Origin: Microvenator marinus
Lineage (GTDB): Bacteria; Myxococcota_A; Bradymonadia; Bradymonadales; Bradymonadaceae
NCBI RefSeq assembly: GCF_007993755.1
Contig: NZ_CP042467.1
Span: forward strand, 893,501 to 957,500
Direction of reading: 5' to 3'
Length of the DNA stretch: 64,000 bases
Below are positions 1-64,000 of this stretch, piece after piece; position 1 is the stretch's first letter; each line of letters starts with the position of its first letter. The notes under the pieces are model-generated. The model saw only the letters and a list, made by a program, of their open reading frames with translations. It was not told the DNA's origin and searched no databases. The translations under genes were made by a program, and so were the position numbers.

Positions 1-1
1 A

Positions 2-589
2 CACGTGGTGGATGCCCTGAAAAAGGGCGGCCTCGTGGCCTATCCGACCGACACCGTCTACGGGATTGGGTGCGATATCATGAACAAGGATGCGGTTCAG
101 CGCCTTTACAAATTGGTCAGCGAGATCAAGTCCGCGCCAGACCACAGCCCACTTTCATTTATCTGCAGAGACCTCTCTAATATTTCTGAGTACGCCTTCA
201 TCAGCGACTTTGCGTATCGGACGATGCGTCGCTTGCTTCCGGGCCCCTACACCTTTGTGCTCGAAGCGACAAAGCTCGTTCCAAAAGTGATGTTGGAGAA
301 GCGCAAGACGGTTGGGATTCGCGTACCAGATGCGGCGATCCCCCTGGCCATCGTGGACGCCCTCGGAAATCCGATCACCACCACGAGTGCCACGCTCGGA
401 GACGGTGAGCTCATCGCAGATCCTTGGACCATTGAGAACCTCTACGGGCACGCCATCGATATCGTGATCGACGGTGGCTACCTCGCCCCTGCTCCTTCAA
501 CGGTGATCGATTTCACCACGGACTATCCGACGGTCATTCGACAGGGAAAAGGTCCGGTCGACGATTTCGAATTCGTCGAGCCCCTCTAA
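2..589 (+). CDS. YciO/YrdC/Sua5-family protein, 5' end outside window
   Basis: Belongs to the YrdC/Sua5/YciO fold, whose best-known members make threonylcarbamoyl-AMP for the t6A modification of tRNA; YciO-type paralogues are less well characterised. The visible part opens with KKGGLVAYPTDTVYGIGC, the family's ATP/threonine-binding core, and continues with PLSFICRDLSNISEYA and GIRVPDAAIP, a pattern closer to YciO than to long Sua5 proteins. The reading frame is open to the left edge and about 15-20 N-terminal residues seem to be missing, so the GTG at position 5 is probably internal. It ends with TAA six bases before the convergent lipoprotein gene. The family is secure; the exact substrate is not. 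Confidence 0.88.
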   Translation, partial: HVVDALKKGGLVAYPTDTVYGIGCDIMNKDAVQRLYKLVSEIKSAPDHSPLSFICRDLSNISEYAFISDFAYRTMRRLLPGPYTFVLEATKLVPKVMLEKRKTVGIRVPDAAIPLAIVDALGNPITTTSATLGDGELIADPWTIENLYGHAIDIVIDGGYLAPAPSTVIDFTTDYPTVIRQGKGPVDDFEFVEPL

Positions 590-595
590 CTCAAT

Positions 596-1117
596 TCAGT
601 AGAATTCTTCGTAGGGTGGGCCTTTCTGGACTTCGATGAAGAAATCTCCATTAAAGTCTGAGACGAAGTCACCGCTGCGTCGACTCATGAGTTGACCGTC
701 GATGGTGCCGGACACGATGCCTCCGTCGCCGGTCTCTAGGCTGTCTAGATTTAGCGAACCCGCCACGTAGAGGCTTTCCACCACATCTGGACACGTCTGC
801 ATCCATTCGACCTCGGCTATCGCACTAGACTCGAAGTCTCCAGGCGCCCCGAGCGTATGAGTAAGCGTCTCCTGGTCAAAGATCTCGATGTAGACGAGGT
901 CTTGGTCCCGGTAGGGACCGCTCTCTCCCTGCATAAAGAGCCCAACGGACCCCTGACGCACCCGTGCCGTAAGAAAGCTTGGCTCGAATGGGAACATCGC
1001 CTCCAGACACAATTCGTGTTGTGCGGGGTTCGGCGCATCGAAACGACCAAAAGAGTCGTTGCTGCAGCCGCTGAGGACCCCTGCAAGAAGCAGGAGTGAC
1101 TGAAGGGTCTTAGGCAC
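596..1117 (-). CDS. Predicted lipoprotein of unknown function
   Basis: A 173-residue protein that I do not recognise. From the GTG at 1117 it starts MPKTLQSLLLLAGVLSGCSN, a lipoprotein signal peptide with lipobox LSGC, so it is probably anchored in the outer or inner membrane. The frame extends upstream to 1171, but that would put charged residues in front of the signal and overlap rpsT more deeply; the GTG overlaps the rpsT stop by a few bases, which suggests translational coupling. The mature part is acidic and rich in Gly, Asp and Ser, with two Cys residues besides the lipobox Cys. No enzymatic motif is visible. Confidence 0.7.
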   Translation of the reverse strand: MPKTLQSLLLLAGVLSGCSNDSFGRFDAPNPAQHELCLEAMFPFEPSFLTARVRQGSVGLFMQGESGPYRDQDLVYIEIFDQETLTHTLGAPGDFESSAIAEVEWMQTCPDVVESLYVAGSLNLDSLETGDGGIVSGTIDGQLMSRRSGDFVSDFNGDFFIEVQKGPPYEEFY

Positions 1118-1376
1118 CAAGTGCTTGAAGACGGACAGCCATACGTGAAACTTTGCGTGATGCGCGTGCACTTGGAATCACACCTTTTGCAGCAGCACGG
1201 TCGAGTGCCGACACTGCAGTTTGGTAAGCCTCTTGAGCTTGTGCTTGATCACCGGCTTCAACCGTCGCATCGAACTTCTTGAGGATGGTTCGAACTTTGG
1301 AACGAATTTCTTTGTTACGCTGACGACGAATCTCGTTTGTACGGATACGCTTCATCGCCGATTTAGTGTTTGCCAT
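1110..1376 (-). CDS. rpsT: 30S ribosomal protein S20
   Basis: An 88-residue basic protein starting MANTKSAMKRIRTNEIRRQRN, the standard S20 N-terminus, and ending with the conserved Ala/Arg/Ser-rich helix (SARASRKVSRMAVRLQALG). S20 binds 16S rRNA early in 30S assembly. The length matches the family (85-90). A leader of about 70 bases separates it from a TTGACA-containing promoter candidate, and the downstream lipoprotein gene overlaps its stop. The gene is divergent from ftsH. Confidence 0.97.
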   Translation of the reverse strand: MANTKSAMKRIRTNEIRRQRNKEIRSKVRTILKKFDATVEAGDQAQAQEAYQTAVSALDRAAAKGVIPSARASRKVSRMAVRLQALGA

Positions 1377-1452
1377 CTTTCATCCTGCCGTAGACGTTAT
1401 GTCTGAAATTGTCTAATTCTTCGTGGGCTTTCGCCGCCAAACAAGGCGCAGG

Positions 1453-1481
1453 TAGTTAGCACTGGGCAAATTGGATGTCAA
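1453..1481 (-). promoter_or_regulatory. Candidate promoter of rpsT
   Basis: On the minus strand a perfect TTGACA (1476-1481) is followed after 17 bases by TAACTA (1453-1458), preceded by TGC, which could serve as an extended -10. The -10 match itself is poor (2 of 6), so the call rests on the -35 box, the spacing and the location about 77 bases upstream of the rpsT ATG. Confidence 0.4.
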
Positions 1482-1558
1482 CTGCTGGCTCGAATTAATC
1501 GTGAGGAAAATCCCCTCATGGACGAATTTCACTTGAACTTGTAGATGGCGGAACAACT

Positions 1559-1587
1559 TTGGTGGCACGGGACTTATTCTATATAGT
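1559..1587 (+). promoter_or_regulatory. Candidate sigma-70-type promoter of ftsH
   Basis: TTGGTG (1559-1564), a 17-base spacer, then TATAGT (1582-1587), five of six to the -10 consensus. This would give a leader of about 35-40 bases before the ftsH ATG at 1630. No heat-shock (sigma-32-like) pattern was obvious in the same 250-base divergent region, which otherwise holds nothing I recognise. Confidence 0.4.
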
Positions 1588-1629
1588 CGCGAAAGGCGTC
1601 GATTTCGCGTCAACCCTTGAGAGATACTC

Positions 1630-3564
1630 ATGAGCTCTAAAAAACCTGAGAACAATCAGGAACCTAGTTTTTTCCCGAAACGCGGACTGATCTTCGCGTT
1701 CCTGATGTTTATCACCGTCGGACTCCTCCTTATGCTCGATAGCCCGATGGTCACCGGGCACAAGATCGTCACCTACTCGGAGCTGAAAACACATATTCAA
1801 GCTGGGGATGTCAAAGATGTCTTGATCCAAGATCAAGTGATCATCGCCACACCGGTAGATAGTTATACGGAAAAGGCCGAAGGAAAGACTGAAGAAGAGA
1901 AGGCTGACGCCAAAGAGGGTGAGGCGGACTTCAAAGCCTGGCGCTCTAGCCTTGTAAAAGACGACGAATCGCTCATCCCTTTGCTCGAAGCAAACGGGGT
2001 AAAGTACGACGCTCGCTATTCGTCTGGCTGCGCGAGTGAAACCGCATTCTGGTTCCTGCCGCTACTTCTGCTGCTGCTCCTCTGGCCTTGGATCATGAGG
2101 CGCATGAGTGGTCCGGATGGCGCAAACCCCGCCGCGAACTTCGGAAAGACCAACGCCAAACTCAATCTCGAAAAAGTCACAGGCGTTACATTCTCAGACG
2201 TGGCCGGCTGTGACGAGGCCAAAGAGGAGCTTGGCGAAATCGTGCACTTCTTGGCAGAACCTGACAAATACACCCGACTTGGTGGCAAAGTGCCAAAGGG
2301 CGTCTTGTTGGTCGGCCCTCCCGGAACAGGAAAAACCCTGCTCGCCCGCGCAGTTGCTGGCGAAGCCGGGGTTCCGTTCTTCAATCTGAGCGGATCGGAC
2401 TTTGTAGAAATGTTTGTGGGTGTTGGCGCGGCGCGAGTGAGAGACCTCTTCGCCCAGGCCACTAAACACGCTCCGTGTATCATCTTCGTGGACGAACTCG
2501 ATGCCATCGGTAAGTCGCGCGGAAACGCCATTCAGAGTAACGAAGAACGCGAACAGACGCTCAACGCCCTGCTCGTTGAAATGGACGGATTCGACTCCAA
2601 TACGAACGTGATCATCCTCGCAGCCACAAATCGCCCTGAAGTCTTGGACCCTGCCCTACTGCGTGCCGGACGATTCGACCGCCAGGTTGTCGTGGACAGG
2701 CCAGACGTCAAAGGACGCCTCGAAATCCTCAAAGTTCACGCCAGAAAGGTGAAAATGGACCCGAGCGTGAGCCTGCAAACATTGGCCGACCAAACCCCCG
2801 GCTTCGTAGGAGCTGACCTTGCGAACGTGGTCAATGAAGCCGCGCTCTTGGCCGCCCGCAACGGAAAGGATCACGTCGAGCTGAGCGATTTCAACGAAGC
2901 GATCGAGCGCGTGATCGGCGGACTGGAGAAGAAGACTCGCCGCCTGAGCCCGAAAGAGAAGAATATCGTCGCCTATCACGAATCCGGGCACGCCATCGTC
3001 ACCAAGGCCTTGGAGGCCGGCGAGCGCGTCCACAAGGTCTCGATCGTATCGCGCGGCGCTGCGGCGCTTGGATACACGCTGCAAGTCCCGATTGAGGATC
3101 GCTATTTGATGACCAAGCGTGAACTCTACGCCAGGATCTGTGGTCTACTTGGAGGGCGTGCTGCTGAAGATATCATGTTTGATGATATCTCAACGGGCGC
3201 CTCAAACGACCTGCAGCGCGTCACGAACATCGCGCGGCGCATCGTCACGGACTACGGCATGAGCGGAAACCTCGGCAACGTGAGCTACTCGGATAGCACC
3301 GATACGTATCTGGGCCAGATGGGCGCAAGCAGCCGTCAATACTCCGAAGAGACAGCCGTCGCGATCGACAGAGAAGTCCGCTCGATCATTGACGCGATGT
3401 ACGAGCGCACGCTCAACATTCTTCGGGAGAATCGCGAGCTTCTCGTGGAAATGTCCGAACACCTCAAGGACGTGGAAGTGCTTGATGGCGAGGAGCTCGA
3501 AGCTCTGCTTGGTCGCGTTCGAGTCTACAAGCACCTAGAAGGCACGGATGGGAGCCCCGCGTGA
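1630..3564 (+). CDS. ftsH: ATP-dependent zinc metalloprotease FtsH
   Basis: A 644-residue membrane AAA+ protease that extracts and degrades membrane and misfolded cytosolic proteins. Two transmembrane segments (about 19-38 and 139-156) flank a periplasmic domain of about 100 residues that includes an acidic, low-complexity stretch near residues 80-100. The AAA module has Walker A GPPGTGKT at 229-236, Walker [12 protein letters not shown] at 284-294 and a second region of homology ending RAGRFDR. The protease domain has HESGH at 450-454, with Asp527 as the probable third zinc ligand. All key residues are present, so it should be active. The CvpA-like gene overlaps its stop. Its usual regulators HflK and HflC are encoded about 17 kb away on the other strand. 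Confidence 0.97.
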
Positions 3565-4355
3565 CCGTTGATGTGGCTTCAGCGCTGGTCTTTCTGGCGC
3601 TGACTTACCTTGGTTGGAGGGCGGGACTCTTGAGCCAGGCTATACGCGTGGGAGCCGTATTTGCGGTGATGTTCGCGGGCCCCTTTGTGGCCGCGCTGAT
3701 CCGTCACGCGATTTTCGGCGAATCCGAAGTTGCCGCGCCCTTCGTCGAAGGCTTTTGCCTCTTCCTCGCCGGAATCCTTATCTACGCGGCGATCTCGCTC
3801 GCGGGTTGGTTGGGAATCAAGACCATGCGGGCTGCTTCAGATACGTTGAGCACCACAGACCGTGTTGGCGGCGCGCTCGTTGGCACTCTGAAAGCGGCTG
3901 TGATCATCTACTTGCTGATCTTCGTCGCTCTATTCTTCGAGGCTGGCCTCAAAAAGCACGACCCCGATGATCGCTTGCGTATGAGAGACGGACACACCAC
4001 GGCATTTGTGAAGGCTCATAACGTCCTGGCCCCGTGGCACCTTCCTGATCTGGTGCGCGTTTTACGCATGATTCGGGTCCATCATTGGGCCAAAGAAAGC
4101 TCAAAGCTCGGGATCATACGTGAAAACCCAAGAGCGGCTGACGTATTGCGCAAAAGTACTATCAAGCCGCTCCTCGCCGATAAGACCCTGACCGACGCTG
4201 CGATCTCGGACGATTACATCACGCTCCTTGCAGATCCGCGCATCCGCGAACTTATGAAGGATAAGGATTCCCTCGACGAGATTGGCCGCGTGGACTGGGA
4301 AGAAATCGAGAAAAAGGTCGCACCTGAGCCTCCTAAACCTGAGAGCAAAAAGTGA
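3561..4355 (+). CDS. CvpA-family membrane protein
   Basis: A 264-residue protein whose first 130 residues contain about four hydrophobic helices (for example LVFLALTYLGWRAGLLSQ) in the layout of the CvpA family, named for colicin V production and linked to envelope stress tolerance in other bacteria. The remaining half is charged and probably cytoplasmic, with a terminal KKVAPEPPKPESKK tail; this extension is longer than in classical CvpA (about 160 residues). The GTG start overlaps the ftsH stop by four bases, indicating coupled translation. The fold assignment comes from sequence pattern; the biochemical role is unknown. Confidence 0.7.
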   Translation: MTVDVASALVFLALTYLGWRAGLLSQAIRVGAVFAVMFAGPFVAALIRHAIFGESEVAAPFVEGFCLFLAGILIYAAISLAGWLGIKTMRAASDTLSTTDRVGGALVGTLKAAVIIYLLIFVALFFEAGLKKHDPDDRLRMRDGHTTAFVKAHNVLAPWHLPDLVRVLRMIRVHHWAKESSKLGIIRENPRAADVLRKSTIKPLLADKTLTDAAISDDYITLLADPRIRELMKDKDSLDEIGRVDWEEIEKKVAPEPPKPESKK

Positions 4356-5797
4356 AAGAATTCGACGTGATCGTTATAGGTGCTGGCCTCTCTGGCATTG
4401 CTGCGGGGCACTATCTGGGCGCCAATTGCCCGCAAAAGAGCTTCTGCATCCTCGAGGGGCGAGACGCTATCGGCGGCACGTGGGACCTCTTTCGCTACCC
4501 AGGAATCCGCTCAGACTCCGACATGCACACTCTTGGGTACTCTTTCTACCCGTGGAATGATCCCAAAGCCATCGCCGACGGTCCTTCAATCCGAGAGTAC
4601 GTCAGGGAGACTGCCGCTCATTATGGGCTCGATTCGAAGATTGAGTTCGGAACTCGCGTCACCAGCCTAAGTTGGGACTCCTCAAAAGCACTCTGGGAAA
4701 TCACGGCTCAGAAAGACGGCGATGAGGTAAAATTCCTGGCGAACTTCGTCTGGTGCTGCTCCGGCTATTATTCGTACGACCAAGCCTACACGCCCAATTT
4801 CGAGGGTGTAGACACCTTTGAAGGCGAGTTCATCCACCCCCAGTTCTGGCCCGAGGAGTTGGACTATTCCAACAAGCGAGTCGTGGTCATCGGCAGCGGC
4901 GCCACAGCGGTTACGCTAGTACCTGAGCTCGCGAAAAAGGCCGCGCACGTCGTGATGTTGCAGCGCACACCCACTTACGTGATGTCGCTGCCGAGCGTGG
5001 ACACGATTTCGGAGAAGTTCCGTGGGCTTCTGGGTGATAACGTAGGCTCCGACCTGACCCGCTGGAAGAATATCAGTGTGGCTGCACTCTTCTTCGGCCT
5101 CTCCAAGCGCTATCCTCAGATGGTTCGAAAATATCTTATCGACGCGCTTAAGGAGAAGATCGGCCACAAAGTTGACGTGGAACGCCACTTTTCCCCTCCC
5201 TACAACCCCTGGGAACAACGGGTATGTTTCGTGCCGGACGATGACCTCTTCGACGCTCTTGTGAGTGAGAAAGCCGAAGTGGTTACGGACAAAATCGAGC
5301 GATTTCTACCTAATGGAATCCTACTCAAGTCGGGGCAGATCTTAGAGGCTGATATCGTGGTCAGCGCCACGGGCCTCAAGGTTGAAATGTTGGGTGGAGC
5401 CAAGATATTTGTGGACTCGGAGGAGCTCAAACCTGGCCGCCACATGCTCTACAAAGGCACGATGGTCAGCGACGTTCCAAATCTTGCGATTTCTATCGGA
5501 TACACCAACGCGTCCTGGACGCTCAAATGTGAACTCATTGGCCGCTGGGTAACTCGCCTTCTCAACGAGATGGACGCCAAAGGAGCCAAGGTTGCCGTAG
5601 CACCGCGTGAAGAAGGTGTGTCCCCTACCCCGCTTGTGGATTTCAATTCAGGCTATATCAGGCGCGCCGCGGGAGCCGTCCCGACGCAAGGCGATCGGCG
5701 CCCCTGGAAACTCTATCAGAACTACTTTCTAGACGTGGTCTCCCTTGGACATGCGCCCATTGATGATGGCCATCTGGAGTTCGGGGGAAAAGAGTAA
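4352..5797 (+). CDS. Flavin-dependent Baeyer-Villiger-type monooxygenase (EthA-like)
   Basis: A 481-residue FAD- and NADPH-dependent monooxygenase. The FAD-binding GAGLSG lies at residues 10-15, followed by GGTWDLFRYPGIRSDSDMHT, typical of this family. The Baeyer-Villiger fingerprint FxGxxxHxxxW is present as FEGEFIHPQFW at 156-166, and a second Rossmann motif GSGATA at 181-186 binds NADPH. Length and the segment HPQFWPEELDYSNK resemble mycobacterial EthA. It probably inserts oxygen into ketones or oxidises a sulphur or nitrogen centre; the natural substrate cannot be read from sequence. The GTG start overlaps the previous stop by four bases. Confidence 0.88.
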   Translation: MKEFDVIVIGAGLSGIAAGHYLGANCPQKSFCILEGRDAIGGTWDLFRYPGIRSDSDMHTLGYSFYPWNDPKAIADGPSIREYVRETAAHYGLDSKIEFGTRVTSLSWDSSKALWEITAQKDGDEVKFLANFVWCCSGYYSYDQAYTPNFEGVDTFEGEFIHPQFWPEELDYSNKRVVVIGSGATAVTLVPELAKKAAHVVMLQRTPTYVMSLPSVDTISEKFRGLLGDNVGSDLTRWKNISVAALFFGLSKRYPQMVRKYLIDALKEKIGHKVDVERHFSPPYNPWEQRVCFVPDDDLFDALVSEKAEVVTDKIERFLPNGILLKSGQILEADIVVSATGLKVEMLGGAKIFVDSEELKPGRHMLYKGTMVSDVPNLAISIGYTNASWTLKCELIGRWVTRLLNEMDAKGAKVAVAPREEGVSPTPLVDFNSGYIRRAAGAVPTQGDRRPWKLYQNYFLDVVSLGHAPIDDGHLEFGGKE

Positions 5798-6228
5798 TGA
5801 AATGGCTATTGGTCATGGCTTTGCTCTTGAGCGCCTGTGCGCATTATTCGATCCCCGATCGCCCGGGCTCCCTTGCGGTTTCAACAATCAAAACCCCTCC
5901 TCAGTGGCAGATTCCCGAGGGAGAATTGACCCAATCCCTCGTTAAGCACCTTGAGAGACGGGGCTTCGAGGCGTCGTGGGGTGCTGCAATCGAGGGTCAA
6001 ACGGCGATGGATTGTGTATGCAACCTCGACGTCTCTATGAACCAAATGACGGATGCAAGGGCCGAGATGATATGTGATTATGCCGGCGCAAGACTCACGA
6101 CCCACGGGAGCGGGTCCGGCCATTCGATTCCGGCGCGTGCAGCGTACATCGCCTGTGAGAAGGCCGGGAAAGAGATGGCTGACGAGATGGCGAAGTTGGA
6201 TACAAAGACCAGTGCGGAAGCAAAATGA
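5797..6228 (+). CDS. Lipoprotein, possibly LptE-like
   Basis: A 143-residue protein with a short lipoprotein signal (MKWLLVMALLLSAC, lipobox LSAC). Its layout, a strand-turn region followed by a helix that begins LTQSLVKHLERRGF, recalls LptE/RlpB, the lipoprotein that plugs the LptD lipopolysaccharide translocon. It also lies directly before holA, as lptE does in enterobacteria, which is the main argument. The sequence match is too weak to be sure, and three extra Cys residues in the mature part (DCVCN and MICDY) are not an LptE feature I know of. The start overlaps the monooxygenase stop by one base and its own stop overlaps holA. Confidence 0.5.
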   Translation: MKWLLVMALLLSACAHYSIPDRPGSLAVSTIKTPPQWQIPEGELTQSLVKHLERRGFEASWGAAIEGQTAMDCVCNLDVSMNQMTDARAEMICDYAGARLTTHGSGSGHSIPARAAYIACEKAGKEMADEMAKLDTKTSAEAK

Positions 6229-7268
6229 GCCGGAACAAGCGCGCAGATGAGAGACGAGAGCTCTTCAAGTCCCTAAAAGCAGGAAAGCTCGCCCCTGTGT
6301 ACTATGTGCACGGTCCAGACGCCTTCATGCTCGAGTCAGCCATCGACGCCATCGTTGCGGCGGCGGCGCCAGAGGGTTTGAACGAGTTCAACCACGACAA
6401 ATTTCGTGGCCGAGACGCCCAAGGCGCTAATGTGCGCGCGGCTGCTGAGCAATTGCCCTTCATGGTTCCTCGCCGAATCGTGATTTTGAGAAATGTGGAA
6501 GAGATGCCCAACGCCGAGTTGGAAGCGTTTTCCGAATATTTCCAGGATCCTTCGCCAACAACGGTGCTGATCATCCACGCGCTGACGGCGAACTCAAGCC
6601 TCGACGCGAGGCTCTCGGCGGTCAAGAAGCTGCGCAAGGCTGCAGAAGAGTATGAGTTTCAGGCGTTCTACGAGGATGAACTCGGTGAGTTCATCGCAAG
6701 ACATGCAAACGATAGAAACCTGAAGCTGACTTCGGACGCTAACGCCTATTTGGTGGAGTCCATTGGAACCGAGCTCTTTCTGGTAGTGGACGCCCTTGAA
6801 CGCGTGGATCTTTACCTTGGAGACTCCGAGACGCGGCGAGAAGTGGACCTCGAATGCGTACGACATGTGGTGGCCCATACCCGCGTCCACTCGGTCTTCG
6901 CGCTCACCGAGGCAATTGGCGCACGCAACACCGAACGTGCGTTCCAGATCTTCAACACGATGGCGCAGACCGAATCGCCGATCAAATTGGCGGCACTTAT
7001 CGCACGGCATTTCCGAATCTTACTGAAGCTCAAAGACACGGCTTTGAGGAGCGCCGATCGCAACACGCTCGCACGGGCTGTGGGTGTGGCCCCATTCTTC
7101 CTGAAAGACTATCAACGCGACGCGGAGCGTTTCTCACGCTCAGCATTGGTACAAATCCACACGTGGTTGCTCGAGACCGACTACGCGCTCAAGTCGAGCA
7201 AGGTCGCGGACCGAATTTTAATGGAAGCACTTCTGTTCAAGATTTGTTCAAAAGACGCCTTAGTCTGA
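6225..7268 (+). CDS. holA: DNA polymerase III subunit delta
   Basis: A 347-residue protein with the length and domain pattern of HolA, the clamp-loader subunit that opens the beta sliding clamp. The N-terminal region has the family signature LAPVYYVHGPDAFMLESAIDAIV (about residues 21-43), then the RAAAEQLPFMVPRRIVILRNVEEM strand-helix block, and a helical C-terminal collar domain with ALIARHFRILLKLKD. The ATG overlaps the preceding stop as ATGA. The next gene follows after 10 bases and starts the Hsp70 cassette, so clamp loader and cassette may share a transcript. Confidence 0.9.
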   Translation: MSRNKRADERRELFKSLKAGKLAPVYYVHGPDAFMLESAIDAIVAAAAPEGLNEFNHDKFRGRDAQGANVRAAAEQLPFMVPRRIVILRNVEEMPNAELEAFSEYFQDPSPTTVLIIHALTANSSLDARLSAVKKLRKAAEEYEFQAFYEDELGEFIARHANDRNLKLTSDANAYLVESIGTELFLVVDALERVDLYLGDSETRREVDLECVRHVVAHTRVHSVFALTEAIGARNTERAFQIFNTMAQTESPIKLAALIARHFRILLKLKDTALRSADRNTLARAVGVAPFFLKDYQRDAERFSRSALVQIHTWLLETDYALKSSKVADRILMEALLFKICSKDALV

Positions 7269-7278
7269 AGAGCCACGC

Positions 7279-8511
7279 ATGAAGAGTTGGACGGAACATC
7301 ATCAAACACTGCTCAACGCACTTCGCGCGCAGGATGTGATTCCCGAACTCATGCTCCGCCTTAGCGACGAGAAGATCGAAGCCACCGATTCCGACCGCAG
7401 AAAACTCCGTGATCTTCCTTCGGCTCTGAAGGAAAGCCCTGCCTGGCCACTGATTGAACAGAGCATGACCACGCCCAGAGCTTGGCCAAAGATCCTCGAC
7501 AGAATTCGTGAAAGGGGCCTCATCCCGCGCGCGGACCACCACCTTTTTCTGCTACATTTGCGGCTTAGGTCCGACCTGCTTGAGATGCGTGATTATAGCG
7601 GCGCCAACCGTTGTCTAGAGCAGGCTCTGATTTCATGGCAACACTTGACGCACTCAGGGTACCTTCGCGCATTAGCGCTCGATCTTGCAGGACCTTCGAC
7701 CCCAGTCGAGGAGATCATTTCATCTCTTCTGAACCCCGTCTTGGAGGAAACGAGCCGCTGGTTCTCAGACCTCATCAAGGCGCCCCAGCTCGACTCAACT
7801 GCCCTGAAGGCAGCCTATGAGGCCCTTTTGACGCTCTCGAGATTCGGGGCGCCAGGCACCTCGGAGAGCCTTCTCACTCTCTTGAGTATTCCGGGAAGTG
7901 AGCTTCGCGAATCGCTCACACACTTCGATGTCAACAACGCGAACGCCGAGACCATGCGTCGACCCTTCGCGCGGATGGTTGAGCTCGGTGAGATCCTCTC
8001 TTGGCCTGATGCGCTGGTCATCGATACGGTGGGCGAAGCGGTTGAGTTCGCGTGGTCTCTTCGTCGCATCGAAAGAGACCGCGAGCCGTTTTTTGACGAA
8101 CTCATCGAGCTCTGTGCTCCCGCAAATGACGTGCTTTTTTCCCGACTCAACGAAGACATACTCGTGGGGCAGAACTCGCGATGCGCAGATTTTCTGGTCT
8201 TTCAGGCAGAGCCGCTCCTCGGCTCTCGGCGCGAGATTCTTCTCCGGCAGGGGTTGGAGATTTGCCCAGGCCACAGAAATAGCGCCATGTTGCTGAGCTT
8301 TATCGCGATTCGCGAAGCGAATGAATTGCTCGATCAGGTCTCCAAACTCCCGACTTTGACCAAGAGAACCGGCGAGCCAGAGAAGATTCTCAAAAAAGCC
8401 GGGATACAACTCAAAGACGCTCAAGATCTGCACCCGTTCTCAGAGCGGCTTCAAGAGGCACAAGCAAGGCTCGAAGTAGAAGCCACACGGTTTGAAGTGG
8501 AGCTCGAATGA
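7279..8511 (+). CDS. Helical-repeat protein of unknown function, Hsp70 cassette
   Basis: A 410-residue, soluble, almost wholly alpha-helical protein with no signal peptide or membrane segment. I do not recognise a family. Helix pairs such as LRSDLLEMRDYSGANRCLEQALISW suggest a TPR- or HEAT-like solenoid, which would fit a scaffold or adaptor. It is the first gene of a tightly overlapping set: its TGA overlaps the ATG of the J-like gene, which overlaps the Hsp70 gene, which overlaps a second helical-repeat gene. A role as a cofactor or client-delivery protein for that Hsp70 is inference from context only. Confidence 0.75.
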   Translation: MKSWTEHHQTLLNALRAQDVIPELMLRLSDEKIEATDSDRRKLRDLPSALKESPAWPLIEQSMTTPRAWPKILDRIRERGLIPRADHHLFLLHLRLRSDLLEMRDYSGANRCLEQALISWQHLTHSGYLRALALDLAGPSTPVEEIISSLLNPVLEETSRWFSDLIKAPQLDSTALKAAYEALLTLSRFGAPGTSESLLTLLSIPGSELRESLTHFDVNNANAETMRRPFARMVELGEILSWPDALVIDTVGEAVEFAWSLRRIERDREPFFDELIELCAPANDVLFSRLNEDILVGQNSRCADFLVFQAEPLLGSRREILLRQGLEICPGHRNSAMLLSFIAIREANELLDQVSKLPTLTKRTGEPEKILKKAGIQLKDAQDLHPFSERLQEAQARLEVEATRFEVELE

Positions 8512-8864
8512 AAGAGAACCCTTATGACTTTTTGGAAGTGGATCCTCGGCTCGACTCCGCGCAACTCACGAAAGAGCTGCGGCGGCGCATTCAACGTGCA
8601 TCTCCGGAGGAGAAGGCCAGAATTCAGGAGGCGTGGGAGTCTCTGACGCTTTTGGACGAGGACCGCGTACGCCTCGCGTTGATGGCGCACCCAAGGCCTT
8701 CAAACGCGGACCCGTCGAGCATAGACGTCTTGATTTCACGGCTTCCACCGGTCTTGCCTCGGCTTGAGAAGACCCTGCCTCGGCTCAATGCGCTCGACTT
8801 CAAACCCTCACTCAAAAAACTCAACATTCTAGAATTGCAGCCCAAATTGGATTTCAAAAAATGA
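8508..8864 (+). CDS. J-domain-like protein without an HPD motif
   Basis: A 118-residue protein starting MKENPYDFLEVDPRLDSAQL, close to the opening of DnaJ J-domains (NPYEVLGV-type). The predicted helix II (LTKELRRRIQRA) runs almost directly into helix III (EKARIQEAWESLTLLDEDR), so the loop that carries the His-Pro-Asp triad in real J-domains is absent. Without HPD it should not stimulate ATP hydrolysis in the classical way. The second half is a Leu/Pro-rich tail with repeating units (LPPVLPRLEKTLPRLNALDF). It overlaps the Hsp70 gene by four bases, which supports a functional pair. A chance resemblance to J-domains cannot be excluded. Confidence 0.68.
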   Translation: MKENPYDFLEVDPRLDSAQLTKELRRRIQRASPEEKARIQEAWESLTLLDEDRVRLALMAHPRPSNADPSSIDVLISRLPPVLPRLEKTLPRLNALDFKPSLKKLNILELQPKLDFKK

Positions 8865-11449
8865 CTCAGTACAAACGTGTAGTTGGAATCGACCTCGGCA
8901 CCACGAACTCGGCGCTCGCACTCTTGTCTACCGATGGCAGCGAAGCCGTCCTCTGGGAAGATCGATTCAAGCGAAAGACCTATCCCTCCGTGGTTGGGAT
9001 CAACCATAACTCTGAGTTTGTCAGCGGCTGGGACGCTTGGAACCGACGCGCCATCGCGCCCTACCCGGTTTCTTCCATCAAGCGGAAGATGGGGGCAACG
9101 CAAACCACCACTCTTGGGGAGCACAAGCTTCTCCCAGAAGAGTTTTCAGCTGAGATCCTCAAAGGTCTGGTCGCTGGCGCGCGGCAACAATTTGAGTCAC
9201 GGCCCGAGAAGCCCATCACCTTTGATGCTGCGGTGATCACGGTCCCTGCGTACTTTGACGCGCCACAAATCGAAGCCACGAAACGGGCGGGAGAACTCGC
9301 CGGTTTGGAGGTCAAGAGCCTAATCCAGGAGCCTACCGCGGCCGCCATGTACTATGCCTGGAAGCACGGCATCTCGGATGCAAACTTCCTTGTCTACGAC
9401 CTTGGCGGCGGCACCTTTGATGTCTCGGTTATCCGAAGTCTGCACGGCGAGTACCAAGTGTTGGGGATTGACGGCGACAACTTCCTCGGAGGTGATGATT
9501 TTGACAAACGGCTCGCGGAGCATTTCCGCAAAACTCTTGTTGAAATGGGCTACTCTCTCGACCTCAACATCTCGGAGTCTTCAGACGACGCCGTTCGCTT
9601 CTTCTTACTCACGAAGTTGGCCCAAGAGGTCAAAGAAGCCCTGAGCACCACCGAAGTCCACTACGTAGCGCGCCGAGACCTCTTTGAGGACCACGACGGC
9701 AACTCGGTTTCACTTGAACTCGAATACAGTCGCGAAGAGTTCGAAAACCTCGTCGCAGACCTCGTCGACCAGTCCATCGCCTGTGCACATCGGGCGTTAG
9801 AGAAGAGCCAGGAGCGCGCTGCGGTGACGCTGGCGGACATCGACTTCGTCTTGCTGGTCGGTGGCTCTACCCACGTTCCACTCGTGAAGGAAAAGGTCAA
9901 AGAAGCGTTTTGCTCAGGGCAATCCAAAGCCGGTGTTCCTATGCAAGACGAGCCGGACACCTGCGTGGCGCTTGGAGCTGCCGTCTATGCGGCGACGCTT
10001 GGAGGGCTCCAAATCGTTGAGCAAGACGCTACTTTGCACGTCAAATCCAACACGTACACCCATGAGTCCACGATCGATATTTTTGCCGAGATTCTGCTTC
10101 AACCCGAGCTAGGACGGGCGGTTAAGACCGCGGCACTTATCAATCAGGCTGGAGATGTTGTCGCTCTGGTAAGAGCCAATGGCGAAGACGACGAAATTGA
10201 GGTCGCATTTGAGGAAATTCAGCTCGCCGATGAAGGTGAACACCGATTTAGGCTTGAGTTATGCGACGCAGATGGCGACGAACTCATCGGCTTTGAACTC
10301 GAGGTATACCGCGGCGATCCCGACCGCTACAGGCCATCTGGAAGCGCTCTCTCAAACCTGAGCGTGCTCGCGAAAGATATCTATCTAGAAGTTGTGCGTG
10401 ACCATCGCCCAGAAAGGCAGCTTCTGATGGAGCGCGGAACGAGCCTTCCTTCCGGTGGTGAGTTCCGGTTCTACACGGCAGACCGCTCCGGTGCGCTACT
10501 GCTGCGCCTCTATCAAAACCGCTATCCGATTCGCACCATTCATCTTTCGATTCCCCCAGAGACGGAACCTGGTACGCCGGTCGAGCTCAAACTGAACGTG
10601 GACGAAACCATGACGATTGTGGCCGAAGGAGAAGTGCTTGGACAGCGCTTCTGGGCTCAGATCGAGGCGCCTCAAGCGCGCGAACTCAAAGATTGGTCGG
10701 CGGCCGAGGCCATCTTGGGCGAAGTCGAGATCATTGCCAAGGAACTCTGGGGCAACGAAGCTCGGTATTTCAGAAACGCTACCGACCCCTTGGTAGCAGG
10801 CATTCGTGAGGCCGCGCGCACGGACCTCGAAAAACTCCAGGCGCTCCTGCTCAGGCTAGAAGATGTGCTGGATACCTATCGCAACCGTGAGAGTGCGCTC
10901 ACACCCGCATGGGAGCGATATGAAATGCTCTTGAACGGGGTCAAACGCATCGTGTTTCGCGGTGATGGAAAACGCCAACTCGGCCTGAGCACCGATGAAT
11001 GGCGGCAGCGCCTCGAAGACGGCGAGAAGGCGGCCAGAGCCGCGTATGATGGGGCGAACCAGGCGGCTTGGACTCAGCATTTCAACCAGATTCAAGCCAC
11101 GTGGGAGAGCCTAAGTCAGGACGAGTTCAGGTTCGCGTCGCACTCGGATCCCGACTCGCACGTGGAAAACCTGAAAGCCACACTAAGAGATGCAATCGAC
11201 CGCCTTCGCTCCGACATTCATTCGTTTACGATCTCGGCGAATGAGGAGACGGCGCAGATACAACGAAAGGAACTCGAGTTGATTCGGCTTGAGCTCACAG
11301 AAAAAGTCGAAGGCCCCCTCAATCGCCTCGAAAACGCAGACGTTTCGGCGATCAAAGCTAAGCCCGAGCTCGACAGACTCTTTGAGACCTATCATTTCGT
11401 CCGCAAAAGACTCGAGCGATTGCCAACTCTCGGACTGGTGACACGTTGA
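8861..11449 (+). CDS. Enlarged, non-canonical Hsp70-family chaperone
   Basis: An 862-residue Hsp70-like ATPase, over 200 residues longer than DnaK. The nucleotide-binding domain is complete, with GIDLGTTNS at 9-17, the IQEPTAAAMYY segment near 155-165, DLGGGTFDVS at 180-189 and LVGGSTHVP at 332-340. A segment of about 115 residues (395-510) with no DnaK counterpart precedes a recognisable beta substrate-binding domain (RGTSLPSGGEF to about 602). The remaining 260 residues are helical and charged and much longer than the DnaK lid; the usual acidic EEVD/DDK-type tail is absent. No GrpE gene is adjacent. It is neither DnaK nor HscA and probably serves specific clients with its neighbours. Confidence 0.88.
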   Translation: MTQYKRVVGIDLGTTNSALALLSTDGSEAVLWEDRFKRKTYPSVVGINHNSEFVSGWDAWNRRAIAPYPVSSIKRKMGATQTTTLGEHKLLPEEFSAEILKGLVAGARQQFESRPEKPITFDAAVITVPAYFDAPQIEATKRAGELAGLEVKSLIQEPTAAAMYYAWKHGISDANFLVYDLGGGTFDVSVIRSLHGEYQVLGIDGDNFLGGDDFDKRLAEHFRKTLVEMGYSLDLNISESSDDAVRFFLLTKLAQEVKEALSTTEVHYVARRDLFEDHDGNSVSLELEYSREEFENLVADLVDQSIACAHRALEKSQERAAVTLADIDFVLLVGGSTHVPLVKEKVKEAFCSGQSKAGVPMQDEPDTCVALGAAVYAATLGGLQIVEQDATLHVKSNTYTHESTIDIFAEILLQPELGRAVKTAALINQAGDVVALVRANGEDDEIEVAFEEIQLADEGEHRFRLELCDADGDELIGFELEVYRGDPDRYRPSGSALSNLSVLAKDIYLEVVRDHRPERQLLMERGTSLPSGGEFRFYTADRSGALLLRLYQNRYPIRTIHLSIPPETEPGTPVELKLNVDETMTIVAEGEVLGQRFWAQIEAPQARELKDWSAAEAILGEVEIIAKELWGNEARYFRNATDPLVAGIREAARTDLEKLQALLLRLEDVLDTYRNRESALTPAWERYEMLLNGVKRIVFRGDGKRQLGLSTDEWRQRLEDGEKAARAAYDGANQAAWTQHFNQIQATWESLSQDEFRFASHSDPDSHVENLKATLRDAIDRLRSDIHSFTISANEETAQIQRKELELIRLELTEKVEGPLNRLENADVSAIKAKPELDRLFETYHFVRKRLERLPTLGLVTR

Positions 11450-12756
11450 CCGACTATCCTCATATCGATACCCATCTCGACGCGTTGGACACATTTGCGT
11501 CGGAAGCCTTGGCACGTCACATGCCGGCCATTCAGTGGTGGTTAAAGACCACCCGAATTGGCGTGGGCGCGGCAGATTGGGTGGCCGCATGTGACCGCAT
11601 CACAAGCCTGAGCACCGCATGGGAAAAGGCCGAAATGGAGCGAGGGTGGGACCACCTTTGTGCAGCATTTCTCTTGATTTGTTTTGAAGGAAAGCTCCAA
11701 AAACGAGCGCGTGGTGTTCTAAATTTGCACGCAAAACTCTCAGATTCACCAAAGGCCTTGTATGCGGTTTTGGAACAGTGCGCAGCCGCGCGCGATAACC
11801 AAATCGGTGTGTGTCTGGAGATTGCCAAAGTCGTTTCGTCATTGCTCCCGCACTCGGCCCTTCCCTTGGCGACCCATGCCCACCTTTTGGAAAAGAAGTT
11901 GAAGTGGCGCGAAGCTGCCGCGCTCTGGAAATCCGCGATGACTCTCACGCCTACGGACGCCTACAAACTAAGGGCTGGGGCCGCCTTGGCCCACGCCGGC
12001 GCCCGCGAAGAGGCGAGGAGCTTCTTGAAGGCGCGGCCTGCTTTTCAACTCAATATTGATGAAGCGCTTTGGTGGGCTCCAGCCATGGCATCGAGCCCTT
12101 CGAAATTTGACCGAATTCGGGTTTGGGACTTTCTTTCAGACGAGGCACAGCTAGCCGCCAAGGCAAGGCCAGAAGCGCGACTAGAGGTGGATGAAGTTAA
12201 GAAGCTAGCCAGAGTTGCGCTCTCTTTTGCGCCTGAAGTCTTGGACGAAGACGAGCTCGAGCGCATTCGCGAATCACTTCAACCCTTTGCCGACCTTGAG
12301 ATCGAGAATCGGATCCGTGCGCTCGAAGAACATTCGGAGCTCGCGACGCTTAGTGATGCGGACCGGGCTCAAGGGCCCGACAACCTGACGCTAGATGGCC
12401 TGAAGGCCCAGTTGGCTACACCAGAAGACCACGAGCTTCGCCCATGGGTGGCTTTTTGGTTGGAAGAGATTTCTAGTGAAAGCCCAGCCTCCGAATCAAC
12501 CGCCCTTTTCCATAAATGGGTGGACCGTTCACCGGCCCCCTCGTGCGGGTTCTGGAGCCTTGCTCGTTATGCCGGCGCCCATAAGAAGGCAGAGTGGATG
12601 TTGATTGCCGCCAGACGTGCACGTGACACCGAGCCGCTCAATGACGACGCACGAGCCGTGATGGATCTGGTCGTAGAGAGCGTCGCTGAACGCGGCGACT
12701 ACGAAGAGTTACGAAGATGGCTGGAGTTCGCTCAAGCGCATTTCGAGAGCGCTTAG
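11446..12756 (+). CDS. TPR-like helical protein, last gene of Hsp70 cassette
   Basis: A 436-residue, alanine-rich, helical protein with no signal peptide. It starts at a TTG that overlaps the Hsp70 stop (TTGA), so its translation probably depends on the upstream gene. Segments such as LEKKLKWREAAALWKSAMTLTPTDAYKLRAGAALAHAG look like one or two TPR units, and the overall composition suggests a solenoid. Function is unknown; association with the Hsp70 is inferred from the overlap. Its last 48 bases are also the 3' end of the convergent gene on the minus strand. Confidence 0.75.
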   Translation: MTDYPHIDTHLDALDTFASEALARHMPAIQWWLKTTRIGVGAADWVAACDRITSLSTAWEKAEMERGWDHLCAAFLLICFEGKLQKRARGVLNLHAKLSDSPKALYAVLEQCAAARDNQIGVCLEIAKVVSSLLPHSALPLATHAHLLEKKLKWREAAALWKSAMTLTPTDAYKLRAGAALAHAGAREEARSFLKARPAFQLNIDEALWWAPAMASSPSKFDRIRVWDFLSDEAQLAAKARPEARLEVDEVKKLARVALSFAPEVLDEDELERIRESLQPFADLEIENRIRALEEHSELATLSDADRAQGPDNLTLDGLKAQLATPEDHELRPWVAFWLEEISSESPASESTALFHKWVDRSPAPSCGFWSLARYAGAHKKAEWMLIAARRARDTEPLNDDARAVMDLVVESVAERGDYEELRRWLEFAQAHFESA

Positions 12757-13650
12757 GGCAAGCCGTTCACGCTCGAGAGCTTGGTCGTACTCGCACTTCT
12801 CCCAGAGCTCGGCTGCTGCAATGAGTTCGTTCGCGACATCTCCCAAACTCGGATCCCAATTCAAGAGAGCTCTTGCACTTTTCAACGAGGGAATTCGGCA
12901 GCCTAAATGCGAGGCAAACCATTCTGCCTCTTCGGCTTCGAGCTCGGACTTGGCCACGTTCGCGATGAACTCAGCACCTGCCTTTCCTACCAGATAATTC
13001 TCGCGGGATTCGTGGAAGAACTCCGTCCATTTGTTGCCGTGTTGGACCGCCCATTTCAGCGCACCGTGACGCATCCGTTCGCGCGCAGAGTCCTCGACTT
13101 GAACGCGCGCATCGGCGCGCACAACCACCAGGAAGTTCACAAAAACTTCGGAATCGAGTTGTGGGCGGCCGCTCAGGATCACGTCTCTCTCGGCCCCGTC
13201 CCAAACCGTGACGACCTTTCGCTCGCCGTCTCGGTAACCCGTGATTATGACCGGGCCATCAGCCCGCCCCCAACCGGTTGAGATCAGCGGGCGACCAAGC
13301 GAGAGTTCAAAGCGAATCAAATCCCAATGTTCCGCGTCCGCAATTTCGTTGACGACCATCACGTTGGCGCCGGTGTAGTACGAAACGCTCTCAAACACTC
13401 CGTAATTGGAGAAATGTTCCGCGAGCCACGAGTGACGGCGTGGATCCTCGTGTTTGTTGATCTCCGGATTGTAAGCGTAGGTCGTGAACGGAAGCGCTGC
13501 CGCACACGCGAGTTCCTCGACATCTGCTCCAACCCCTTGAACTCGAAGAGCCTCGCTTATGGCTTGAACGTAGCCAAACCGTCCTGGAGCGAGCTCCTGT
13601 GGGCTTATCTCGACTCGGGCACTTTCGGGAAATTTAACTCTTGTCGCCAT
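12709..13650 (-). CDS. Putative papain-fold (C39/BtrH-like) protein, function unknown
   Basis: A 313-residue soluble protein. The N-terminal 150 residues have the order seen in C39-like or BtrH-type cysteine-protease folds: a helix with VQAISEALRVQGVGADVEELACAAALPF, then HSWLAEHFSNYG, then a strand pair GRPLISTGWGRADGPVIITGYRDGE. The His normally found before the GY strand is replaced by Gly-Pro, so catalysis is doubtful. The C-terminal half is helical, with an acidic segment (KSELEAEEAEWFASHLG). It lies four bases downstream of mgtE on the same strand. The fold assignment is tentative; the gene itself is well supported by frame length and spacing. Confidence 0.62.
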   Translation of the reverse strand: MATRVKFPESARVEISPQELAPGRFGYVQAISEALRVQGVGADVEELACAAALPFTTYAYNPEINKHEDPRRHSWLAEHFSNYGVFESVSYYTGANVMVVNEIADAEHWDLIRFELSLGRPLISTGWGRADGPVIITGYRDGERKVVTVWDGAERDVILSGRPQLDSEVFVNFLVVVRADARVQVEDSARERMRHGALKWAVQHGNKWTEFFHESRENYLVGKAGAEFIANVAKSELEAEEAEWFASHLGCRIPSLKSARALLNWDPSLGDVANELIAAAELWEKCEYDQALERERLALSALEMRLSELQPSS

Positions 13651-13653
13651 AAT

Positions 13654-15006
13654 TCACACCAAATACTGCAGAAAAACCGTGGCCAGGCCAAGGAAAGCAA
13701 AGAACCCAAAAACGTCTGTAAACGTGGTGACGATCACACCGCCACCAAGGGCCGGGTCTTGATTCAAAAACTTCAGCAAAATAGGCACGGCGGCGCCTGC
13801 CAGCCCCGCGATCGACATGTTGACGATCATCGAGAGGAACAAGACCAGTCCGAGGAAGGGATTTCCCTGCCAGTACCAGGCGATGCCGCCCGCGATGATG
13901 CCTACGCCGGCACCCACCACCAGGCCAATCAAGACCTGCTTTCCAATCGTTCGGATTCCGTCGGAATAGCCGAGCTCGCCGAGCGCGATACCGCGAGTGA
14001 TCACGGTGAGCGTCTGCGTCCCTCCGTTCCCACCCATCCCTGCCACGATGGGCATAAACGCGGCGAGAATCACGACTTGTGAGATGGTGGCCTCAAAAGC
14101 GCCCACCACCGTAGACGCAAGGAATGCCGTGGCGAGATTGAGCACCATCCATGGCATACGCCGCTGAATGGATTTGCCGACCGGAGAATAGACGCGGTCC
14201 TCGTCGGAGAGGAGTTGCATCTTGTACATATCTTCGGTGGCTTCTTCCGTGAGAACGTCGATCACGTCATCCACAGTAATCACGCCCAAAAGCTTGAATT
14301 GGTCGTCCACTACCGGGACCGCCAAGAGATTGTATCGGGCGGTGAGATTAGCCACGCGTTCCTGGTCGTCAGTGGCTTTGACGGCAACAGGATTGACCGC
14401 CATCACGTCTTGAAGTCTTGTATCGGGCGGCGCCGTGATCAGGCGCCGAATGGGCACCACCCCAACAAAAGTCCCGGAATCGCTGACCACATAGACATAA
14501 AAGATGAACTCGTGTTCTTCGGCGCGTGCTCGAATCTCCTCGATGGCCTGGGCAACCGTCATCGAGTCGGTCAAGGTCATCATCTCATTGGTCATCAACG
14601 AACCCGCGGATTCTGCCGGGTACATTCGAATCCGCTCGATTTGCTGACGCGTCGGCTCGTCGAGCAACGCCATGACCTGATCAGCGCGATCGGTATCCAA
14701 GAGACTAAGGAAGAAGACGGCATCATCGGCCGCAACACGCTTAATCAGAACCGAGATCTTCTCGATCTCGAGCACATCGAGGATCTCCTCGAGGATACCG
14801 TCAGGCAGCTCCAAAAGCGTGTAGGCCGCCTGCCGTTGCGAGTAGAGAATATCGATAAAGGCCCGCTGCTCAACGGGACTTAGGTGTTTGAAAAACTCCG
14901 CGAGGTCAGCAGCACGGAACTTAGAGAGGGTCTTGACGACGCGTTCTTTGGCACCGTGCCTCAAGAGTTTGCGAAGAAGTTCGATTTGAGTGGTGTTGAC
15001 TGCCAT
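13654..15006 (-). CDS. mgtE: MgtE-family magnesium transporter
   Basis: A 450-residue Mg2+ channel. Residues 1-130 form the helical N-domain, about 131-255 the tandem CBS domains that sense Mg2+ (beginning AGSLMTNEMMTL and ending GVITVDDVIDVL), and 275-450 the membrane domain with five helices. The pore signature GGNGGTQT is at 325-332. The length is standard and nothing is missing. The ribosome site GAGGT lies six bases before the ATG. The 160 bases upstream are shared with the divergent tatT-like gene and are too short and too unlike an M-box for a riboswitch call. Confidence 0.95.
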   Translation of the reverse strand: MAVNTTQIELLRKLLRHGAKERVVKTLSKFRAADLAEFFKHLSPVEQRAFIDILYSQRQAAYTLLELPDGILEEILDVLEIEKISVLIKRVAADDAVFFLSLLDTDRADQVMALLDEPTRQQIERIRMYPAESAGSLMTNEMMTLTDSMTVAQAIEEIRARAEEHEFIFYVYVVSDSGTFVGVVPIRRLITAPPDTRLQDVMAVNPVAVKATDDQERVANLTARYNLLAVPVVDDQFKLLGVITVDDVIDVLTEEATEDMYKMQLLSDEDRVYSPVGKSIQRRMPWMVLNLATAFLASTVVGAFEATISQVVILAAFMPIVAGMGGNGGTQTLTVITRGIALGELGYSDGIRTIGKQVLIGLVVGAGVGIIAGGIAWYWQGNPFLGLVLFLSMIVNMSIAGLAGAAVPILLKFLNQDPALGGGVIVTTFTDVFGFFAFLGLATVFLQYLV

Positions 15007-15079
15007 GGCTTACCTCGACGCTCTTCTCTTGTGAAACTCATGTTTTTGCAAGGGCGAATCCCGAGAATCACGGCGCTGC

Positions 15080-15108
15080 TTTACACAAGCCCGCACTCTG
15101 TTTATGTT
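15080..15108 (+). promoter_or_regulatory. Candidate promoter of the TRAP transporter operon
   Basis: TTTACA (15080-15085), a 17-base spacer and TATGTT (15103-15108), five and four of six to consensus. It sits about 60 bases before the chosen ATG at 15169 and helps to rule out start codons further upstream in the same frame. No operator-like dyad was noticed next to it. Confidence 0.42.
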
Positions 15109-15168
15109 CCCGGCTTCACAAGTGATTTTTTGATTAGACCTTCAACCCTCGTGAATAGGGAGTTTGGA

Positions 15169-16119
15169 ATGGTGATTCGTAAGCGATTTGTAGTTCGCGC
15201 TCTCTCGGCGCTTCTTCTTGGTGCCATGGCTCTGCCCGCCTGTGGCGGTGCCCAACGTGATTCTGCTCTGACAACAGACCAGGGCAAATTAACCGCGGCA
15301 ACTCAAGAGGGAGACTTCGCAACAACCATGCAAGCTGCCGATGCCGCCTGGGCAAAGCGCGCCGAAAAAGCGAGCCTCATGAGCGCCATAGGCGAATGGG
15401 AAAAAGCGGCGCAGCTGCCGACTCCCGACCTCGCTCCGGAAGCCCGTGCCGCCGTCATTGCGGACATCAATGAGCGCCTGACTCGCGCTTACTACTTCCT
15501 CGGCGATAGCCACCTTAGAGTTGAAGGTGCTTCTGACGAAGAGATCATGGCCGTCTTTGAGAAAGGCGTAACGGCAGCCGAGCGTGCGATTGCCCTGCGC
15601 GATCCAGAATTTGCCGCGAAAGTGGCCGCCGATAAGAACGCCTGGCAAGGTGCCGTCAAGTCCGCAAGCCCTACGGCCGCTCCTGCCCTCTACTGGTATG
15701 CAACCAACCTCGGCAAATGGGCCCTTCTTGAAGGGATCGCCACCATTCTTTCCAGAAAAGACGACATCAAAGTCACCATGGACTGGATCGTTGCGAACGA
15801 CCCGGGCTTCTTCTACGGCGCGCCTCATCGCTACTTCGGCACTTACCACACCAAAGTGCCTCTCGGCGGCGGCAACCCTGAAGCCTCCAAAGCATCCTTT
15901 GAAAACGCGATCCAGATCGCGCCTAACTACCTCGCCACCAAAGTCTTGATGGCTGAGAACTACGCAGTGCTCGTTGGAGAACGTGAACTCTTCGAGAGCT
16001 TGCTGAATGAAGTCGTCAACACCCCGTCAAACGTTGACCCGGAGATCGAGCCGGAAAATGCCTTCGAAAAGATGAAGGCGAAGAAATTGCTCGAAGAAGC
16101 TGACGAGTACTTCTATTGA
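15169..16119 (+). CDS. TRAP transporter TatT-component-like lipoprotein
   Basis: A 316-residue protein starting MVIRKRFVVRALSALLLGAMALPACGG, a lipoprotein signal with lipobox LPAC. The mature part is all-helical with TPR-like pairs and matches the TatT family described with Treponema pallidum TRAP transporters, where a trimeric TPR lipoprotein partners the solute-binding protein. The frame is open back to 14884, inside mgtE, but AGGGAG seven bases before the ATG at 15169, the signal peptide and the promoter position support this start. It heads a TatT-P-Q-M operon, so it probably helps deliver a hydrophobic or organic-acid ligand to the substrate-binding protein. Confidence 0.85.
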   Translation: MVIRKRFVVRALSALLLGAMALPACGGAQRDSALTTDQGKLTAATQEGDFATTMQAADAAWAKRAEKASLMSAIGEWEKAAQLPTPDLAPEARAAVIADINERLTRAYYFLGDSHLRVEGASDEEIMAVFEKGVTAAERAIALRDPEFAAKVAADKNAWQGAVKSASPTAAPALYWYATNLGKWALLEGIATILSRKDDIKVTMDWIVANDPGFFYGAPHRYFGTYHTKVPLGGGNPEASKASFENAIQIAPNYLATKVLMAENYAVLVGERELFESLLNEVVNTPSNVDPEIEPENAFEKMKAKKLLEEADEYFY

Positions 16120-16140
16120 TTCACGGTACGGAGACCTGAC

Positions 16141-17142
16141 ATGAAAACACCACTTATCCTCTTACTTGCACTGACTCTCATTGGCTTTGCCAGTCCCGTT
16201 GCGGCGCAGGAGAAGGAACAAGAGATCTACACGCTAAACCTAGGTACCGTGGCGCCCAAAAACACGCCTTGGGGGCGTCAACTGGCGTCCATGAAGAAGC
16301 GAATCGAAAAAGATTCCAACGGACGCATCAAAGTCCGACTTTTCATGGGCACAGCGGGCGGCGAGGTCTCTATCGTGAGACAAACCAAACGCGGCGAACT
16401 CCAGGCAGCCGGTGTGTCCACGGGCGCGCTCGCTAGCCTAGTTCCCGAAATGAACGTCTTTGAGCTTCCTTACCTTTTCAAAGACGGTGCTGAGGCCGAC
16501 AAGATTATCGACAACCATCTCTTCGATCCCGTCTCCTCGATTCTCGATGAGAACGGATTCAAACTCTATCTCTTCTCTGAGAACGGGTTTAGAAACTTCG
16601 CGACGAAGGGAAAGTGCATCACCGACCCGAAAGACCTGGCTGACCTCAAGATGCGCGCTCAGGAGTCGTGGGTGCACGAAGAAACCTATCGTGCCCTTGG
16701 CGGAAACCCTGTGAGAATCGCCGTGCCTGAGACTCTGAGCGCAATTCAATCGAATAACGTTCAAGGCTTTGATAACACGCCGCTCTTCGCGTTTGCCGCA
16801 AGCTGGCATCAGGGAATCGACCATTGGACGCTCAGCGACCACATTTACCAGCCAGCCGTGATCGTCTACTCCAAGGAGTGGTTCGAAAAACTCCCGAAAG
16901 ACCTTCAGGAAATCTTGCTCGCCGACCGGAAGAAAGAGACTGACATGGGGCGCGACCTCGTCAGAAAACTGCATCCGAAGTTGGTTCAGAACCTCGAAGC
17001 GTCGAACATCAAAGTATGTTCGGTCACTCCTGCCCAACGCAAAGCCTTTGCTGACAAGACCAAGTCTGTACACAACTTGTTCAAAAAGCGAGTCGGCAAG
17101 AAGGGCGCAAATCTACTAGACATCATCGAAAAGAACCGCTGA
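16141..17142 (+). CDS. TRAP transporter substrate-binding protein, DctP/TatP type
   Basis: A 333-residue periplasmic protein with a cleavable signal (MKTPLILLLALTLIGFASPVAAQ). After it come the DctP-family blocks: LGTVAPKNTPWGRQL, then RIKVRLFMGTAGGE, then the carboxylate-binding region with RNFATKGKCITDPKDLADLKMRAQES. The Arg in KMRAQES corresponds to the conserved ligand-binding Arg of this family. GGAG lies seven bases before the ATG. With the TatT-like gene before it and Q and M genes after it, it should capture the ligand for sodium-driven uptake. The ligand itself cannot be named. Confidence 0.9.
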   Translation: MKTPLILLLALTLIGFASPVAAQEKEQEIYTLNLGTVAPKNTPWGRQLASMKKRIEKDSNGRIKVRLFMGTAGGEVSIVRQTKRGELQAAGVSTGALASLVPEMNVFELPYLFKDGAEADKIIDNHLFDPVSSILDENGFKLYLFSENGFRNFATKGKCITDPKDLADLKMRAQESWVHEETYRALGGNPVRIAVPETLSAIQSNNVQGFDNTPLFAFAASWHQGIDHWTLSDHIYQPAVIVYSKEWFEKLPKDLQEILLADRKKETDMGRDLVRKLHPKLVQNLEASNIKVCSVTPAQRKAFADKTKSVHNLFKKRVGKKGANLLDIIEKNR

Positions 17143-17161
17143 TCCCAATTTTGGAGTGAGC

Positions 17162-18166
17162 ATGGCGGAAGAACGTAACTCTGCCGAGTTGGCCGACCGA
17201 ATCCCCGCATTCGGCCGGGTCGACCATCTTGTGTTCAAAGTCGAATCAGTGGTCGTTGTGGCGGCCCTGATAGCGATGAGCATCTTTGTTTTTGTGGACG
17301 TTCTCTACCAACTCATGGTGGCGATAGACCAATATCATGGCCAATCGGACCCCAAAGGCTGGCTCATTGCTGGGCTCTTGATCGTCTTTGTGGGTGCGAT
17401 GGGTTACGCGTCCACGTCCAATGTTCATTTCTCTCAAGGAAAACGCATCGGGATCAGTGTGGGGGCCACGCTCGCTCTAATCGGCTTCAGTGTATCGCTG
17501 ACCCAATTGGAGAGCTCCACGGTCTACCGAGCTCTAAGCATTGGAGTCGGAGCGGTGCTGGTCTGGCATTTCCAAAAGACCGGGTCCAAGCCTGGTTTGA
17601 TAGTAAGCCTGGCCGCAACAGCGCTCTTTTTCTGGTTCTCGGGTGGAATCCCACAAGGCTATTCGTGGGCGCAATCTTATAGTTTGCTCCTCCTTTTGTG
17701 GGTTGGGTTCTTGGGTGCAAGCATGGCCGCTCGTCAGCGGCGCCACTTGAGGGTCGACCTCGCTCGAAAGCTCCTCTCCCCTCAGAAACTTCCGCTTTTC
17801 AACGCTCTCTCCTACAGTGCTGCCGCGATTTTCAGCGGGATCATTTTTTACCTTTCTTACATCTACATTTTCGACGTTCAGTCTACGTATATCCGCCCAA
17901 TTTGGGAGTTTCCGGACTGGGTTCCTGCGGGTTTGCAAGAGACGCTACAAGTCTGGCCTCCCCCAGAAGACGCCGGACTCTTTGAGCGCATTATGCGCGT
18001 CGTGCTTTCTCCTATCGAGTCCGGAGAGCCACCGGATTGGCTCAAGGTCTTGGCGATTCCGGTCGCGTTTGCGCTGATCACCATTCGCTTCGGCATGCAC
18101 GCATTTGTATTTCTGAGGATGGCCTTGCGAAAAGAGAGCTTCGAAGAAGCCGTGGAGGTGCACTAA
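17162..18166 (+). CDS. TRAP transporter small permease (DctQ-like), enlarged
   Basis: A 334-residue membrane protein. The DctQ fold normally has four helices in about 160-200 residues; here there are seven or eight hydrophobic segments. The N-terminal pair (VVVVAALIAMSIFVFVDVLYQ) and the central block LGASMAARQRRHLRVDL resemble DctQ, so an additional set of helices is inserted between residues 75 and 170. The ATG at 17162 has GGAG five bases upstream and is preferred to the in-frame GTG at 17156. The stop overlaps the large-permease ATG by one base, as expected for partners of one complex. Confidence 0.8.
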   Translation: MAEERNSAELADRIPAFGRVDHLVFKVESVVVVAALIAMSIFVFVDVLYQLMVAIDQYHGQSDPKGWLIAGLLIVFVGAMGYASTSNVHFSQGKRIGISVGATLALIGFSVSLTQLESSTVYRALSIGVGAVLVWHFQKTGSKPGLIVSLAATALFFWFSGGIPQGYSWAQSYSLLLLLWVGFLGASMAARQRRHLRVDLARKLLSPQKLPLFNALSYSAAAIFSGIIFYLSYIYIFDVQSTYIRPIWEFPDWVPAGLQETLQVWPPPEDAGLFERIMRVVLSPIESGEPPDWLKVLAIPVAFALITIRFGMHAFVFLRMALRKESFEEAVEVH

Positions 18167-20052
18167 TGCGTAGATTCATCTCGAGCTTCTTTGCCATATT
18201 CCTGGTCTTTTTCTACCTTGGCGCCGCCTCAGCACAGCCTGAGACGCTCGACTCCCTCATGGACGAGGTAGAGAGTGAAATCGCTGAAGAAAACGCTGAC
18301 GAGCCATCTGGCGAGCCCACAGAGGTCAAGACTCTGGACGAGTTGATGGACGACGTGATGGACCCGGTCGAGGACGAACCTTTGGCCGAAGATCCCACGG
18401 AAGATGCCTCAGTAGAAGAAATTGTTGAGGCGCCGCCGGAGGCGCCGTCTCCTTACGACGGGTTCTTCTGGTTCGGGCTCATCGCGCTCATCGTGGGCCT
18501 GATTGGGTTGGGAGTACCACTTTATGTGCTCATTGGGTCCATCGCCACGTATCTGCTCTTCTTCGGCGGCGTCTTCAACGAGTTCCGGCTCCTGACGTCT
18601 ATCATTGAGCAAACTCGCGCACTTGCTGACCAACCGGTCCTCCTCGCGATTCCGTTCTTCGTGATCTCGGGTGCGATTATGACCGAAGGAGATATTGCCA
18701 AACGTCTCATCGCCTTTGCGCAGTCCGTTTTTGGTGTACTACCTGGCGGACTCGCAATCTCTGCGGTCTTCGCGAGCGTCTTCTTTGCGGCGATCAGCGG
18801 CTCCTCACCTGTCACAGTGATCGCGATCGGGAGTATCATGTTCCCGGCGCTCGTTAAGGCTGGCTACGACCAACGATTCAGCACAGGTCTTGTTACTTCA
18901 GCAGGAAGCCTTGGAATTCTGATTCCTCCCAGCATCCCGATGATCATCTACGCCATCGCAGACCCCACCGGGCTCAAAGATCCCGTCGGCTACACGGTCT
19001 CATCGGCGGGCGGCGGCGATTCAAGTGTCAAGGACCTCTTCATCGCGGGTCTTGGCCCCGGAATTCTCATCTGCCTCGCGCTCTCTCTCTGGGCCTTTAG
19101 AATCGGTCTGATTCAAAAAGTCGAACGCGAGAAGTTCGATATCAAGGAAGTGGGGCGTGCATTCGTATCGGGATTCTGGGCGCTCAATCTCCCAATCATC
19201 ATTCTGGGCGGCATCTATTCGGGAATCTTCACTGCGACCCAGGCAGCCGCTGTTTCGGTCATCTACGCTGCAGCCGTGGAGTTCTTCATCCACAAGAGCA
19301 TCAAGCTCAAAGATGTCCCTCGCGTTTTCAGCGAAAGCGCGATCCTGATGGGAAGCCTTCTCATCATCATGGCTCTGGCGCTGGGCTTCAATCTCTACTT
19401 GGACCGAGCGAAAATCCCTGAAATGGCCGTGGAGTACATCCTGAGCCTCGACCTGAGCCTGATTACGTTCCTCCTTCTGGTGAACGTGCTTTTGATCATC
19501 GTCGGCTTCTTCATGGATATCATCTCGGCCATCTTGATCCTTGTTCCACTTCTGGCTCCGATCGCGTTTGGACTGGGAATTCACCCACTCCACATGGCCA
19601 TCATCTTCATCGTGAACCTGGAAATCGGCTACCTCACGCCGCCGATCGGCCTAAACCTCTTCGTATCCAGCACGCTCTTTAAGAAGTCTATCGGCGAGGT
19701 AGTGCGCTCTACCCTGCCCTTCACCGCGATCATGGTCGTCTGCCTTATCATCGTGACCTACGTACCTACCGTCAGTCTCGGCCTCGTGAGCTTCTCTAAA
19801 GGCCAGGGATTCTGGGTGCCTTGGCCAGATACTCAGGTCGAAAAGGTTGAAGATGCGCCCGCCGAGGCTGAGCCACAGGTCGTTGCGCCACCGGCCGAAG
19901 CCGACGGCAGCGCAAAAACCTTGGATCAGCTGATGGATGATGTGGAAGAAGAGATCGAGGAACCAGTCGACTCGGCGCCTAAGACTTTAGACGAGTTGAT
20001 GGACGACGTTGAAGATGAAATAGCTGATGAACCCGATGGCTCAACGCCCTGA
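18166..20052 (+). CDS. TRAP transporter large permease (DctM-like) with acidic terminal repeats
   Basis: A 628-residue protein. Residues 100-565 are the DctM permease, with about 12 hydrophobic segments and typical motifs such as AISGSSPVTVIAIGSIMFP and GILIPPSIPMIIYAI. Unusually it begins with a signal-peptide-like segment (MRRFISSFFAIFLVFFYLGAASAQ) and an acidic region before the first helix, and ends with another acidic region. Both regions carry two copies of a TLDxLMDxV motif (26-39, 55-68, 584-597 and 606-619). Normal DctM proteins are about 430 residues and lack these ends. The frame is open upstream to 18037 but ATG 18166 overlaps the DctQ stop. Its last 12 bases overlap hflC convergently. 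Confidence 0.9.
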   Translation: MRRFISSFFAIFLVFFYLGAASAQPETLDSLMDEVESEIAEENADEPSGEPTEVKTLDELMDDVMDPVEDEPLAEDPTEDASVEEIVEAPPEAPSPYDGFFWFGLIALIVGLIGLGVPLYVLIGSIATYLLFFGGVFNEFRLLTSIIEQTRALADQPVLLAIPFFVISGAIMTEGDIAKRLIAFAQSVFGVLPGGLAISAVFASVFFAAISGSSPVTVIAIGSIMFPALVKAGYDQRFSTGLVTSAGSLGILIPPSIPMIIYAIADPTGLKDPVGYTVSSAGGGDSSVKDLFIAGLGPGILICLALSLWAFRIGLIQKVEREKFDIKEVGRAFVSGFWALNLPIIILGGIYSGIFTATQAAAVSVIYAAAVEFFIHKSIKLKDVPRVFSESAILMGSLLIIMALALGFNLYLDRAKIPEMAVEYILSLDLSLITFLLLVNVLLIIVGFFMDIISAILILVPLLAPIAFGLGIHPLHMAIIFIVNLEIGYLTPPIGLNLFVSSTLFKKSIGEVVRSTLPFTAIMVVCLIIVTYVPTVSLGLVSFSKGQGFWVPWPDTQVEKVEDAPAEAEPQVVAPPAEADGSAKTLDQLMDDVEEEIEEPVDSAPKTLDELMDDVEDEIADEPDGSTP

Positions 20053-20970
20053 TGGCGACTTCAAATACTTGAAGTAGTCCATGTCGGTGGACAGCATCAT
20101 CGTCGTGTTGGCGTCAAACACTTTGGGATAGCTCTCCATTGACCGCAGGAATTGGTAAAACTCCACGTCTTGATTATACGCCTCTGCGTATATCGCCACG
20201 GTCTTGGCATCAGCTTCGCCGCGTAGCTCTTCGGCCTGCCTTTCGGCTTCGGACTGAATTCGGTTTAGCTCGTACTCCTTCTCGCCACGAATCCTAGAGG
20301 CCTCACCACTACCTTCGGATTTGTAGCGGTTCGCGATTCGCTCGCGTTCAGCGACCATGCGATCAAACACGGCGTTTCGAACTTCTTTGTTGTAGTCGAT
20401 CCGCTTAAACCGTACGTCTACAACTTCTACGCCGAGCTCGCTTGAGAGCTTTTGAACATCCGCCAAAATCAACTCGGTAATCTTCGACCTACCAATCTTG
20501 ATTTCATCGAGCTCGTCACGCATATCCGGGTCGTTCTCCACGTCGCTCAGGGTACGGTTTGAAGACCTCACTAACTCAAGGAGATCGTGTTTAGCCACGT
20601 AGTCTCGTGTGGCTCCGTCAATGATATCATCCAATCGAATCTGAGCGCCCGCCTGGTTCTTCACGCGTCGGAAGAAGAGCTCAGGGTCTGTAATCCTCCA
20701 TCGTGCATAGGTATCTACCCAGATGAATCGTTTATCGTTCGTCGGGATTTGGTTCGACTCCCCGTTCCACTCAAGGAAACGTTTGTCCAACTTCACGATA
20801 TTGGTCACGAAAGGAGTCCTGAAATAGAGACCGGGCTCGCTCTCGCCGCCCACGAGCTTGCCGAACTGAAGCACGATGGCGTGTTCACCTTCCCGAACCA
20901 CATACGTTGAGGCGTTCCAACCGAGCAGGAAGAGCACCAGCACAATCATTAAGCCGATAATCTTTTTCAT
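20041..20970 (-). CDS. hflC: HflC, SPFH/prohibitin-domain regulator of FtsH
   Basis: A 309-residue protein with one N-terminal membrane anchor (about 4-22, IIGLMIVLVLFLLGWNAST) and a periplasmic SPFH domain starting YVVREGEHAIVLQFGKLVGGE. The C-terminal coiled coil includes the HflC-type stretch RMVAERERIANRYKSEGSGEA and REEL-like repeats of Glu, Arg and Ala. It forms a large cage with HflK around FtsH and modulates its proteolysis. The ATG overlaps the hflK stop as ATGA, so the pair is translationally coupled. Confidence 0.93.
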   Translation of the reverse strand: MKKIIGLMIVLVLFLLGWNASTYVVREGEHAIVLQFGKLVGGESEPGLYFRTPFVTNIVKLDKRFLEWNGESNQIPTNDKRFIWVDTYARWRITDPELFFRRVKNQAGAQIRLDDIIDGATRDYVAKHDLLELVRSSNRTLSDVENDPDMRDELDEIKIGRSKITELILADVQKLSSELGVEVVDVRFKRIDYNKEVRNAVFDRMVAERERIANRYKSEGSGEASRIRGEKEYELNRIQSEAERQAEELRGEADAKTVAIYAEAYNQDVEFYQFLRSMESYPKVFDANTTMMLSTDMDYFKYLKSPSGR

Positions 20971-21962
20971 TGGCTACCTCCTTTGGGCTGCAAGTTCATC
21001 AGAGGCACAATCCCTGGTCCTTCTTGGTCTGTGATGACCCGTTGACCGATGGTCGGGAGTATCTCGGCCATGCTCTCCAAGTAGATGCGCTGCCGAGTAA
21101 TCTCGGGCGCCTTCTTGTACTCCGCGACCAGCGCCTTGAATCGTGCTGCTTCGCCTTCGGCACGGTTGATACGAGCCACTGCATAACCACGAGCTTGCTG
21201 GATGGTCTGTTCGGCCTCACCGGCTGCTCTAGGCACCTCTGCGTTGTACTCGGCACGCGCCTGATTGATGAGTTTTTCCTTCTCCTGTTGGGCCTGGTTC
21301 ACGAGGTTGAAACTTGGCTTCACCGGGTCTGGAGGCGTGATATCCAACAAAATCACCTGGTCGATGGTCAGCCCGATTTCATAGGATTTGCAGAGCTCCT
21401 GCAACCGTTTTTGCGCCTCCACAGCGATGTCTACACGACCCGAGGTCAGAGCTTCGTTGACGGTTCGGTCACCGATGACTTCCCTCATCACGGCTTCGGT
21501 CATCATGCGCAACGTGTTTTTGACGTTCCTGACGCGGAAGAGATAGTTGTACGGGTCGCTGATTCTGTACTGGACCGCCCAGTGAACCTCGATCACATTG
21601 AGGTCACCAGTGAGCATAAGACTCTCTTCGATATAGGGCTCTGATTCCCACTGGCTCTGTCCGCCGGCGGTACTCACTGTGCGAAACCCAAACTCCTCTT
21701 TGTGTTGACGCTCAGTCTCCACAATATGAACCTCGTCCACGAAAGGAATTTTCATATGCAAACCCGGGTTGACCGTCTCGATATAACGCCCGAACCGCGT
21801 GATCACTCCCACACTTTCCGCATTCACCTGGTAAAAGAGATCAGCGACAACCATGATGAAAAGCACCACCACGAAGAGGCCAGTCCATATCTTCAGGACC
21901 ACTCCCTTTTTGCCGGATTTCTCCACTTTTTCTCGGATAGACCCGAGGTCAAAATCTGCCAT
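20967..21962 (-). CDS. hflK: HflK, SPFH/prohibitin-domain regulator of FtsH
   Basis: A 331-residue protein with a short cytoplasmic N-terminus, one membrane helix (about 23-43) and an SPFH domain beginning VNAESVGVITRFGRYIETVNPGLHMKIPF. The later part has IDQVILLDITPPDPVKPSFNLVNQAQQEKEKLINQA, a clear HflK signature. It lacks the long Gly-rich N-terminus of enterobacterial HflK. With HflC it forms the membrane complex that controls FtsH, whose gene lies at 1630-3564. The upstream 82 bases are shared with the divergent DUF58 gene. Confidence 0.93.
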   Translation of the reverse strand: MADFDLGSIREKVEKSGKKGVVLKIWTGLFVVVLFIMVVADLFYQVNAESVGVITRFGRYIETVNPGLHMKIPFVDEVHIVETERQHKEEFGFRTVSTAGGQSQWESEPYIEESLMLTGDLNVIEVHWAVQYRISDPYNYLFRVRNVKNTLRMMTEAVMREVIGDRTVNEALTSGRVDIAVEAQKRLQELCKSYEIGLTIDQVILLDITPPDPVKPSFNLVNQAQQEKEKLINQARAEYNAEVPRAAGEAEQTIQQARGYAVARINRAEGEAARFKALVAEYKKAPEITRQRIYLESMAEILPTIGQRVITDQEGPGIVPLMNLQPKGGSQ

Positions 21963-22044
21963 GCGCGCTCCTATTCAATGGGTTTCGCAACCTTTACCAC
22001 TTCTCAATCATCTCAATGACTAAGAATCTTTTCTGACCACCTTT

Positions 22045-23217
22045 ATGCCCACAGAAATCTCTGCACATAGCCGAGAAAGTCCACAACTTTCCGACAAGAT
22101 TCGACGTTGGATGCGCCCGCCTCGACGCCTGACGATGACAACGGCGGGAAAGTTCTTTGTACTACTGACCTTTGCCGTGGGCTTTGGAGCCGTCAACACG
22201 GGCAACAATCTCCTCTTTCTCTTGATGGGGATGCTCCTAGCCTTGATTACGGTGAGCGGATTGTTGAGCGAAGCAGTTCTGCGAAAAATCACGGTCACCC
22301 GCAAACTTCCAAATCGTATCATCGCCGAAGACGAGATGGCGTGTGACTACGTCGTTCAAAACCACGCAGACTACGCCGCGCTAAGCCTCGAACTCGCCGA
22401 CCTCGAAGCCACCCCAATCGCCGGCCCGCTGACTCGCATAGGCACTCATAAACTCGGCCTCAAGCGCCATCCATGGTGGAAAATCTGGAAAAAATCGCAA
22501 ACCGAAGGACGCCCCATCGCCTCGGCCTACGCGGTTCGCGTCGAATCCGGCGCTAATCTGGTCGTCCCAGGAACCATGCGTTTTGACCATCGCGGACACT
22601 ACCAGCTCGACCGCGTCGCAGCGCTGACACGATTCCCTTTTGGACTCTTTGAAAAGTCTCGTGAGTGGGATGCGCCCATCCAGATTCTCGTGGAACCTGC
22701 TCCGCTCAAACACGACGCATGGCAAGGCGCACTCTGGGCTCGAATGGGCGAAGTCGACACTCATAAAGAAGGTCCCGGCGAAGAATTTTTTGGGCTTCGC
22801 GAGTTTCGTGAAGGCGAGGACGCGCGCGGTGTCCATTGGAAGAGCTCTGCACGGCGAGGCAAGCTCATGGTGAGGGAGACCGAGAGGCGCCACCATAGAC
22901 GCGTTGTGATTCATGTCTTGGACCGCGCCCAAAACCTCTCCGAAGACGACTTTGCGCGCTTTGAGCTCGGAATCAGACGCACCGCCGGACTGGTAGGAGC
23001 CTTGCGCTCCGCGGGCTTTACCCTGGGCGAAGGTCCAGACGACGCCGACCTCCTGATGCGCAAACTCGCCACGATTTCTCTCGAGGCCGGCATTCCGATT
23101 CTCCCTGACTCCAACGACGATTCTACACGGATCATCGTGGGCTTAAACAAAAGCCTGGAACTTATCGCATCAGGGCCTGACGACCTGATTCTACCCTTTG
23201 AAGGGGCCAGAGAATGA
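22045..23217 (+). CDS. DUF58-domain protein
   Basis: A 390-residue protein with two membrane helices (about 35-75, FVLLTFAVGFGAVN and NLLFLLMGMLLALITVSGLL) and a C-terminal DUF58 domain marked by FFGLREFREGEDARGVHWKSSARRGKLMVRE (about residues 246-276). DUF58 proteins are related to von Willebrand A domains and occur with MoxR ATPases and transglutaminase-like proteins, as here: the next two genes overlap and encode exactly these partners. The trio probably acts in maturation or surveillance of an envelope complex. No strong ribosome site is seen before the ATG, so the start could differ slightly. Confidence 0.88.
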   Translation: MPTEISAHSRESPQLSDKIRRWMRPPRRLTMTTAGKFFVLLTFAVGFGAVNTGNNLLFLLMGMLLALITVSGLLSEAVLRKITVTRKLPNRIIAEDEMACDYVVQNHADYAALSLELADLEATPIAGPLTRIGTHKLGLKRHPWWKIWKKSQTEGRPIASAYAVRVESGANLVVPGTMRFDHRGHYQLDRVAALTRFPFGLFEKSREWDAPIQILVEPAPLKHDAWQGALWARMGEVDTHKEGPGEEFFGLREFREGEDARGVHWKSSARRGKLMVRETERRHHRRVVIHVLDRAQNLSEDDFARFELGIRRTAGLVGALRSAGFTLGEGPDDADLLMRKLATISLEAGIPILPDSNDDSTRIIVGLNKSLELIASGPDDLILPFEGARE

Positions 23218-25268
23218 TCCAGCCAAACCTTGAGAGAATCTTTGACTGGGTGCTCTACACCATCGTGCTTCTACCGGTTGCGCTCATCGCGGCTGGCGGA
23301 GGCATGATCGGCGGCATTGCCGCGGCGAGCTTCGTGGCGATCGTCGCCAGCTGGTTCACCCACAAGAGAAAGCTCGGCCACCAGATCAAGCAAAAGACTT
23401 GGGATATCTTAGTTGCGAGCTATGTGGTCGTGACCGTGATTATCGTCTTCGCCTTTGATTTCGCCATTCTCGACGGCGCCATTCAGCTCCTCCTGGTCCT
23501 GACCTGCGTAAGGCTCTTTAGCCGACTGAGCATGCGTGAAGAGTTCCAGATCTTCATCTTGAGCTTCATCTTGCTTGCGGCGGCGACTACCATCATCGAA
23601 GACCTCCTCTACGGCGTGGTGTTTGGACTCTACGTACTTGCGGGCACGTTTGGCCTCGCGGTCTTCCACCTCAGAAACGAACTCATGGAGCGCCCGCGCC
23701 TCGCCTTCCGTTCGCCACCGAGGCTCGAGCGCCCCTACGCGGTGGTGCTTATCGGGACGTCGGGCATAGTTCTGGCCACGAGCCTCCTGCTCTTCTTCGT
23801 CTTCCCCAGGGTTGGTCTCGGTTTTTTTGCTCCGCAGTCCCGAGACGGAATGTCCATGGTTGGGTTTTCCGAATCGGTGGAGCTCGGCGGACACGGCCTT
23901 GTGCGAGACAACCCGCAGGTCGTCCTGAGGGTCGAATTCCCAGAAGGAAGACCGAGCTTCTCACAGTATCATTGGCGTATGTTGAGCTTTGATCACTATG
24001 ACGGACGGTCATGGACTCAAACCCTCCAAGATGAGCGAAAGCACCCGCTGCATTGGCGGCGCCCTCTCGACGATATCTACCCTCAAAAAGGCGAACCAAA
24101 ACTCCTGCAAATGTACATGGAGCCTTTAGATACGGCGCTCCTTCCCACGCTTTTCCCAACGCACTCCATCAAACTCGGCACGCCAAATATCACAATGCCA
24201 ATTGGACCGCGGTCGGGAAGGCTAACCATGGATGCGTATTCAGACATCCGCCACTCGGTCCCAAGCAATCTGGGGATTCCGTACATGATCTGGGTCGCGG
24301 AGCCAGACGACTCGCCGCGTGAGAAGGTTGAAGCCGCGAATCCGGCATTCCTTCAGCAACCCATCGAGTCTCAGAGATTCGCCGACCTGACACGTCAGGC
24401 CGTCTCGAACGCTACTCTGCCTAAGGAAATCGCTCGAAATATCGAGGAGTTTCTGGAGTCGAACTACACCTACACCACCGACCTTCCCGAAGTTGGTGAA
24501 AGCCCCGTCGAAGACTTCCTCTTCACCACTCGGCGCGGCCATTGCGAGTATTTCGCAACGACCGCCACCCTGATGCTTCGCCAAGCCGGTGTTCATGCGC
24601 GTATCGTGAATGGTTTCTACGGAGGCCAGTGGAATAACGTGGGCGACTACTGGGCGGTTCGGCAAGGTGATGCCCACTCATGGGTGGAGTACTTCGACCC
24701 GAGCGTTGGTTGGCTTAAACTAGACCCAACCCCGCCTTCGAGCATGCCGCAGGCAAACGCACTCTTAGACACGCTCCGAAAGACTATGGACGCCTCCAGG
24801 CTCGCCTGGACCAAATGGGTCATCGAGTACGACCTCTCAGCCCAGATCGACGTGTTGCGGTCCGCGGCCGATACCTTTGCGCCCAAACCGTCCAACGACC
24901 GCGACGCAAAACGTGAGATCAACTGGACCATCATTCTAGGGTCCCTCGGAGTCGTCTTGGTGGGCGCTGGTGGCTTTGCGTTATGGAAGCGGCGCAAAAC
25001 CCGGCTCGACCCGCTACAATCAGCCTTTATGGCGATTGAGGCAGCAGCGAAGAGGGCTGGTCTAAACCGCAGGATTGACGAAGGCCCGTCGGAGTTTCTG
25101 GAGCGCCTCGCGTCCAAGAGTCCGAAGATTAGCGCGCCTCTGCGCAAGTTCAGCGGACTCTATCTTGGTGCCAGATATGGAAATCTGGACGTAGACCTCA
25201 ATGAGATTCAAATAGTTTCTGAACATATCATCAAATATCTAAAGTCATTGAAAAAGGATTCGCTGTGA
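23214..25268 (+). CDS. TgpA-like membrane transglutaminase (DUF3488/transglutaminase/DUF4129)
   Basis: A 684-residue membrane protein in the TgpA layout. About six helices fill residues 12-200 (DUF3488), an extracytoplasmic transglutaminase-like domain follows, then one membrane helix near 573-590 and a cytoplasmic DUF4129 tail. The catalytic triad is intact: Cys444 in RRGHCEYFATT, His488 in QGDAHSWVEYF and Asp504 in LKLDPTPP. It overlaps both neighbours by four bases. In Pseudomonas TgpA is important for viability, but the substrate is not known. Likely partner of the DUF58 protein and the MoxR ATPase. Confidence 0.9.
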   Translation: MIQPNLERIFDWVLYTIVLLPVALIAAGGGMIGGIAAASFVAIVASWFTHKRKLGHQIKQKTWDILVASYVVVTVIIVFAFDFAILDGAIQLLLVLTCVRLFSRLSMREEFQIFILSFILLAAATTIIEDLLYGVVFGLYVLAGTFGLAVFHLRNELMERPRLAFRSPPRLERPYAVVLIGTSGIVLATSLLLFFVFPRVGLGFFAPQSRDGMSMVGFSESVELGGHGLVRDNPQVVLRVEFPEGRPSFSQYHWRMLSFDHYDGRSWTQTLQDERKHPLHWRRPLDDIYPQKGEPKLLQMYMEPLDTALLPTLFPTHSIKLGTPNITMPIGPRSGRLTMDAYSDIRHSVPSNLGIPYMIWVAEPDDSPREKVEAANPAFLQQPIESQRFADLTRQAVSNATLPKEIARNIEEFLESNYTYTTDLPEVGESPVEDFLFTTRRGHCEYFATTATLMLRQAGVHARIVNGFYGGQWNNVGDYWAVRQGDAHSWVEYFDPSVGWLKLDPTPPSSMPQANALLDTLRKTMDASRLAWTKWVIEYDLSAQIDVLRSAADTFAPKPSNDRDAKREINWTIILGSLGVVLVGAGGFALWKRRKTRLDPLQSAFMAIEAAAKRAGLNRRIDEGPSEFLERLASKSPKISAPLRKFSGLYLGARYGNLDVDLNEIQIVSEHIIKYLKSLKKDSL

Positions 25269-26206
25269 ATAAGCCTTCTTCGCACGCGCGCTTACAACAA
25301 GTGCTGGCCCACGTAGACACGGTCTTTAAGGGAAAACCCGAGCTGGTCACACTCACTCTGGCCTCTTTGCTTTCAAGAGGTCATGTCCTCCTCGAAGACG
25401 TGCCAGGTGTGGGCAAGACCACGCTCGCGTTGGCGCTAGCAAAAACACTTGGCCTGGAGTTTCGACGCGTTCAGTTCACGAGCGACCTCTTACCCTCCGA
25501 TATCTTGGGGGTCTCGGTCTTCTCTCAAGACAAATCAGAGTTTTCTTTTCGGCCTGGTCCCATCTTTTCTAACCTCGTACTCGCTGACGAAATCAATCGA
25601 ACCACACCACGCACTCAGTCCGCACTCCTCGAGGCCATGAGCGAGCGACGAGTCAGCGTGGACAACGATACCCACGCCCTTCCAGACCCGTTTCTGGTGA
25701 TTGCCACTCAAAACCCTCTCGAGCTCTACGGGACGTATCCTCTGCCTGAGAGCCAGCTCGACAGATTCCTAATGCGCCTTAGCGTCGGCACACCCTCGCG
25801 TGAAGTAGAGATTGGGTTGCTCACCTCAAGGACATCTTCGGCGCCCGTAGACACGCTCAAAGCCCTTCTGAGCCCCGAAGAGTTTCGGGCCTTCCAGGAT
25901 GAGGTGGATTCCGTTCAATTCAACGAGACGGTCGCTCAGTACGTCCTAGACGTGGTTGAGGCCACGCGTCGAGACCCTCGCGTCAAGATCGGTGTCTCAA
26001 CTCGAGGTGCGCTCGCGCTCGCACAGGCTTGCCGCGCGTGGGCATTCTTGGACGATCGATCGTTTGTGGTACCCGATGACGCGCGACGTCTGATCGTGCC
26101 CTGCCTCGCACACCGTCTGAGCCTCAACGGCGTCGCCAATGCAGAAAAATCCCACTCAGAAAGCGTGATGGAAGATATCGCGTCGAAAGTGAAAATCCCG
26201 ACGTAG
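25265..26206 (+). CDS. MoxR-family AAA+ ATPase
   Basis: A 313-residue cytoplasmic ATPase. Walker A is GVGKTT (48-53, in EDVPGVGKTTLALALAK), Walker B is LVLADEINR (near 105-113), and the MoxR-specific ATQNPLELYGTYPLPESQLDRF segment carries sensor 1 and the arginine finger. The GTG start overlaps the transglutaminase stop. MoxR proteins act as chaperone-like motors assembling metal- or VWA-containing complexes; with DUF58 and TgpA-like genes this is a common envelope-associated triad. It ends eight bases before the convergent PBP1A gene; no terminator hairpin is visible in between. Confidence 0.92.
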   Translation: MNKPSSHARLQQVLAHVDTVFKGKPELVTLTLASLLSRGHVLLEDVPGVGKTTLALALAKTLGLEFRRVQFTSDLLPSDILGVSVFSQDKSEFSFRPGPIFSNLVLADEINRTTPRTQSALLEAMSERRVSVDNDTHALPDPFLVIATQNPLELYGTYPLPESQLDRFLMRLSVGTPSREVEIGLLTSRTSSAPVDTLKALLSPEEFRAFQDEVDSVQFNETVAQYVLDVVEATRRDPRVKIGVSTRGALALAQACRAWAFLDDRSFVVPDDARRLIVPCLAHRLSLNGVANAEKSHSESVMEDIASKVKIPT

Positions 26207-26213
26207 TCCCGAA

Positions 26214-28523
26214 CTAATCGTCAAATTGGTTGAGCAAAAACTCGTCTGCCGACGCTGCGTCGGGACTTGGTGCCCATTCGGTGGGAGCCGTCCCCACCAA
26301 GAAGACCTCTTCGATCCCACCTTCACGCACACGCTTTCCACTCACAGGGTCGATTCTCACACGGACAATTCCCATAGACGGCTCCTCAAATTGTTTAGGT
26401 TCTCCTTTGAGAGCCGCCTTCATAAAACCCAGCCAAATTGGGGCAGCCACCTTGCCGCCATATTCCTTCGCGCCAAGCGATGTGTTGTCGCTGTAGCCAA
26501 CCCAAACGCCAGTCACTAGGTCAGGGGTATAACCGATGAACCAGGCGTCTTTCGCCTCGTTAGTGGTCCCCGTCTTACCCGCCACGGGCCGTTTAATCTC
26601 CGCCAACGAGCTCGCCGTTCCGGCACGCCTCGTGCCATCTGAACTCGTGTATCCCTCAACGACGCTTCGCAAAAGACTGGTGGTTAAGTAGGCAACTTCA
26701 GGGGGAATGGCTTGTTCGGCTTTGGACCGAAAATCCTCCTTGAAGTCACGCCCACGGACTTGGGTGATATAAAGTGGCTCTGCGGTAGCCCCTCCGGATG
26801 CGAAGGTCGCGTAAGCGTTGGTAATCTCCACAGGCGTCATCTCGGTTGACCCCATCACCATGGTGAAATTGTCCACGAGGGGAGTATCCATGCCGATCCG
26901 TTTTGCAAACTCCTGAGCCTTTTCGATGGTCAGATCTTGAAGCACGCGAACCGAGACCACGTTTCGACTTGCGCCAATCGCTTCTCGAATCCGGATCGGA
27001 CCGCGCCAATTGCCATCGCTGTTCTTGGGCGACCAGTTCTTCCCGCCGTGAAGTTGAAAGACAGTCGGCGAGTCCAAATAGATACTTGCTGGAGAAATGG
27101 TTTTCGCCTCAATGGCTGCCGAGTAGACAATAGGCTTAAACGATGACCCGGTCTGACGCTTCGCCTGCGACACATGGTCATATTGATTGGCGCCAAAATC
27201 ATAACCCCCAACGTGCGAAACCACGTGTCGAGTCTTCGGATCGATCGCGATAAGCGCGGCCTCCGGGCCTGTTCTAAATGCAAGGGTAGGTTTCTCAGGG
27301 TCAACTACTTTGAGTCGAAGAACCGAGTGTGTTGGATAGCGCTCCTCGAGCTTGTCCTCACCAAGAGCGCGCGCACCACTGACTTCAAACTCAACCTTGG
27401 CGCTACCGGTATTGAGAACCAGTTTTCCATCCTTATGACCAGTGATGACAGCCTCACGAAGGTCACCGACCTTAGTGCCCTTCTCCCACTTCTTGGCCAA
27501 GTTCTTTACGTAAGATTCAACTTCTTTGGCCTTGAGCGTCTTGAGCGGCCTGTAGAGCTTGTGCCGTTCATCGTAGATCTCCAAACCCTTTCGCAAAGCC
27601 GCCTCCCCAGCCTTTTGCCTCTCCACCTCGAGGGTCGTGCGCACCCGAAGGCCTCCCCCCATCACCTTTTCTTCGCCGTACTTCTCCACAAGTGACTTTC
27701 GCACATGTTCAACAAAATGCGGCGCGAGACCAAGATACGGGTCGATCTTATCCCTATCGGCTAGTTTGATGGGATCGTCTTCGGCTTCGCGATACTCGGC
27801 CTCGTTGATGAAGCCTTTATCTCTGAGCTGCTTCAAAACATAGGCTCGGCGCTTCAGCGCGGCCTCTGGATGGCGCCTGGGCGTCAGCCGCTCAGGCGAT
27901 TGTGTCAGGCCGGCCAAGAGCGCTCCCTCGACCATCGTGACGTCTTTGACGGATTTCCCAAAATACTGGCGCGACGCCTCTTCCACACCGTTGACGCCAT
28001 GCCCGAGGTAAATGGTGTTCAAGTAGAGGTATAGAATGTCTTCTTTGGTCAGATTCTTTTCGAGCTCGCGCGCAAGAATGATCTCTTTGACCTTCCTAGC
28101 CAGACTCTTTTCGGGCGAAAGTACCAGGTTTTTGACCACCTGCTGAGTAATCGTCGAGGTTCCGCGAACACCTTGGTCATACCGCACGGCGTAGTAGAAA
28201 GCGCGCACCATGCCCAGGTAGTCGATTCCTTCATGGACCATGAAATCAGCGTCTTCGGCCGCCATGAACGCGTCTTTGACGTGCTGAGGAATCACCTCTT
28301 CACCCACCACCGTTCGCTTCGAACCAGGCGTAAAGAACTCACCGATCACGTGTCCCTCAGCCGAAAGAATTCGAGTCATCTGAGGCGGGTCAAAATCCTC
28401 GCGTTTCAAAATCTCCGGCAGGTCGCGCCCATAATAGTAAAAAATCCCGGCCAGACCGATGACGCCCGCCAGAGCACCCATGATGGCCAGAATACCAATC
28501 CATTTTACGATCGATTTTATCAC
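26214..28523 (-). CDS. Penicillin-binding protein 1A, bifunctional peptidoglycan synthase
   Basis: A 769-residue class A PBP that polymerises lipid II and cross-links stems. An N-terminal membrane anchor (about 7-30) is followed by the GT51 glycosyltransferase domain with catalytic Glu90 in AAEDADFMVHEGID and the block TSTITQQVVKNLVLSPEKS. The transpeptidase domain has the active-site SxxK at 460-463 (TGSSFKP), SRN at 519-521 and KTGT at 650-653. An OB-like insert of about 100 residues (roughly 320-420) separates the two domains, as in PBP1a. The start is a GTG, with only a weak ribosome site. A GTGAC/GTCAC inverted repeat lies 22 bases upstream. Confidence 0.95.
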   Translation of the reverse strand: MIKSIVKWIGILAIMGALAGVIGLAGIFYYYGRDLPEILKREDFDPPQMTRILSAEGHVIGEFFTPGSKRTVVGEEVIPQHVKDAFMAAEDADFMVHEGIDYLGMVRAFYYAVRYDQGVRGTSTITQQVVKNLVLSPEKSLARKVKEIILARELEKNLTKEDILYLYLNTIYLGHGVNGVEEASRQYFGKSVKDVTMVEGALLAGLTQSPERLTPRRHPEAALKRRAYVLKQLRDKGFINEAEYREAEDDPIKLADRDKIDPYLGLAPHFVEHVRKSLVEKYGEEKVMGGGLRVRTTLEVERQKAGEAALRKGLEIYDERHKLYRPLKTLKAKEVESYVKNLAKKWEKGTKVGDLREAVITGHKDGKLVLNTGSAKVEFEVSGARALGEDKLEERYPTHSVLRLKVVDPEKPTLAFRTGPEAALIAIDPKTRHVVSHVGGYDFGANQYDHVSQAKRQTGSSFKPIVYSAAIEAKTISPASIYLDSPTVFQLHGGKNWSPKNSDGNWRGPIRIREAIGASRNVVSVRVLQDLTIEKAQEFAKRIGMDTPLVDNFTMVMGSTEMTPVEITNAYATFASGGATAEPLYITQVRGRDFKEDFRSKAEQAIPPEVAYLTTSLLRSVVEGYTSSDGTRRAGTASSLAEIKRPVAGKTGTTNEAKDAWFIGYTPDLVTGVWVGYSDNTSLGAKEYGGKVAAPIWLGFMKAALKGEPKQFEEPSMGIVRVRIDPVSGKRVREGGIEEVFLVGTAPTEWAPSPDAASADEFLLNQFDD

Positions 28524-28545
28524 AATTCACTCACTCGTATCGTCC

Positions 28546-28559
28546 GTGACACAAGTCAC
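28546..28559. promoter_or_regulatory. Inverted repeat upstream of the PBP1A gene
   Basis: GTGAC-ACAA-GTCAC, a perfect five-base dyad with a four-base spacer, 22 bases before the PBP1A GTG start. It has the size of a regulator binding site but no family can be assigned and such short dyads also arise by chance. Confidence 0.22.
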
Positions 28560-28609
28560 CAGCCTCAAACATCACCCGTTGGCTAGATCATTCCGTACAC
28601 ACTAGATTC

Positions 28610-29368
28610 TCATAAATCGACCAATAACTTGATCACGCTGAAGATGATGACCACCACGATTAGGCGCTGGATCCAATCTGCGGCCTTATCACTTTTCACC
28701 GCAAACCGAGCTGCCATCCACGCTCCCAAACTCTGACCTCCCGCCATCAATGCTCCAAGCCCCCAATCAATCTGGGAATTCAACGCAAAGATGGGTATCG
28801 CGCCCGCGGTAAACATGATGGTCAAGAAGAGCTTTAGCCCATTGGCCTTGACGATATCGTAGCCAGCCCCCGCCACCAAAGCCACGAGGAGCAAAATCCC
28901 CACCGAAGCCTGAATAAACCCGCCGTAGACACCAATCGCCAAGAACGCCAGTAACAACAAGGGCGTCAGTGGCTTCTCTCTAGTATCCTTGGCCGCGAAC
29001 TGCCCTGGCTTCGCCAAGATCACCACCAATGAGCCCAGCATCACCGCGGCGATGACGATGCGCATCACCACATCGTTCATCTGGACCGCGACCAGCGCCC
29101 CGAGCACAGAGCCCACAAAGGCAATCCCCGCCAGCTTCCATTCGCGCGGCCCAATCTCGAACTTTCCGCCGTGTCTAAATGTGGCCACCGCCACCATGCT
29201 CTGCACGATGATGCCAACACGGTTGGTACCATTCGCGACGTCGGCCGGTAGCCCAAGAAAGATGAGCATCGGTAGCGTCAACAACGATCCACTCCCCGCC
29301 AATGTATTGATGATGCCGGCGACCACGCCCACTATCGCGGCGCCAACCCATACCCACCAGACTTCCAT
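28610..29368 (-). CDS. TauE/SafE-family anion permease
   Basis: A 252-residue integral membrane protein with about eight hydrophobic helices. The N-terminal half contains the family pattern GVVAGIINTLAGSGSLLTLPMLIFLGLP followed by ANGTNRVGIIVQS, and the second half repeats it as GGFIQASVGILLLVALV and VKANGLKLFLTIMFTAGA. The family exports or imports sulphite, sulphoacetate and related anions. No sulphur-metabolism gene is adjacent, so the substrate is unknown. It stands alone, upstream of PBP1A on the same strand with an 86-base gap. Confidence 0.9.
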   Translation of the reverse strand: MEVWWVWVGAAIVGVVAGIINTLAGSGSLLTLPMLIFLGLPADVANGTNRVGIIVQSMVAVATFRHGGKFEIGPREWKLAGIAFVGSVLGALVAVQMNDVVMRIVIAAVMLGSLVVILAKPGQFAAKDTREKPLTPLLLLAFLAIGVYGGFIQASVGILLLVALVAGAGYDIVKANGLKLFLTIMFTAGAIPIFALNSQIDWGLGALMAGGQSLGAWMAARFAVKSDKAADWIQRLIVVVIIFSVIKLLVDL

Positions 29369-29503
29369 TTCGAGCTCTTAAAAAAATGAAGAAAAAAAAT
29401 TTGCCCGCACGATCTGCATCGATCATACTGCGTGTAGGACAAACACGGTATACAACTTAAAGCCACCGCGCACCAACGCCAAGGACGGCAAAGGAAGTGC
29501 AAA

Positions 29504-29830
29504 ATGCGATCAATTATCTGTCGCTTCAGGGATGAAGCAGAGCTCTTCGCGCAACTCAACAAACGCAACGACCTGAATTTCCTCGGGGAGTTCCAAATGC
29601 CGCTCGGCAACGCCATCGAGATCACGATCATGATTTCGTCGCTTCGCGAGAGATGCCGCCTCAAGATGCACGCGGTCGAGCGTTGCGCCATGGCGATCGA
29701 CGACGGCCATGTTCGTGGAGCCCGCCTTTGGAATTATACGGTTCGGGTGGCTGACGAAGACCGAGTCTGGCTCGATGCCTTCCTCTCAAAGATCCGCGCC
29801 ACCCAAACATTTAGCGCACAAGCGGCCTAA
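29504..29830 (+). CDS. Small protein, possibly PilZ-like
   Basis: A 108-residue soluble protein with a good ribosome site (AGGAAG before the ATG). The centre, FLGEFQMPLGNAIEITIMISS followed by a strand-rich segment and WNYTVRVADEDRVWLDAFLSKI, has the strand order of a PilZ-type beta barrel, but the RxxxR and D/NxSxxG residues that bind cyclic di-GMP are not visible. It may therefore be a non-binding PilZ relative or something else. It ends one base before the convergent TPR gene. The 135 bases upstream are A/T-rich and shared with the TauE gene. Confidence 0.6.
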   Translation: MRSIICRFRDEAELFAQLNKRNDLNFLGEFQMPLGNAIEITIMISSLRERCRLKMHAVERCAMAIDDGHVRGARLWNYTVRVADEDRVWLDAFLSKIRATQTFSAQAA

Positions 29831-29831
29831 A

Positions 29832-32051
29832 TCAGCCGGCGTTGAGTGAGTGGCCGATTCTTGAGCGCAGCTCAAGATATTCCGAGCTAATTGAATAGCT
29901 GATTAGCGTTTCCATACGCTGGTCCACGCTCCTGTTCCCGATCTTCTGCGGCTCATTCTGCAGATACTCACGGGCAGCGTCCAAATCATCACAGAAAATC
30001 AGACCCACGCGATTTGCCGTGTCCTCCACCGCGTTCAGCCACTTCACAAGGTCAACCTCGTAGCGCGAAGCCTTATCCACCGCGGACTTGAGCTGGTCAA
30101 AAGCCGGCCCTTTGATCTTCTTCTTCATGTGCTTGAGCACCTGCTCACTCTCTTTCGTCAGGTCGATCGGGCGCTCCGGATGCACGAGCGAAGCCGCCAA
30201 CATGAAGAAGGCTTGCAAGTCCGTAGCGGGACGGATCGCTGCCAAATAGAACGGTGCCAAGAAAAGAAAGAGTTGTTTTCCAACGATGAACGCCGTGTAC
30301 TCTTCCCGACCACTCGCAAGAATATCGTCACCGGCAATCATACCCTCCGGCACGAGCGCCCCATTGACGATCCCCTCTTGCTCAGGCTTGTACCAAAGCT
30401 CGGGAAGGTTCTGATAGCCTAGCGTGGAGCCCACGCTCTTGTAGATTCGATTGAACGCGAGTGGCTCGTCCAAGTTCACGCGATTCTTACGCTTTAGTCC
30501 CCATTTGGACGTCGCCTCGCCAGTCCACTCCTCAAGCGCCGGCTTCAAAATCCTAAACACCTCCGACACGTTCGCATCGAGCTCTTTGGAGAAGATATGG
30601 TTGTTCAACATATCTGAGGTGAACTGGTTCTTAATCGGCCGGAAAAGTGCCGTGTTGAAGCGCGCCACGAACTGAGACGCCTTCTCATCGAGCGGATGCT
30701 TCTTATGGGCGAGCACGCGGTAGATATTCCACGCGCGGTCTACGTCTTTTTGCTTCAAGTAGACGCGTCCAAGGCGCTCCAAGACATCCAAACGGTCCCC
30801 GCGCTCCTTGTACATCGCCTTGAGGTGCTCAATCGCAGCGGGCGCCAAATCCGGGTTCCTTTCGGCAATTTCTGCGGCCTCGGCGTGCATATCGAAGCCC
30901 TGAGCCACCTGTGCTGCAGCTTGCCCGTATGCGAAGACCGCGTCTTGGTCTCGTTTGAGGTGAAGCTTGTAGACCTCCCCCAACTTCTGCCAGAGCACGT
31001 ACATGAGCTTGGGATCGTTGTTACCGGCTTCCACGTTGGCCGAAATCAACTGTACGTAGGCGGTCTCAAGTCCTTCCCAATCTTTGGCGTCCACCAGGAT
31101 CGAAGTCACAGCTTTGAACGCATCGAGCCGTGACGGATCGAGCTCCAGCGCCCTTCGGAAGCCGGCGAGCGCCTTATCGGACTCCCAGAGCTCGTCGCGT
31201 GCAACTTCGGAAGAACGCACGATCCACTCGGCCTGCTCAGCCGGGGTCTCAGCGATCTGAGAAAGCGTAAAATACGCGCGGCTCACTCGTCTCCAGTCCC
31301 CTACTTCGGAGCCCACACGAGCGATCTTCTCAATCACCTTCTTGTTCTGCGGGTTCTCGATCAAGGCCTGTTCGTAAACATCCAACGCTCGGCCAGGGTC
31401 ATTGAACTCAAGCGCCCAATCGTCACCTAGCGCCATCAACGCATGAGAACGCGCGATTGGGTCATCCAACGTACGAATCAGCTTCTGGCGCACGCGAATC
31501 ACGTCCAGCGGCTCGCCAATCTGGCCCACGACTCGGAGCAATCCCGAGAGGGAAACCTGATCCATCGGGTCTTGCTCGAGCGCTTTTTCAAACGAGGTTT
31601 GAGCCTTCTCGAGCTTGCCGAGCCCCTCGTAAAACGTGCCGAGCTGGCGGTAAATCCCAACAACTTCTTTATCGCTGAGCTGCCGCTTATGGTGCAGGAG
31701 CATGGCCTGAACCACTTTGAGCCCCTCTTCGTTCTTCTGATTGTGGAAGAGAAGGTCGGAGTACGGCCGCAACACGTTCAGATTTCGCGGATCCAGCTCA
31801 AAAGCACGCTGATACGAAGTCATCGCGTCGTCTTCCTGCTCCAAAGCCCGCTGAAGGTCGCCAAGCTTTCCGTAGAGCCAGAGATTATCCGAGAGATAGC
31901 GCGTGGAGTCCGGCCATCGCGAAATTTGCTCAAGGAGCATGACACCGTGCGAGAGTTGCCCGCCCTGAATGAACTCTGTGAGCTTCTCTTTAACTTTCGA
32001 GAGGTCTACAAGCTCGGGAGATTGGTCGGGGGTAGAGGCCACTTCCGTCAT
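29832..32051 (-). CDS. Large TPR protein with an unassigned C-terminal domain
   Basis: A 739-residue soluble protein. Residues 20-450 are TPR units of good quality, for example AMTSYQRAFELDPRNLNVL, KAQTSFEKALEQDPMDQVSL, RALDVYEQALIENPQNKKVI and ALAGFRRALELDPSRLDAF. The last 290 residues form a separate domain with WYKPEQEGIVNGALVPEGMIAGDDIL and FLAPFYLAAIRPATDLQAFFMLAASLVHP, a pattern I associate with myxobacterial TPR proteins but cannot name. It is followed downstream only by the convergent small gene, and starts 23 bases after the stop of the PEGA kinase, so the two are likely co-transcribed. Possible role: scaffold for the kinase. Confidence 0.82.
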   Translation of the reverse strand: MTEVASTPDQSPELVDLSKVKEKLTEFIQGGQLSHGVMLLEQISRWPDSTRYLSDNLWLYGKLGDLQRALEQEDDAMTSYQRAFELDPRNLNVLRPYSDLLFHNQKNEEGLKVVQAMLLHHKRQLSDKEVVGIYRQLGTFYEGLGKLEKAQTSFEKALEQDPMDQVSLSGLLRVVGQIGEPLDVIRVRQKLIRTLDDPIARSHALMALGDDWALEFNDPGRALDVYEQALIENPQNKKVIEKIARVGSEVGDWRRVSRAYFTLSQIAETPAEQAEWIVRSSEVARDELWESDKALAGFRRALELDPSRLDAFKAVTSILVDAKDWEGLETAYVQLISANVEAGNNDPKLMYVLWQKLGEVYKLHLKRDQDAVFAYGQAAAQVAQGFDMHAEAAEIAERNPDLAPAAIEHLKAMYKERGDRLDVLERLGRVYLKQKDVDRAWNIYRVLAHKKHPLDEKASQFVARFNTALFRPIKNQFTSDMLNNHIFSKELDANVSEVFRILKPALEEWTGEATSKWGLKRKNRVNLDEPLAFNRIYKSVGSTLGYQNLPELWYKPEQEGIVNGALVPEGMIAGDDILASGREEYTAFIVGKQLFLFLAPFYLAAIRPATDLQAFFMLAASLVHPERPIDLTKESEQVLKHMKKKIKGPAFDQLKSAVDKASRYEVDLVKWLNAVEDTANRVGLIFCDDLDAAREYLQNEPQKIGNRSVDQRMETLISYSISSEYLELRSRIGHSLNAG

Positions 32052-32074
32052 CGTGTCACCAACTTTGTGGAGTT

Positions 32075-33994
32075 TTAGCGTTCGTTTGCGTTTAGCACGA
32101 CTATCTTAGTTTGCCCCGCCACCACGTCAACCGTCTTGGAGGTCATCGTCTCGCCATTTTGCTTGAGATAGAAGCGGTGTCTGCCCTCGGTCAACTCGAT
32201 CGTCTGCCTCGGGGTGTCTCCATATGACTTTCGCCCGACCATCAAACTTCCCCATGGGATAAGGGTGACCGAGACTTTTCCGGTCTTTACCACTTCCTCT
32301 TTGGGCTCCGCTTTCTTTGTCTTTTTGGCGACTTCAGTCTTGGATTCGACCTTTGTGGGCGCAGCGGCCTCTTCTACTTTCGCTGGTTCTGGCTCAACCG
32401 GAGGCTCTTTGACTTCAGCACCGACGACTGGCTCCAAGACTTGAGGATCAACTGGCTGGTCTTCGGGCGGTGATGCAATTGCAGATTCAGGCCCCGAACC
32501 CTCTGGTGATTCAGTTGGCACGATATCAATGTTTTCAACTACCTCCACGGGCTCCTCAACGTCGCTCGACCCGCTCATACCCTGAAACAGCGCCCAGCCA
32601 CCCACGCCTACGAGTAGCACCATCAGAAGAGGGGCAAGCAGCAAGGCTTTTGGGAAACCCTTCTTCTGCTCGACCAAGACGGGTTCTTTTGCAGCCGCCT
32701 GTTTGGGGATCTGAGCAGTCATCAGCGGCTCCATCTCCGCCGAGCTCACCACTTGAGTAAAGCCTTTACCTTCCTCCACATCGTCGCCACCCGAGAACAC
32801 GAGCCTTGCCTTCGAAGGTCCAGAACCCTCGCTTCGTTGCGACTCCTCAAAATCAGGCAATGACACAGCTTCAGTCGCATACGAAGGAATGGCCTGAGAC
32901 TGTGCTGCGTCAGACCGAGCCGCTACGGATACCTTTTCTGGCTCAGCTTCACTTCGCATATCGAGGAGTTCCGTAGATTTATCCACGGCCTCCACACGGT
33001 CAGTCCTGACGTTTCGCGGGGAGTTTGTGGCAATCTCTGCCGTATCAAGAGGTGGGATCTCCACGGATGAAATCTCCGCCGAAACACCAGTCAGCCCTCG
33101 TCTCAAGGCGTGCGCAAACTCGATAGTGGTCTCAAAACGATTCTCAGGCTGCTTCTCGAGCCCTTTGAGCAACGCCTCTTCAAATGCGGGCGGCAACTCC
33201 AGTTCCGGGCGAATCACACTCGGCGGAAGTGGCTGGTCAGTGAGGTGCTTCGTAGCGATATCAATGGGCGAAGTCCCAAGAAACGGCGGACGCCCCGTGA
33301 GCAGAACGTAAAGCACGATGGCTAACGAATACTGGTCAGAACGACCGTCGAGCTGAATATCACGCACTTGCTCGGGTGACATATACTGCGGCGTTCCCAC
33401 AATAGTTCCAGTCATCGTGAGCTGCGTATCTGGCGCCATAGCAGTGGTGGCCTCGAGCGCCTTCGCAATTCCGAAGTCGATCACCTTTACAAAGTGCTCG
33501 TCCCGCCCGCGCTTCAAGATCATGATGTTTTGAGGCTTTACATCGCGGTGTACCAGTCCGTGCTGATGCGCGTCATCAAGGCTCGCCGCGGCCTGCTCCA
33601 CAATATGCAATGCTGTGGTCGTATCAAAACTACCGTGCGTCTTGACGTACTGCGATAAGTCCTCGCCCTCGAGAAATTCCATCGCGATGAAGAGCACGCC
33701 AAATTCTTCATCCTCGCCGAAATCATAGATAGTGACGCTGTTGGGGTGAGTCAGTCGCGACGTCGCCCGCGCCTCCATTTTAAAACGTTCGATAACCTTG
33801 CGATCGTTCAAGTCCCGAGGCGCAAGAACCTTCACCGCGCAACGCCGCCCTACTGAGGTCTGCTCCGCCTCAAAAACCGCGCCGTACCCACCTTGCCCAA
33901 GCAACGTCTTTAGAAAAAAACGCCCAGCAAGATGCTGCCCTTGAAGAGCTTTCAGGTCTATCGATTGCGCATTGACCAAGGTTGAACCCACCAT
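32075..33994 (-). CDS. Membrane Ser/Thr protein kinase with C-terminal PEGA domain
   Basis: A 639-residue Hanks-type kinase. The N-terminal kinase domain (about 24-300) has the glycine loop GQGGYGAV (33-40), Lys55, the catalytic HRD at 149-151 in HRDVKPQN and DFG at 173-175, so it should be active. A long acidic linker leads to one membrane helix (448-470). The extracytoplasmic part is Glu/Pro/Lys-rich and ends in a PEGA domain (about 572-636, with LIPWGSLMVGRKSYGDTP), a fold thought to bind envelope components. It may phosphorylate or regulate the TPR protein encoded immediately downstream. Confidence 0.92.
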   Translation of the reverse strand: MVGSTLVNAQSIDLKALQGQHLAGRFFLKTLLGQGGYGAVFEAEQTSVGRRCAVKVLAPRDLNDRKVIERFKMEARATSRLTHPNSVTIYDFGEDEEFGVLFIAMEFLEGEDLSQYVKTHGSFDTTTALHIVEQAAASLDDAHQHGLVHRDVKPQNIMILKRGRDEHFVKVIDFGIAKALEATTAMAPDTQLTMTGTIVGTPQYMSPEQVRDIQLDGRSDQYSLAIVLYVLLTGRPPFLGTSPIDIATKHLTDQPLPPSVIRPELELPPAFEEALLKGLEKQPENRFETTIEFAHALRRGLTGVSAEISSVEIPPLDTAEIATNSPRNVRTDRVEAVDKSTELLDMRSEAEPEKVSVAARSDAAQSQAIPSYATEAVSLPDFEESQRSEGSGPSKARLVFSGGDDVEEGKGFTQVVSSAEMEPLMTAQIPKQAAAKEPVLVEQKKGFPKALLLAPLLMVLLVGVGGWALFQGMSGSSDVEEPVEVVENIDIVPTESPEGSGPESAIASPPEDQPVDPQVLEPVVGAEVKEPPVEPEPAKVEEAAAPTKVESKTEVAKKTKKAEPKEEVVKTGKVSVTLIPWGSLMVGRKSYGDTPRQTIELTEGRHRFYLKQNGETMTSKTVDVVAGQTKIVVLNANER

Positions 33995-34061
33995 GACCGT
34001 TCAAAACAAGTTGTCAGACTAACACTCTTGTACAGACTCGTCTATTGGCGACAACACACAT

Positions 34062-35024
34062 TTAACTCGCACAGGCACTCGCCGCGAGCAGACTTCCCAC
34101 GACGGCCGCTCGGTGACAGTTATCTCCTCCCACCATGGTGTTTGCGACCAGTCCTGCGTGGAGGTTGCCTTCATACTTCCAAGCCAAGTAAAGGGCGCCG
34201 GGCATCGCGTCTTCGATGTAACAAGCCGAACTAAAACGACCACCCACGATTTCTGTGTCCGGCCTCGACGTCCAGGACGCCGCCTTAGTGGAGGAAAGCC
34301 ATGAATTTGCATGAACCTTCACAGCCTCCCGTAGCGTTTGTCCTTCAGCAATCGCGAAAAGAAGTGTCACGAGTAGATCTGCCGCCTCCAGCACTCCGTT
34401 GTTCTTGTGGGTGAGCGATACATGCGCTCTCACCGAGTCACGCACCTCGTCTCGCGAGGCGCCCTCGAGCGCGGCAACCAGTGCTGGCACGCAGGAAAGC
34501 CCGCCGATATGTTTATCATCGATTCCACATTTCAGAGGATCCATCCCGCTGGCGTAATTATTAAAGTAGGCGCGGTGATACTCTTCCGCATAAGTATCGT
34601 TGTGCCAGCCCGGCTCCAGCATGCAAGAGATGTAGGTTTCCGCCCATAGCTTCACATCGTAGCCGCCATTAGCCTTGACCTGCTTGTAGAGCTCGCGGGC
34701 GAGTTGAAAGTTGAGCGTGTTCTCACCGGCCTTCAAGAACTGGTGATAATGCACGCCCTTTTGGCCCCAGTACTTTGCCTGGCCTCGCAGAATGTCCGCT
34801 CGCTCGTTGACCGGCTGATAGCTCGAGCGCCACAAAATACTGCCCGAGTGAGGATTTTTCGGCGCCACGTAATCATCTACCGTTCCGTAATCCCGTTTGA
34901 GCGCCTCGGTGTCATAGTACCAGTGCACCGGCATAGCCAGGGCATCTCCCATCAAAGCCCCTTCAAACGCGGCGCGAAAAGGGGTCATCTCTTTCACACT
35001 ATTCGTCCAATCTTCTGGCCTCAT
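34062..35024 (-). CDS. ADP-ribosylglycohydrolase-family protein
   Basis: A 320-residue helical protein of the ADP-ribosylglycohydrolase (DraG/ARH/J1-crystallin) family, opening with FRAAFEGALMGDALAMPVHWYYD. The metal-binding positions seem to be conserved in part: an Asp pair in the late GGDNCHRAAVVGSLL segment, where DraG enzymes have D-x-D-T-x-x-x-G, here reads GGDNCHR. Loss of the second Asp could alter catalysis, though similar variants are common in this subfamily. GAGGAG lies a few bases before the ATG at 35024, which is preferred to the internal ATG at 34988. It overlaps the preceding HTTM-like gene by 26 bases and is the last gene of a four-gene operon. Confidence 0.85.
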   Translation of the reverse strand: MRPEDWTNSVKEMTPFRAAFEGALMGDALAMPVHWYYDTEALKRDYGTVDDYVAPKNPHSGSILWRSSYQPVNERADILRGQAKYWGQKGVHYHQFLKAGENTLNFQLARELYKQVKANGGYDVKLWAETYISCMLEPGWHNDTYAEEYHRAYFNNYASGMDPLKCGIDDKHIGGLSCVPALVAALEGASRDEVRDSVRAHVSLTHKNNGVLEAADLLVTLLFAIAEGQTLREAVKVHANSWLSSTKAASWTSRPDTEIVGGRFSSACYIEDAMPGALYLAWKYEGNLHAGLVANTMVGGDNCHRAAVVGSLLAASACAS

Positions 35025-35913
35025 CGTTCTCCTCTCGCCAAATGCTAGTCTGCTTCACATGACTTCGATGCTTGGAGACGCCAAGAGATTGCAATGACTT
35101 TCGAATCCAATTCGGATCGAAGGTCAAGAGGTGGATCATCAGCATTCCGACACTGAGGTCTGCGAAAGCCACGGTGCAAATGATGCCGATATGCAGACCC
35201 ACCAGAGACAACCAGAGCCAGGGCCTGGCCCGGGAAACCATCGCGATTGGGAGCGCCAGAAGCTCAATGCCTAGCGTCGACCATGTAAGTAGGCTCAAGA
35301 ACTGGGGCACTTCGAGGAGCAAATCTCGCAAGGGTGAGAGCCTCGCGAGTGGACTCATCAGCACGTGTTGGATAGCCGTACCGTCAAGCCACGATGGGCT
35401 CAAAAGCTTGGTGTAGCCGCTATACGTGTAGCCCGCCGCCATCACCCACCACGCACTTCCGTACATGGATTTTGGCACCGTAGATACCGCATCTTTCCGG
35501 GGTAGAAATGCGTGAAAGAGAAGCATCCAGCCCACAAACGCCAGACTCGGGTTTGAGATCAAGGGGTTGCGCCCAAAGAGGCTGGCCCAGATGATCCAGA
35601 TCAACACGGCCATCCACCTGTCTTTAAGCCCAAATGCAAAGGCCACACTTGCAATCGCCCCTACGCAGACAGTTCCCACGGCCACAACTGGCGAATTGAA
35701 GAAGGTCAACACGTTTGGAAAGAGATAGGCGAAAGGACTTAGAAGGGAGTCGGGCAAATTCCCCTGGTTCGAAAAGAGTTCTGCCGCCCATGGGATGAGA
35801 TGCGCGAAGTGAATCGTCAGATAAGCGCCCAGAATGATTCGAACCCACTTATAAGACTCGGAAGTCCAGCCGTTTGCGATCTTGAGTTTTTCGGGAAATT
35901 GAATCGTAATCAT
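34999..35913 (-). CDS. HTTM-like multispanning membrane protein
   Basis: A 304-residue protein with about eight hydrophobic helices. The pattern VRIILGAYLTIHFAHLIPW, then FNSPVVAVGTVCVGAIASVAFAFGL, then AAGYTYSGYTKLLSPSWLDGTAIQHVL resembles HTTM/vitamin K carboxylase-like membrane domains, in which the YTYSGYxKLxSPxWxDG block is typical. No carboxylase catalytic lysine is evident. The ATG at 35913 overlaps the previous stop as ATGA and has GAGGTG eight bases upstream; the ATG at 35919 is too close to that site. Function is unknown; its operon partners are a secreted protein, a sterol-desaturase-like enzyme and an ADP-ribosylglycohydrolase-like protein. Confidence 0.8.
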   Translation of the reverse strand: MITIQFPEKLKIANGWTSESYKWVRIILGAYLTIHFAHLIPWAAELFSNQGNLPDSLLSPFAYLFPNVLTFFNSPVVAVGTVCVGAIASVAFAFGLKDRWMAVLIWIIWASLFGRNPLISNPSLAFVGWMLLFHAFLPRKDAVSTVPKSMYGSAWWVMAAGYTYSGYTKLLSPSWLDGTAIQHVLMSPLARLSPLRDLLLEVPQFLSLLTWSTLGIELLALPIAMVSRARPWLWLSLVGLHIGIICTVAFADLSVGMLMIHLLTFDPNWIRKSLQSLGVSKHRSHVKQTSIWREENDEARRLDE

Positions 35914-36401
35914 GAGCATGGCACCTCGATTGAGTCGGGCAAATCACCCATGCCGATTTCTTCTCTTGGCACGTACCGCACCTTAATCGGCCCTGACGCC
36001 CCCTCTGCCAACCCAAGCTCCTTCAGAATGGGTGCCTCCCCACAGAGCGCGTAATCTGCAACTGAGTCGAACATCGGGCGGGCGCGTGGGTCGGTATATA
36101 GAACCGGGCCAAAGGCGAGTATTGCCCCGTAGACGTTTCGCCGATTGTACGGCCCCCTCAAACGAGCATAAACCTCAGGGGTCAGCTCTGCGGTATGATA
36201 CGTGCCAGACTCATCCGACCACTCCAAAAAAAATCGGGTGGAATATGTCTCGAGTCCTTTTGCCACACTGAAGACTTTTGGAGCCGGTGACGCCACGGTC
36301 GCGGCGGCCAACCCTTGCACAGGACCAAGCCCACTCAATGCCCCAGCTATTTGGAGCAGACCCAAGCACAAAAGAAGAACTGACCGTTTTGAGGCATTCA
36401 T
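35910..36401 (-). CDS. Secreted protein of unknown function
   Basis: A 163-residue protein with an N-terminal hydrophobic signal (VLLLCLGLLQIAGALSGLGPVQGLAAA) that is probably cleaved. The mature 130 residues contain TRFFLEWSDESGTYHTAELTPEVYARLRGPYNRRNVYGAILAFGP and two Cys, with no motif I recognise. The ATG overlaps the desaturase stop (ATGA) and its own stop overlaps the HTTM-like gene. HTTM-type membrane proteins are sometimes encoded with small exported partners, which may apply here. Confidence 0.75.
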   Translation of the reverse strand: MNASKRSVLLLCLGLLQIAGALSGLGPVQGLAAATVASPAPKVFSVAKGLETYSTRFFLEWSDESGTYHTAELTPEVYARLRGPYNRRNVYGAILAFGPVLYTDPRARPMFDSVADYALCGEAPILKELGLAEGASGPIKVRYVPREEIGMGDLPDSIEVPCS

Positions 36402-37141
36402 TCGGCAGCTCCTTCAGGATAGGCCTGAACGTCTTTACCGAGGAGCATCCCAATCAGTTCGCTCTCTTGATGGGCCTCAAAGCCGCACTCGCTCTCCCAT
36501 TCGCGCGGGTTGTAGAAGGTACCAAAAAGCATGTCCCACATCGGGAGGTCGCCGTAGTTCAGCTGATGGATGCCGCGCTCGTGGTGAACACAATGACTCT
36601 CGGGGCGCTGGATGAAGTAGCCAATCCAGTGCGGAGTCTTGACGTTCCAATGATAGAAGAACTCGGCGAGCGCGCTGAGAAGCATGGCGTAAGCGGCGGC
36701 TTCAGGGCCCACGCCGACCACAAAGTACACGACCACACTCGAGAGAATGGAATTCGCAAAAATCTCGAGCGGATGCTTGTAGAACGAGGTTACGATCTCA
36801 AGGCGTTGAGGGCTGTGGTGGAGCTGGTGCATCCAGCGCCAGAGCACGGGTGAGGAATGGCGAAAGCGGTGCCACCAGTAGTAGAAAAACGTCAGTACGA
36901 AGTAGGCCAAGAGCCCGCCCCAGACGGGTCCGATGGCGTCCAATGACCAGGGCCGGTTGGCGATGAACCAGTTGTCCCAGTAGAGCCCGGCCGCTACTAC
37001 AGCCGCAACCTGGATGCCGTTGAAGAGGAGCGCCCTGCCCCACCAGCCCGAGACCTCGGGCCACTTTCTCGCGGGACTGCGCAACTCGATAAGGATCATG
37101 GCCACCCCGATGGCGACGATAATGGCTAGAAAGATGTTCAT
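36398..37141 (-). CDS. Sterol desaturase / fatty acid hydroxylase-family enzyme
   Basis: A 247-residue membrane enzyme of the di-iron hydroxylase superfamily. The histidine clusters are visible: HRFRH (about residues 91-95), HQLHHSP (about 105-111) and, later, HCVHHERGIHQLNYGDLPMWDMLFGTF. About four hydrophobic helices surround them. Such enzymes hydroxylate or desaturate sterols, fatty acids or ether lipids using oxygen. It is the first gene of the operon that continues with the secreted, HTTM-like and ADP-ribosylglycohydrolase-like genes. The 190 bases upstream, to 37332, contain no gene and no clear promoter. Confidence 0.9.
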   Translation of the reverse strand: MNIFLAIIVAIGVAMILIELRSPARKWPEVSGWWGRALLFNGIQVAAVVAAGLYWDNWFIANRPWSLDAIGPVWGGLLAYFVLTFFYYWWHRFRHSSPVLWRWMHQLHHSPQRLEIVTSFYKHPLEIFANSILSSVVVYFVVGVGPEAAAYAMLLSALAEFFYHWNVKTPHWIGYFIQRPESHCVHHERGIHQLNYGDLPMWDMLFGTFYNPREWESECGFEAHQESELIGMLLGKDVQAYPEGAAE

Positions 37142-37332
37142 AGTTCACTCCGTTTTGATTTCAGAGTGATGTCTATTCGCAAAGCGCGTGCCCACCCCTA
37201 GAATGTGACAATATGACTATTTCACAACGACTTAACCATCAAATCTTTCAAGAGCCACCTCAACACCAGCATACACTTTATGCACACAAACTAGACATAA
37301 TGAGTACACCAGCGGTCATGCAAAGTAGCCAC

Positions 37333-37773
37333 CTATCGGTTCAGCAGCCTTTCGACTTCCTCCTGCGAAAGAGGGGGTTGAACATGCTCGAAGAAAACGG
37401 TGAGGTCGTACGGAGTATCTTTCAACAACACTTCAATGTGAATGTGAGGTGTTTCAGCAACGCCGCCATTTGCAAGTGCACGCAATATCACGGCGAGAAG
37501 ACACTCGATCTGATTGACCCCAAGTAGAAACACTAGCTTGTCATTTTCGAGCGAAACTCTTCCCTTAGACACGCTTCGCTTTCCCTCAAGAACTTTAATA
37601 GTGACGGTTTCACTATCCGATAAAAGAACAACCTTGGAAGCAATGTTCCACAGGAGCATCATCAACCGAGTAGCGACCTCTCCTAACTCGTTCGAGCGCA
37701 AGTAGAGAATATATTCGCTATTTCCGAGCAACCCCGAATCGCTCAACCGAATAGTTTGACTCACCATATACAC
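37333..37773 (-). CDS. Unknown protein, paralogue A of a tandem pair; immunity-like context
   Basis: A 146-residue soluble protein that I do not recognise. It aligns along its whole length with the product at 37897-38283: shared blocks include RLMMLLW, VFLLGxNQxExLLAxxLRAxANGGVA, HIHIE and PYDLTxxFEH. It ends with PPLSQEEVERLLNR. The pair lies just downstream of an immunity-like gene and an Rhs C-terminal remnant, a setting where extra immunity genes collect, so an immunity role is plausible but not shown. Base composition looks lower in GC than flanking housekeeping genes, a sign of acquisition. Confidence 0.7.
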   Translation of the reverse strand: MYMVSQTIRLSDSGLLGNSEYILYLRSNELGEVATRLMMLLWNIASKVVLLSDSETVTIKVLEGKRSVSKGRVSLENDKLVFLLGVNQIECLLAVILRALANGGVAETPHIHIEVLLKDTPYDLTVFFEHVQPPLSQEEVERLLNR

Positions 37774-37896
37774 ACCTTATGTACAAATCCCCTATCGCAT
37801 TTCCTCGAGCCGTGCCGATTCCTTGAAAATCACCAGATCGAAAACCTCAAATTATCGGTTGAACTCTTTCTCGACTTCTTCCGGCGAAAGTGGAGG

Positions 37897-38283
37897 TTAG
37901 AAATGTTCAAATAGAATGGTCAGGTCGTAGGGGGCGCCGCCTTTTAGGCCTTCTATGTGTATGTGAGATGCACTCGCCACACCGCCATTCGCAATCGCGC
38001 GCAGCAGTGTCGCTAGCAGGTACTCAACTTGATTCTTCCCCAGGAAGAACACCAGACTCCCATGTGAGCTCTCTACCTGCGCGTTGGACACATCATCATC
38101 GACCTTTAGTACCTTGATAATGACACGACCGCCATCCGAGAACACCACAGTCGAAGTGATTTCCCATAGGAGCATCATCAGTCGAAGAGCTACTTCCTGC
38201 ATCTCATCGGGTCCAATCCGAAGGACAAACTCTCCGTCGCCCGATAAACCCTGCTCTTTCAACTTTATGATTCTGTTATCCAT
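37897..38283 (-). CDS. Paralogue B of the tandem pair, truncated by a nonsense codon
   Basis: A 128-residue protein similar to the product at 37333-37773. It stops at TAA (37897-37899) right after FEHF, where paralogue A continues FEHVQPPLSQEEVER. Reading on in the same frame gives PPLSPEEVEKEFNR and a second stop at 37852-37854, almost the same as the tail of A. So a Gln codon (CAA in A) has become TAA and the last 15 residues are lost unless the stop is suppressed. The rest of the frame is intact, so the protein may still fold. Function as for paralogue A: unknown, immunity-like context. Confidence 0.7.
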   Translation of the reverse strand: MDNRIIKLKEQGLSGDGEFVLRIGPDEMQEVALRLMMLLWEITSTVVFSDGGRVIIKVLKVDDDVSNAQVESSHGSLVFFLGKNQVEYLLATLLRAIANGGVASASHIHIEGLKGGAPYDLTILFEHF

Positions 38284-38310
38284 CTCATAACCTTGGTGCG
38301 AAGCATCACA

Positions 38311-38631
38311 CTAACCCGGCTCGTCCTCGCTGGGCTCCCAGCGCAAGTAGACCAATTCCTTAAGGTAAAAGGGCCTTATGTCGTTGGGGCAAGGATGAGA
38401 AAGAATCTCGACGGTAATGTGATGAACTCTGAAACCTGCGAGCACTTCTGTGCTAGCGACCTCGCACAACTCTCGTTGCCACTCGGTAGGCTCGCCATCA
38501 AAAATGAATCGCATTGTGATCATTTTCTCATCAAAGCCACACGTGACCGCCCTAAGATTGCGTGTCACGGCGCCCAATAGTGCTGTTTGAATTCCCAGCA
38601 TCAGATTTAGTCTGATATCAAAATCTGCCAT
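38311..38631 (-). CDS. Small immunity-type protein
   Basis: A 106-residue acidic protein beginning MADFDIRLNLMLGIQTALLGAV. The pattern LLGAVTRNLRAVTCGFDEKMITMRFIFDGEPTE, followed by a short acidic tail ending ELVYLRWEPSEDE, resembles small proteins I know as immunity partners of Rhs-type toxins. It starts 32 bases after the last in-frame stop of the Rhs C-terminal remnant on the same strand, exactly where a cognate immunity gene is expected. If the toxin is dead, this is an orphan immunity gene that could still protect against relatives' toxins. Confidence 0.68.
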   Translation of the reverse strand: MADFDIRLNLMLGIQTALLGAVTRNLRAVTCGFDEKMITMRFIFDGEPTEWQRELCEVASTEVLAGFRVHHITVEILSHPCPNDIRPFYLKELVYLRWEPSEDEPG

Positions 38632-38662
38632 TTAAAAAACCCTGATAACGAATCAGCCCTTG

Positions 38663-39201
38663 TTAACTCTCCGCTGCTCTCCAGGGAAGAACATCTGTGT
38701 CAGAAAAGAGCGCTTGATAGACACACACATTTTCCGTCTCGGAGTTCCACAGTCTGAGGGGAACACGCTGCTCCAATTCCTCCTGGCTCAAAATTTCGAA
38801 CTTATCTTCCAATTGCAGCGAGACAAGCTGCTGCTCCTCTTGTAACTATCCAATGGGTCCAGCGTCTCATCGTTTCCTGAACTCCCTGTCTCAGAATCCT
38901 CCGTTCCACTGCTGCGGAAAAAGTTCTCGACCGAAGACTTGACACTCTGAGCCATCGACTTGGCTGAGTTCCAGATCTTGGCACCCGTCTCTTTCAATCC
39001 GTCAATATCTTCTGCGAGTTCTTGAGCATCTAGTCCCCAGGGGTCCCAGAAGTTGATCGGGTCCAGCGCCGCAAACGCGTACATGTTGTACGAGTCGATG
39101 TACTCCAGTGGGTCATGACTCATGAACTTAGCCAGGGAGACACGGAGAACGACCTTCGTGCTATTGTTGACTCTGATTTTGGGCGGGTTATCACAACCGT
39201 T
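38663..39201 (-). pseudogene. Rhs repeat-associated core C-terminal remnant, frameshifted
   Basis: The upstream frame encodes FMSHDPLEYIDSYNMYAF followed by LDPINFWDPWGLD, the conserved end of Rhs/YD-repeat proteins (usually RFLSxDPLG...NLYAYVxNxPxxxxDPxGL). It is preceded by only about 25 in-frame codons of unrelated sequence and then a stop, so the whole Rhs shell is gone. After the tip begins (DAQELAEDIDGLKE), the frame ends at 38788. Near 38845 the coding signal moves to another frame that stays open for about 55 codons (for example DKFEILSQEELEQRVPLRLW) to TAA at 38663-38665. This indicates a single-base frameshift in the toxin tip. No start codon or ribosome site serves it. Confidence 0.75.
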
Positions 39202-39215
39202 TCAGGAGGCAGATA

Positions 39216-39485
39216 ATGGATCAACGTCACACAAATCTCTATGATCGAGTGCGTCAAGCTGTTCACAAAGAGTGGGACCCAATTGGCGTTTCAGCCCTTA
39301 CGGACGACATGGGTGAGTACGACGGTTACATCCCTGCACTTTGTAGACTACTGGAACAGAATCCGAGTCTTGAACAAATAGTTGCGTGTTTGTGGGAGGT
39401 GGAAACGGGATCAATAGGCTTGAGCGGAGATCTGGTTTCCACGGAAAAATTCGCGAGAACCCTGTACAATCTTGTTGAGCGATAG
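39216..39485 (+). CDS. Small protein, possible immunity function
   Basis: An 89-residue acidic protein with a strong ribosome site (CAGGAGGC ahead of the ATG). The sequence VHKEWDPIGV...EYDGYIPALCRLLEQNPSLEQIVACLWEVE has the WDPIG / D-E-Y-D-x-Y pattern of small helical proteins (DUF1871-like) that occur near Rhs and contact-dependent toxins. The family assignment is tentative. It lies on the opposite strand to its neighbours, between the Rhs remnant and another immunity-like gene, so it must have its own promoter, which I could not identify. Confidence 0.65.
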   Translation: MDQRHTNLYDRVRQAVHKEWDPIGVSALTDDMGEYDGYIPALCRLLEQNPSLEQIVACLWEVETGSIGLSGDLVSTEKFARTLYNLVER

Positions 39486-39544
39486 AGCGCGCATACGGTC
39501 TACGAGCACTTGATGTGTTAATCCGAAGTCATTTCTAAGCCTCA

Positions 39545-39901
39545 TCAACTGACATAGACAGGGCCGTCGCGAAAGCTCATCGTCCAAGGTTCGAATGTAT
39601 CGGAAGAAAACACTTCCAATCGCGAGCCGTCCGACAACTCGAAACAAGGATCCACAGCAATACTAAAACCTTGTTGTATTACCGACAAAATGGAGAGTCC
39701 AACTAATCCAAGGAGTTGCACATCAACATTTTCGTCCCAGCACCCAAACTTCACGAGCGAACCTTCGCTTATTCGCCAGGCGCCTACCGTTGAAAAAGAC
39801 CAACCATCTCCCGCGACCGTGAGTGTCACCTCATCCCAGGACACCTCTCCGATCCTCAAAGGACAGCGTGCACGGACATCGCCAAAGCAGTTCTCACTCA
39901 T
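39545..39901 (-). CDS. Small protein of unknown function, immunity-like context
   Basis: A 118-residue protein if read from ATG 39901, which has an AGGTAGG-like site upstream; the frame is open to a GTG at 40006, which would add 35 poorly conserved-looking residues without a ribosome site. The body alternates strands (TLTVAGDGWSFSTVGAWRIS, then LLGLVGLSILSVIQQG) and ends FELSDGSRLEVFSSDTFEPW, a layout seen in small proteins coded next to polymorphic toxins. I cannot name the family. It follows the transglutaminase gene on the same strand. Confidence 0.6.
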   Translation of the reverse strand: MSENCFGDVRARCPLRIGEVSWDEVTLTVAGDGWSFSTVGAWRISEGSLVKFGCWDENVDVQLLGLVGLSILSVIQQGFSIAVDPCFELSDGSRLEVFSSDTFEPWTMSFRDGPVYVS

Positions 39902-40030
39902 AACATTACCTACCTTGAAAGATATGGCGCGTACTTCTTTCGATCCGTTCCCGAGAGTCCAGAAGTGGCTGGGGTTCGAATCGACGGATTCGCGAGGTTG
40001 ACTCACGAAAGCAAATGGGACGCATCAAAC

Positions 40031-41773
40031 TTATTCCGCGGAGGACGCATCGAGTTCTTCATCGCCCTTGTAATGAACAAAAAGGGTCCAGCGGCCCACC
40101 GCGAAATCGGGGGGGAGAACGGTACGACTGGAATAGCGGCCATTCAGGTCCGTGCTGGCCTGGTCCACGAGCGTGCGTGCACTGGGGTTAACCTGTCCAA
40201 GTGGGGCAACGTGTATCTCCACAACTTTGTTGGCCATGAGTCGGTTGTCGGCCGCACTCAGTCTACCCGAGAGAACTAGCTCCTCGCCGCGCCTGATGGA
40301 GGTTTGCGTGGCGCTTAGGGTAAGGCGAGTCGCGATGCGTTTGGGAGGCTCTTCGACGGGCTCACCTTCAGCGGTCACGTCGTTGACCTCAGCTGTTTCC
40401 GAGAGTTCACTACCCTCTACATTTGCTGAGCCTTCGGTGCCTTCGGCGGTCTCGACTGTTTCAGAATTCTCAGAACTCTCAGAATTCTCGCCCGAACCTT
40501 CGCCGGAGCCGCCTCCTTCTGACGGTCCACCTTCGGTATTGGAAGCCATGCGCTCTTGCTCATCCAAAAAGCGCTGAGGTTGAGGCAATGAATCTGGGGG
40601 TTGGTGAATGGAGCTCGCCTGATTGGACGCGGAGTTGAGTTCGTCCGCCGCTCCGCCCAAGTCTACGCGCCTCCAGCCAAGGCGAGGCCAGTAAATCTCA
40701 ACGAATGCGTGGGCCTCGTTGTAGACGTAATGCACAGGGATACCGAGCGCCCTTAAGGCCACCAAAAATGCGAGGCTTCGGTGTCTACACACTCCAACCT
40801 GTGTGTCCACGATCGCCTTAAAGAGGTCGTCGGTAGCCACATCCTCAGGAAAGGCGCGGCCTTCAAAATCTCTGAAGTACTCGATGAGTGTTAGAAGAAC
40901 TTCGCGAGGGCTTTGACGCTTAGAAACGCCAATATCCCTCAAAACGCCCTGAACCACGCCCGAAACTTCAGGGTGTTCAAAGTCCACGAGGCCGTCGAAC
41001 TCGCCCCAGCTCACGTCCGGAAATTCACCTGCGAAGTAATCCGTGCGCACGGCAACCTGCATATTCAGCCGCAAGAGCCCGCGGTGCTGCGTCATCACAA
41101 AATGATTTCCGGCAATATCGCGATGAATCTCAAGCGGCACCGGCGGCTCCGACTCGAGCCTCAAAATGCGTTGATCAGGGGCCACACTGGCTATCGGGAG
41201 CCACTGATTCGGGAGCGCATTAATCGCAAACGTACCCCAAAACACTTCTTCATCGTCACGCAACAAGTTGCCCGAGCTGACCTGAACCTTGCGCCCCGAC
41301 TCGAGTTCCACCGAGTACGCACCACGCACATGCCTGAATCGATTCAAGGCGACCACCCGCTTAAACGGAATGATGCTCGGGTCGAAATTTTCGAAGTAGT
41401 TGAGCTCGTCTACGCGGTCAGTTCGCGTATCAAGCGAATGCGATGACCCGAAGGGATTGAGCGGCCCGTTGGGCTCCTCAAGACGCGCATCCGGGCTTGG
41501 CCCTTCGGCGCCCCAGACGAGCTCGTCGCGCCCAACCTCGCCCGAAAGCGGAGGTGGCTGGAGCTCGCCCGTACTTTGCGCCACAGCGGGCAACGGAGGA
41601 GCCGTTGGCATGTCCGAGCTTGCTTCGCCTGCGCCCTCCCCTCCTGATGATGGGGCAACTTCACCGTCAAAGTACTCGTGCAAAATCCGGTTTTGGTGAA
41701 CCCGTTGTTGGGCCACGAGCACCGCTGAGACCAAACACACCGCCAACGCTATCAAAACCTTGGTCCACCGCAT
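40031..41773 (-). CDS. Membrane-anchored transglutaminase-like protein with Ig-like tail
   Basis: A 580-residue protein read from ATG 41773, which overlaps the kinase stop as TGATG and has GGAAGAG upstream; the frame extends 23 codons further but only inside the kinase gene. One N-terminal membrane helix (about 3-22) exports the rest. The transglutaminase core has a complete triad: Cys329 in QVGVCRHRSLA, His355 in NEAHAFVEI and Asp371 in RRVDLGGA. A Ser/Glu-rich linker (about 410-470) follows, then an Ig-like domain starting RIATRLTLSATQTSIRRGEELVLSG. It may modify or cleave envelope proteins. Coupling to the pseudokinase-ATPase is probably functional. Confidence 0.85.
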   Translation of the reverse strand: MRWTKVLIALAVCLVSAVLVAQQRVHQNRILHEYFDGEVAPSSGGEGAGEASSDMPTAPPLPAVAQSTGELQPPPLSGEVGRDELVWGAEGPSPDARLEEPNGPLNPFGSSHSLDTRTDRVDELNYFENFDPSIIPFKRVVALNRFRHVRGAYSVELESGRKVQVSSGNLLRDDEEVFWGTFAINALPNQWLPIASVAPDQRILRLESEPPVPLEIHRDIAGNHFVMTQHRGLLRLNMQVAVRTDYFAGEFPDVSWGEFDGLVDFEHPEVSGVVQGVLRDIGVSKRQSPREVLLTLIEYFRDFEGRAFPEDVATDDLFKAIVDTQVGVCRHRSLAFLVALRALGIPVHYVYNEAHAFVEIYWPRLGWRRVDLGGAADELNSASNQASSIHQPPDSLPQPQRFLDEQERMASNTEGGPSEGGGSGEGSGENSESSENSETVETAEGTEGSANVEGSELSETAEVNDVTAEGEPVEEPPKRIATRLTLSATQTSIRRGEELVLSGRLSAADNRLMANKVVEIHVAPLGQVNPSARTLVDQASTDLNGRYSSRTVLPPDFAVGRWTLFVHYKGDEELDASSAE

Positions 41774-44700
41774 CACTCTTCCCTTGCCGAAACACTGACC
41801 TTTGGCTGGGGCCAACCTTCGAGCACCAGCGGACACGCACATTGAGAACGCCTATAGGATTCGTGCGCCTCTTCGAGCTCAGACCTTCCTTCGGTTTTGT
41901 CCATCTTTTGCAAGACCAGTCCTCGGGCTTCACGCACACATGCCTGAGTCAACGCGCTGAGCTCCGATTCTCTTCCCTCATGCGCTGAAATTAACTTCAA
42001 GGCGCTCTTGGGCCTGTCGCGAAGCATTTCGTAGCGTACTTCGAGCCGGCGGTACTCCTCGCGATATTTTGGCTCAATAAACGACGAGAGCCCTTTGAGC
42101 TCTCCAATGAGATCCGCAAGCTTAGAAAGGCTCGATGCGAAGAGTGATTCGCTGAGGAGCTTCTGGCGAGCGACGTTCGCGGCCATGGCCTGCCCCAGGA
42201 AGATCAAGAGCAGAGCCCTATGCCGTTTGGTCGGCGTCCAACTTCCTTCGTATTTTTCGTCTAGGATCTGCAGCTGCGCCACTGCGACTTCAGGCTGCCC
42301 CTTTGCGATGAGCAACTTCGTTTGAAGTCGCATATTCTCTACGATCTGTGGGCTCGCCTCAGACCACTCGACAAGGCCCGGCAAGATATCGATGAGCCGC
42401 GCAGCCCTCTCCGTGTGACCGCGCAAGAGCGCCACTTCAGCCATGATCCGAGTCGCCAAGGCTTTGGCCACCATATCGCCGCGGTGCAGGTGCAGGAGGT
42501 GGCGCGCTTCGTGCTCGGCGTCTTCAAGGTGGGCACTTCGCAAATGTGCATTGGCCCGTGTCTCTAAAAGTAGTCGATGGTCAAATCCTTCGACTTCCTC
42601 CACCCCTTCGACGGCACTCTCCGCCAGCTCAAGCTGGGCGAGCGCATTGCTTGGATCGTTTCGTCCCAGGTAAATTCGCGCCGAGTAGATATAGGATTGA
42701 GCAACCCAGCCGTCGGCATCGTCCTTCTCAAAGAACTCCCGGGCCACGTCCGCCATTTTTAGCGCCCGTTCAAATCCAGCCCCCTTGTAAATCCGAGCCT
42801 CTTGCTGCGCGTTGTGAAGCCGCGCGATTCCGGACACAGTGGCGTTCGACGTGACGCGGGCGAGGTGCGTCAGACGCACTTCTAGGGGGCCGATCAACTC
42901 CGGGCAGACCCAATCGCTCCATTCGAGCGCGAAATGCAGGAGATTGGCGTACGCGAGCACGTCGGGGCTCGCGTCTGAATCGGACGAGAACCGAACGCCA
43001 CGCACCCATTTCAGGCCCGAGGCGCGCGCCTTTTCCCAAAGCGTTGCGCTAAGCCCTCCGTCTCGCACCCGAAGGCCCGCGTCCAAAGCTTCGCGCGCGC
43101 GCTCCACCTTACCCGCCTGCATCCACGCTTGGGCTTCCTCAAGCTTGAGGTCCATTCGTTTGGCAGGTTTTGAATCCGATGCCGACGAATGGAAGAGCTC
43201 AGCAGCCCTTGTGTGGCGGCCAGCCAGGTGCTCCACGCGGGCTAGCTCGGTCGTAGGTCGAATCATCTCGTAATCTGGAATTTCGGCTTCGTGCTCAAGA
43301 ATCCAGCGCCAAATCTTAGCGGAGCGATGGAACGCGTACCTGAACTCCGCGTCCTCAGCGGCCTTGAGGGCTTGCTCTAGCGCAGGCGCGCTGCGCATGG
43401 CTCGCCGCTCAAACTCAAACTTAATCGCGGGGCTTACGCTCTTTTCTCGCGAGAGAACGTCGGCAATCTTGCCGCTGTACCGGGCTTCATCGCGTTGGGC
43501 AAAAGTCTCCTCAACCACGGCACGAATCGGCTCTTGAGCCACGACAAAACCCTGATTCTCGCGACGAATCAGACGCTCTTCAAGGAGGAGTTCGAGCGAG
43601 CTCTCAATCGCACTTTCAGTGCCATCTTGCGGGACCACCGACGACGAGAGCGCCATCTCGGCAGCAGCGCATAACAAGTCGTGCTCGAGCGGAATCGGCG
43701 AAACGGCCAACATCGAAAGAATCGCGCGTTCACGCTTTCCAAGCTCTTGAACTCGAGTCGCATAGATCTGGCGCAATAACGCTTCGGCTTTGGAGTTCGG
43801 CTCACTTTGAGAGATTACGCGGTCGAGCGCCACGTTGAGGTCATCATCTTCAAAGTATAGCTCCCTCAAGAGCAGCGGATTGACGACCGGACTACGCAGT
43901 GTCTTGAAGAATGCCTCGGCATCGATCTTAGCCCCAACTTCGCGCGCAAACTGCTTCGCCTCTTCGATGGAATACCCGGGCAGGCGAATCTGAGTTGTGG
44001 AAAAGAGGGTTAGATTGAGGTCTGTATGAAGGAGATGTTCTTCGTCCGGAATCAAGCCTTCCTGCCAGGTACCGAGCACAAGACAGCGCATCTCCTCGGT
44101 CTCGCTTAGGAGGTCGAGAAGGAGCGCCGAGCTGTCCCATCCAGCCCATTGGAGGTCGTCCAAACACAGTAGCAGCGGGCGTTGTTTGGAGATCTCGGCC
44201 AATATTTCGCGCAAACCGCTGATCGCGGCCAGGCGGCCGTGAGCCTCGCCTGGATCGTCGCGGTGGGTGATAGCTGGGAGCATATGGCTAAGCGCTTCTC
44301 GGTGCTCTTTGATCGCATCTTGAACTGCCGCCGGAAGCTGGTCTGCCAGGTCAGCCAGAGCCTCCGCAATCGGAGCCCAACCACCAAAAGGACCGAGCTC
44401 GCGCCGTGGAAATCGGCCGCGAACCACTACCCATCCACGCCGTCCGAGCCAGTGCGAAAGCGCTCGTACCATGGTCGACTTGCCGCTCCCGACCTCGCCA
44501 ATCAGCTGCACGAACTGCATTTCTTCCTGGTCTGCGACCTCGAGCGCAATTTCTTTGAGAGACTCCAGAACCTCTTGACGCCCCACAAACGTGGTGGGTT
44601 TTGGAACCGCACTCGGTGGCAATAACACTGGCCGAGCTTCGTTTCGCCGGACCACTTCCATGATTCGCGCAATCGACGGCCTGTCCTTCGGATTCGGCTC

Positions 44701-45690
44701 CAACAAGCCATCCACGAGGCTCGCCCATTCAGCCGGACACTCAGGCACACAATCGGCCAAGGGCGGTGCGCGCAACGCCGCCTGCGTCCACTCCATGCGC
44801 TCGTGCGGCGAGAAGCCGGCGATGGCCTCGAAGAGCACACAACCGAGCGCGAAGAGGTCGCCGGACTCCGTGACCTGCCCTTGCGCCGCCTCGGGCGCCA
44901 AGAAGGGCAGATTTTCCGGCGAGATCGAGAACGGAACTTTCTTTCCACCCTTCTCGGGACAGTAGACCAGCCCAGCAACCAGGCCGTAATCCGTAATCTT
45001 GACCAGGTCGCCATCCTCGGTCCGCGACACGAGGATATTGGACGGGCGCAAACTTCCGTGCGGCTTATGATAACGGTGAAGGTGCTCAAGCGCCTTGAAA
45101 ACCTGAGGGACCACCCGCTCCATCCTCAAAAAGAGCAAATCGTAATTCTTAGGAGCTTCTTTCTCCTCAAGGAACGATTCGATCACCGCTTCGGCGCTAT
45201 CTCCCTCACTCAACTCCCCCGAGATCTCGGATGAATCCACGGAAACCGGCGAACTCGGTAGTCCAGACTCGGAATCGGCTTCATCAAAAACCTCGGAGAT
45301 CGGCACCTCGGCCGAGCGAAGTTGGCGAGTCTCGATGACCGTCATCTCCTCAAGTGAGGGCGCGGAGTTGAGGTACGAGATAAGGTCCTTTCCGTCCACG
45401 AATTCTTGTGTGAACGCCAAACCGTGTTGCCCGACCTCCGACTGCAAGGATTCGTTTGTCTGCGAGCGAGGGTCCACCAGATGGAAAAACTGCACCAGGT
45501 TTGGGTGTTGAAATCTCGCGAGAGACGCAAATTCCAGGCGGAACTCTTCCAGGTTCTTTGGTTGGGCACGAATGAGGACCTTCAGAACAACATGTTCCTG
45601 CCGAACCTCATCGAGAACTTCGTAGACCTCGCCGAGAACCCCTTTCCCGATCCGCCGAACAAAATGAAATCGGGAGTCTTGCTCGCTCAT
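41773..45690 (-). CDS. Pseudokinase-AAA ATPase-TPR regulator, 1305 residues
   Basis: A very large cytoplasmic protein. Residues 10-350 have a Ser/Thr kinase fold with glycine loop GKGVLGEV (15-22), Lys37, DYG at 234-236 (for DFG) and an APE-like APEAA. The catalytic loop reads HGSLRPSN (211-218) where kinases have HRDLKPxN, so the catalytic Asp is Ser213 and activity is unlikely. An acidic insert of about 70 residues lies near 120-190. An AAA16-type ATPase follows, with Walker A GEVGSGKST (398-406) and Walker B LLLCLDDLQW, then some 700 residues of TPR-like repeats. The build resembles signal-responsive kinase-ATPase regulators (PknK-like). It overlaps both neighbours in the operon. Confidence 0.88.
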   Translation of the reverse strand: MSEQDSRFHFVRRIGKGVLGEVYEVLDEVRQEHVVLKVLIRAQPKNLEEFRLEFASLARFQHPNLVQFFHLVDPRSQTNESLQSEVGQHGLAFTQEFVDGKDLISYLNSAPSLEEMTVIETRQLRSAEVPISEVFDEADSESGLPSSPVSVDSSEISGELSEGDSAEAVIESFLEEKEAPKNYDLLFLRMERVVPQVFKALEHLHRYHKPHGSLRPSNILVSRTEDGDLVKITDYGLVAGLVYCPEKGGKKVPFSISPENLPFLAPEAAQGQVTESGDLFALGCVLFEAIAGFSPHERMEWTQAALRAPPLADCVPECPAEWASLVDGLLEPNPKDRPSIARIMEVVRRNEARPVLLPPSAVPKPTTFVGRQEVLESLKEIALEVADQEEMQFVQLIGEVGSGKSTMVRALSHWLGRRGWVVVRGRFPRRELGPFGGWAPIAEALADLADQLPAAVQDAIKEHREALSHMLPAITHRDDPGEAHGRLAAISGLREILAEISKQRPLLLCLDDLQWAGWDSSALLLDLLSETEEMRCLVLGTWQEGLIPDEEHLLHTDLNLTLFSTTQIRLPGYSIEEAKQFAREVGAKIDAEAFFKTLRSPVVNPLLLRELYFEDDDLNVALDRVISQSEPNSKAEALLRQIYATRVQELGKRERAILSMLAVSPIPLEHDLLCAAAEMALSSSVVPQDGTESAIESSLELLLEERLIRRENQGFVVAQEPIRAVVEETFAQRDEARYSGKIADVLSREKSVSPAIKFEFERRAMRSAPALEQALKAAEDAEFRYAFHRSAKIWRWILEHEAEIPDYEMIRPTTELARVEHLAGRHTRAAELFHSSASDSKPAKRMDLKLEEAQAWMQAGKVERAREALDAGLRVRDGGLSATLWEKARASGLKWVRGVRFSSDSDASPDVLAYANLLHFALEWSDWVCPELIGPLEVRLTHLARVTSNATVSGIARLHNAQQEARIYKGAGFERALKMADVAREFFEKDDADGWVAQSYIYSARIYLGRNDPSNALAQLELAESAVEGVEEVEGFDHRLLLETRANAHLRSAHLEDAEHEARHLLHLHRGDMVAKALATRIMAEVALLRGHTERAARLIDILPGLVEWSEASPQIVENMRLQTKLLIAKGQPEVAVAQLQILDEKYEGSWTPTKRHRALLLIFLGQAMAANVARQKLLSESLFASSLSKLADLIGELKGLSSFIEPKYREEYRRLEVRYEMLRDRPKSALKLISAHEGRESELSALTQACVREARGLVLQKMDKTEGRSELEEAHESYRRSQCACPLVLEGWPQPKVSVSAREE

Positions 45691-46169
45691 ACGATGCTCG
45701 CGTCCTCACCGATTGCCCAGGCCCTCGGCACGAAGCTCTCGACTTCCCCGGCACGCGCACCATCCCATAAGAAGCCGAGGCCGAGCACATCTTGGCCGTG
45801 GCGAACCATCACGTAGCCCCGTCCTATCTCTTGCGCATGTTGAAGGTCGATCACGTTGGTTTCTCGTCTCAGAAAGGCGTTAGCCTCTTCGGTGTTGAGC
45901 TTCACAACCGAGCGCGTGCAATGGGGACCGAGCCACATCGCCGCAGCAGACGTAAGCTTAGGAGACGCCATCTTAATATGCAAGAAGGGCATCCCGATGG
46001 ACGCTGGTTCAGGTTTCTCGATCAACATGATGTCTGAGTTCGCAATATTGAGTGTCTTCGACCCGAGTTGAAGCAATACGAAGTCGTCGAAAAAATCGAC
46101 GGGAAGCCCAAAACGCTCTCGAATTGGACCGACCCATTCTTCCTTCTCTACTAACCATTTATGAGTCAT
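45687..46169 (-). CDS. PUA-like RNA-binding domain protein, split from a methyltransferase
   Basis: A 160-residue protein resembling the C-terminal RNA-binding half of RsmF-type rRNA cytosine methyltransferases: LNTEEANAFLRRETNVID, then GYVMVRHGQDVLGLGFLWDG, then a terminal SFVPRAWAI, as in the PUA-like part that ends KGLR in RsmF. The upstream gene encodes the catalytic half without this domain, so the enzyme seems to be split into two chains. ATG 46169 overlaps the TAA of that gene (TAATG) and has GAGGA six bases upstream, so it is preferred to ATG 46175. Its stop overlaps the start of the pseudokinase-ATPase. Confidence 0.68.
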   Translation of the reverse strand: MTHKWLVEKEEWVGPIRERFGLPVDFFDDFVLLQLGSKTLNIANSDIMLIEKPEPASIGMPFLHIKMASPKLTSAAAMWLGPHCTRSVVKLNTEEANAFLRRETNVIDLQHAQEIGRGYVMVRHGQDVLGLGFLWDGARAGEVESFVPRAWAIGEDASIV

Positions 46170-47086
46170 TACCATTCCTCAGGTTTGTCGAAGACGGCGA
46201 CGAAGAACCCGCCCGTATCGTTATGATGTGGCCAAACGCGCATGGCGTGACTTAGGCCGGCCACAAACTCCTGACCTTCGTGCGACGTGAGCCCGGGTGC
46301 TGAACGAAACCCGGGCACTTTGCAGTCCACCCAAATCGGCTCGAATGGGAGCTTTCGAACCACCTCGTCCACGAGCCTTTCGTTCTCCTCCACCGCATAA
46401 GTGCACGTTGAGTAGATCACGCGACCGCCGGGCTTCGCGAGGCGACACGCCTTCCTCAAGATGGCTTTTTGAGTGCGTCCTAGCCGCTCAAGGCGCTCGG
46501 GATCGTCGGGTTCAAGAGCGTCCGGGTTCTTTCGCGAAGTACCTTCACACGTACACGGAACGTCAGCCACCACGGTGTCAAATTGAGTCGCCGAAGGATA
46601 GTTGGCCGCATCGTAGTGCGACATCACAACGTTGGTCAGGCCGAGCCTGTCGGTGGTGTTCCGAATGGCTCGCATGCGTTGGTAGCTGCGGTCGTTTGCT
46701 ACCACGGTGCCTCGCCCTTCGAGTCCGAGCGCAATCTGGGCCGTCTTGTTGCCTGGGGCCGCGCACAAATCCAGGACTTGGGTGCCTTTGACAAATTTAG
46801 CGGGGACGAGCGCGGCCTCCTCTTGGATTTGGAAATAGCCGAGGTAAAACTCGAGCAAACGCCCTGGCGCATCCGCCTCGGGCCCTTCAAACACAAAGGC
46901 GTTCTCGGCCCATTCGAGCGGCCTTATGCGAATGCCTTGGCGCTCAAATCTCGCAAAGAGTTCTTGGCGAGAAATCTTCAGAGTGTTTACCCAGCCGCAG
47001 CGTGGAAGCGGCCGAGACAAGGCGTCCAAAAACGCGTCCCAATCGTCCACGATGCCGCGATATCTATCTAATCCATCAAAGCTCAT
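46169..47086 (-). CDS. RsmB/RsmF-type RNA cytosine-5 methyltransferase
   Basis: A 305-residue SAM-dependent m5C RNA methyltransferase of the NOL1/NOP2/Sun family. The SAM-binding motif VLDLCAAPGNKT begins at residue 104. The two catalytic cysteines are present: PCTC (177-180, in VADVPCTCEGTSRK) and STCTY (226-230, Cys228). The N-terminal region has WVNTLKISRQELFARFERQGI, typical of RsmF. The protein lacks the C-terminal RNA-binding domain, which is encoded by the next gene. Its start overlaps the Maf gene by 11 bases. rRNA is the likely target; tRNA is possible. Confidence 0.9.
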   Translation of the reverse strand: MSFDGLDRYRGIVDDWDAFLDALSRPLPRCGWVNTLKISRQELFARFERQGIRIRPLEWAENAFVFEGPEADAPGRLLEFYLGYFQIQEEAALVPAKFVKGTQVLDLCAAPGNKTAQIALGLEGRGTVVANDRSYQRMRAIRNTTDRLGLTNVVMSHYDAANYPSATQFDTVVADVPCTCEGTSRKNPDALEPDDPERLERLGRTQKAILRKACRLAKPGGRVIYSTCTYAVEENERLVDEVVRKLPFEPIWVDCKVPGFRSAPGLTSHEGQEFVAGLSHAMRVWPHHNDTGGFFVAVFDKPEEW

Positions 47087-47675
47087 ACTTGACCTGAGAC
47101 CAAAGACCCGCGCTCTCTAACACATCTATAACGCTTGTCAGCGGCAAACCGATGATGCTTGTAAAGTCGTCCCCTCGCATACGCTCAAAGAGCCGGATTC
47201 CGGCCGCCTCAACCTTGTAGGCACCGGCACAATCGAGCGGCTGGTCGACCTCGACATATCGCTCGAGTTCGGCGCGTGAGAAAGACCTCATGGTCATCTC
47301 AAAGGGCGCTTCAGCGCTCCAAACCCCACCAGGCCCGACCAACGCGATCGCACTAAGTAACGTATGCGTGCGCCCTTGGAGTTTAAGGAGTTGTTCAACG
47401 GCCGCTTCGGCACTTCCCGGCTTTGAGAACGCTTCGTCTTCCAGATAGATGACCTGATCGGCTCCGATGACCCAAGATGTGGGATCTTCGGCAAAGATCG
47501 CCTGAGCCTTCTCTAGGGCCAGTCTGCGCGCCATAGCGGCTGGAGCCTCGCCGGCTCGCCGCGACTCGTCGATATGAGCGGCCTTGGACTCAAAATGAAT
47601 CCTTAGCTGTGAAAAAAGCTCTTTCTTGTAGCGCGATTCTGTCGCAAGAACGATGCGTGGCCTGGTCGATTCCAT
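47076..47675 (-). CDS. Maf-family nucleoside triphosphate pyrophosphatase
   Basis: A 199-residue house-cleaning enzyme that hydrolyses non-canonical or modified nucleotides such as dTTP, UTP or m7GTP. Typical blocks are IVLATESRYKKELFSQL (about 9-25), WVIGADQVIYLEDEAFSKP (about 68-86), FSRAELERYV and LDCAGAYKVEAAG (about 147-160). It is close to the YceF/MafB branch but the substrate group cannot be fixed by eye. First gene of the five-gene minus-strand operon that ends with the transglutaminase-like gene. Confidence 0.92.
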   Translation of the reverse strand: MESTRPRIVLATESRYKKELFSQLRIHFESKAAHIDESRRAGEAPAAMARRLALEKAQAIFAEDPTSWVIGADQVIYLEDEAFSKPGSAEAAVEQLLKLQGRTHTLLSAIALVGPGGVWSAEAPFEMTMRSFSRAELERYVEVDQPLDCAGAYKVEAAGIRLFERMRGDDFTSIIGLPLTSVIDVLESAGLWSQVKYEL

Positions 47676-47719
47676 AGATTTCCACCGGGAAAGATGTAAA
47701 ATTTGAAAGGAGTCAAATT

Positions 47720-48022
47720 ATGCGAGGCGAGATTGTGAATCAACGCGATGAAATGCTTTTGAAGCTCAATGATGTACACACGTTTCCGGGACCTTATCTT
47801 TTCAAAGTGATTGGACCGAATTCAGACGACTTTGTGGCAAAGATTGTCCAGGCCGTGATCAATGCGTCCGGGCCGGACTTGGAGCACGACGTCTCTACGA
47901 GGGAGAGTTCCGGCGGCAATCATATGAGTGTGTCTATCACCATCACGGCCGAGAGTGCCGAGCACGTGATGGAAGTCTATGAGATATTCGGGAGCATCGA
48001 AGAGATCAAGTACATGCTATAG
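47720..48022 (+). CDS. DUF493 (YbeD-like) protein
   Basis: A 100-residue protein with a perfect ribosome site (AAAGGAG) before the ATG. It matches the DUF493/YbeD fold: YLFKVIGPNSDDFVAKIVQAVINAS, then SVSITITAESAEHVMEVYEIFGSIEEIKYML, the ferredoxin-like beta-alpha-beta-alpha pattern with the late aromatic-Leu ending. YbeD lies by the lipoate genes lipA-lipB in enterobacteria, but no such gene is nearby here. Its last six bases overlap the convergent TPR-PEGA gene. Confidence 0.87.
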   Translation: MRGEIVNQRDEMLLKLNDVHTFPGPYLFKVIGPNSDDFVAKIVQAVINASGPDLEHDVSTRESSGGNHMSVSITITAESAEHVMEVYEIFGSIEEIKYML

Positions 48023-49156
48023 AAGTTCGACTTCACCGGCCGGCTCGGATGAATCAGAGTCTGGCTCCGGCGGAGGCTCTGAGGCCGGAATTTCTTCTTC
48101 AGCCCCCGAATCCAAAAAGTCCCACACAAAGAGGCCTACGGCACCGAGCAAGACGCCTCCGGCTACGCCGTAGAGGATGTTGGCAGTGCTTGCCTGGCTT
48201 TCACCAGAAGCCTTGAGGTCGGGGTCTACAAACCCACGGCTCGCCTCCTGAGCGCCCAATCGGTCGAAGGTGTCCTGGGCTTGCATGCCCATAAACATTC
48301 CGCCTACGCCGAAGCCGATTGCCCCGACACCGAGCGCGATAGACGCCTGTCTCTTCCAAGAGCTGCCGGCTGCTGCCGAGACGTTGTGTTCTAGCGGCAC
48401 ATTGAGCGCGAGGGTTTGGTCTGGCTTAACCGTCACATCACCCGACCACGACACATCTCGAGCAGTGTTCAGTTGAACCTGGTAGCTTCCGGGGGCTAAC
48501 TCCAGCGGGGTCGAGAGCGGGAGCTGCCCTCTTGATTCCCCGTTGATGAGGATACTGGCGCTTCGGTCACTCTCGAGCGCCAGATAGCCCATCACAGCTT
48601 TTTCGTTGAGGGTGATGTCCTTTTTCTCGACTTTGCCACCGCTGAGCTGAACCGAGAACGGAGTGTCGAGTGAGCCGTCTGCTCGTGCCACGAAGTCGTA
48701 CTTTCCAGCCTTCAGAACCAGTGAGCACGGCGTTTGACACGACGCCGCAGACTCGCCTGTGAGAAAGACTTGAGCCGTCTTATTGGCCGAAATCTCAAGG
48801 GTGCCGTAACTCGCAGCGATTTCCTGTTGGATATCGATGACCAGATTTACGACTTCGTCAGCGTTTCTGGCGTTCGGCAACTCCTTGAGGTAGCGCTGGA
48901 AGTACTTCTCAGCCTCGGGAAGCTCTCCAGCGCCCTGGTACGCGAGTCCGACATTGTAGAGCAACTCAGGGCGGTCTGAGTACTCGTACGCCTCCACAAA
49001 CTTTGCAGCTGCTGTGGCATAATCTTCGTTATCGTAAGCCGATTTGCCCTCACCGAAGGCTTCTTTGGCCTTTTCGAGGTCTTGTTGAGCAAAGGCCAAC
49101 GTTGGAACCAGAAAAACCAGAAGTAGTGCCGAACACAGGCTCTTTCGCATATTCAT
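48017..49156 (-). CDS. Secreted TPR-PEGA protein with C-terminal membrane helices
   Basis: A protein of about 379 residues with a cleavable signal (MRKSLCSALLLVFLVPTLAFA). Residues 25-115 are TPR units (AKEAFGEGKSAYDNEDYATAAAKFVEAYEYSD and LAYQGAGELPEAEKYFQRYLKEL). PEGA-like strands follow: a part near AASCQTPCSLVLKAGKYDF, then LALESDRSASILINGESRGQLPLSTPLELAPGSYQVQL. Two hydrophobic helices (near 285-305 and 335-355) sit before an acidic Glu/Pro tail. ATG 49156 is used because GAG lies six bases upstream; ATGs at 49150 and 49162 are also possible. It is the last gene of an operon with a PEGA kinase, which suggests shared ligands. Confidence 0.8.
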   Translation of the reverse strand: MNMRKSLCSALLLVFLVPTLAFAQQDLEKAKEAFGEGKSAYDNEDYATAAAKFVEAYEYSDRPELLYNVGLAYQGAGELPEAEKYFQRYLKELPNARNADEVVNLVIDIQQEIAASYGTLEISANKTAQVFLTGESAASCQTPCSLVLKAGKYDFVARADGSLDTPFSVQLSGGKVEKKDITLNEKAVMGYLALESDRSASILINGESRGQLPLSTPLELAPGSYQVQLNTARDVSWSGDVTVKPDQTLALNVPLEHNVSAAAGSSWKRQASIALGVGAIGFGVGGMFMGMQAQDTFDRLGAQEASRGFVDPDLKASGESQASTANILYGVAGGVLLGAVGLFVWDFLDSGAEEEIPASEPPPEPDSDSSEPAGEVELL

Positions 49157-49172
49157 AAGCATCTCGAGGAAT

Positions 49173-51128
49173 TCAGAGGAACGGATTCATCAAATCATCG
49201 TCCTTTTTCTCGTCTTTCTTTTCTGCGGGTTTGGGGTCCGATTTCTTAGTCTTTTTCGGCGCGTCGTCGAGCAGAGGGATGGAGAACGGGTCTTCCTCTT
49301 TCTCCACTTTTTTGGTCTTCTTGGGTGGTTTTGGAGTCGCCAGCTTCTTCGGCTCGAGCTTCTCTTCAACCACTGGGGCAACGGCTTCGAGCTCAATCGT
49401 TCGCTCGCTGTCTTCTGCTGGAACGAGTCTGAAGGCGTCCGATTCGTAACCTTCGAGATGCACTTCAACAAAGAGCGCTTCCCCTGAGCGTTCAAGCTCG
49501 ACTTCAACGGGTGTGGTGCCCTTCTCTTCTCCAGCTACAACCACGTTGGCACCAGGTGGAACCGAATCGATCTTCACTTTGACCAAGTCGAGTTCAGGCT
49601 CGGCAGGTACTTCTTCGGGCGGCACGGGTGCCTCTTCGACTTCAGGCTCTTCAACGACCGCTGGCTCGTCAACATTGCGTATCGGCTGGATAATTTCTGG
49701 AGTGGGAGCTTCCTCTTCCTTCATGGTCAAGTTGACGGCTACGAGCGCGGCCAGAACCAGAAGCAATACCAAGGACCCGATAAGCGGCACGAGAGGCAGG
49801 CTCTTCTTCTCTGCGGCGGCAATCGGGCCTGTTTGGTCCGCGCTGACTTGAGTCTGTTGAGGCGGAGGAGGCGCCGCGTTGAACATACCGCTTGCGTTCG
49901 GACCGGGTGGCATTTGCGAAAACGCACCACTCGAAGATGGACCGGGAACACTTCCAAAAGAGCCGGAAGCCGAAGGCGAACCAAATTGTTGGACCGCGCC
50001 AAAACCTCCCGACGCCGACGGACTCGGCGTTGGATTTGGGGTCGGAGCCCAGCTTCCAGAAGGGCTTGGACTAGGCACCATCGGCGGAGGCTGTGCTGTC
50101 GGAAAGCGGCTAGAAGGTGTTTTGTTTGCGGGGCTCGACGGCGTGTTCGGCATCGGGTTATGCCCGCTCATATTCTCCCGCTTCTGCCGTCTAGCCTGCA
50201 GAATATACGAGAACGAATCCTCAACCCAGGTACTCAGTCTCGAGATGGAGTAGCCGGGTGAAATCTGGTGTAGGACTCGGTCGAGGTCCAGCTTGCACGA
50301 ATAGCCATCCTGATAGCGCTTGTCCGGGTCTCGCTGGAGCATCATCATCACGATTTGATTGAGCTCTTCCGGAATCTGCGGGTTAAACGCCTTCGGCGGC
50401 GGGATATCGCGCGAGAGGATGTTGTTGTAGATCTGAAACTCGTTCTCGCCGTCAAACGGAAGCTGGTTCGTGAGCATATTGTAGAGAATAATGCCCACGG
50501 CGAACAAATCCGACCTTCCGTCGATCTCCTTTGCCATCGCCTGTTCAGGCGCCATGTAGAGGAGTTTTCCTTTGATGACGCCAGCTTTGGTATGCGTCTC
50601 TTTGCCTCGGGCCTTGGCCACCCCGAAGTCGATAATCTTTACGTCACCGCCAAAACTAATCAGCACGTTATGCGGCGAGACATCGCGATGAACGATGTGT
50701 TGAGGTCTGCCATGCTCGTCGGACTTGCTGTGCGCCACATGCAAGCCCGCACAGATGCACGACGCGATGTAAACTGCGTGCTGCAACGGTACTGTTTGAT
50801 TGGCCTTTTTGAGCTCTTTGAGAATCTCGGAAAGGTCCACGCTATGCACGTACTCCATCGCGATATAGTACGTGTCATCGATGCAACCGAGGTCGTAGAC
50901 CTGCGCGATATTGGCGTGGTTGAGCCCGACGATAATCCGAGCCTCGTCCACGAGCATGGTGATAAATTCGTCGTTCTCCGAGAGATGCGGGAGAATTTTC
51001 TTGATGGCAACGGTCTTTTCGAAGCCCCCAACACCAGGCATCGTCGCGCGGTACACTTCAGCCATACCACCACGGGCGATCAGCTCATGAAGCGTGTACG
51101 ACCCAAATTGTTGGGGAAAACTCGCCAT
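49173..51128 (-). CDS. Membrane Ser/Thr protein kinase with PEGA domain, HRDVSPHN type
   Basis: A 651-residue kinase. The kinase domain (10-290) has Lys43 in VAIKKIL, catalytic HRDVSPHN at 147-154, DFG at 167-169 and the APE region in LLYMAPEQ, all intact. The VSPHN form is common among myxobacterial kinases. A Pro/Ser/Gly-rich, low-complexity linker (about 320-435, with repeated SASG and GSFG units) leads to one membrane helix (about 447-467). The outside part holds a PEGA domain (about 520-590, KIDSVPPGANVVVAGEEKGTTP) and a Lys/Asp-rich tail. It starts by overlapping the stop of the TSP3 lipoprotein gene by one base. Confidence 0.92.
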   Translation of the reverse strand: MASFPQQFGSYTLHELIARGGMAEVYRATMPGVGGFEKTVAIKKILPHLSENDEFITMLVDEARIIVGLNHANIAQVYDLGCIDDTYYIAMEYVHSVDLSEILKELKKANQTVPLQHAVYIASCICAGLHVAHSKSDEHGRPQHIVHRDVSPHNVLISFGGDVKIIDFGVAKARGKETHTKAGVIKGKLLYMAPEQAMAKEIDGRSDLFAVGIILYNMLTNQLPFDGENEFQIYNNILSRDIPPPKAFNPQIPEELNQIVMMMLQRDPDKRYQDGYSCKLDLDRVLHQISPGYSISRLSTWVEDSFSYILQARRQKRENMSGHNPMPNTPSSPANKTPSSRFPTAQPPPMVPSPSPSGSWAPTPNPTPSPSASGGFGAVQQFGSPSASGSFGSVPGPSSSGAFSQMPPGPNASGMFNAAPPPPQQTQVSADQTGPIAAAEKKSLPLVPLIGSLVLLLVLAALVAVNLTMKEEEAPTPEIIQPIRNVDEPAVVEEPEVEEAPVPPEEVPAEPELDLVKVKIDSVPPGANVVVAGEEKGTTPVEVELERSGEALFVEVHLEGYESDAFRLVPAEDSERTIELEAVAPVVEEKLEPKKLATPKPPKKTKKVEKEEDPFSIPLLDDAPKKTKKSDPKPAEKKDEKKDDDLMNPFL

Positions 51129-53776
51129 TATCTAATCCAGTCTATATCCCTAAGTGGCATTGGATTCTCGTGAACCAACCACCATGAACTCGTTCGACGG
51201 TTATACAACCAGATTTGACTTGTGCCACTCTCAGTTTGCCCGAGCACCAGAACATTCGTGTCCGCGTCCATGCCCACTGCGGATTGCACCTCAACGATTC
51301 CCGGGGGCACAAACTCCACTGCTGTGCTCGAAGTCACGCGCCACGCGCTCGTGGCGGTTTCAGTACCTTTGGCGACGATGATAGTTTGGAGCTGGTTTGC
51401 CCGCACGCTACGCACGTCCTCAAGCAACGACGTGACCAGGGTGGTGATGGTTGAAATGGTTCGATACGGTAGCAGACATCCCACACACGAATCACCACCG
51501 GCGTATACCACGGACCCATTGAGGGGGTTATAATCTGGCTCACTGATGGTTTCAAAACCCGCAAAGATTGGGTTGATCGACACGCTTGGGAGCAGATTGG
51601 CGAGCACGAGCGACGGCTCGCCGTCGAGGTTCATCGTTGCAGCAATCGCGTCGAGTGGGTCGCCAGTCGAAGCTGGGTCCACACCGAAGAGCTCGCCTGG
51701 CATCGTGGTTGCGCTCACTATCCCACTGTTGAGGTCCACGCGCGACCATTCGTTGGTCTGACCCACCGCGCCATTCAACACGACGAGTGAACTTGCTGTG
51801 TGCCACCTCGGCAAAGAAGGACCATCGTCCACGTTGACTTCGGTCACGTCCGGGGTTCCGAGTTCGAGATACTCAACGCCTCGATTGTTCCCCTCGCCTT
51901 TGACCCAGACAATTCGCCCTGAATTCGGGAAGGCGAGCGGGTTGGTAGAATTTCCAAGCGTACTGTTCTCTTGGGAATCGGAATAGCCATCGCCATCGTC
52001 GTCTGGGTCGAGCGCATTGATGATGCTGTCATTATCGGTATCGAGTGGGAATCTATCTGTTTCATTCGGGATCCCATCACCATCGATATCAGGATCGTCC
52101 ACATTATCGACGCCATCATTATCGGTATCGAGTGCGCGTGAGATGGTCAAAAGCTCGTCGTTCGGATCGGGAACCACGTCGGCATCGTTCGGAATGCTAT
52201 CACCATCAATATCCGGGTCACACGCGTCACCAAAACCATCACCGTCGAGGTCGGATTGGTCCGCGTTTTCTACTTCGCGACAATTGTCGATGATATCAGA
52301 GACGCCGTCGGCATCGGCATCTAGACCGGCTGCGGCCGGCAAACACGAGAGCGAGATCACACGACCGCTGATGCTATTCGTATCACGGCTCAGAACCACA
52401 AAACTCTGGCTCGACTCCATCGAGATGAACTCGGTCGCTCCCGCGGGCCAGGTTTGATTGAGCTCTGGCACAGGGACAATCGTGCCAAACTCGTCGGTTC
52501 TAAATGCATTTCCGGTGAGCCTATCAAAGACCCAGAAGTTCCCGTTCTCGCCGGGTACTAGGAATGGATGTGTCAGGTCGTCGGGTAAGAGCCACGAGCG
52601 CGAGCTCAAGCCAGAATTCGGCTCGGCAAAGTAGATCCGCATGACCACGCCGGAAACGTGGTAGAAAAATCCGCGCTGGGTCTGAGTTCGTCCAACATGC
52701 CAACGCTCACGATCCGCGAAACTGCCGGTAGCTCTGAGTGTAAAGGTCTGGTTAGAACGGTTGTACTCCATGAGTTGCCAGCTGGTTTCTGGCCTCGGCC
52801 CCTGCCAACCTACGACCCAAATCTCCCCATTTTCGAGTGTCAAGACGTGCGGCTCATAGACGCTGCGAGAGAAGTACTCAAACGGGGTGGTTTGAGTGGT
52901 GGATACGCGATTGAACCGGCCTGCTTGAACATCGTTTGCCAAGGCGGCGCCGGGCGTTGCGAGATAACCAGTTCCGAACGCAAAAGAGCGTGCATCGTAC
53001 AATCCACGGTGTAGCGCCTGTCCAGGCGTCAGCGTGCCGTCCCTGAGGTCCAAGAAGTCTACGTCTGCGCTCGGCAACCCCTGAGATTGGCCTCCGATCA
53101 AAGGGATTTGAGGAGAATTGATCAAATGAGGTAGGGCCACATTCTCGCGGCCCAGATCAATCGGGCCAAAATCGAGCACACCATCAACCGAAGGACCAAA
53201 GCAAAGCGGCGCGTCATCACACGCATCGCCCACCCCGTCGGCATCGGCGTCTTCCTGCCTTGGATTGGCATCATCCGGACAATTATCTTCGTAATCGGAA
53301 GTTCCGTCTGCGTCGGCATCGGGCAAACAGAGCCTTGTTGGAAGCCCCTCAGCGCTTGCACTCACACATGAGAGCGACTCGTTGGCGCACTCCTGGAGTT
53401 CGCAGGACGCCACACAATACGCAGCACCCGGCGTTGCAGAACATTGCGACCCTTCGGGACACGCATCCTCGGCGCAACTCTGAGTGCAAAAGCCGTCGAG
53501 ACATTCTTTCTCACCGCCACATTCCGAGCTCTCTGTGCAAGCAGCACCAATGGCGAGCGAAGGCTCGGCCATATCGGCGTCCTCGGCCATATCGGGCTCA
53601 GGACCAGAATCTCCGCCCATATCCGGTTCGGCCTGATCAGGCTGGTTCATATCACCGGCATCAGGAGTGGTTGTGCCCTCCTCTGTCGGAAAACTCTCGA
53701 AGTCTAAAAAGCAGCTGCTTGAACCAAGCGCCAGCATGAGCAAAAGGCCTAGGCCCTTCGGAAATTTTTCATTCAT
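51128..53776 (-). CDS. Large lipoprotein with thrombospondin type 3 repeats
   Basis: An 882-residue protein from ATG 53776, with a lipoprotein signal ending SSSC; the frame runs 16 codons further upstream without a signal. An acidic DAG/EPD-rich stretch and a Cys-rich EGF-like part (CTESSECGGEKECLDGFC) follow. Then come TSP3-type calcium-binding repeats: DADADGTSDYEDNC, DADADGVGDACD, then from about residue 465 DADADGVSDIIDNC, DLDGDGFGDACD, DTDNDGVDNVDD, DIDGDGIPNETD and DTDNDSIINALD. Between them and after them are strand-rich, probable beta-propeller segments. It should be a calcium-stabilised surface protein, and is coupled to the PEGA kinase gene downstream. Confidence 0.88.
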   Translation of the reverse strand: MNEKFPKGLGLLLMLALGSSSCFLDFESFPTEEGTTTPDAGDMNQPDQAEPDMGGDSGPEPDMAEDADMAEPSLAIGAACTESSECGGEKECLDGFCTQSCAEDACPEGSQCSATPGAAYCVASCELQECANESLSCVSASAEGLPTRLCLPDADADGTSDYEDNCPDDANPRQEDADADGVGDACDDAPLCFGPSVDGVLDFGPIDLGRENVALPHLINSPQIPLIGGQSQGLPSADVDFLDLRDGTLTPGQALHRGLYDARSFAFGTGYLATPGAALANDVQAGRFNRVSTTQTTPFEYFSRSVYEPHVLTLENGEIWVVGWQGPRPETSWQLMEYNRSNQTFTLRATGSFADRERWHVGRTQTQRGFFYHVSGVVMRIYFAEPNSGLSSRSWLLPDDLTHPFLVPGENGNFWVFDRLTGNAFRTDEFGTIVPVPELNQTWPAGATEFISMESSQSFVVLSRDTNSISGRVISLSCLPAAAGLDADADGVSDIIDNCREVENADQSDLDGDGFGDACDPDIDGDSIPNDADVVPDPNDELLTISRALDTDNDGVDNVDDPDIDGDGIPNETDRFPLDTDNDSIINALDPDDDGDGYSDSQENSTLGNSTNPLAFPNSGRIVWVKGEGNNRGVEYLELGTPDVTEVNVDDGPSLPRWHTASSLVVLNGAVGQTNEWSRVDLNSGIVSATTMPGELFGVDPASTGDPLDAIAATMNLDGEPSLVLANLLPSVSINPIFAGFETISEPDYNPLNGSVVYAGGDSCVGCLLPYRTISTITTLVTSLLEDVRSVRANQLQTIIVAKGTETATSAWRVTSSTAVEFVPPGIVEVQSAVGMDADTNVLVLGQTESGTSQIWLYNRRTSSWWLVHENPMPLRDIDWIR

Positions 53777-53910
53777 AGTCGAACCAATATTTTCGAGGTC
53801 TGCTCTCAAAGCCAAGGCTAGCACGCTCCCGGATTGCGACGCAACTTTGCCGCCTTCGACCGGCTTCTAAAAAAATCCTCAACACTTGTCTAAAACGTCC
53901 GAAAATAAGT

Positions 53911-54330
53911 GTGGATGTATTTTTTCAATCGCAGCACGTGGGATTCTCAAAAATGTTGCCGTTTCTAAAGCCATTCTTCACACCCAAGGCCAAATTGAGA
54001 GCCTTGGCTGCCCCTTTTCATAACGCCTCCCTGGTGGGATTTGACCTATTCATTCCGATCGAAAACCTATCAGACGCCGAGCGAGCCCTGGCAATCATCG
54101 AGTTTTCGAAACGAAAGAAGCTTCCGATCGAGAGTTGGGAGCTACACATCGGGAGTGCTTTCCTAGGTGGCCTATTCCCCCTCCTATGTTCTTTGGGAGA
54201 TGCGAACGACGTTACAATTCGGGTTGAACCGTCTCAGCTTAGGAAGTTTGAAGGCCTCGCGAAACGGCATCGCCTCCAATGCACGTTCAGAACATGCGAT
54301 TCGACTCAGACCGAATCAATGCTTCGATGA
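53911..54330 (+). CDS. Small protein of unknown function
   Basis: A 139-residue basic protein if started at GTG 53911; an ATG at 53953 is an alternative, and neither has a clear ribosome site. The middle (FDLFIPIENLSDAERALAIIEFSKRKKLPIESWELHIG) looks like a folded alpha/beta domain. I recognise no family. Its last 44 bases overlap the convergent TlpA gene. Support is frame length and reasonable codon use only, so it could be spurious. Confidence 0.42.
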   Translation: MDVFFQSQHVGFSKMLPFLKPFFTPKAKLRALAAPFHNASLVGFDLFIPIENLSDAERALAIIEFSKRKKLPIESWELHIGSAFLGGLFPLLCSLGDANDVTIRVEPSQLRKFEGLAKRHRLQCTFRTCDSTQTESMLR

Positions 54331-54874
54331 GTTGTTTGACCTCGGGGCGCGTCCAGTCGTAGGCGCTTACAAAACGTGCAACGATTCGGCCTTGACGGTC
54401 GATGATATAGGTTTCGGGGATTAACTCTGTCCCGTAGCGTGGCGCCGTTCCAACCTCCGGATCCCATAAGAGGGTCATGGCGCTTCGCTCTCCGGGGAGA
54501 AATTGGTTCATGAATCCAGTCATGTCTTCGAGCTTTTGGTCATGCGAAATCGCCACCATGACCATGCCTTGATCCGCGTACTGGCGGACCAAGTTCTCCA
54601 TGCTTGGCATCTCCTCGCGGCACGGCTCACAAAAACTCGCCCAGAAGTTTAAGAAGATGACCTGGCCACGATAATCCGCCAGCCGATGCGTCTTCCCATC
54701 AATACCTTGAAGCTCAAAGTTTGGCGCAGGCCTGCCGACCCACTCGCCACCGAGCTTCTCGATAGCCGACATCACAGCAGGGCTTTCGTCGAGGCTCCAA
54801 GACTTTGAGGCGAGGTAGCCGCCGGTGCTAACGAGGGCCACGATAAGCAGAATTTGTACGTGAAAGAATTTCAT
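54287..54874 (-). CDS. TlpA-like membrane-anchored thioredoxin
   Basis: A 195-residue protein with an N-terminal anchor or uncleaved signal (about 5-22) and a thioredoxin-fold redoxin domain. The active-site Cys pair is CEPC at 82-85 in LNFWASFCEPCREEMPS, and the cis-Pro segment is ELIPETYIIDRQGRIVAR. TlpA/ResA-type proteins reduce periplasmic disulphides, often for cytochrome c maturation, or act in oxidative stress. No cytochrome gene is near. The start overlaps the stop of the metallo-hydrolase gene by one base, so the two form an operon. Confidence 0.9.
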   Translation of the reverse strand: MKFFHVQILLIVALVSTGGYLASKSWSLDESPAVMSAIEKLGGEWVGRPAPNFELQGIDGKTHRLADYRGQVIFLNFWASFCEPCREEMPSMENLVRQYADQGMVMVAISHDQKLEDMTGFMNQFLPGERSAMTLLWDPEVGTAPRYGTELIPETYIIDRQGRIVARFVSAYDWTRPEVKQLIEALIRSESNRMF

Positions 54875-55659
54875 TACCAGCTGTTCCTAAGGTTTCGTAG
54901 GACTCTGAAAGCCGTTTCTGCGTCTGAGCTAGACTGCGCGGCCTCATCCGCCCAGATCTCAGCATGCGCACTTTTGAGCGCCTCTTGAACTTGGGCTTCG
55001 TGGGTCCTCATGAAGATATTGATCTTTCGTTCTTCGCCCAGAGTTCGGCTCAGAGATAATTCCGCATTCAACGCTTCTTTTGTGGCCTGGTCTTCTGGCA
55101 AAATATGAAGGCCAAACTCAAGGTTTCGTTGGAGATAGTGGTGGCCCGGATAATAAACGATATCCGCTGAAAGCGTCGGAAGAAGGCTATCAAATGTTTG
55201 AAAGAGGCTCTTGATATCTCCTCCAAACTTTACGTGGCCGCATCCGGCCCCGAAGATGGTGTCTCCGCTGAGCAGGTGCCTGTCTGCCAGAAACGCCACA
55301 TGCCCCAATGTGTGGCCTGGGGTCTCGATGACTTGGATTTTCTGGCCACCAAGCTCAATCTCATCTCCGTGAGCAACAACCCTGTCTACGGCATGGCTCA
55401 CGAGCTCGTTGACGCGCTCAAAGTCAGGCCCTGAGACGAGCTCAACGCCATCGAATGCTGCCAGAACCTCGTCGTTTCCACTCACGTGGTCTGGATGCCA
55501 ATGCGTATTCAAGACCATACGAAGTGTCTTGCCGGAGTTCTTCACGAACGAGATTGCACTCTTGGCGTCCACAGGGTCCACAAGCGCCACGTCGTTCTCT
55601 CTGACCAGAGCGTAGAAATAGTTGTCCGAAATCTGACTTTTGATGGTTTCGATGTGCAT
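54874..55659 (-). CDS. Glyoxalase II-like metallo-beta-lactamase-fold hydrolase
   Basis: A 261-residue enzyme from ATG 55659, three bases after the stop of the lytic transglycosylase gene; the frame extends 26 codons into that gene but without family similarity. Metal ligands lie in THWHPDH (His53, His55, Asp57, His58), with GHTLGHV and GHHYLQRN downstream supplying the other ligands. Length and the C-terminal helical segment PEDQATKEALNAELSLSRTLGEERKINIFMRTH match hydroxyacylglutathione hydrolase (GloB), which releases D-lactate from S-lactoylglutathione. Whether the organism uses glutathione is not shown. Confidence 0.88.
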   Translation of the reverse strand: MHIETIKSQISDNYFYALVRENDVALVDPVDAKSAISFVKNSGKTLRMVLNTHWHPDHVSGNDEVLAAFDGVELVSGPDFERVNELVSHAVDRVVAHGDEIELGGQKIQVIETPGHTLGHVAFLADRHLLSGDTIFGAGCGHVKFGGDIKSLFQTFDSLLPTLSADIVYYPGHHYLQRNLEFGLHILPEDQATKEALNAELSLSRTLGEERKINIFMRTHEAQVQEALKSAHAEIWADEAAQSSSDAETAFRVLRNLRNSW

Positions 55660-55661
55660 CT

Positions 55662-57434
55662 TCAGCGCCTTCGCGGGTAAACGATGATTCGTTGACCCGG
55701 TTGTAGGAGGTTGGAACGTCTGAGTGAACGATTCCATTTCTTCAAATCATTGACGGTCACTTTGTACTTTCTGGCAATGGTCCAGAGGCTCTCACCGCGT
55801 TTGACGCGATGCCTGAACACCCGTGGTTTCGCGCGACGCGTGAGCTTTTTGTGCTCGGTACTTCCCTCGACCACGGCTTTGACGTCTTCGTCGCTCATCA
55901 CGCGCGCAAGCTCTGGGCGCGTCTTAACGAAGACCTGAAGAACCATTCCGGGTTGAAGCTTGGCTGCCGGATCGAGGAAATTCCACACGAGAATATCCGA
56001 CTCACGCACGCCAAGGCCCGCGGAAATCGCGGCCAGGGTATCACCCGCGTTGACCTCGTAATAAAATCGCTCGAGGCCACTCACTTTCATCGCCTTTGGT
56101 ACGATGAGCGTCGGGGTTCTCGAGCGTTTCCCCCTCCAACTTCCTCGGCCCTCTTTTGGGATCAAAAGCTCAGTACCGTAAGGGACACGCTCTCTTGAGG
56201 CCAAGCCGTTGAGGGCTCGTATCACCCTTGGAGCCACGGCAAACTTTTGCGCTACGTCATCCAGCGTTTCGCCAAATAACGTGGTGTAAATCTCGTGCTC
56301 TACGTCGCCACGTACCTTGATCTTGTCGTAATTCTCTACAAATTTCGGGGTGCTCCCCTTTGGGATCCGCAAGTTGTATTCAGCACCTGGAGGTGTTTGA
56401 GCGGCGAGGAGTTCTGGATTGAGCTCGCGCAAGGTTTTGACATCCGTGCCGCTCGCGTCTGCAAAGATGCTAAGTCGAGTTCCACCTGGCACCTTGACCG
56501 TGTCAAACTCCCAAGGCTCGACCATGGTGACATGACTAAGCCCGAAAATATCCGCATTTTTGGTGACGAGTCCTGCGGCGAGCACTTTGGGCACGTAGCG
56601 CCGAGTCTCATCGTACATCCCGCCAGAGCGCTGGATATGCCAGTAGTCATTGCTATTGTACTTCTTGACGGTATTCCCAACGAGGCCGGGCCCCCCGTTA
56701 TAGGCAGCAAGCGCTAGCGGCCAGGAGCCAAAACGCTCGTAGAGCCTAGTCAGATAAGCGATCGCTGCATCCGTGGCCTTCTCGGGGTCTCGCCTCTCAT
56801 CTACCCATCGGTCGATTCGAAGCCCCATTTCGCTGCCCGTCGTCGGAATGAACTGCCAGACGCCTACCGCTGCAGCCGGTGAGGTTGCGCGTGGCGAAAA
56901 CCCAGATTCGATCATCGCTACGAATATTAGGTCCTCTGGGAGTCCAGCGGCTCTGAGCTTCGCCAGAATCATCGGTTGATAGCGGCCCATGCGCGAGATC
57001 CATCGCGCTAGAATTGGCTTCCCTCGCCCGTCGAAGAAGTCGAGATACGCCTTGATGCTCGGGTCTTGATGCTTAGTCAGGCCGAGCACCGGGGAATGCG
57101 AAAAACGCTCTGCGACGCCAGGCACCCCCAAAAGCTCTGCGCCACGCGGAACGCGGCGTGTGGTCAGCTCGGGCACCAAGCCGTGGTCGCTCTGAATTCG
57201 GTGAAGCGCTCCGGCAGAAGGCGCGAAGAGCTCGAGCGATGCCGACTCCGTGTAAACCTTGGGTTTCAGGGCCTCGGACTCAAGTTCTTGAAGCGCTCGG
57301 ATGTCTTCAAAATCTTCGGGAGCGACCTCTTCGATCACTTCTTCGTCGGTTTCTTCCTCGTCTTGCGCAGCGACGCTAAATGTTGCAAAGCTAACGAAGA
57401 AAAACCCTAGAATGGCGACTACGCACGATTTCAT
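55662..57434 (-). CDS. MltD-like lytic transglycosylase with LysM domains
   Basis: A 590-residue exported protein with signal MKSCVVAILGFFFVSFATFSVAAQ and an acidic spacer. The SLT domain (about 150-290) carries catalytic Glu176 in VAMIESGFSPRATS and the motif AAAVGVWQFIPTTG, then ALAAYNGGPG. Three LysM-type modules follow: HEIYTTLFGETLDDVAQKF (degenerate), YEVNAGDTLAAISAGLG and HRVKRGESLWTIARKYKV. These bind peptidoglycan glycan strands while the SLT domain cleaves them with anhydro-muramic acid formation. Its start is divergent from the AgmX-like gene. Likely involved in wall turnover along with PBP1A. Confidence 0.93.
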   Translation of the reverse strand: MKSCVVAILGFFFVSFATFSVAAQDEEETDEEVIEEVAPEDFEDIRALQELESEALKPKVYTESASLELFAPSAGALHRIQSDHGLVPELTTRRVPRGAELLGVPGVAERFSHSPVLGLTKHQDPSIKAYLDFFDGRGKPILARWISRMGRYQPMILAKLRAAGLPEDLIFVAMIESGFSPRATSPAAAVGVWQFIPTTGSEMGLRIDRWVDERRDPEKATDAAIAYLTRLYERFGSWPLALAAYNGGPGLVGNTVKKYNSNDYWHIQRSGGMYDETRRYVPKVLAAGLVTKNADIFGLSHVTMVEPWEFDTVKVPGGTRLSIFADASGTDVKTLRELNPELLAAQTPPGAEYNLRIPKGSTPKFVENYDKIKVRGDVEHEIYTTLFGETLDDVAQKFAVAPRVIRALNGLASRERVPYGTELLIPKEGRGSWRGKRSRTPTLIVPKAMKVSGLERFYYEVNAGDTLAAISAGLGVRESDILVWNFLDPAAKLQPGMVLQVFVKTRPELARVMSDEDVKAVVEGSTEHKKLTRRAKPRVFRHRVKRGESLWTIARKYKVTVNDLKKWNRSLRRSNLLQPGQRIIVYPRRR

Positions 57435-57503
57435 GCGCTTTCTTTACACTCAGACAACCGAAAGATGCAAACGGCTCGGGAATGAAAGCGTGGGTTGCCT
57501 TGG

Positions 57504-57532
57504 TTTAGAACGCGGCAAGAAGGCAATATACC
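57504..57532 (+). promoter_or_regulatory. Weak promoter candidate before the AgmX-like gene
   Basis: TTTAGA (57504-57509), 17 bases, TATACC (57527-57532); four of six matches each. It would put the transcript start about 10 bases before ATG 57549 and so argues against the upstream in-frame ATG at 57495. Confidence 0.27.
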
Positions 57533-57548
57533 GAGTTTTTTTCAAAGC

Positions 57549-58481
57549 ATGATTCGAACCCTACTCATACTCATGGTGATGACATTGGCGGCCCCGGTTT
57601 GGGCGCAAGTCGTGGACACACCGCGTGCGTTTGCGCGCTACTGTGAGCTTTCGAATCTCGCTGACGCAAATTCGCTCGAACGGCTTGAGGAGAGAAAGGC
57701 ACAGGTGCTTTCTCCTTTTTTGGTGCGGGTCCAGGCGCCGAATGTGCGAGCCGGTGTGTTTGACCCGGTCAGTGGTTTGATGAGTTTTGAGACAGGCGCC
57801 CAGATTCAGCTCTTTGAGGGGCATGGATTGAGCTGGGAGAGTCCCGAAACTGTGCGATTTGAGGTTACGTCTGAACAAGCGGAACTCCTGAACGCCCGAT
57901 TCGTGCTCGGCCATGCAAAGCTTGAGTTCCAAGTTTTGCCGGTGAGTTATGCCGATTTTGAGCGCTCGTTTTGTGAGACAGGCGTTGAAGAGGCTTTGAT
58001 CGTAGGACACGTCTTGAGTGTGAGAATCGTGGATGAAATCGGCCAACCGATGGCGAAATGGACTTCGGAACTCGGGCACAGAATCAACGTCCTTCGGGCC
58101 CACCGCTTGCCCACTTATCTCGGTGAGCTCGAACCGAGGGTTTCGGTTTCCGGCTTCAAGCTCACGCCGGACCTTCCGGCGCTCATCAAGGACCGAGCTG
58201 GCAAGACGGTTGAAGCTGAGCTCCAGACCATGCTCTTCACTTGTTATGTCAAGGGCCTGAAGCGCCACCCTCGGCTCCAAGGTGCGTTATCTGTGAGTTG
58301 GAAAACCGGCGACGCGAGGAGTCCGAGAATTTCTGTGGATTCGCTTCATAATTCCACCACAAGTGCCTGCGTGCTAAAGAAAATCTCCCGACTCGCCGAG
58401 ATTCAGTTCGATGCCGTCCCGAAAAACACACAAATCTCGCTGACGATTTTCATGAAACTTGACCCGAGAAAGAGCCTCTGA
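57549..58481 (+). CDS. Secreted protein with AgmX/PglI-like C-terminal domain
   Basis: A 310-residue protein with a signal peptide (MIRTLLILMVMTLAAPVWAQ) when started at ATG 57549; the frame reaches back to 57495, but that adds residues before the signal. The middle region is strand-rich and unknown. The last 100 residues (LQTMLFTCYVKGLKRHPRLQGALSVSW, then SLHNSTTSACVLKKISRLAEIQF) follow the AgmX/PglI C-terminal domain, a TonB-like module with two Cys found in myxobacterial gliding-motility and related proteins. There is no TonB-like membrane anchor, so it is probably periplasmic. It is a single gene, divergent from the lytic transglycosylase. Confidence 0.78.
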   Translation: MIRTLLILMVMTLAAPVWAQVVDTPRAFARYCELSNLADANSLERLEERKAQVLSPFLVRVQAPNVRAGVFDPVSGLMSFETGAQIQLFEGHGLSWESPETVRFEVTSEQAELLNARFVLGHAKLEFQVLPVSYADFERSFCETGVEEALIVGHVLSVRIVDEIGQPMAKWTSELGHRINVLRAHRLPTYLGELEPRVSVSGFKLTPDLPALIKDRAGKTVEAELQTMLFTCYVKGLKRHPRLQGALSVSWKTGDARSPRISVDSLHNSTTSACVLKKISRLAEIQFDAVPKNTQISLTIFMKLDPRKSL

Positions 58482-58534
58482 AACAAGGTAGTGTCTTGAA
58501 CTGAACCTCGGTTTGCCCGACACACCGGAATTGG

Positions 58535-59317
58535 ATGTCTTCTCAGCTTAAAAAACCTATCGAGTCCCTCGGGCGCGGACTTATCAGAAATGTAGAGGAA
58601 GTTGGGCATATGGCGATTATGCTGGGCCAGACCGCCGTATGGTTGGTGCGCCCACCCTATCGCCCAAGGATCTTCCTTCAGGCACTCGATCAGGTTGGCG
58701 TCGGTTCTGTTTTCATCGTCATCTTTACGGGTATCTTCACCGGACTTGTCCTGGCCTACCAGTCGATCATCGCGTTCGCGATGTTCAATGCGCAGACTCT
58801 CGTGGGCGGAACGGTGGCCGTCTCCATGGTGCGCGAGCTCGGCCCAGTGCTCACGGGCCTGATGGTTGCTGGCCGCACAGGTAGCGCCATGACTACCGAA
58901 ATCGGGACGATGAGAGTCTCTGAACAAATCGACGCGATGAGTGTGATGGCCGTCAACCCCATCCAGTATCTTGTGGCGCCTCGTGTTGTGGCTGGGTTGA
59001 TTACGATTCCACTCCTGACCTTGCTCTTCAATTTCGTGGGGATCGTAGCTTCGTACGTACTTTCGGTGAATATCATGGGCATCGACCCGGGTATTTTCAT
59101 CCAGAAAATTAAAGATTTCGTGACGCCTTTTGACCTCTTCGCCACAGCCCTCAAAGGGGCTTGCTTCGGGGTAGCCATCACAGTGATCGCCTGTTACAAA
59201 GGCTTCTTCGCGTCTGGTGGTGCAAAGGGCGTTGGAGAAGCCACCACGTCGAGTGTGGTGACCAGCAGCATAGCTATTCTGGTAATCGACTACATTCTCA
59301 CACTATTTCTCTGGTAA
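58535..59317 (+). CDS. mlaE: MlaE-family ABC transporter permease
   Basis: A 260-residue inner-membrane permease of the MCE/Mla lipid transporter. Five hydrophobic helices and the family blocks VFIVIFTGIFTGLVLAYQS, LVGGTVAVSMVRELGPVLTGLMVAGRTGSAMTTEIGTMRVSEQIDAM and ASYVLSVNIMGIDPG are present in full; the ELGPVLTGLMVAGR segment is the coupling helix that contacts the MlaF ATPase. Usually an mlaF gene is close by; here the next gene is the MlaD-like one, 11 bases on. The complex moves phospholipids between the membranes. Confidence 0.94.
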   Translation: MSSQLKKPIESLGRGLIRNVEEVGHMAIMLGQTAVWLVRPPYRPRIFLQALDQVGVGSVFIVIFTGIFTGLVLAYQSIIAFAMFNAQTLVGGTVAVSMVRELGPVLTGLMVAGRTGSAMTTEIGTMRVSEQIDAMSVMAVNPIQYLVAPRVVAGLITIPLLTLLFNFVGIVASYVLSVNIMGIDPGIFIQKIKDFVTPFDLFATALKGACFGVAITVIACYKGFFASGGAKGVGEATTSSVVTSSIAILVIDYILTLFLW

Positions 59318-59328
59318 GAACCACCACC

Positions 59329-60876
59329 ATGAAACTCGCAGACCTCGCCACCCCATTTAGAGTTGGACTCCTGGTTATCGCCGGGATTGTGGCCACCATG
59401 TACATGTTCACTCAGGTGAGCTCGAAGCCTGAGGGCGACGAGGGTGTTGAGGTTTTCGTCATGCTAGACAACGCCTCGGGCCTGGCCGAACAATCATTCA
59501 TTGCGATGGCTGGAATTCAGGTGGGACGGATTCAGAAGATTTCTCTCGCCGACGGACGTGCCAGAATTGACCTCTCTGTGCGCGGCGATATCCCCATTTA
59601 TCAGGGCGTTCTCGGGGAAGACGGGGTTTGGAGAAATGGCGCCACTGTTCAAGCAAAACAGGTGAGCTTTATCGGGGATTATTTCCTCGAACTCACGCCT
59701 GGCATCGACGGCAAGCGGCTCGAAGACGGCGACGAAATCAAGATCGTGGTCAGCTCCACAAGCGTGGACGAGATTATGGCCAAGATGAACGATATTGCGA
59801 CCGATATCTCAAAGGTCACCAATTCGCTCGCTGAGGTGTTCGGGTCTGACGAGGGCAAGGAAAGCCTGAAAGAACTCCTCGTCAACCTTCAAGTCATGGT
59901 GGAATCACTCAACCAATTTGTGGGTGAGAACACGCCGAAGCTCGACCGTATCCTCTCCAATGTTGATAATATCGCTGCGGATTTCGAGGCCCTCTCGGGG
60001 CCTTCAGCCGAGTCTGTAGAGAATATCCTTCGTGATACCGAGGCCATAGTTCAAGAGGTGCGCTTTATCGTGGGCCAGAGTTCCACAGATTTGCAGTCGG
60101 GATTGGGCACCCTGAAGGGTACATTGTCCAGGCTTCAAGCCACCCTCGACTCGTTGAATTATTCACTGCAAAACGTGCAAGATATCACTGACAAGATCAA
60201 TGAAGGCGAAGGAACGTTGGGCGAGCTCGTCAACAATCCAGCAATTGCTCAGCGCACTGAAGAAATCCTGACCGATGCTGGCGATTTGTTGGGCCGCGTC
60301 ACAAAACTCAAGACCATCATCGAGCTTAGGACAGAGTATCACGCACGAAATTCTCAGTTCAAAAACATCATCGGGCTAAGGCTTAAGCCAAACGAAGATA
60401 AATACTATTTGATCGAGCTCGTGGATGATTACCGAGGGTTCACCGAGATTTACACCACCGATGTCAACACGACCAATGCGGACGACCCGGACGCACAGTT
60501 CAGGGAGACCCGCGTAGAGACCACCGACCGATTCAAGGTGTCACTGCTTTACGGCCAGGCGTTTGAGATCAACCCATGGCTCGCTATCGGTGGGCGTTTC
60601 GGCCTGATTGAGAGCACTGGTGGCGTGGGTGCGGAGCTCTTCCTTCTTCCGGATCGCGCGCTGATGGTTCAAGCTGACGTGTTCTCGTTTAGCTACGATA
60701 TCAATCCGCGCGTAAGAACAACGGCCACGTTGGACTTCCTCACCCATTTCTACATCGCGGCAGGTGTCGATGACATCTTCAACGACCGCACTGAGTACTT
60801 CTTCGGCGGCGGCTTGCGCTTTGACGACGAAGACCTGAAGGCGATCTTGACGACCACAGGCGTGCCGTCTCCCTGA
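59329..60876 (+). CDS. MlaD-like MCE protein with long coiled coil and beta-barrel-like tail
   Basis: A 515-residue protein from ATG 59329. A single N-terminal helix (about 11-29) anchors it in the inner membrane, the MCE domain spans about 38-140 (VFVMLDNASGLAEQSFIAMAGIQVGRI, and FIGDYFLELTPG), and a helical, coiled-coil stretch (about 145-325) follows, with a DITDKINEGEGTLGELVNNP block. Residues 330-515 alternate aromatic and polar positions as in an outer-membrane beta barrel (YYLIELVDDYRGFTEIY, PWLAIGGRFGLIESTGGVGAEL). The frame is open back to 59161 inside mlaE but has no family similarity there. E. coli MlaD has only the first two parts. Confidence 0.85.
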   Translation: MKLADLATPFRVGLLVIAGIVATMYMFTQVSSKPEGDEGVEVFVMLDNASGLAEQSFIAMAGIQVGRIQKISLADGRARIDLSVRGDIPIYQGVLGEDGVWRNGATVQAKQVSFIGDYFLELTPGIDGKRLEDGDEIKIVVSSTSVDEIMAKMNDIATDISKVTNSLAEVFGSDEGKESLKELLVNLQVMVESLNQFVGENTPKLDRILSNVDNIAADFEALSGPSAESVENILRDTEAIVQEVRFIVGQSSTDLQSGLGTLKGTLSRLQATLDSLNYSLQNVQDITDKINEGEGTLGELVNNPAIAQRTEEILTDAGDLLGRVTKLKTIIELRTEYHARNSQFKNIIGLRLKPNEDKYYLIELVDDYRGFTEIYTTDVNTTNADDPDAQFRETRVETTDRFKVSLLYGQAFEINPWLAIGGRFGLIESTGGVGAELFLLPDRALMVQADVFSFSYDINPRVRTTATLDFLTHFYIAAGVDDIFNDRTEYFFGGGLRFDDEDLKAILTTTGVPSP

Positions 60877-60900
60877 GATTAAAAGCGGGCCAATAGCCAA

Positions 60901-61620
60901 TCAGGTGTGTTGGCCGGGCTCGAGGGTGATGACCTCTGTATCTAGCCCGAGGTTCTTCAACTCGGCCTTGAATGCGGCAGGAGTTCCGGTCAAGAGAGGG
61001 AAAGTACCGTAATGAGCAGGGATGGCGGCCTTAACGCCGGTCAACTGGCAAGCCCACGCGGCGGCTTTCGGATCCATTGTGAAGCGGTCTCCGATGGGTA
61101 AGATTGCCAGGTCAGGCTCATGAAGCCTTCCGATCCACTCCATATCGGAAAAGAGGCACGTGTCTCCGGCTACATAAACCTTGAGGCCCGAATCAAACTT
61201 CACCACGTACCCGGCTGGCTCACCGAGATAGACCACGGTGCCATCCTCTTCCATGAACGATGACGAGTGAATCGCTTGGACCATTGAAACCTCAAGGCCC
61301 TGCTCTTCCAGCCGAACCGTTCCGCCTTTATTCATGCCGACCAGGCGCTCCTCTTCGATTCCTTTCGATTGGGCCCAAGCCGTGAGATCGAAGATACCCA
61401 CGATCGGTCCCGAGCTACGTTCCGCCACGGAAAAAAGATCGCCGATATGGTCGAAATGTCCGTGCGTAATCAGAATTGTGTCTGGCGAGAGGTTGTTGAA
61501 GGTGCCCGGACAGCTTGGATTGCCCTCGATCCAAGGGTCTACAAGGGTCTTCTTTCCATCGTGCTCAAATAGGAAAGTTCCGTGTCCGAGCCAGGTAATC
61601 TTTACGTCTTTGAAATCCAT
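60901..61620 (-). CDS. UPF0173-type metal-dependent hydrolase
   Basis: A 239-residue metallo-beta-lactamase-fold protein starting MDFKDVKITWLGHGTFLFEHDGKKTLVDPW, the UPF0173/UlaG-like signature. Metal ligands are in THGHFDH (His53, His55, Asp57, His58), with AGDTCLFSDME and PAHYGTFP further on. The substrate of this family is unknown. AAGGAG lies seven bases before the ATG, a very good ribosome site. It ends 24 bases after the convergent MlaD-like gene; no terminator hairpin is seen between them. Confidence 0.9.
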   Translation of the reverse strand: MDFKDVKITWLGHGTFLFEHDGKKTLVDPWIEGNPSCPGTFNNLSPDTILITHGHFDHIGDLFSVAERSSGPIVGIFDLTAWAQSKGIEEERLVGMNKGGTVRLEEQGLEVSMVQAIHSSSFMEEDGTVVYLGEPAGYVVKFDSGLKVYVAGDTCLFSDMEWIGRLHEPDLAILPIGDRFTMDPKAAAWACQLTGVKAAIPAHYGTFPLLTGTPAAFKAELKNLGLDTEVITLEPGQHT

Positions 61621-61681
61621 AGTCTGCTCCTTTGGTTAGTTTTCGTCTTTTTGTAACAATCGTTGGCCTAAACGGGCAAGT

Positions 61682-62578
61682 CTACTCAGCAAACACCCTA
61701 CGTGCGACACGATAGGTATTTGCATAGGCCAGAACCGAGTCGGCGATGGGCTTTGCATAACCACCTCCGAGCGCCAGCGAAATCGGCACGTCGTGCCGCT
61801 TCGCGTACCCAAGTACCAATTCGTCTCGTCGCTCTAAGCCGCGATGAGTCATCGCGAGTTTACCCAACGAATCCGAGTGGAGTGCGTCTACGCCCGCTTG
61901 ATAGAGGATGATTTGGGGCTTAAGTCGGTGCACGATTTCGAGCACCTGCTCGACCACCCTGAGATACGTGGAGTCGCCCGTCCCGTCAGGGAGTCCGATA
62001 TCGAGGCACGACGACGGTTTTTGAAAGGGATAGTTCCGCTCCCCGTGAACGCTGATTATCGAAACTTCGGGGATCGCGCCCAAGATCTCTACATTGCCGT
62101 TTCCGTGATGCACATCAAGGTCCAGAATCACAATACGCTCAAGGCCTCGCGCGACTAGGTCCATAGCCACGGTCGCCAGGTCGTTGAAGACACAAAAGCC
62201 TTCTCCTTGCGCCCTTGAAGCGTGGTGTGTCCCACCTGCTAGATTCCCCGAGAAACCAGATACCAACGCTTCATCCGCGGCGGATAATGCCCCTGAAACT
62301 GTAGCGAGCACGCGCAAGACAAAGGCCTCGGACCAAGGGAAGCCCACCTTCCTCATATGCCTTGAGTCGATCTGCCCAGCGAGAAAGCGCGCCACGTAAT
62401 CAGGGTCATGCGCAAGATGCAGAACTTCTCTAGAGTCGCGCAGCGGCTCGCTCAGCTCGCCAGGCCCAAGAATCTCGTGGTTCACAAGGTGGTCGCGAAG
62501 GAGTCGATACTTTTCCATCGGGAATCGATGCCCTTCCGGAAGCGTCACCGTAAAATGGTCGGAGTAGAAGACTCTCAC
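61682..62578 (-). CDS. Histone-deacetylase-family (acetoin utilisation-like) amidohydrolase
   Basis: A 298-residue enzyme of the arginase/deacetylase fold. The active site has the His pair His118-His119 (LAGGTHHASRAQGEGFCVFND) and the zinc ligands Asp155 and His157 in LDLDVHHGNG, with the third Asp in YQAGVDALHSD. Such bacterial proteins deacetylate small acetylated amines or lysines in proteins. The size matches the short class IV-like bacterial members. The start overlaps the stop of the alpha/beta hydrolase gene by four bases, so both are made from one transcript. Confidence 0.93.
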   Translation of the reverse strand: MRVFYSDHFTVTLPEGHRFPMEKYRLLRDHLVNHEILGPGELSEPLRDSREVLHLAHDPDYVARFLAGQIDSRHMRKVGFPWSEAFVLRVLATVSGALSAADEALVSGFSGNLAGGTHHASRAQGEGFCVFNDLATVAMDLVARGLERIVILDLDVHHGNGNVEILGAIPEVSIISVHGERNYPFQKPSSCLDIGLPDGTGDSTYLRVVEQVLEIVHRLKPQIILYQAGVDALHSDSLGKLAMTHRGLERRDELVLGYAKRHDVPISLALGGGYAKPIADSVLAYANTYRVARRVFAE

Positions 62579-63432
62579 GCGTGCTCAGACAAAAAACCAA
62601 GAACCAGCTCACGAAATTCTTCAGGCGCCTCGATCGGAATGGTGTGGCCCACCCCTTTCACCTCAACGTGTCGACCCTTGGTCAAACGCGCGAGTTCTTG
62701 CGCCCCATCGCGGGTCACGAGCAGGTCACCATCTGCCGAAATCACCAGAGTTGGGGCGCTCACCTGGCGCGCGAGCTCGCTCAAATCCGGGTACGATTGC
62801 ATACCTTCGAGAAGGGCCATGAGTCCGTCACGGCTATTTCGCTGCTCAGACGCCTTGATGATACCGCCCAAGAGGTGCTCATTTTGCTCCAGAAAGCGGT
62901 TGCCAAGGATCGTGGGCAGTGCCGCCCAACTCATGGCTTGCACGCCTCCACGCTCCAATATCTCGCGCCAAGACCTGATGATGGTTCTCGAAAGCGCATT
63001 GGGTGTGGCTGTGGCCGAACACAGCACAAGTGATTTCACGCGCTCAGGAAAATCCACAGCAAACTGTAGGGCCACCCGGGCCCCGTGGCTAAACCCCACG
63101 AGGTGCACTCTTTCGGCACCAATATGGTCCAGAAGTTCAGCCAGGTCTTTGGAGTGGGTTTCCAAGGTTAGTTTGACGTCACTCAGCGGGCTATCGCCCT
63201 GCCCTTGCGCATCGTAAGTCAGCACCTGAAACTTTGACTGGAATGCACGTGCTTGCGACTTCCAGTGTAGGGTTGATTGACTCATGCCGTTGAGGAAGAC
63301 CACCGTATCATTGGGACCTTCGTAGAGTTCGTAATTTAATCCATTCGGGGCTAACATCCGCGCCTCAATCTTTGTTAGTTTTGACTCTGGCCCCAGATTG
63401 CTCACTTTGACAAGCGTGCGCTCAAAGGCCAT
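62575..63432 (-). CDS. Alpha/beta-fold hydrolase
   Basis: A 285-residue hydrolase from ATG 63432, which has AAAGGG seven bases upstream; earlier in-frame starts would run into the divergent gene. The nucleophile elbow is GFSHG (Ser115), the oxyanion region is FLNGMSQSTLHW, the acid lies in VISADGDLLV and the His in GVGHTIPIEAP. The small-molecule ester, lactone or C-C bond substrate cannot be told. A helical cap follows the elbow. The downstream deacetylase-like gene overlaps its stop by four bases. It reads away from the metallophosphoesterase gene with a 19-base gap. Confidence 0.9.
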   Translation of the reverse strand: MAFERTLVKVSNLGPESKLTKIEARMLAPNGLNYELYEGPNDTVVFLNGMSQSTLHWKSQARAFQSKFQVLTYDAQGQGDSPLSDVKLTLETHSKDLAELLDHIGAERVHLVGFSHGARVALQFAVDFPERVKSLVLCSATATPNALSRTIIRSWREILERGGVQAMSWAALPTILGNRFLEQNEHLLGGIIKASEQRNSRDGLMALLEGMQSYPDLSELARQVSAPTLVISADGDLLVTRDGAQELARLTKGRHVEVKGVGHTIPIEAPEEFRELVLGFLSEHA

Positions 63433-63451
63433 CCTCCTCGTGCCCTTTTGG

Positions 63452-64000
63452 ATGCTATTCGACGTGACGAGATTTTTCATTTTCTTTTTGGTGGTATCCG
63501 CATGCTCAGCGGCTCCTGTTGAGCCCGCGCCCAATTTGCGGGAAACCAAGGTTGAAGAAGTCGCGCCGCCAAAGGAGATTGCCCCACCGGTTCAACCGAA
63601 GAGCGAACCTCGAGCGTTTCGAGTCGCCGTAGTCTCGGACCTGAACTCGAGTTACGGCTCGTTGGAATACACCCCGGAGGTTCACGAAACGGTGCGATGG
63701 CTCTCAGAGGAGTCTCGGCCAGACCTCGTGCTCTCAACGGGCGATATGGTCGCAGGCATGCGACGCGGCCTTAATTACCGAGCCATGTGGGACTCATTCC
63801 TTGGGAACGTTGTCCAGCCTTTGGACCCCATTCCCTTCCTGCCGACGCCTGGCAACCACGACGGTGCACCGAATTTTGCCGAAGAACGCGAAGAATATTT
63901 AAAGACGTGGACGCCACGCAAACCTGAGCTCAATTGGGTTTCCGATGAAAGCTGGCCTACGCAATACGCGTTTCGGTTCGGTGGCGTACTCTTCATAAGT
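63452..64000 (+). CDS. Lipoprotein calcineurin-like metallophosphoesterase, 3' end outside window
   Basis: The first 183 codons of a gene that is open to the right edge. ATG 63452 gives MLFDVTRFFIFFLVVSACSA, a lipoprotein signal with lipobox VSAC; a GTG at 63464 is possible. A Pro/Glu-rich linker leads to a calcineurin-like phosphoesterase domain: VAVVSDLNSSYGS (first metal Asp), VLSTGDMVAG (GD motif) and PTPGNHDG (GNHD motif). Three of the five family motifs are seen before the cut. In motif 1 the usual D-x-H reads D-x-N, which can change the metal site. A phosphatase or nucleotidase acting at the cell surface is likely. Confidence 0.85.
   Translation, partial: MLFDVTRFFIFFLVVSACSAAPVEPAPNLRETKVEEVAPPKEIAPPVQPKSEPRAFRVAVVSDLNSSYGSLEYTPEVHETVRWLSEESRPDLVLSTGDMVAGMRRGLNYRAMWDSFLGNVVQPLDPIPFLPTPGNHDGAPNFAEEREEYLKTWTPRKPELNWVSDESWPTQYAFRFGGVLFIS

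Follow-up and report, generated by a model that had tools for sequence, protein, structure and literature searches.

How does an otherwise ordinary TRAP permease come to carry an acidic motif in four copies, two at either end, and what might these copies bind? The question was raised by a DctM gene in the window, the whole stretch of 64,000 nucleotides from Microvenator marinus that was analysed. The earlier note had described the motif and proposed that its copies are amphipathic helices with one common partner, perhaps the TatT-like lipoprotein or neighbouring permeases.

The operon and its DctM permease

Profile matches identified the locus as a TPAT-type TRAP operon with genes for a TatT-like lipoprotein, DctP, DctQ and DctM, all on the + strand. 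The T-component gene adjoins those of DctP, DctQ and DctM in one gene run (PF16811, PF03480, PF04290 and PF06808), the arrangement by which the operon was assigned to TPAT. The features were as follows.

15169..16119, + strand: gene of the TatT-like T-component lipoprotein (PF16811, 113.8 bits, profile 72-263; start 15169 set by inspection)
from about 15241, + strand: mature TatT-like lipoprotein, behind the lipobox LPAC (read from the sequence)
16141..17142, + strand: gene of the DctP-type solute-binding protein (PF03480, 202.1 bits)
17156..18166, + strand: DctQ gene, unusually long at 336 aa (PF04290, 53.8 bits, residues 169-258 only)
18166..20052, + strand: DctM gene, 628 aa (PF06808, 316.3 bits, residues 108-535; PDB homologs 9pym and 7qha)
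18166..18234, + strand: signal-peptide-like segment, DctM residues 1-23, apparent cleavage ASA|Q (read from the sequence)
18235..18456, + strand: N-arm, DctM residues 24-97 (pI 4.05, net charge -27)
18241..18285, + strand: motif copy 1, ETLDSLMDEVESEI, residues 26-40 (modelled helix 28-44)
18328..18372, + strand: motif copy 2, KTLDELMDDVMDPV, residues 55-69 (modelled helix 57-62)
18457..19800, + strand: DctM membrane core, residues 98-545 (from profile, homologs and model)
19801..20049, + strand: C-arm, DctM residues 546-628 (residues 551-628: pI 4.05, net charge -24)
19915..19959, + strand: motif copy 3, KTLDQLMDDVEEEI, residues 584-598 (modelled helix 586-598)
19981..20025, + strand: motif copy 4, KTLDELMDDVEDEI, residues 606-620 (modelled helix 608-620)

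The dctQ stop and the DctM gene overlap by one base. The span first given for the repeat, 18241..20022, corresponds to the first residue of copy 1 through the last of copy 4, and the gene itself is longer at both ends. Additional hydrophobic segments were seen in DctQ ahead of its PF04290 match.

The DctM core matched PF06808 over profile positions 3-412 of 413, a full-model domain match. An AlphaFold2 model of DctM, built with 16 sequences and having a mean pLDDT of 68.9, resembled the solved M-subunits (7qha_B, TM 0.81 by target length; 9pym_A, E 4.5e-19). Judged by sequence, DctM is a normal TRAP permease plus two added arms, both probably periplasmic as argued below. Tails are absent from the other DctM encoded in this genome (L002, L037).

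Motif copies, predicted helices and topology

The copies were described by the consensus [ST]-L-[ED]-x-[LM]-M-x-[ED]-[VL]. The four-copy repeat, with two copies behind the signal-peptide-like start and two in the C-tail, was confirmed. For the shuffle test, both tails were randomized 50,000 times with composition kept and searched with the pattern [ST][LIM]x[EDQS][LM]Mx[ED][VLI]; one copy was found in 6 of the 50,000 shuffles and two or more in 0 of 50,000. The repeat exceeds chance. At the DNA level, a strict pattern gave four matches in the 5.85-Mb genome, all inside this DctM gene, and its reverse gave 0 matches in the same genome. A relaxed pattern added two matches, in a QueE-like protein and in the wrong frame of a MutS-like gene (both named by eye); the idea of a module shared elsewhere in the genome was rejected, these extra matches being only chance-like.

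Pairwise comparison of the copies gave 7 to 12 identical residues, of which 3 to 10 differ in codon. With so many shared residues spelled by different codons, a recent duplication of the DNA was rejected as the source of the copies. Nor was there a signal that one arm had been copied in register from the other (copy 1 with 3, copy 2 with 4): in-register pairs gave 89 matches, out-of-register pairs 81, and pairs inside a single arm 84. Multiple copies, a conserved core and disordered flanks occur together here, as in short linear motifs.

In the AlphaFold2 model each motif helix begins just after the conserved [ST], within surroundings of mostly low confidence. The N-arm is predicted to be mostly disordered apart from the motifs, with pLDDT mostly low beyond the copy 1 helix, and the C-arm to be mostly disordered from about residue 557, with pLDDT below 50 at 557-608 and 620-628; the C-arm helices themselves carry low confidence. 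The positions L, L/M, M and V, at a spacing of 3, 4 and 7, would form one face of the motif helix. The invariant L and M, the [ST] at the N-cap and the modelled helices all favour the earlier suggestion that the copies are amphipathic helices.

For topology, the solved PpSiaQM was used as reference, in which the M-subunit is N-out/C-out and the Q-subunit N-in/C-in, according to the excerpted text of the source (PMC9971032). The window DctM core aligns over nearly the whole of a solved M-subunit, and both DctM arms should therefore be periplasmic by homology with PpSiaM. Both ends would then probably lie on the same side of the membrane, on which the idea of a shared partner leans, and the signal-like start of DctM fits a periplasmic N-arm.

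Conservation of the arms among relatives

The five orthologs in the family (G000, G004, G005, G010 and G012) each carry exactly four copies, one pair following a signal-like N-terminus and the other pair at the C-end. Neither the first L nor the M varies in any of the 20 copies of these five proteins. Copies are more alike within one protein (8.5 of 12 positions) than between proteins (6.2 of 12), a likeness reached in 0 of 20,000 permutations; such a pattern would be expected of copies adapted to a single common partner. Beyond the family, the 11 relatives aligned lack the N-arm, and the C-arm persists. Alignment A4 was made without the four N-arm rows, and in alignment A1 the nine minus-strand rows end one residue short, with no bearing on the conclusions.

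A regular expression for the motif matched 33 of 115 distinct DctM sequences, with 63 instances in total. Positions left free in the expression were also conserved: K (31/63) or Q (11/63) before [ST], E (42/63) two places after the motif M, and A (35/63) at the next position. In a tree of 114 DctM cores, a quick tree with several open forks, 49 Myxococcota-type rows formed one clade (SH-aLRT 94). Long C-tails were present in 49 of 49, of which 33 have the motif [ST][LIM]xx[LM]M and 16 other sequences. The expression overlooks variants with an extra residue (SELDALM and SELEGLM in L042 and L107), and the 'other' tails therefore include degenerate motifs. A second clade of 40 rows, mostly from other phyla, had short tails in 40 of 40, which agrees with the earlier note's statement that DctM permeases lack such ends; seven more long tails sit elsewhere in the tree. 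Named genera with the arm include Enhygromyxa, Archangium and Sandaracinus. The search in relatives' DctM, proposed in that note as a check, thus found the motif kept, so that the note's own test for refutation left its proposal standing. Its retention in Myxococcota relatives with a similar arm suggests an unrecognised way for importers to hold partner proteins.

Other properties of the arm are less constant. Linkers vary freely in length and composition, acidity ranges from net -2 to -10 in Archangium-type tails to +4 in L125, and several relatives (L051, L116 and L123) have a single copy.

Candidate partners and competing explanations

We consider it about an even chance (roughly 50%) that the arms act in the periplasm as multivalent tethers which capture TatT and/or DctP, the extracytoplasmic subunits of this TPAT-type TRAP transporter. 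Each arm is a flexible acidic linker in which a short motif prone to form a helix occurs twice. Docking would involve the amphipathic motif helix, whose face of L, L/M, M and V would fit into a groove on the partner. The arms would in this way keep the partner near the QM permease, whether this is the TatT trimer, DctP carried by TatT, or the complex of T and P, and loaded DctP would be spared a diffusive search for the membrane.

In favour of TatT are its place beside the other subunit genes in the window and its distribution. Of 26 genomes with the arm, 25 also have TatT, compared with 40 of the 89 other genomes, in a count uncorrected for kinship. TatT is also retained when its gene lies apart from Q-M, lineage-A TatT being present in 14 of 15 genomes searched; G071 has T together with P at one locus and Q together with M at a second. 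G091, a genome 91% complete, has a one-copy arm, and two profiles detected no TatT in it. On the tree, arm presence and an adjacent TatT gave no signal (5 independent pairs). Fused-QM TPAT systems are mostly armless (L058, L124, L130, L136, L148, L070 and L071, with TatT and without the arm), and two TPAT systems from outside Myxococcota (L128 and L176) likewise have TatT and lack the arm. The DctM arm as a strict correlate of TatT was accordingly discarded, being unsupported on the tree and contradicted by the fused-QM systems.

A structure prediction of TatT, DctP and the N-arm as one chain gave confident TatT and DctP, motif helices with pLDDT of about 52, and output without contacts. Of the proposal of helices with one common partner, perhaps TatT, the helical part is supported, and the partner part drew nothing from this co-fold, which returned low-confidence tail helices and no contact information. 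A single partner for all four copies, and TatT in that role, are putative; the acidity of TatT, the mostly armless fused-QM TPAT systems and the lack of tree signal with adjacent TatT count against the latter.

Mature TatT has a pI of 4.8 and a net charge of -14, and mature DctP a pI of 9.2 and a net charge of +7. TatT is acidic like the arms, and charge therefore gives it no advantage. An arm that binds DctP alone, in which acidic linkers and helical motif concentrate the basic protein at the membrane and leave TatT uncontacted, would account for these charges in view of the -27 and -24 of the arms. However, a basic DctP also occurs where DctM is armless (for example L037, pI 9.0; L067, 9.7), and some systems with an arm have an acidic DctP (L069, pI 4.8; L045, 5.5), and ordinary TRAP systems have DctP without any arm, so that we hold binding of DctP alone to be rather unlikely. 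Electrostatic attraction to DctP was rejected as the chief cause, since DctP charge does not track the presence of arms. Taken together, TatT or the T-P complex appears somewhat ahead of DctP alone as the partner.

Pairing of N- and C-arm helices within or between DctM molecules, by which permeases would cluster, could draw on four near-identical helices in one protein and on their greater likeness within than between proteins. Such self-association is nevertheless improbable: strongly acidic arms are unfavourable for self-pairing, some relatives have a single copy, and the C-arm helices were of low confidence in the DctM model. A further explanation has nothing to do with TatT and DctP: the arms would bind some other partner in the periplasm or cell wall, or would serve as a signal for quality control or a protease. 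It could invoke G091, with its motif tail and no detected TatT, and a Sandaracinus Q-M locus (L117) with four copies and neither T nor P found alongside; the fact that 14 of 15 genomes searched for TatT encode it at another site speaks against it, and we judge it quite improbable. The free variation of linker length and composition would also be seen if the tails were neutral acidic low-complexity extensions, for instance in adaptation to salt, with the motif incidental. This is very improbable, as no shuffle reached two copies, L and M are invariant in 20 of 20 copies despite many codon differences, and the motif is retained where acidity is lost.

Comparison with known systems and other repeats

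The window DctM shares with DctM/SiaM proteins (PF06808; PpSiaQM 7qha, IseQM 9pym) the same membrane core and fold and probably, by homology, the N-out/C-out topology. The five matching solved sequences extend no more than about 10 residues past the aligned core (for example 7qha_B, 421 of 427; 9pym_A, 631 of 635); unlike these M-subunits, the window DctM has long motif-bearing arms at both ends. In the Treponema pallidum TPAT (TatT-TatP-TatQM) a T-component lipoprotein likewise lies beside DctP, DctQ and DctM genes, and the excerpted description reports a T-component trimer with a pore, in complex with DctP (PMC5812351). There Q and M are fused, and arms or repeats go unmentioned in that excerpt, whereas the window has separate Q and M with arms on M. 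The TAXI binding protein BP0403 and the TAXI-GltS fusions share the common idea of a binding protein kept near its permease; as given in the excerpted source (PMC12344293), the binding protein itself is anchored or fused there, whereas in the window the permease would carry the docking motifs. In the literature searched, which took in few subscription papers, no description of the motif repeat or of such arms on TRAP transporters was found, and within that literature conserved docking-like arms on an ordinary TRAP permease of a TPAT system are previously undescribed.

In our judgement TRAP and TPAT systems raise two questions: how a binding protein in free diffusion reaches its membrane permease, and what the contribution of the T-component is. 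Conserved docking arms, if true, could be mutated to address both questions directly, and would aid in finding TPAT substrates. TPAT systems have been proposed as carriers of hydrophobic molecules, as stated in the excerpted part of PMC5812351, and BstC, a relative of TatT, features in a study of proteins that bind sterols, likewise consulted as an excerpt (PMC10942540).

A repeat of another kind was found in the genome's other TPAT operon (L037, G000:C1:5093000-5112000), whose DctM is tailless. Its DctQ ORF, at about 7562-8482, has five FGGGF copies with acidic spacers in a loop after the first hydrophobic segment. DctQ proteins bearing FGGGF occurred in 8 of 8 members of this paralogous TPAT lineage (L037 and seven alike, all with a tailless DctM), with 3 to 10 copies, and no other ORF with two FGGGF copies was present among 11,742 stop-to-stop frames of the loci examined. 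The loop would be periplasmic because the Q-subunit of PpSiaQM is N-in/C-in. These observations suggest that a repeat-bearing periplasmic arm is common in Myxococcota TPAT systems with separate Q and M, the motif differing by system, as though an arm of this kind on either membrane subunit were a frequent requirement of TPAT transport. A wider and tentative generalization, which we think possible though unlikely as a whole, is a fast-evolving periplasmic sticker code in Myxococcota TPAT, in which system-specific repeats (LxxLM helices on DctM, FGGGF on DctQ and others) on mostly acidic spacers would recruit each system's own T-P complex multivalently and keep paralogous systems apart in one cell.

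One more FGGGFG-type DNA match lies in the genome at G000:C1:1091196-1091215, outside the L037 operon. Other multi-copy motifs were noted in the DctM C-tails of L179, L064, L057, L062, L045 and L112 (FGGxPNLLD, LDLDALEE, PMPEEWVPPEE, GDYADDDLGIG, DDDWPPGAG and KPAFDSSGMNM). In L129 and L133 the DctM C-tail is 211 residues long, and a motif-like stretch (KSVTQVMAES or KSVAQVMAES) precedes an apparent small folded domain, and the fused DctQM of L147 has FPGYDEPL three times in an extension of its Q-part.
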